The notes under the pieces: generated by a model
What the model was told of the DNA's origin: nothing
Seen by the model: the letters and a program-made list of their open reading frames with translations, nothing else
Databases searched by the model: none
Assembly (NCBI GenBank): GCA_016186945.1
Contig: JACPKR010000017.1
Location: 1-5,125 of the forward strand
DNA length: 5,125 bases
Direction: 5' to 3'
Origin: Deltaproteobacteria bacterium
GTDB taxonomy: Bacteria; Bdellovibrionota_B; Oligoflexia; Oligoflexales; Bog-1112
In this document: positions 1-5,125 of the stretch, piece after piece
Numbering within the stretch: the stretch's first letter is position 1
Layout of the letters: each line of letters opens with the position of its first letter
Position numbers and translations under genes: made by a program

Positions 1-137
1 AACCTTTTCATGGTTGCAGAGAAAATTTCGACGAATTGCTGTTCGTTGGGAAAGACTTCCGAGCTGCTTTGACGGATTTGTTGCCTTGGCAATCATCATG
101 CTTTGGATCGGAAAAATCTGTTTAGTGAGATAGGTTC
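1..137 (+). mobile_element. 3' end of an IS5-family insertion sequence
   Basis: The transposase stop at 131-133 is followed almost at once by what looks like the element terminus: read inwards from about 137, the minus strand is GAACCTATCTCACTAAA. IS5-family elements commonly end within a few bases of the transposase stop, with short terminal inverted repeats of this kind. The exact boundary (about 136-138) is inferred because the other end and the target duplication are not in the window. The element lies inside the 3' part of the kinase-like gene and supplies its last codons and stop. Confidence 0.65.
2..133 (+). CDS. IS5-family transposase, C-terminal fragment
   Basis: The reading frame is open from the window edge to a TAG at 131-133 and gives 43 residues. 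They contain WLQRKFRRIAVRWERLP followed by SCFDGF and a hydrophobic tail. This is the typical C-terminus of IS5-family DDE transposases, where the segment follows the catalytic glutamate region and the last helix packs on the RNase H-like core. The enzyme would cut and join the IS ends; the catalytic residues lie outside the window. The first base is simply the window edge, not a start. The last codons overlap, on the opposite strand, the stop of the kinase-like gene (122-124), because that stop is supplied by the IS end. The family call rests on remembered consensus, not on a search. Confidence 0.82.
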   Translation, partial: TFSWLQRKFRRIAVRWERLPSCFDGFVALAIIMLWIGKICLVR

Positions 138-1912
138 ATAGAATGTCTGTCAGCATCCATGAAAGCTTGAGCTGCCTCAATACCTGTGTAACCGCCGGGC
201 TTTTCAGCCTCAGCTAAAATCTCAGGAGACCAATAGCCGCTTGTACCGCGAGGGTTGTCAAACTTTAGAGATATAATCTGTTGCCGAACTTGCTTTGTCA
301 CAGGGTCTGTTAGTGCTTTCATCTCCATAATTTCACCTGCGTCCGACTCAAGAATCACTCGACTAAATCCAAAGTCGATAAAGGCTGCTCGGGTACCTTC
401 CTGATCCAAAACCACATTGGCAGGCTTGATATCTCCATGGAAAAATTTGAGTTGATATTGTTTCCCCCGAATTGTCACGGGATAACCCTTTTGATAACTT
501 TGCAATTGGACTAGAAGGTTATTGACCAATTGCCTTTTCGTTTCCTGAACAACATCTCTGGACAAAAATGCCTTCCTAGCATCACCTCCACTTCGAATTT
601 CTACGATGGAAAAAAATCTCCTGGAGGGGGCATCTACGAAAGCTAAATAGGTTCTCACAAAGCCAGCATGAGGATAATGTATTGCAAATTCGTTCTGAAC
701 AAGAAACATCATTCGAGTATTTTCAGCTTCTTCAATTTCTTCTTTAGTTGTTAGAATTTCCTCCCTGAGAGCATATTTGTTCCCGTCAATTGTAACCTCC
801 TTCATTTTAGCAGAAGACCCTCTCGCAAATTCGGGGCCTTCGATATAACGATCTTTACTCGCCTTCAATTGTTCGAACAGCTCCCGTTCAAATTGATTTC
901 TTCTCACCCTAACGTCGAGAGAAAGAGTATCGAAGTCTTTGAAGGTTTCAACGCCCGTAGCATCCTTCGCTCGCAGGTCTGAAGCAGCGCCGGCACCCCC
1001 CCGGACTCCAGCACCGGGGGGTTTCACCCCATCGTCTCCAATCTCACTTCTTACACGCGGTTCCGCAGCCGCACCTTCAGGCGACGGCGACCTAGGCACA
1101 CGAGGAGAAGCGGGGCCTGCACCCTCTCCTAGCCCTCTGGCAGAGCCTGATAATTCGCTTCTAACAGGCTGCGAGTATAGAGGAACTTCGGCCGCTGGCT
1201 CCCAAGCGTAGCTTGCACCCTCTCCTAGCCCTTTGGCAGAGCCTGATGATCCTTCAAAAAGCGCAGCAGGACCTTCAGACGGCCCAGGCACACGAGGAGG
1301 AGCGATGTCTGCCCCAAGTTTGCCCGCTCGGAACATTCCCAAAGATGCACGCTCGGTAAGTTCGAGTCCCCTCGCATTCAGAGCCTCTCTAAACAGTCCG
1401 GCGTTGTCCATTTTTTTGAAATTGAACCCAAGGCTCGCTTCTTCTTCACAGTATTCAAAAACCACAAGTTCAGGACCTAGCTCATCGACCGGAGACCATT
1501 CCTTTTTAAGATTAGAGATGAAATAAAAACTCCTAACCGCTGCTCCAGAGAGTTTGTCAAAGAGAGCGACAGCGATACAAGATTCGTCCCATATTGTTCC
1601 TGTGCTAGCGTCTATCATCTTTCCATTGGGGAGTATGTCCAGAACGACTGACTTGTGTTTTTCAGCCGCAAGAAATTGAGCGTAGTTGACTGTGCCCAGG
1701 GGGGAAGATCCAGGATAGGATGCCGTCTCTGTCAGTTCAAAATCTTTGCTTTCCCCTTCCGCATTTGCTGACAACTTGTAGGAAATGCTCTCAAGTCTCG
1801 CGATTTCAGCAGCTTGTATCTCCGTCGCATATTTTTCCCGTTTGATTTTACACGCGGGCGCCAAAAGTTGAATTGCAAAAAAGCAGAGAAAAACGGAATG
1901 AATGCGTCTCAT
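122..1912 (-). pseudogene. Lipoprotein with Hanks-type kinase-like domain, 3'-truncated by IS
   Basis: This 596-residue reading frame starts at an ATG with a good AGAGGAG ribosome site six bases upstream. Residues 1-21 form a basic-hydrophobic signal peptide ending LLAPAC, so Cys21 is a likely lipidation site, although Ala at -3 is not the best lipobox residue; Lys22 at +2 would favour the outer membrane. Residues ~25-195 match nothing I recognise. Residues ~200-315 are a low-complexity Ala/Pro/Gly/Ser linker with internal repeats. Residues ~355-593 resemble a eukaryotic-like protein kinase: a glycine-loop-like ARGSSAKM (363-370), YALR (380-383) at the usual VAIK position, HGDIKPAN (492-499, catalytic Asp494), DFG (513-515) and an APE-like SPE (562-564). 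The frame then reaches DADRHSMN, equivalent to the helix-F Asp-x-x-Ser motif, and enters IS sequence, so helices G-I are lost. Kinase substrate is unknown. It is probably a broken gene, though a short exported product could still be made. Confidence 0.72.
1094..1300 (-). repeat. Imperfect internal repeats in the Ala/Pro/Gly-rich linker
   Basis: Within the linker-coding part of the lipoprotein gene, 1118-1151 and 1214-1247 match at 33 of 34 bases and lie 96 bp apart. They encode SGSARGLGEGA and SGSAKGLGEGA. A second pair, 1094-1107 and 1286-1299, is 192 bp apart, which is twice 96, and encodes the PRVP segments. The pattern suggests successive in-frame duplications of a unit of about 32 codons that have since diverged. 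The region looks richer in G and C than the flanking parts of the gene. Confidence 0.7.
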
Positions 1913-1918
1913 TAGTTG

Positions 1919-1925
1919 CTCCTCT
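1919..1925 (-). promoter_or_regulatory. Ribosome binding site of the lipoprotein kinase gene
   Basis: The minus strand reads AGAGGAG, then CAACTA, then the ATG at 1912-1910. A six-base spacer behind a near-consensus Shine-Dalgarno sequence fixes this start, and the signal peptide follows directly from it. I saw no convincing -35/-10 pair for this gene in 1926-2060. Confidence 0.75.
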
Positions 1926-2063
1926 ATTTTCTTGGTTTGGGATCGCCTCTGTCCTTTCCTTCATTTGAAGACGAAGACTTCTCTGAGCTGAATAAATCGG
2001 TTTACTTTACAATTTATTCTGGCACATCGATGCCGTTTTAGAAACAAGGTGGGTCCATTCCAT

Positions 2064-2096
2064 TATTGCGAGGAGGGCGAAGATCGAGGAAGCAAT
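2064..2096. repeat. ATTGC...GCAAT dispersed palindromic repeat
   Basis: The segment begins ATTGCGAGGAGGGCGAAG and ends GAAGCAAT, followed by CCAG. It closely resembles the intergenic palindrome of the form ATTGCGAGGAGCGAAGCGACGAAGCAAT, found in many copies in diverse bacterial genomes, including several proteobacterial lineages. Only the outer five bases on each side (ATTGC/GCAAT) pair perfectly here; the interior has diverged. It lies in the ~300-bp divergent intergenic region (1913-2211), which otherwise shows no gene on either strand. Confidence 0.6.
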
Positions 2097-2135
2097 CCAG
2101 TCTAACATGTCTCATAAAGTTGGTGCCATTAAGGC

Positions 2136-2165
2136 TTGACCTTTTGCGACATATCAATATGTATA
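2136..2165 (+). promoter_or_regulatory. Probable sigma70-type promoter of the sugar transporter gene
   Basis: TTGACC at 2136-2141 matches five of six bases of the -35 consensus. The A/T-rich stretch 2158-2167 offers TATGTA (16-base spacer) or TGTATA (18-base spacer) as the -10. Transcription would start near 2171, leaving a leader of about 40 bases. The ribosome site is weak (TGGA at 2202-2205, six bases before the ATG). I saw no operator. Confidence 0.45.
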
Positions 2166-2211
2166 TATGAACAGATTGCTTTAATTGTAAGCCTAACTTG
2201 GTGGAATCAGT

Positions 2212-2922
2212 ATGAGAAACCGTCAAACAGCATTCATTGCGGTCACTGCTCTTTTTTTTCTTTGGGGGTTCATCACATGTCTTAATGACATTCTCATCCC
2301 GCATCTCAAAAGCATCTTTTCTCTCAATTACACAGATGCAATGTTAGTGCAGTTTGCTTTTTTTTCAGCCTATTTCTTTTTTTCCCTACCGGCTGGCTAT
2401 ATCGTTAAACGCTTTGGATATCCTAACGGCCTCATGATTGGCCTAGTCACCGCCGGGGTGGGAGCTTTGACTTTTTACCCGGCAAGTTTGCTCCATTCTT
2501 ATGGTGTATTTCTGGCAGCTCTCTTTATTCTGGCATGTGGAATTACCCTATTACAAGTTTCAGCAAACCCGTACGCAACAGCCCTTGGTCCCAGAGAAAG
2601 CGCGTCTGCCCGTCTCAATTTTGCTCAAGCATTTAATTCATTAGGAACAACAATCGCGCCGGCGATTGGAGCCTATCTTATCCTGAGCACTGTGTCTCCC
2701 TCGTCAATCTCTTTTTTTAAGACAAACACCGATTTTCCCTATATTGCAATCGCCTTGTTTTTATTTGGAATGGTTTTCGTCTTTAAAAAATTGTCATTGC
2801 CCACAGTCACTGATGAAAGTTTGCAGCAAGACAATGTTGGAAATGTCGACAAAGGCCATGCGCTTCGTTACAAAAATCTATTCTGGGGTGTGTTCGCTAT
2901 ATTTTTCTACGTAGATAAATAA
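2212..2922 (+). pseudogene. FucP/GluP-family sugar:H+ symporter, N-terminal half only
   Basis: This is a major facilitator superfamily sugar permease of the fucose/glucose-galactose type, an inner-membrane proton symporter that normally has about 400-440 residues and 12 membrane helices. Diagnostic segments are FFLWGFITCLNDILIPHLK in helix 1 (15-33), PAGYIVKRFGYPNG (60-73) after helix 2, and QVSANPYATALG (115-126) followed by ARLNFAQAFNSLG (133-145) across helices 4-5. These are signatures of the family, but they do not separate fucose, glucose/galactose or N-acetylglucosamine carriers. Helices 1-6 are present and helix 7 starts at about 222. The native frame runs to Val234 (codon ending at 2913). 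The last two residues, Asp-Lys, and the TAA come from the repeat starting at 2914. With half the helices gone it cannot be a working carrier. The missing half is not in the window. Confidence 0.85.
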
Positions 2923-3053
2923 GTGAAATAAAGCCCGTTACACTTGGTGCTGACGGCCTTGTTTCTTTACAAGAATCCGTTTTTTCAAGGAAAGTTCCAA
3001 GATGTCTTATTTTTTTGTATGGTCGCAGACCGCGGGGAGGGTTGACGGGTTGG
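2914..3053. repeat. 140-bp direct repeat, copy A
   Basis: 2914-3053 is identical, by eye, to 4986-5125, which lies 2,072 bp downstream. The left boundary is sharp: 2913 is A and 4985 is G. The right limit is unknown because copy B is cut by the window end. Copy A breaks the sugar transporter gene on its left and leads into a PDZ-coding fragment on its right. It contains nested inverted repeats (AAATAAG 2917-2923 with CTTATTT 3006-3012; CTTGG 2943-2947 with CCAAG 2997-3001; CCTTG 2957-2961 with CAAGG 2986-2990) and codes for nothing recognisable. This suggests a non-coding, MITE-like or intergenic repeat. Its family is unknown to me. Confidence 0.9.
2954..2985 (+). terminator. Terminator-like hairpin inside repeat copy A
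   Basis: CTTGT (2958-2962) pairs with ACAAG (2969-2973) around a TTCTTT loop. CGG (2954-2956) pairs with CCG (2977-2979) across a small internal loop, and six T residues follow at 2980-2985. The shape is that of a Rho-independent terminator on the + strand, but the stem is short and A/T-rich. It would end transcription coming out of the truncated transporter gene. The same structure recurs at 5026-5057. Confidence 0.4.
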
Positions 3054-3107
3054 AATGTCTTATTTTTTTGTATGGTCGCAGACCGCGGGGAGGGTTGACG
3101 GGTTGGA
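3002..3107. repeat. 53-bp tandem repeat, two copies
   Basis: Unit 1 is 3002-3054 and unit 2 is 3055-3107, identical by eye. Each begins ATGTCTTA, contains a seven-T run (3010-3016 in unit 1), then GGTCGCAGACC, a small palindrome, and ends GACGGGTTGGA. The units are directly adjacent with no spacer, so this is a minisatellite rather than a CRISPR array. Unit 1 forms the right end of the 140-bp repeat copy A. In copy B the first unit begins at 5074 and the window stops within its last base, so the copy number there is unknown. Confidence 0.9.
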
Positions 3108-3342
3108 AGGGGGCGGCCCGGCACACAAAGCAGGAATGGAAATCGGCGATGTAATCATGACTGTAGGGGATCAGAAAATTTTCGACCTCAACCAACTGGA
3201 AAGCCTCTTGCTCCGAAAATCTTCAAAAGACACCCTGAAACTAACGATTTTTCGACGTACCAAAGGCAACATGGAAGTTAAAGTCACACTCGAAGAAACT
3301 CCGAAAAATCAAGAGCTGCCTATAGAAGACGGCCTACTTTGA
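3055..3342 (+). pseudogene. C-terminal PDZ domain fragment fused to repeat sequence
   Basis: The 95-residue open frame starts at the ATG of tandem unit 2, so residues 1-18 are translated repeat sequence, not native protein. From about residue 19, EGGGPAHKAGMEIGDVIMTV begins the second half of a PDZ domain, a peptide-binding module. It is followed by KIFDLNQLESLL and a beta strand KLTIFRR, ending at a TGA after a short tail. GxPAxxAGxxxGDVI is typical of PDZ domains at the C-terminus of HtrA/DegP-type periplasmic serine proteases and related membrane proteases. The parent gene is missing, including any protease domain and the PDZ carboxylate-binding loop, so I cannot name it. There is no good ribosome site before the ATG. 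It is most likely a dead gene end brought against the repeat by insertion plus deletion, or by recombination between repeats. Confidence 0.75.
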
Positions 3343-3466
3343 CTTTTTTTCCGGACTCCTTTTTTAAGGTGATACATCGGTGGAGAATAAATTTCAGTAC
3401 TACTTCAAGAATCTTTTGCCAGTGAAAGACCTATGCAAGGGGTTGGTGTTGAGGATAAGCTGACCC

Positions 3467-3475
3467 TGTTACAAT
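3467..3475 (+). promoter_or_regulatory. Probable extended -10 promoter of the R-M operon
   Basis: TGTTACAAT at 3467-3475 matches the extended -10 pattern TGnTAtAAT with one change. A partial -35, TTGAGG (3449-3454), lies 15 bases upstream, shorter than ideal, which an extended -10 can tolerate. Transcription would start near 3482, about 20 bases before the endonuclease start codon. The rest of 3343-3503 holds no recognisable gene, terminator or controller-protein operator. Confidence 0.4.
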
Positions 3476-3503
3476 GATGCACTAGGTATGAAAGCTGAAG
3501 GCC

Positions 3504-4091
3504 ATGGGAACAGAACTACTGCCACAAAACATACGAGATAACTATGAGTTACACGAGTGGAAGCATGCATGTGCCATCCTCAAACAAGACTTTCCCAATG
3601 AGTGGGAAGATGTCATCAAAGTCCTTACAGAGTTTCGTTTTCGCCGCAGCTGGGTAACGGTTGGCGGGGGCCGAAAATCAAAAATATCAGAAGCAATTGA
3701 TAGCAAATTATATTCACGCGGCTGGGTTGAAAAACAGTTTGATACTGAAATTGTCATTGATACACATCGGATTGAAAGCCCTACCCATCAGGTTGATTGT
3801 TTCAAAAACCGTGTTGCTTTAGAAATTGAATGGAACAACAAAGATCCGTTCTTTGATCGCGATCTGAATAACTTTCGGTTGCTCTTTGAACTCCGAGCTG
3901 TGTCAGTTGGTATTATCGTCACCCGCTGCGACAACTTGCAGGAAATTTTTACCGATTTGGGACGAGGCTCAAGTTTCGGCGCATCTACGACACACATGAG
4001 CAAGTTGCTGCCTCGCATTGAAGGCGGTAGTGGTGGCGGATGTCCTGTATTGGTTATTGGCATTTCCAAAAAGCTCTATATTGAGGACTAA
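3504..4091 (+). CDS. BglII-family Type II restriction endonuclease
   Basis: This 195-residue protein resembles the BglII/BstYI endonuclease family, whose members have about 200-225 residues and cut palindromic DNA as dimers. The centre holds VDCFKNRVALEIEWNNKD: Asp98, eight residues, Glu107-Ile-Glu109. This spacing matches the BglII metal-binding site Asp84-X8-Glu93-X-Gln95, with Glu in place of the final Gln. The flanking ISEAIDSKLYSRGW (61-74) and DPFFDRDLNNFR (114-125) are also typical of the family. The only in-frame ATG near the front is at 3504, because a TGA lies at 3489-3491. Its Shine-Dalgarno-like GAAGG (3497-3501) sits only two bases from the ATG, which predicts weak translation. 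The methyltransferase follows after one base. The gene is complete and the active site looks intact. BglII cuts AGATCT and BstYI cuts RGATCY, but the site of this enzyme cannot be read from sequence. Confidence 0.8.
   Translation: MGTELLPQNIRDNYELHEWKHACAILKQDFPNEWEDVIKVLTEFRFRRSWVTVGGGRKSKISEAIDSKLYSRGWVEKQFDTEIVIDTHRIESPTHQVDCFKNRVALEIEWNNKDPFFDRDLNNFRLLFELRAVSVGIIVTRCDNLQEIFTDLGRGSSFGASTTHMSKLLPRIEGGSGGGCPVLVIGISKKLYIED
4083..4087 (+). promoter_or_regulatory. Ribosome binding site of the methyltransferase, inside the endonuclease end
   Basis: GAGGA at 4083-4087 lies in the last codons of the endonuclease gene, five bases before the ATG at 4093. It supports the start at 4093 over an in-frame ATG at 4018, and it makes translational coupling between the two genes likely. 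It is clearly better placed than the ribosome site of the endonuclease. Confidence 0.65.
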
Positions 4092-4092
4092 T

Positions 4093-4770
4093 ATGACTAA
4101 GCCAAAACAACAATCGATTTCCGAGGCAGGTGCAGACCTTCTAGCACGGACTGCGGGCCAAACTTTCGCTACCATATTGGCAGATCCACCTTGGCAGTTT
4201 CAAAATAGAACAGGCAAGATGGCCCCAGAACATAAGCGTCTTAACCGTTATGGGACGATGGTTCTAAACGACATTCTTGCTTTACCTGTTGATCGACTGA
4301 CCGCTGATACAGCTCACCTCTATTTGTGGGTACCAAATGCGCTCTTGCCAGAGGGATTGCGAGTTTTAGAAGCGTGGGGATTTCAGTACAAAAGTAATTT
4401 AGTTTGGCACAAGGTTAGAAAAGACGGCGGCCCTGATGGTCGTGGCGTGGGATTTTATTTCCGCAACACAACCGAACTAATATTGTTTGGCGTAAAAGGA
4501 AAAAAAGCTAGAACACTTGCTCCTGGTCGTAGACAAGTAAATATCATTAGGAGCATGAAGCGTGAACACAGTCGTAAACCAGACGAGATGTACGAACTTG
4601 TCGAAACATGCAGCCCTGTGCCACGACTTGAACTCTTCGCACGTGGATCTCGTCCTGGCTGGACAACTTGGGGCAACCAAGCCGACGATTACTATCCAAA
4701 CTGGCCAACCTACAACAACCATTCTCAGTCCGAACCACAATCTGATCTATTTCTAACCAAAGCGACCTGA
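4093..4770 (+). CDS. MT-A70-family DNA adenine-N6 methyltransferase
   Basis: This 225-residue protein has the layout of MT-A70-type adenine-N6 methyltransferases. The catalytic DPPW is at 31-34, then HLYLWVPN (75-82), NLVWHKV (102-108), RNTTELILFGVKG (124-136) and, at the C-terminus, SRKPDEMYELVE (160-171) with RLELFARGSRPGW (178-190) and WGNQ. DPPW near the front and the AdoMet-binding ELFARG segment near the end is the permuted order of this class. It would use S-adenosylmethionine to methylate adenine in the host DNA site and so protect it from the partner endonuclease encoded just upstream. I start it at 4093 because of the GAGGA ribosome site and because 75 bases of the longer frame lie within the endonuclease gene. 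All key motifs are present. The role as R-M partner rests on adjacency; the family also includes orphan and phage methyltransferases. Confidence 0.88.
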   Translation: MTKPKQQSISEAGADLLARTAGQTFATILADPPWQFQNRTGKMAPEHKRLNRYGTMVLNDILALPVDRLTADTAHLYLWVPNALLPEGLRVLEAWGFQYKSNLVWHKVRKDGGPDGRGVGFYFRNTTELILFGVKGKKARTLAPGRRQVNIIRSMKREHSRKPDEMYELVETCSPVPRLELFARGSRPGWTTWGNQADDYYPNWPTYNNHSQSEPQSDLFLTKAT

Positions 4771-4772
4771 AG

Positions 4773-4960
4773 CCAACAAGTACTAAGACATGTTCTCTCA
4801 TAAGACTGACTGCTGTCTCAAAATCAGTGCCGTTGTGCTTAAGTGCTAAGGCCGCTGTTGTAATCCACAGGCTGCGCTCGCCATCCTCGACTTCCTCCGG
4901 TCTTTTCAGAGCCCCTCTGCTCTGGGAACCAGAGCAGAGGGACTCATTTCCGCCAATGCC
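4773..4960 (-). pseudogene. Possible coding remnant on the minus strand
   Basis: One minus-strand frame is open from 4960 back past 4773. Over about 4773-4915 it reads like real protein, with segments KRPEEVEDGERSLWITTAA and LALKHNGTDFETAVSLMREH. The balanced, charged composition and the G/C-rich third positions are unlike chance antisense translation. There is no start codon upstream, a strong hairpin (4909-4945) interrupts its front, and towards lower positions it runs into the antisense of the methyltransferase end without a natural stop. It could be a scrap of a gene that once stood next to the R-M operon. I do not recognise the protein, and a chance open frame remains possible. Confidence 0.3.
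4909..4945. terminator. Strong hairpin downstream of the R-M operon
   Basis: Thirteen bases at 4913-4925 (CCCTCTGCTCTGG) pair perfectly with 4929-4941 around a GAA loop. After one mismatch, GAG (4909-4911) pairs with CTC (4943-4945). It lies about 140 bases after the methyltransferase stop and could stop or protect transcripts from it. It has no T run on either strand (CATTTCC follows on +), so it is not a classical Rho-independent terminator. A palindromic intergenic repeat is an equally good reading. The rest of 4771-4985 shows only the possible minus-strand remnant. Confidence 0.5.
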
Positions 4961-4985
4961 CTACACTTTAGGAAGTTTGAGCACG

Positions 4986-5125
4986 GATAAATAAGTGAAA
5001 TAAAGCCCGTTACACTTGGTGCTGACGGCCTTGTTTCTTTACAAGAATCCGTTTTTTCAAGGAAAGTTCCAAGATGTCTTATTTTTTTGTATGGTCGCAG
5101 ACCGCGGGGAGGGTTGACGGGTTGG
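4986..5125. repeat. 140-bp direct repeat, copy B, cut by the window end
   Basis: This copy is identical to 2914-3053 and in the same orientation. It starts right after GTTTGAGCACG, and the first 53-bp unit begins at 5074. The window ends within the last base of that unit, so more of the repeat, and perhaps more tandem units, may follow. With copy A it brackets the PDZ fragment, the R-M operon and the hairpin. Confidence 0.9.
5026..5057 (+). terminator. Terminator-like hairpin inside repeat copy B
   Basis: This is the same CGG/CCG and CTTGT/ACAAG stem with a TTCTTT loop and six T residues as at 2954-2985. Here it lies downstream of the R-M operon on the same strand, so it could act as the operon's terminator if the hairpin at 4909-4945 does not. 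Confidence 0.4.

Follow-up and report, generated by a model that had tools for sequence, protein, structure and literature searches.

The insertion of R-M genes (a restriction endonuclease and a DNA methyltransferase) together with a long duplication of the target has been reported (Nobusato et al. 2000; Furuta et al. 2010, both as relayed in PMC3031569 and PMC3874152), and the duplications described for such insertions are of the order of 100 bp (PMC3874152). Deletion and amplification between direct repeats have also been described for R-M genes in general, rather than for the locus reported here (PMC3031569; PMC3874152), and this includes tandem amplification (PMC3031569). Matching sequence ends can also be produced by assembly. 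According to the COBRA paper, repeats interrupt the contigs of MEGAHIT, whose ends then overlap by maxK, and 141 serves there as a largest k for this assembler (PMC10914622). An exact-word search of the literature on 141-bp contig ends gave no match for all terms.

The window is the whole stretch of DNA that was analysed, namely the entire contig C36 of 5,125 bp. It belongs to a genome assembly of 2.66 Mb in 76 contigs, which is about 91% complete. The features around the R-M genes are the following:

2212 to 2922, plus strand: N-terminal part of a fucP-like sugar transporter gene, broken at the left edge of A; the MFS_1 and fucP models extend over no more than its first ~235 residues.
2914 to 3053, plus strand: repeat copy A, identical to 4986-5125 and ~90% identical to the copies on C14, C32, C49 and C69; the element proper starts at 2915.
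3055 to 3107, plus strand: tandem duplicate of 3002-3054, the 3'-most 53 bases of the A region; similarity to the element runs on to ~3117.
3109 to 3342, plus strand: C-terminal PDZ part of an htrA-like gene, N-terminal part missing (PDZ_2, 40 bits).
3437 to 4734, plus strand: R-M module, delimited by its match to a Gallionella MAG (L202; 1,299 bases at 82.7% nucleotide identity).
3504 to 4091, plus strand: R, BglII-family type II restriction endonuclease, 195 aa (PF09195, 154.7 bits).
4093 to 4770, plus strand: M, MT-A70-type adenine methyltransferase, 225 aa (PF05063, 119 bits).
4909 to 4983, no strand assigned: segment X with a hairpin (arms 4909-4925 and 4929-4945), inverted repeat I3; partly repeated in C69 (L014:85-151, 89% identical).
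4986 to 5125, plus strand: repeat copy B, ending at base 5125, the last base of the contig.

The preliminary description had reported a complete R-M operon, with no transposase, between two identical direct repeats, and all of this is borne out. A and B match at 140 of 140 bases in the same orientation, 2,072 bases apart; R and M both lie between them, and there is no transposase frame within 2914-5125. Chance would not come near to producing such a match. Among 66 comparable R-M loci, exact repeats that bracket the genes reach 59 bases at most, and in the majority of the loci they stay below 18. The left edge of the repeat is real and biological, because the copies on C14 and C49 begin at the same base, ATAAATAAGTG, after unrelated sequence. 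The G common to positions 2914 and 4986 is probably one extra base shared by chance. The 53-bp tandem copy of the 3' part of A, directly 3' of A, had been missed by the preliminary description. Segment X with its strong hairpin precedes B. A composite transposon was considered and rejected, as the repeat is only 140-158 bp long and the block holds no transposase frame. Upstream of these features, the minus strand encodes a 596-residue protein (122-1912) whose C-terminal domain is weakly kinase-like (Pkinase, 28.6 bits, under the curated cut-off) and whose middle part is repeat-bearing, with repeats of 47 bp at 1108 and 1204.

The repeat belongs to a dispersed element. The full element is about 158 bp long, from ATAAATAAGTG to GGCCGCGGAAAAG, and diverged copies, about 90% identical, are found on four other contigs; those on C32 and C69 are truncated, and that on C49 has an internal deletion. 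None of these four copies adjoins an R-M operon. The exact 140-mer is present in the bin only at A and B. The reading of the block as a unit holds in so far as R-M genes do lie between identical direct repeats, and fails in that the repeat is not specific to them and the limits of the module differ from those of the repeats. A and B differ from each of the other copies at 7-11 positions and from one another at 0 of 140. The chance that two independent copies at 9% divergence would be identical is 0.91^140, or about 2e-6. Since independent old copies would hardly match at all 140 bases, A and B are probably recent duplicates or products of conversion, or else one sequence met twice in the assembly graph.

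A shorter related sequence is present on C52 and C22. Only one match, at the level of chance, was found in 57 other genomes of the class. That the element is widespread was likewise rejected: its 22-base core was found in none of about 85,000 species genomes, a set from which records near the source genome were possibly excluded, and 18 bases of the core match one unrelated viral contig. The element is so far known from the source genome only. A protein-coding role of the repeat was rejected too, as by alignment the reverse-strand ATG of the C32 and C49 copies is lost in A, B and C14. No target-site duplications were seen by eye around the other copies.

Three of the four other copies directly adjoin group II intron sequence. 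On C14 the 5' end of a group II intron (L015:1-353; RF02012, 70.9 bits) touches the left edge of the element; on C69 a weak remnant of domain V/VI (L014:1472-1639) follows the copy, and on C32 the copy is followed by D1-like sequence (L016:5715-6072), recognized by eye only. The only reverse transcriptase of the genome lies in a group II intron on C52 (L038:3245-4772), and the 3' flank of this intron resembles the right end of the element (79% over 52 bases). The same 87 bases as in this flank (94%) occur on C22 (L039:2087-2172) after an AbiEii toxin gene, with no intron. Other dispersed repeats are present in the genome (L013:2289-2682 in C49; L040 in C12; L041 in C13; L016 in C32), one of which reads PRLDRGIQ...DPAVKPRDD and another RRWFGGNCAAGSSKKS.

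The right edge of B is of a different nature from the left edge of the element. Exact overlaps were compared among both ends of 64 of the 76 contigs. The length met most often is 141 bases (32 entries, each pair being counted in both directions), many overlaps are 138-140 bases long, and none exceeds 141. Because the overlaps peak and end at 141, as MEGAHIT leaves them, the 140-bp length of the repeat is k-1 for MEGAHIT with k=141. The match of B to A, at 140, is one below the commonest overlap, and 12 other entries are also 140 long. Within B the assembly breaks off at the length that k=141 predicts, and the neat right-hand bracket is therefore a limit set by the assembler. Thus, the right edge of B is a stopping point of the assembler, and the true right end of this copy, with the sequence that follows it, lies outside the data. 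The length of B and its right-hand surroundings are unusable as evidence for a unit. This does not show B to be an artefact, as the contig is no less well supported where the hairpin segment meets the element than elsewhere. The locus illustrates that a repeat resembling the boundary of a mobile unit can be partly set by the k-mer length of the assembler. The left end of the contig (1-140) is multi-copy: 137-140 bases of it recur at the ends of C17, C56 and C3, and a plus-strand frame in it (2-130) resembles the C-terminus of a transposase but has no Pfam match.

On either side of A there is a broken gene. The similarity of the fucP-like gene to an intact paralogue on C12 runs to 2912 and halts at the repeat. 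The last ~76 residues of the htrA-like gene start at the right end of A; this PDZ part and the C-terminal end of an open frame of 361 residues on C13 are 56% identical, and the fragment is apparently of host-lineage type. As A joins two broken genes, a rearrangement would have taken place at the repeat. The reciprocal C-terminal half of the broken fucP-like gene was not found in the assembly, and the rearrangement can therefore not be reconstructed.

Among 12 relatives of R the acidic residues D98 and E109 are invariant and E107 is nearly so; a profile search at E 0.001 gave no match of R to a solved structure. Relatives of R are very common, with at least 574 confirmed stretches, and occur also in phages and plasmids; in 74 of 80 related genome loci M is the same-strand neighbour of R. 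R of a Nitratiruptor phage is 71% identical, and the nearest relative among the matches listed is the Gallionella MAG, with 91% amino acid identity in both R and M. Of the 58 genomes of the class, which include the source genome, only one other has the R family, as a distant match. With the family common elsewhere, its nearest member in Gallionella and a single distant match in the class, the module is probably a horizontal arrival. The substitutions in R are mostly synonymous (78 codons against 18 non-synonymous), from which R is judged to be kept functional. At its start, the stretch shared with Gallionella takes in the final codons of another gene, the one upstream of R in that MAG (ending in KGLVLRVG* there and in KGLVLRIS* here), which suggests that the donor carried the R-M genes just behind this gene. 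No direct repeats of at least 30 bp were found in 8.6 kb at the Gallionella locus. In the present locus the module ends 250-330 bp short of the repeats on either side, and the block between the repeats also holds the broken 3' end of the htrA-like gene and another repeat-like segment. By sequence comparison, the limits of the R-M module are not those of the repeats.

By combining these data, it is possible to propose a history of the locus which we consider reasonably probable as a whole: a pair of dispersed elements with a right-hand bracket limited by the assembler, R-M genes of horizontal origin, a mosaic produced by rearrangement at copies of the element, and a recent duplication or conversion of A and B. 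A rearrangement at element copies would have joined the broken fucP-like gene to the broken 3' end of the htrA-like gene. The R-M module would have arrived separately from this rearrangement, to judge from one near relative, and would have come to lie next to the htrA remnant, its source being Betaproteobacteria-like. A and B would owe their identity to a recent duplication or conversion. The observation is real, its explanation is ordinary, and the caveat that comes from the assembly is an important one.

A segment bearing the R-M genes might instead have been inserted at a locus already holding the element, duplicating at least 140 bp of target. Such an event would explain the identity of A and B by a duplication of the order already described for R-M insertion, and it has parallels among the relatives. 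The sample consists of 71 relatives in which both genes and part of the flanks are present. In four of these the R-M genes lie closely between direct repeats of 132-329 bp, whereas 0 of 126 control brackets set next to the operons have such a repeat; the contrast is indicative only, since the sample is small and the control brackets were drawn from those very loci. The four loci are:

L221: repeats of 170 bp, 90% identical, the 3' end of a SWIB-domain topoisomerase gene.
L252 (389-2670), Verrucomicrobia MAG MWDV01000006.1: repeats of 281 bp, 99.6% identical, the 5' part of the downstream frame.
L256 (1-5797), Acidobacteria MAG JAHIKI010000032.1: repeats of 132 bp, 95% identical, the 3' end of an asparaginase-like gene, in four copies.
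L225: repeats of 329 bp, 70% identical, which are paralogous genes and not a target duplication.

In L252 the downstream repeat runs on into a frame of 392 codons and the upstream copy is a cut-off 5' part of that frame, making this locus a clean candidate for a recent long target duplication. In L256 four copies of a 144-bp repeat lie between successive gene sets, one of them an R-M pair of the BglII family; this looks like repeated insertion at the 3' end of one gene, duplicating that end. The contrast with the control brackets matches what has been described for R-M genes as 'insertion with long and variable target duplication'. With about 1 in 18 BglII-family R-M loci, from unrelated bacteria, bracketed by locus-specific repeats, a sample is at hand for testing the idea of long target duplication. 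For the present locus such an insertion is nevertheless unlikely. The repeat is a pre-existing dispersed element with four diverged copies rather than a unique target; it lies 250-400 bp from the genes, compared with 44-83 bp in L221 and L256; and the block includes an htrA fragment apparently of the host lineage. The empty site suggested by the preliminary description as a check was not found in the only other genome of the genus examined, which is 75% complete and carries neither the repeat nor R.

The stopping of the assembly inside B could also mean that the block is a tandem array or a small circle. The assembly graph would then have the form of a lasso, in which B is A met again and continues at 3054. 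B does match A up to the very end of the contig, the bin offers no other continuation, the 140-mer being present only at A and B, and R-M genes are known to amplify in tandem between direct repeats. The continuation of B may, however, be merely unbinned or unassembled, and many contigs of this genome end likewise at ordinary repeats. We regard an array or circle as decidedly unlikely.

The same small probability is given to a chimera, in which the join from the transporter gene through A to the PDZ part was made by the assembler across a multi-copy element, with A and B never bracketing the R-M genes on one molecule. A wrong join at A is possible: A links halves of two unrelated genes, and the missing fucP half is nowhere in the assembly. 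Against this, the A/B version of the element occurs on no other contig, and a graph with k=141 should join only through observed k-mers.

An integron-type gene cassette with the repeat as its recombination site can virtually be dismissed, as, in spite of accessory neighbours of other copies (DUF4143 ATPases on C14, C32 and C69, and the AbiEii gene before the related element on C22), no attC motif (RYYYAAC...GTTRRRY pair) is found on either strand of A, B, C14 or C49, no integrase match exceeds the TIGR02249 cut-off in the ~91% complete assembly, single-stranded folding is no better than that of shuffled sequences on the plus strand (z 0.58) and weakly better on the minus strand (z -1.98), and one copy of the element interrupts an ordinary gene.

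Host recombination between A and B could delete or amplify the block, and the loss of the methylase would select against its deletion. Loss, amplification or circularisation of the 2,072-bp block is possible in principle; neither a single-copy junction nor presence and absence of the block was found in the comparison with the one other genome of the genus. It is very improbable that the locus represents an R-M unit which amplifies or circularises by means of a small dispersed element linked to group II introns, with host repeats serving as recombination handles for selfish R-M genes. Should the block nevertheless act as a unit, it would add a further R-M pair to those known between direct repeats, which is what the R-M addiction view predicts.

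The right-hand end of the block resembles the end overlaps left by de Bruijn assemblers in that a match of about k bases ends exactly at the contig end, in an assembly whose overlaps do not exceed 141. It differs from them in that the partner of B lies inside the same contig and the match, at 140 bases, falls one short of 141. With the long-target-duplication systems the locus shares a type II R-M pair between direct repeats of about 100 bp and the absence of a transposase inside. Unlike in those systems, the repeat is dispersed, with other copies in the genome, and one repeat is cut by the contig end; moreover, if the Gallionella-shared stretch is taken as the insert, the repeats (to ~3117 and from 4986) do not abut the module at 3437-4734. 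The genes are those of the BglII-family R-M systems, a PF09195 endonuclease with conserved acidic residues beside a DNA methyltransferase. Such a system would be predicted to cut, and to protect, a GATC-containing site. In families, order and strand the pair is the same as the BglII/BstYI-family modules of phages, plasmids and chromosomes; no difference was found in the genes themselves, and it is only by its surroundings that this locus is set apart from them.
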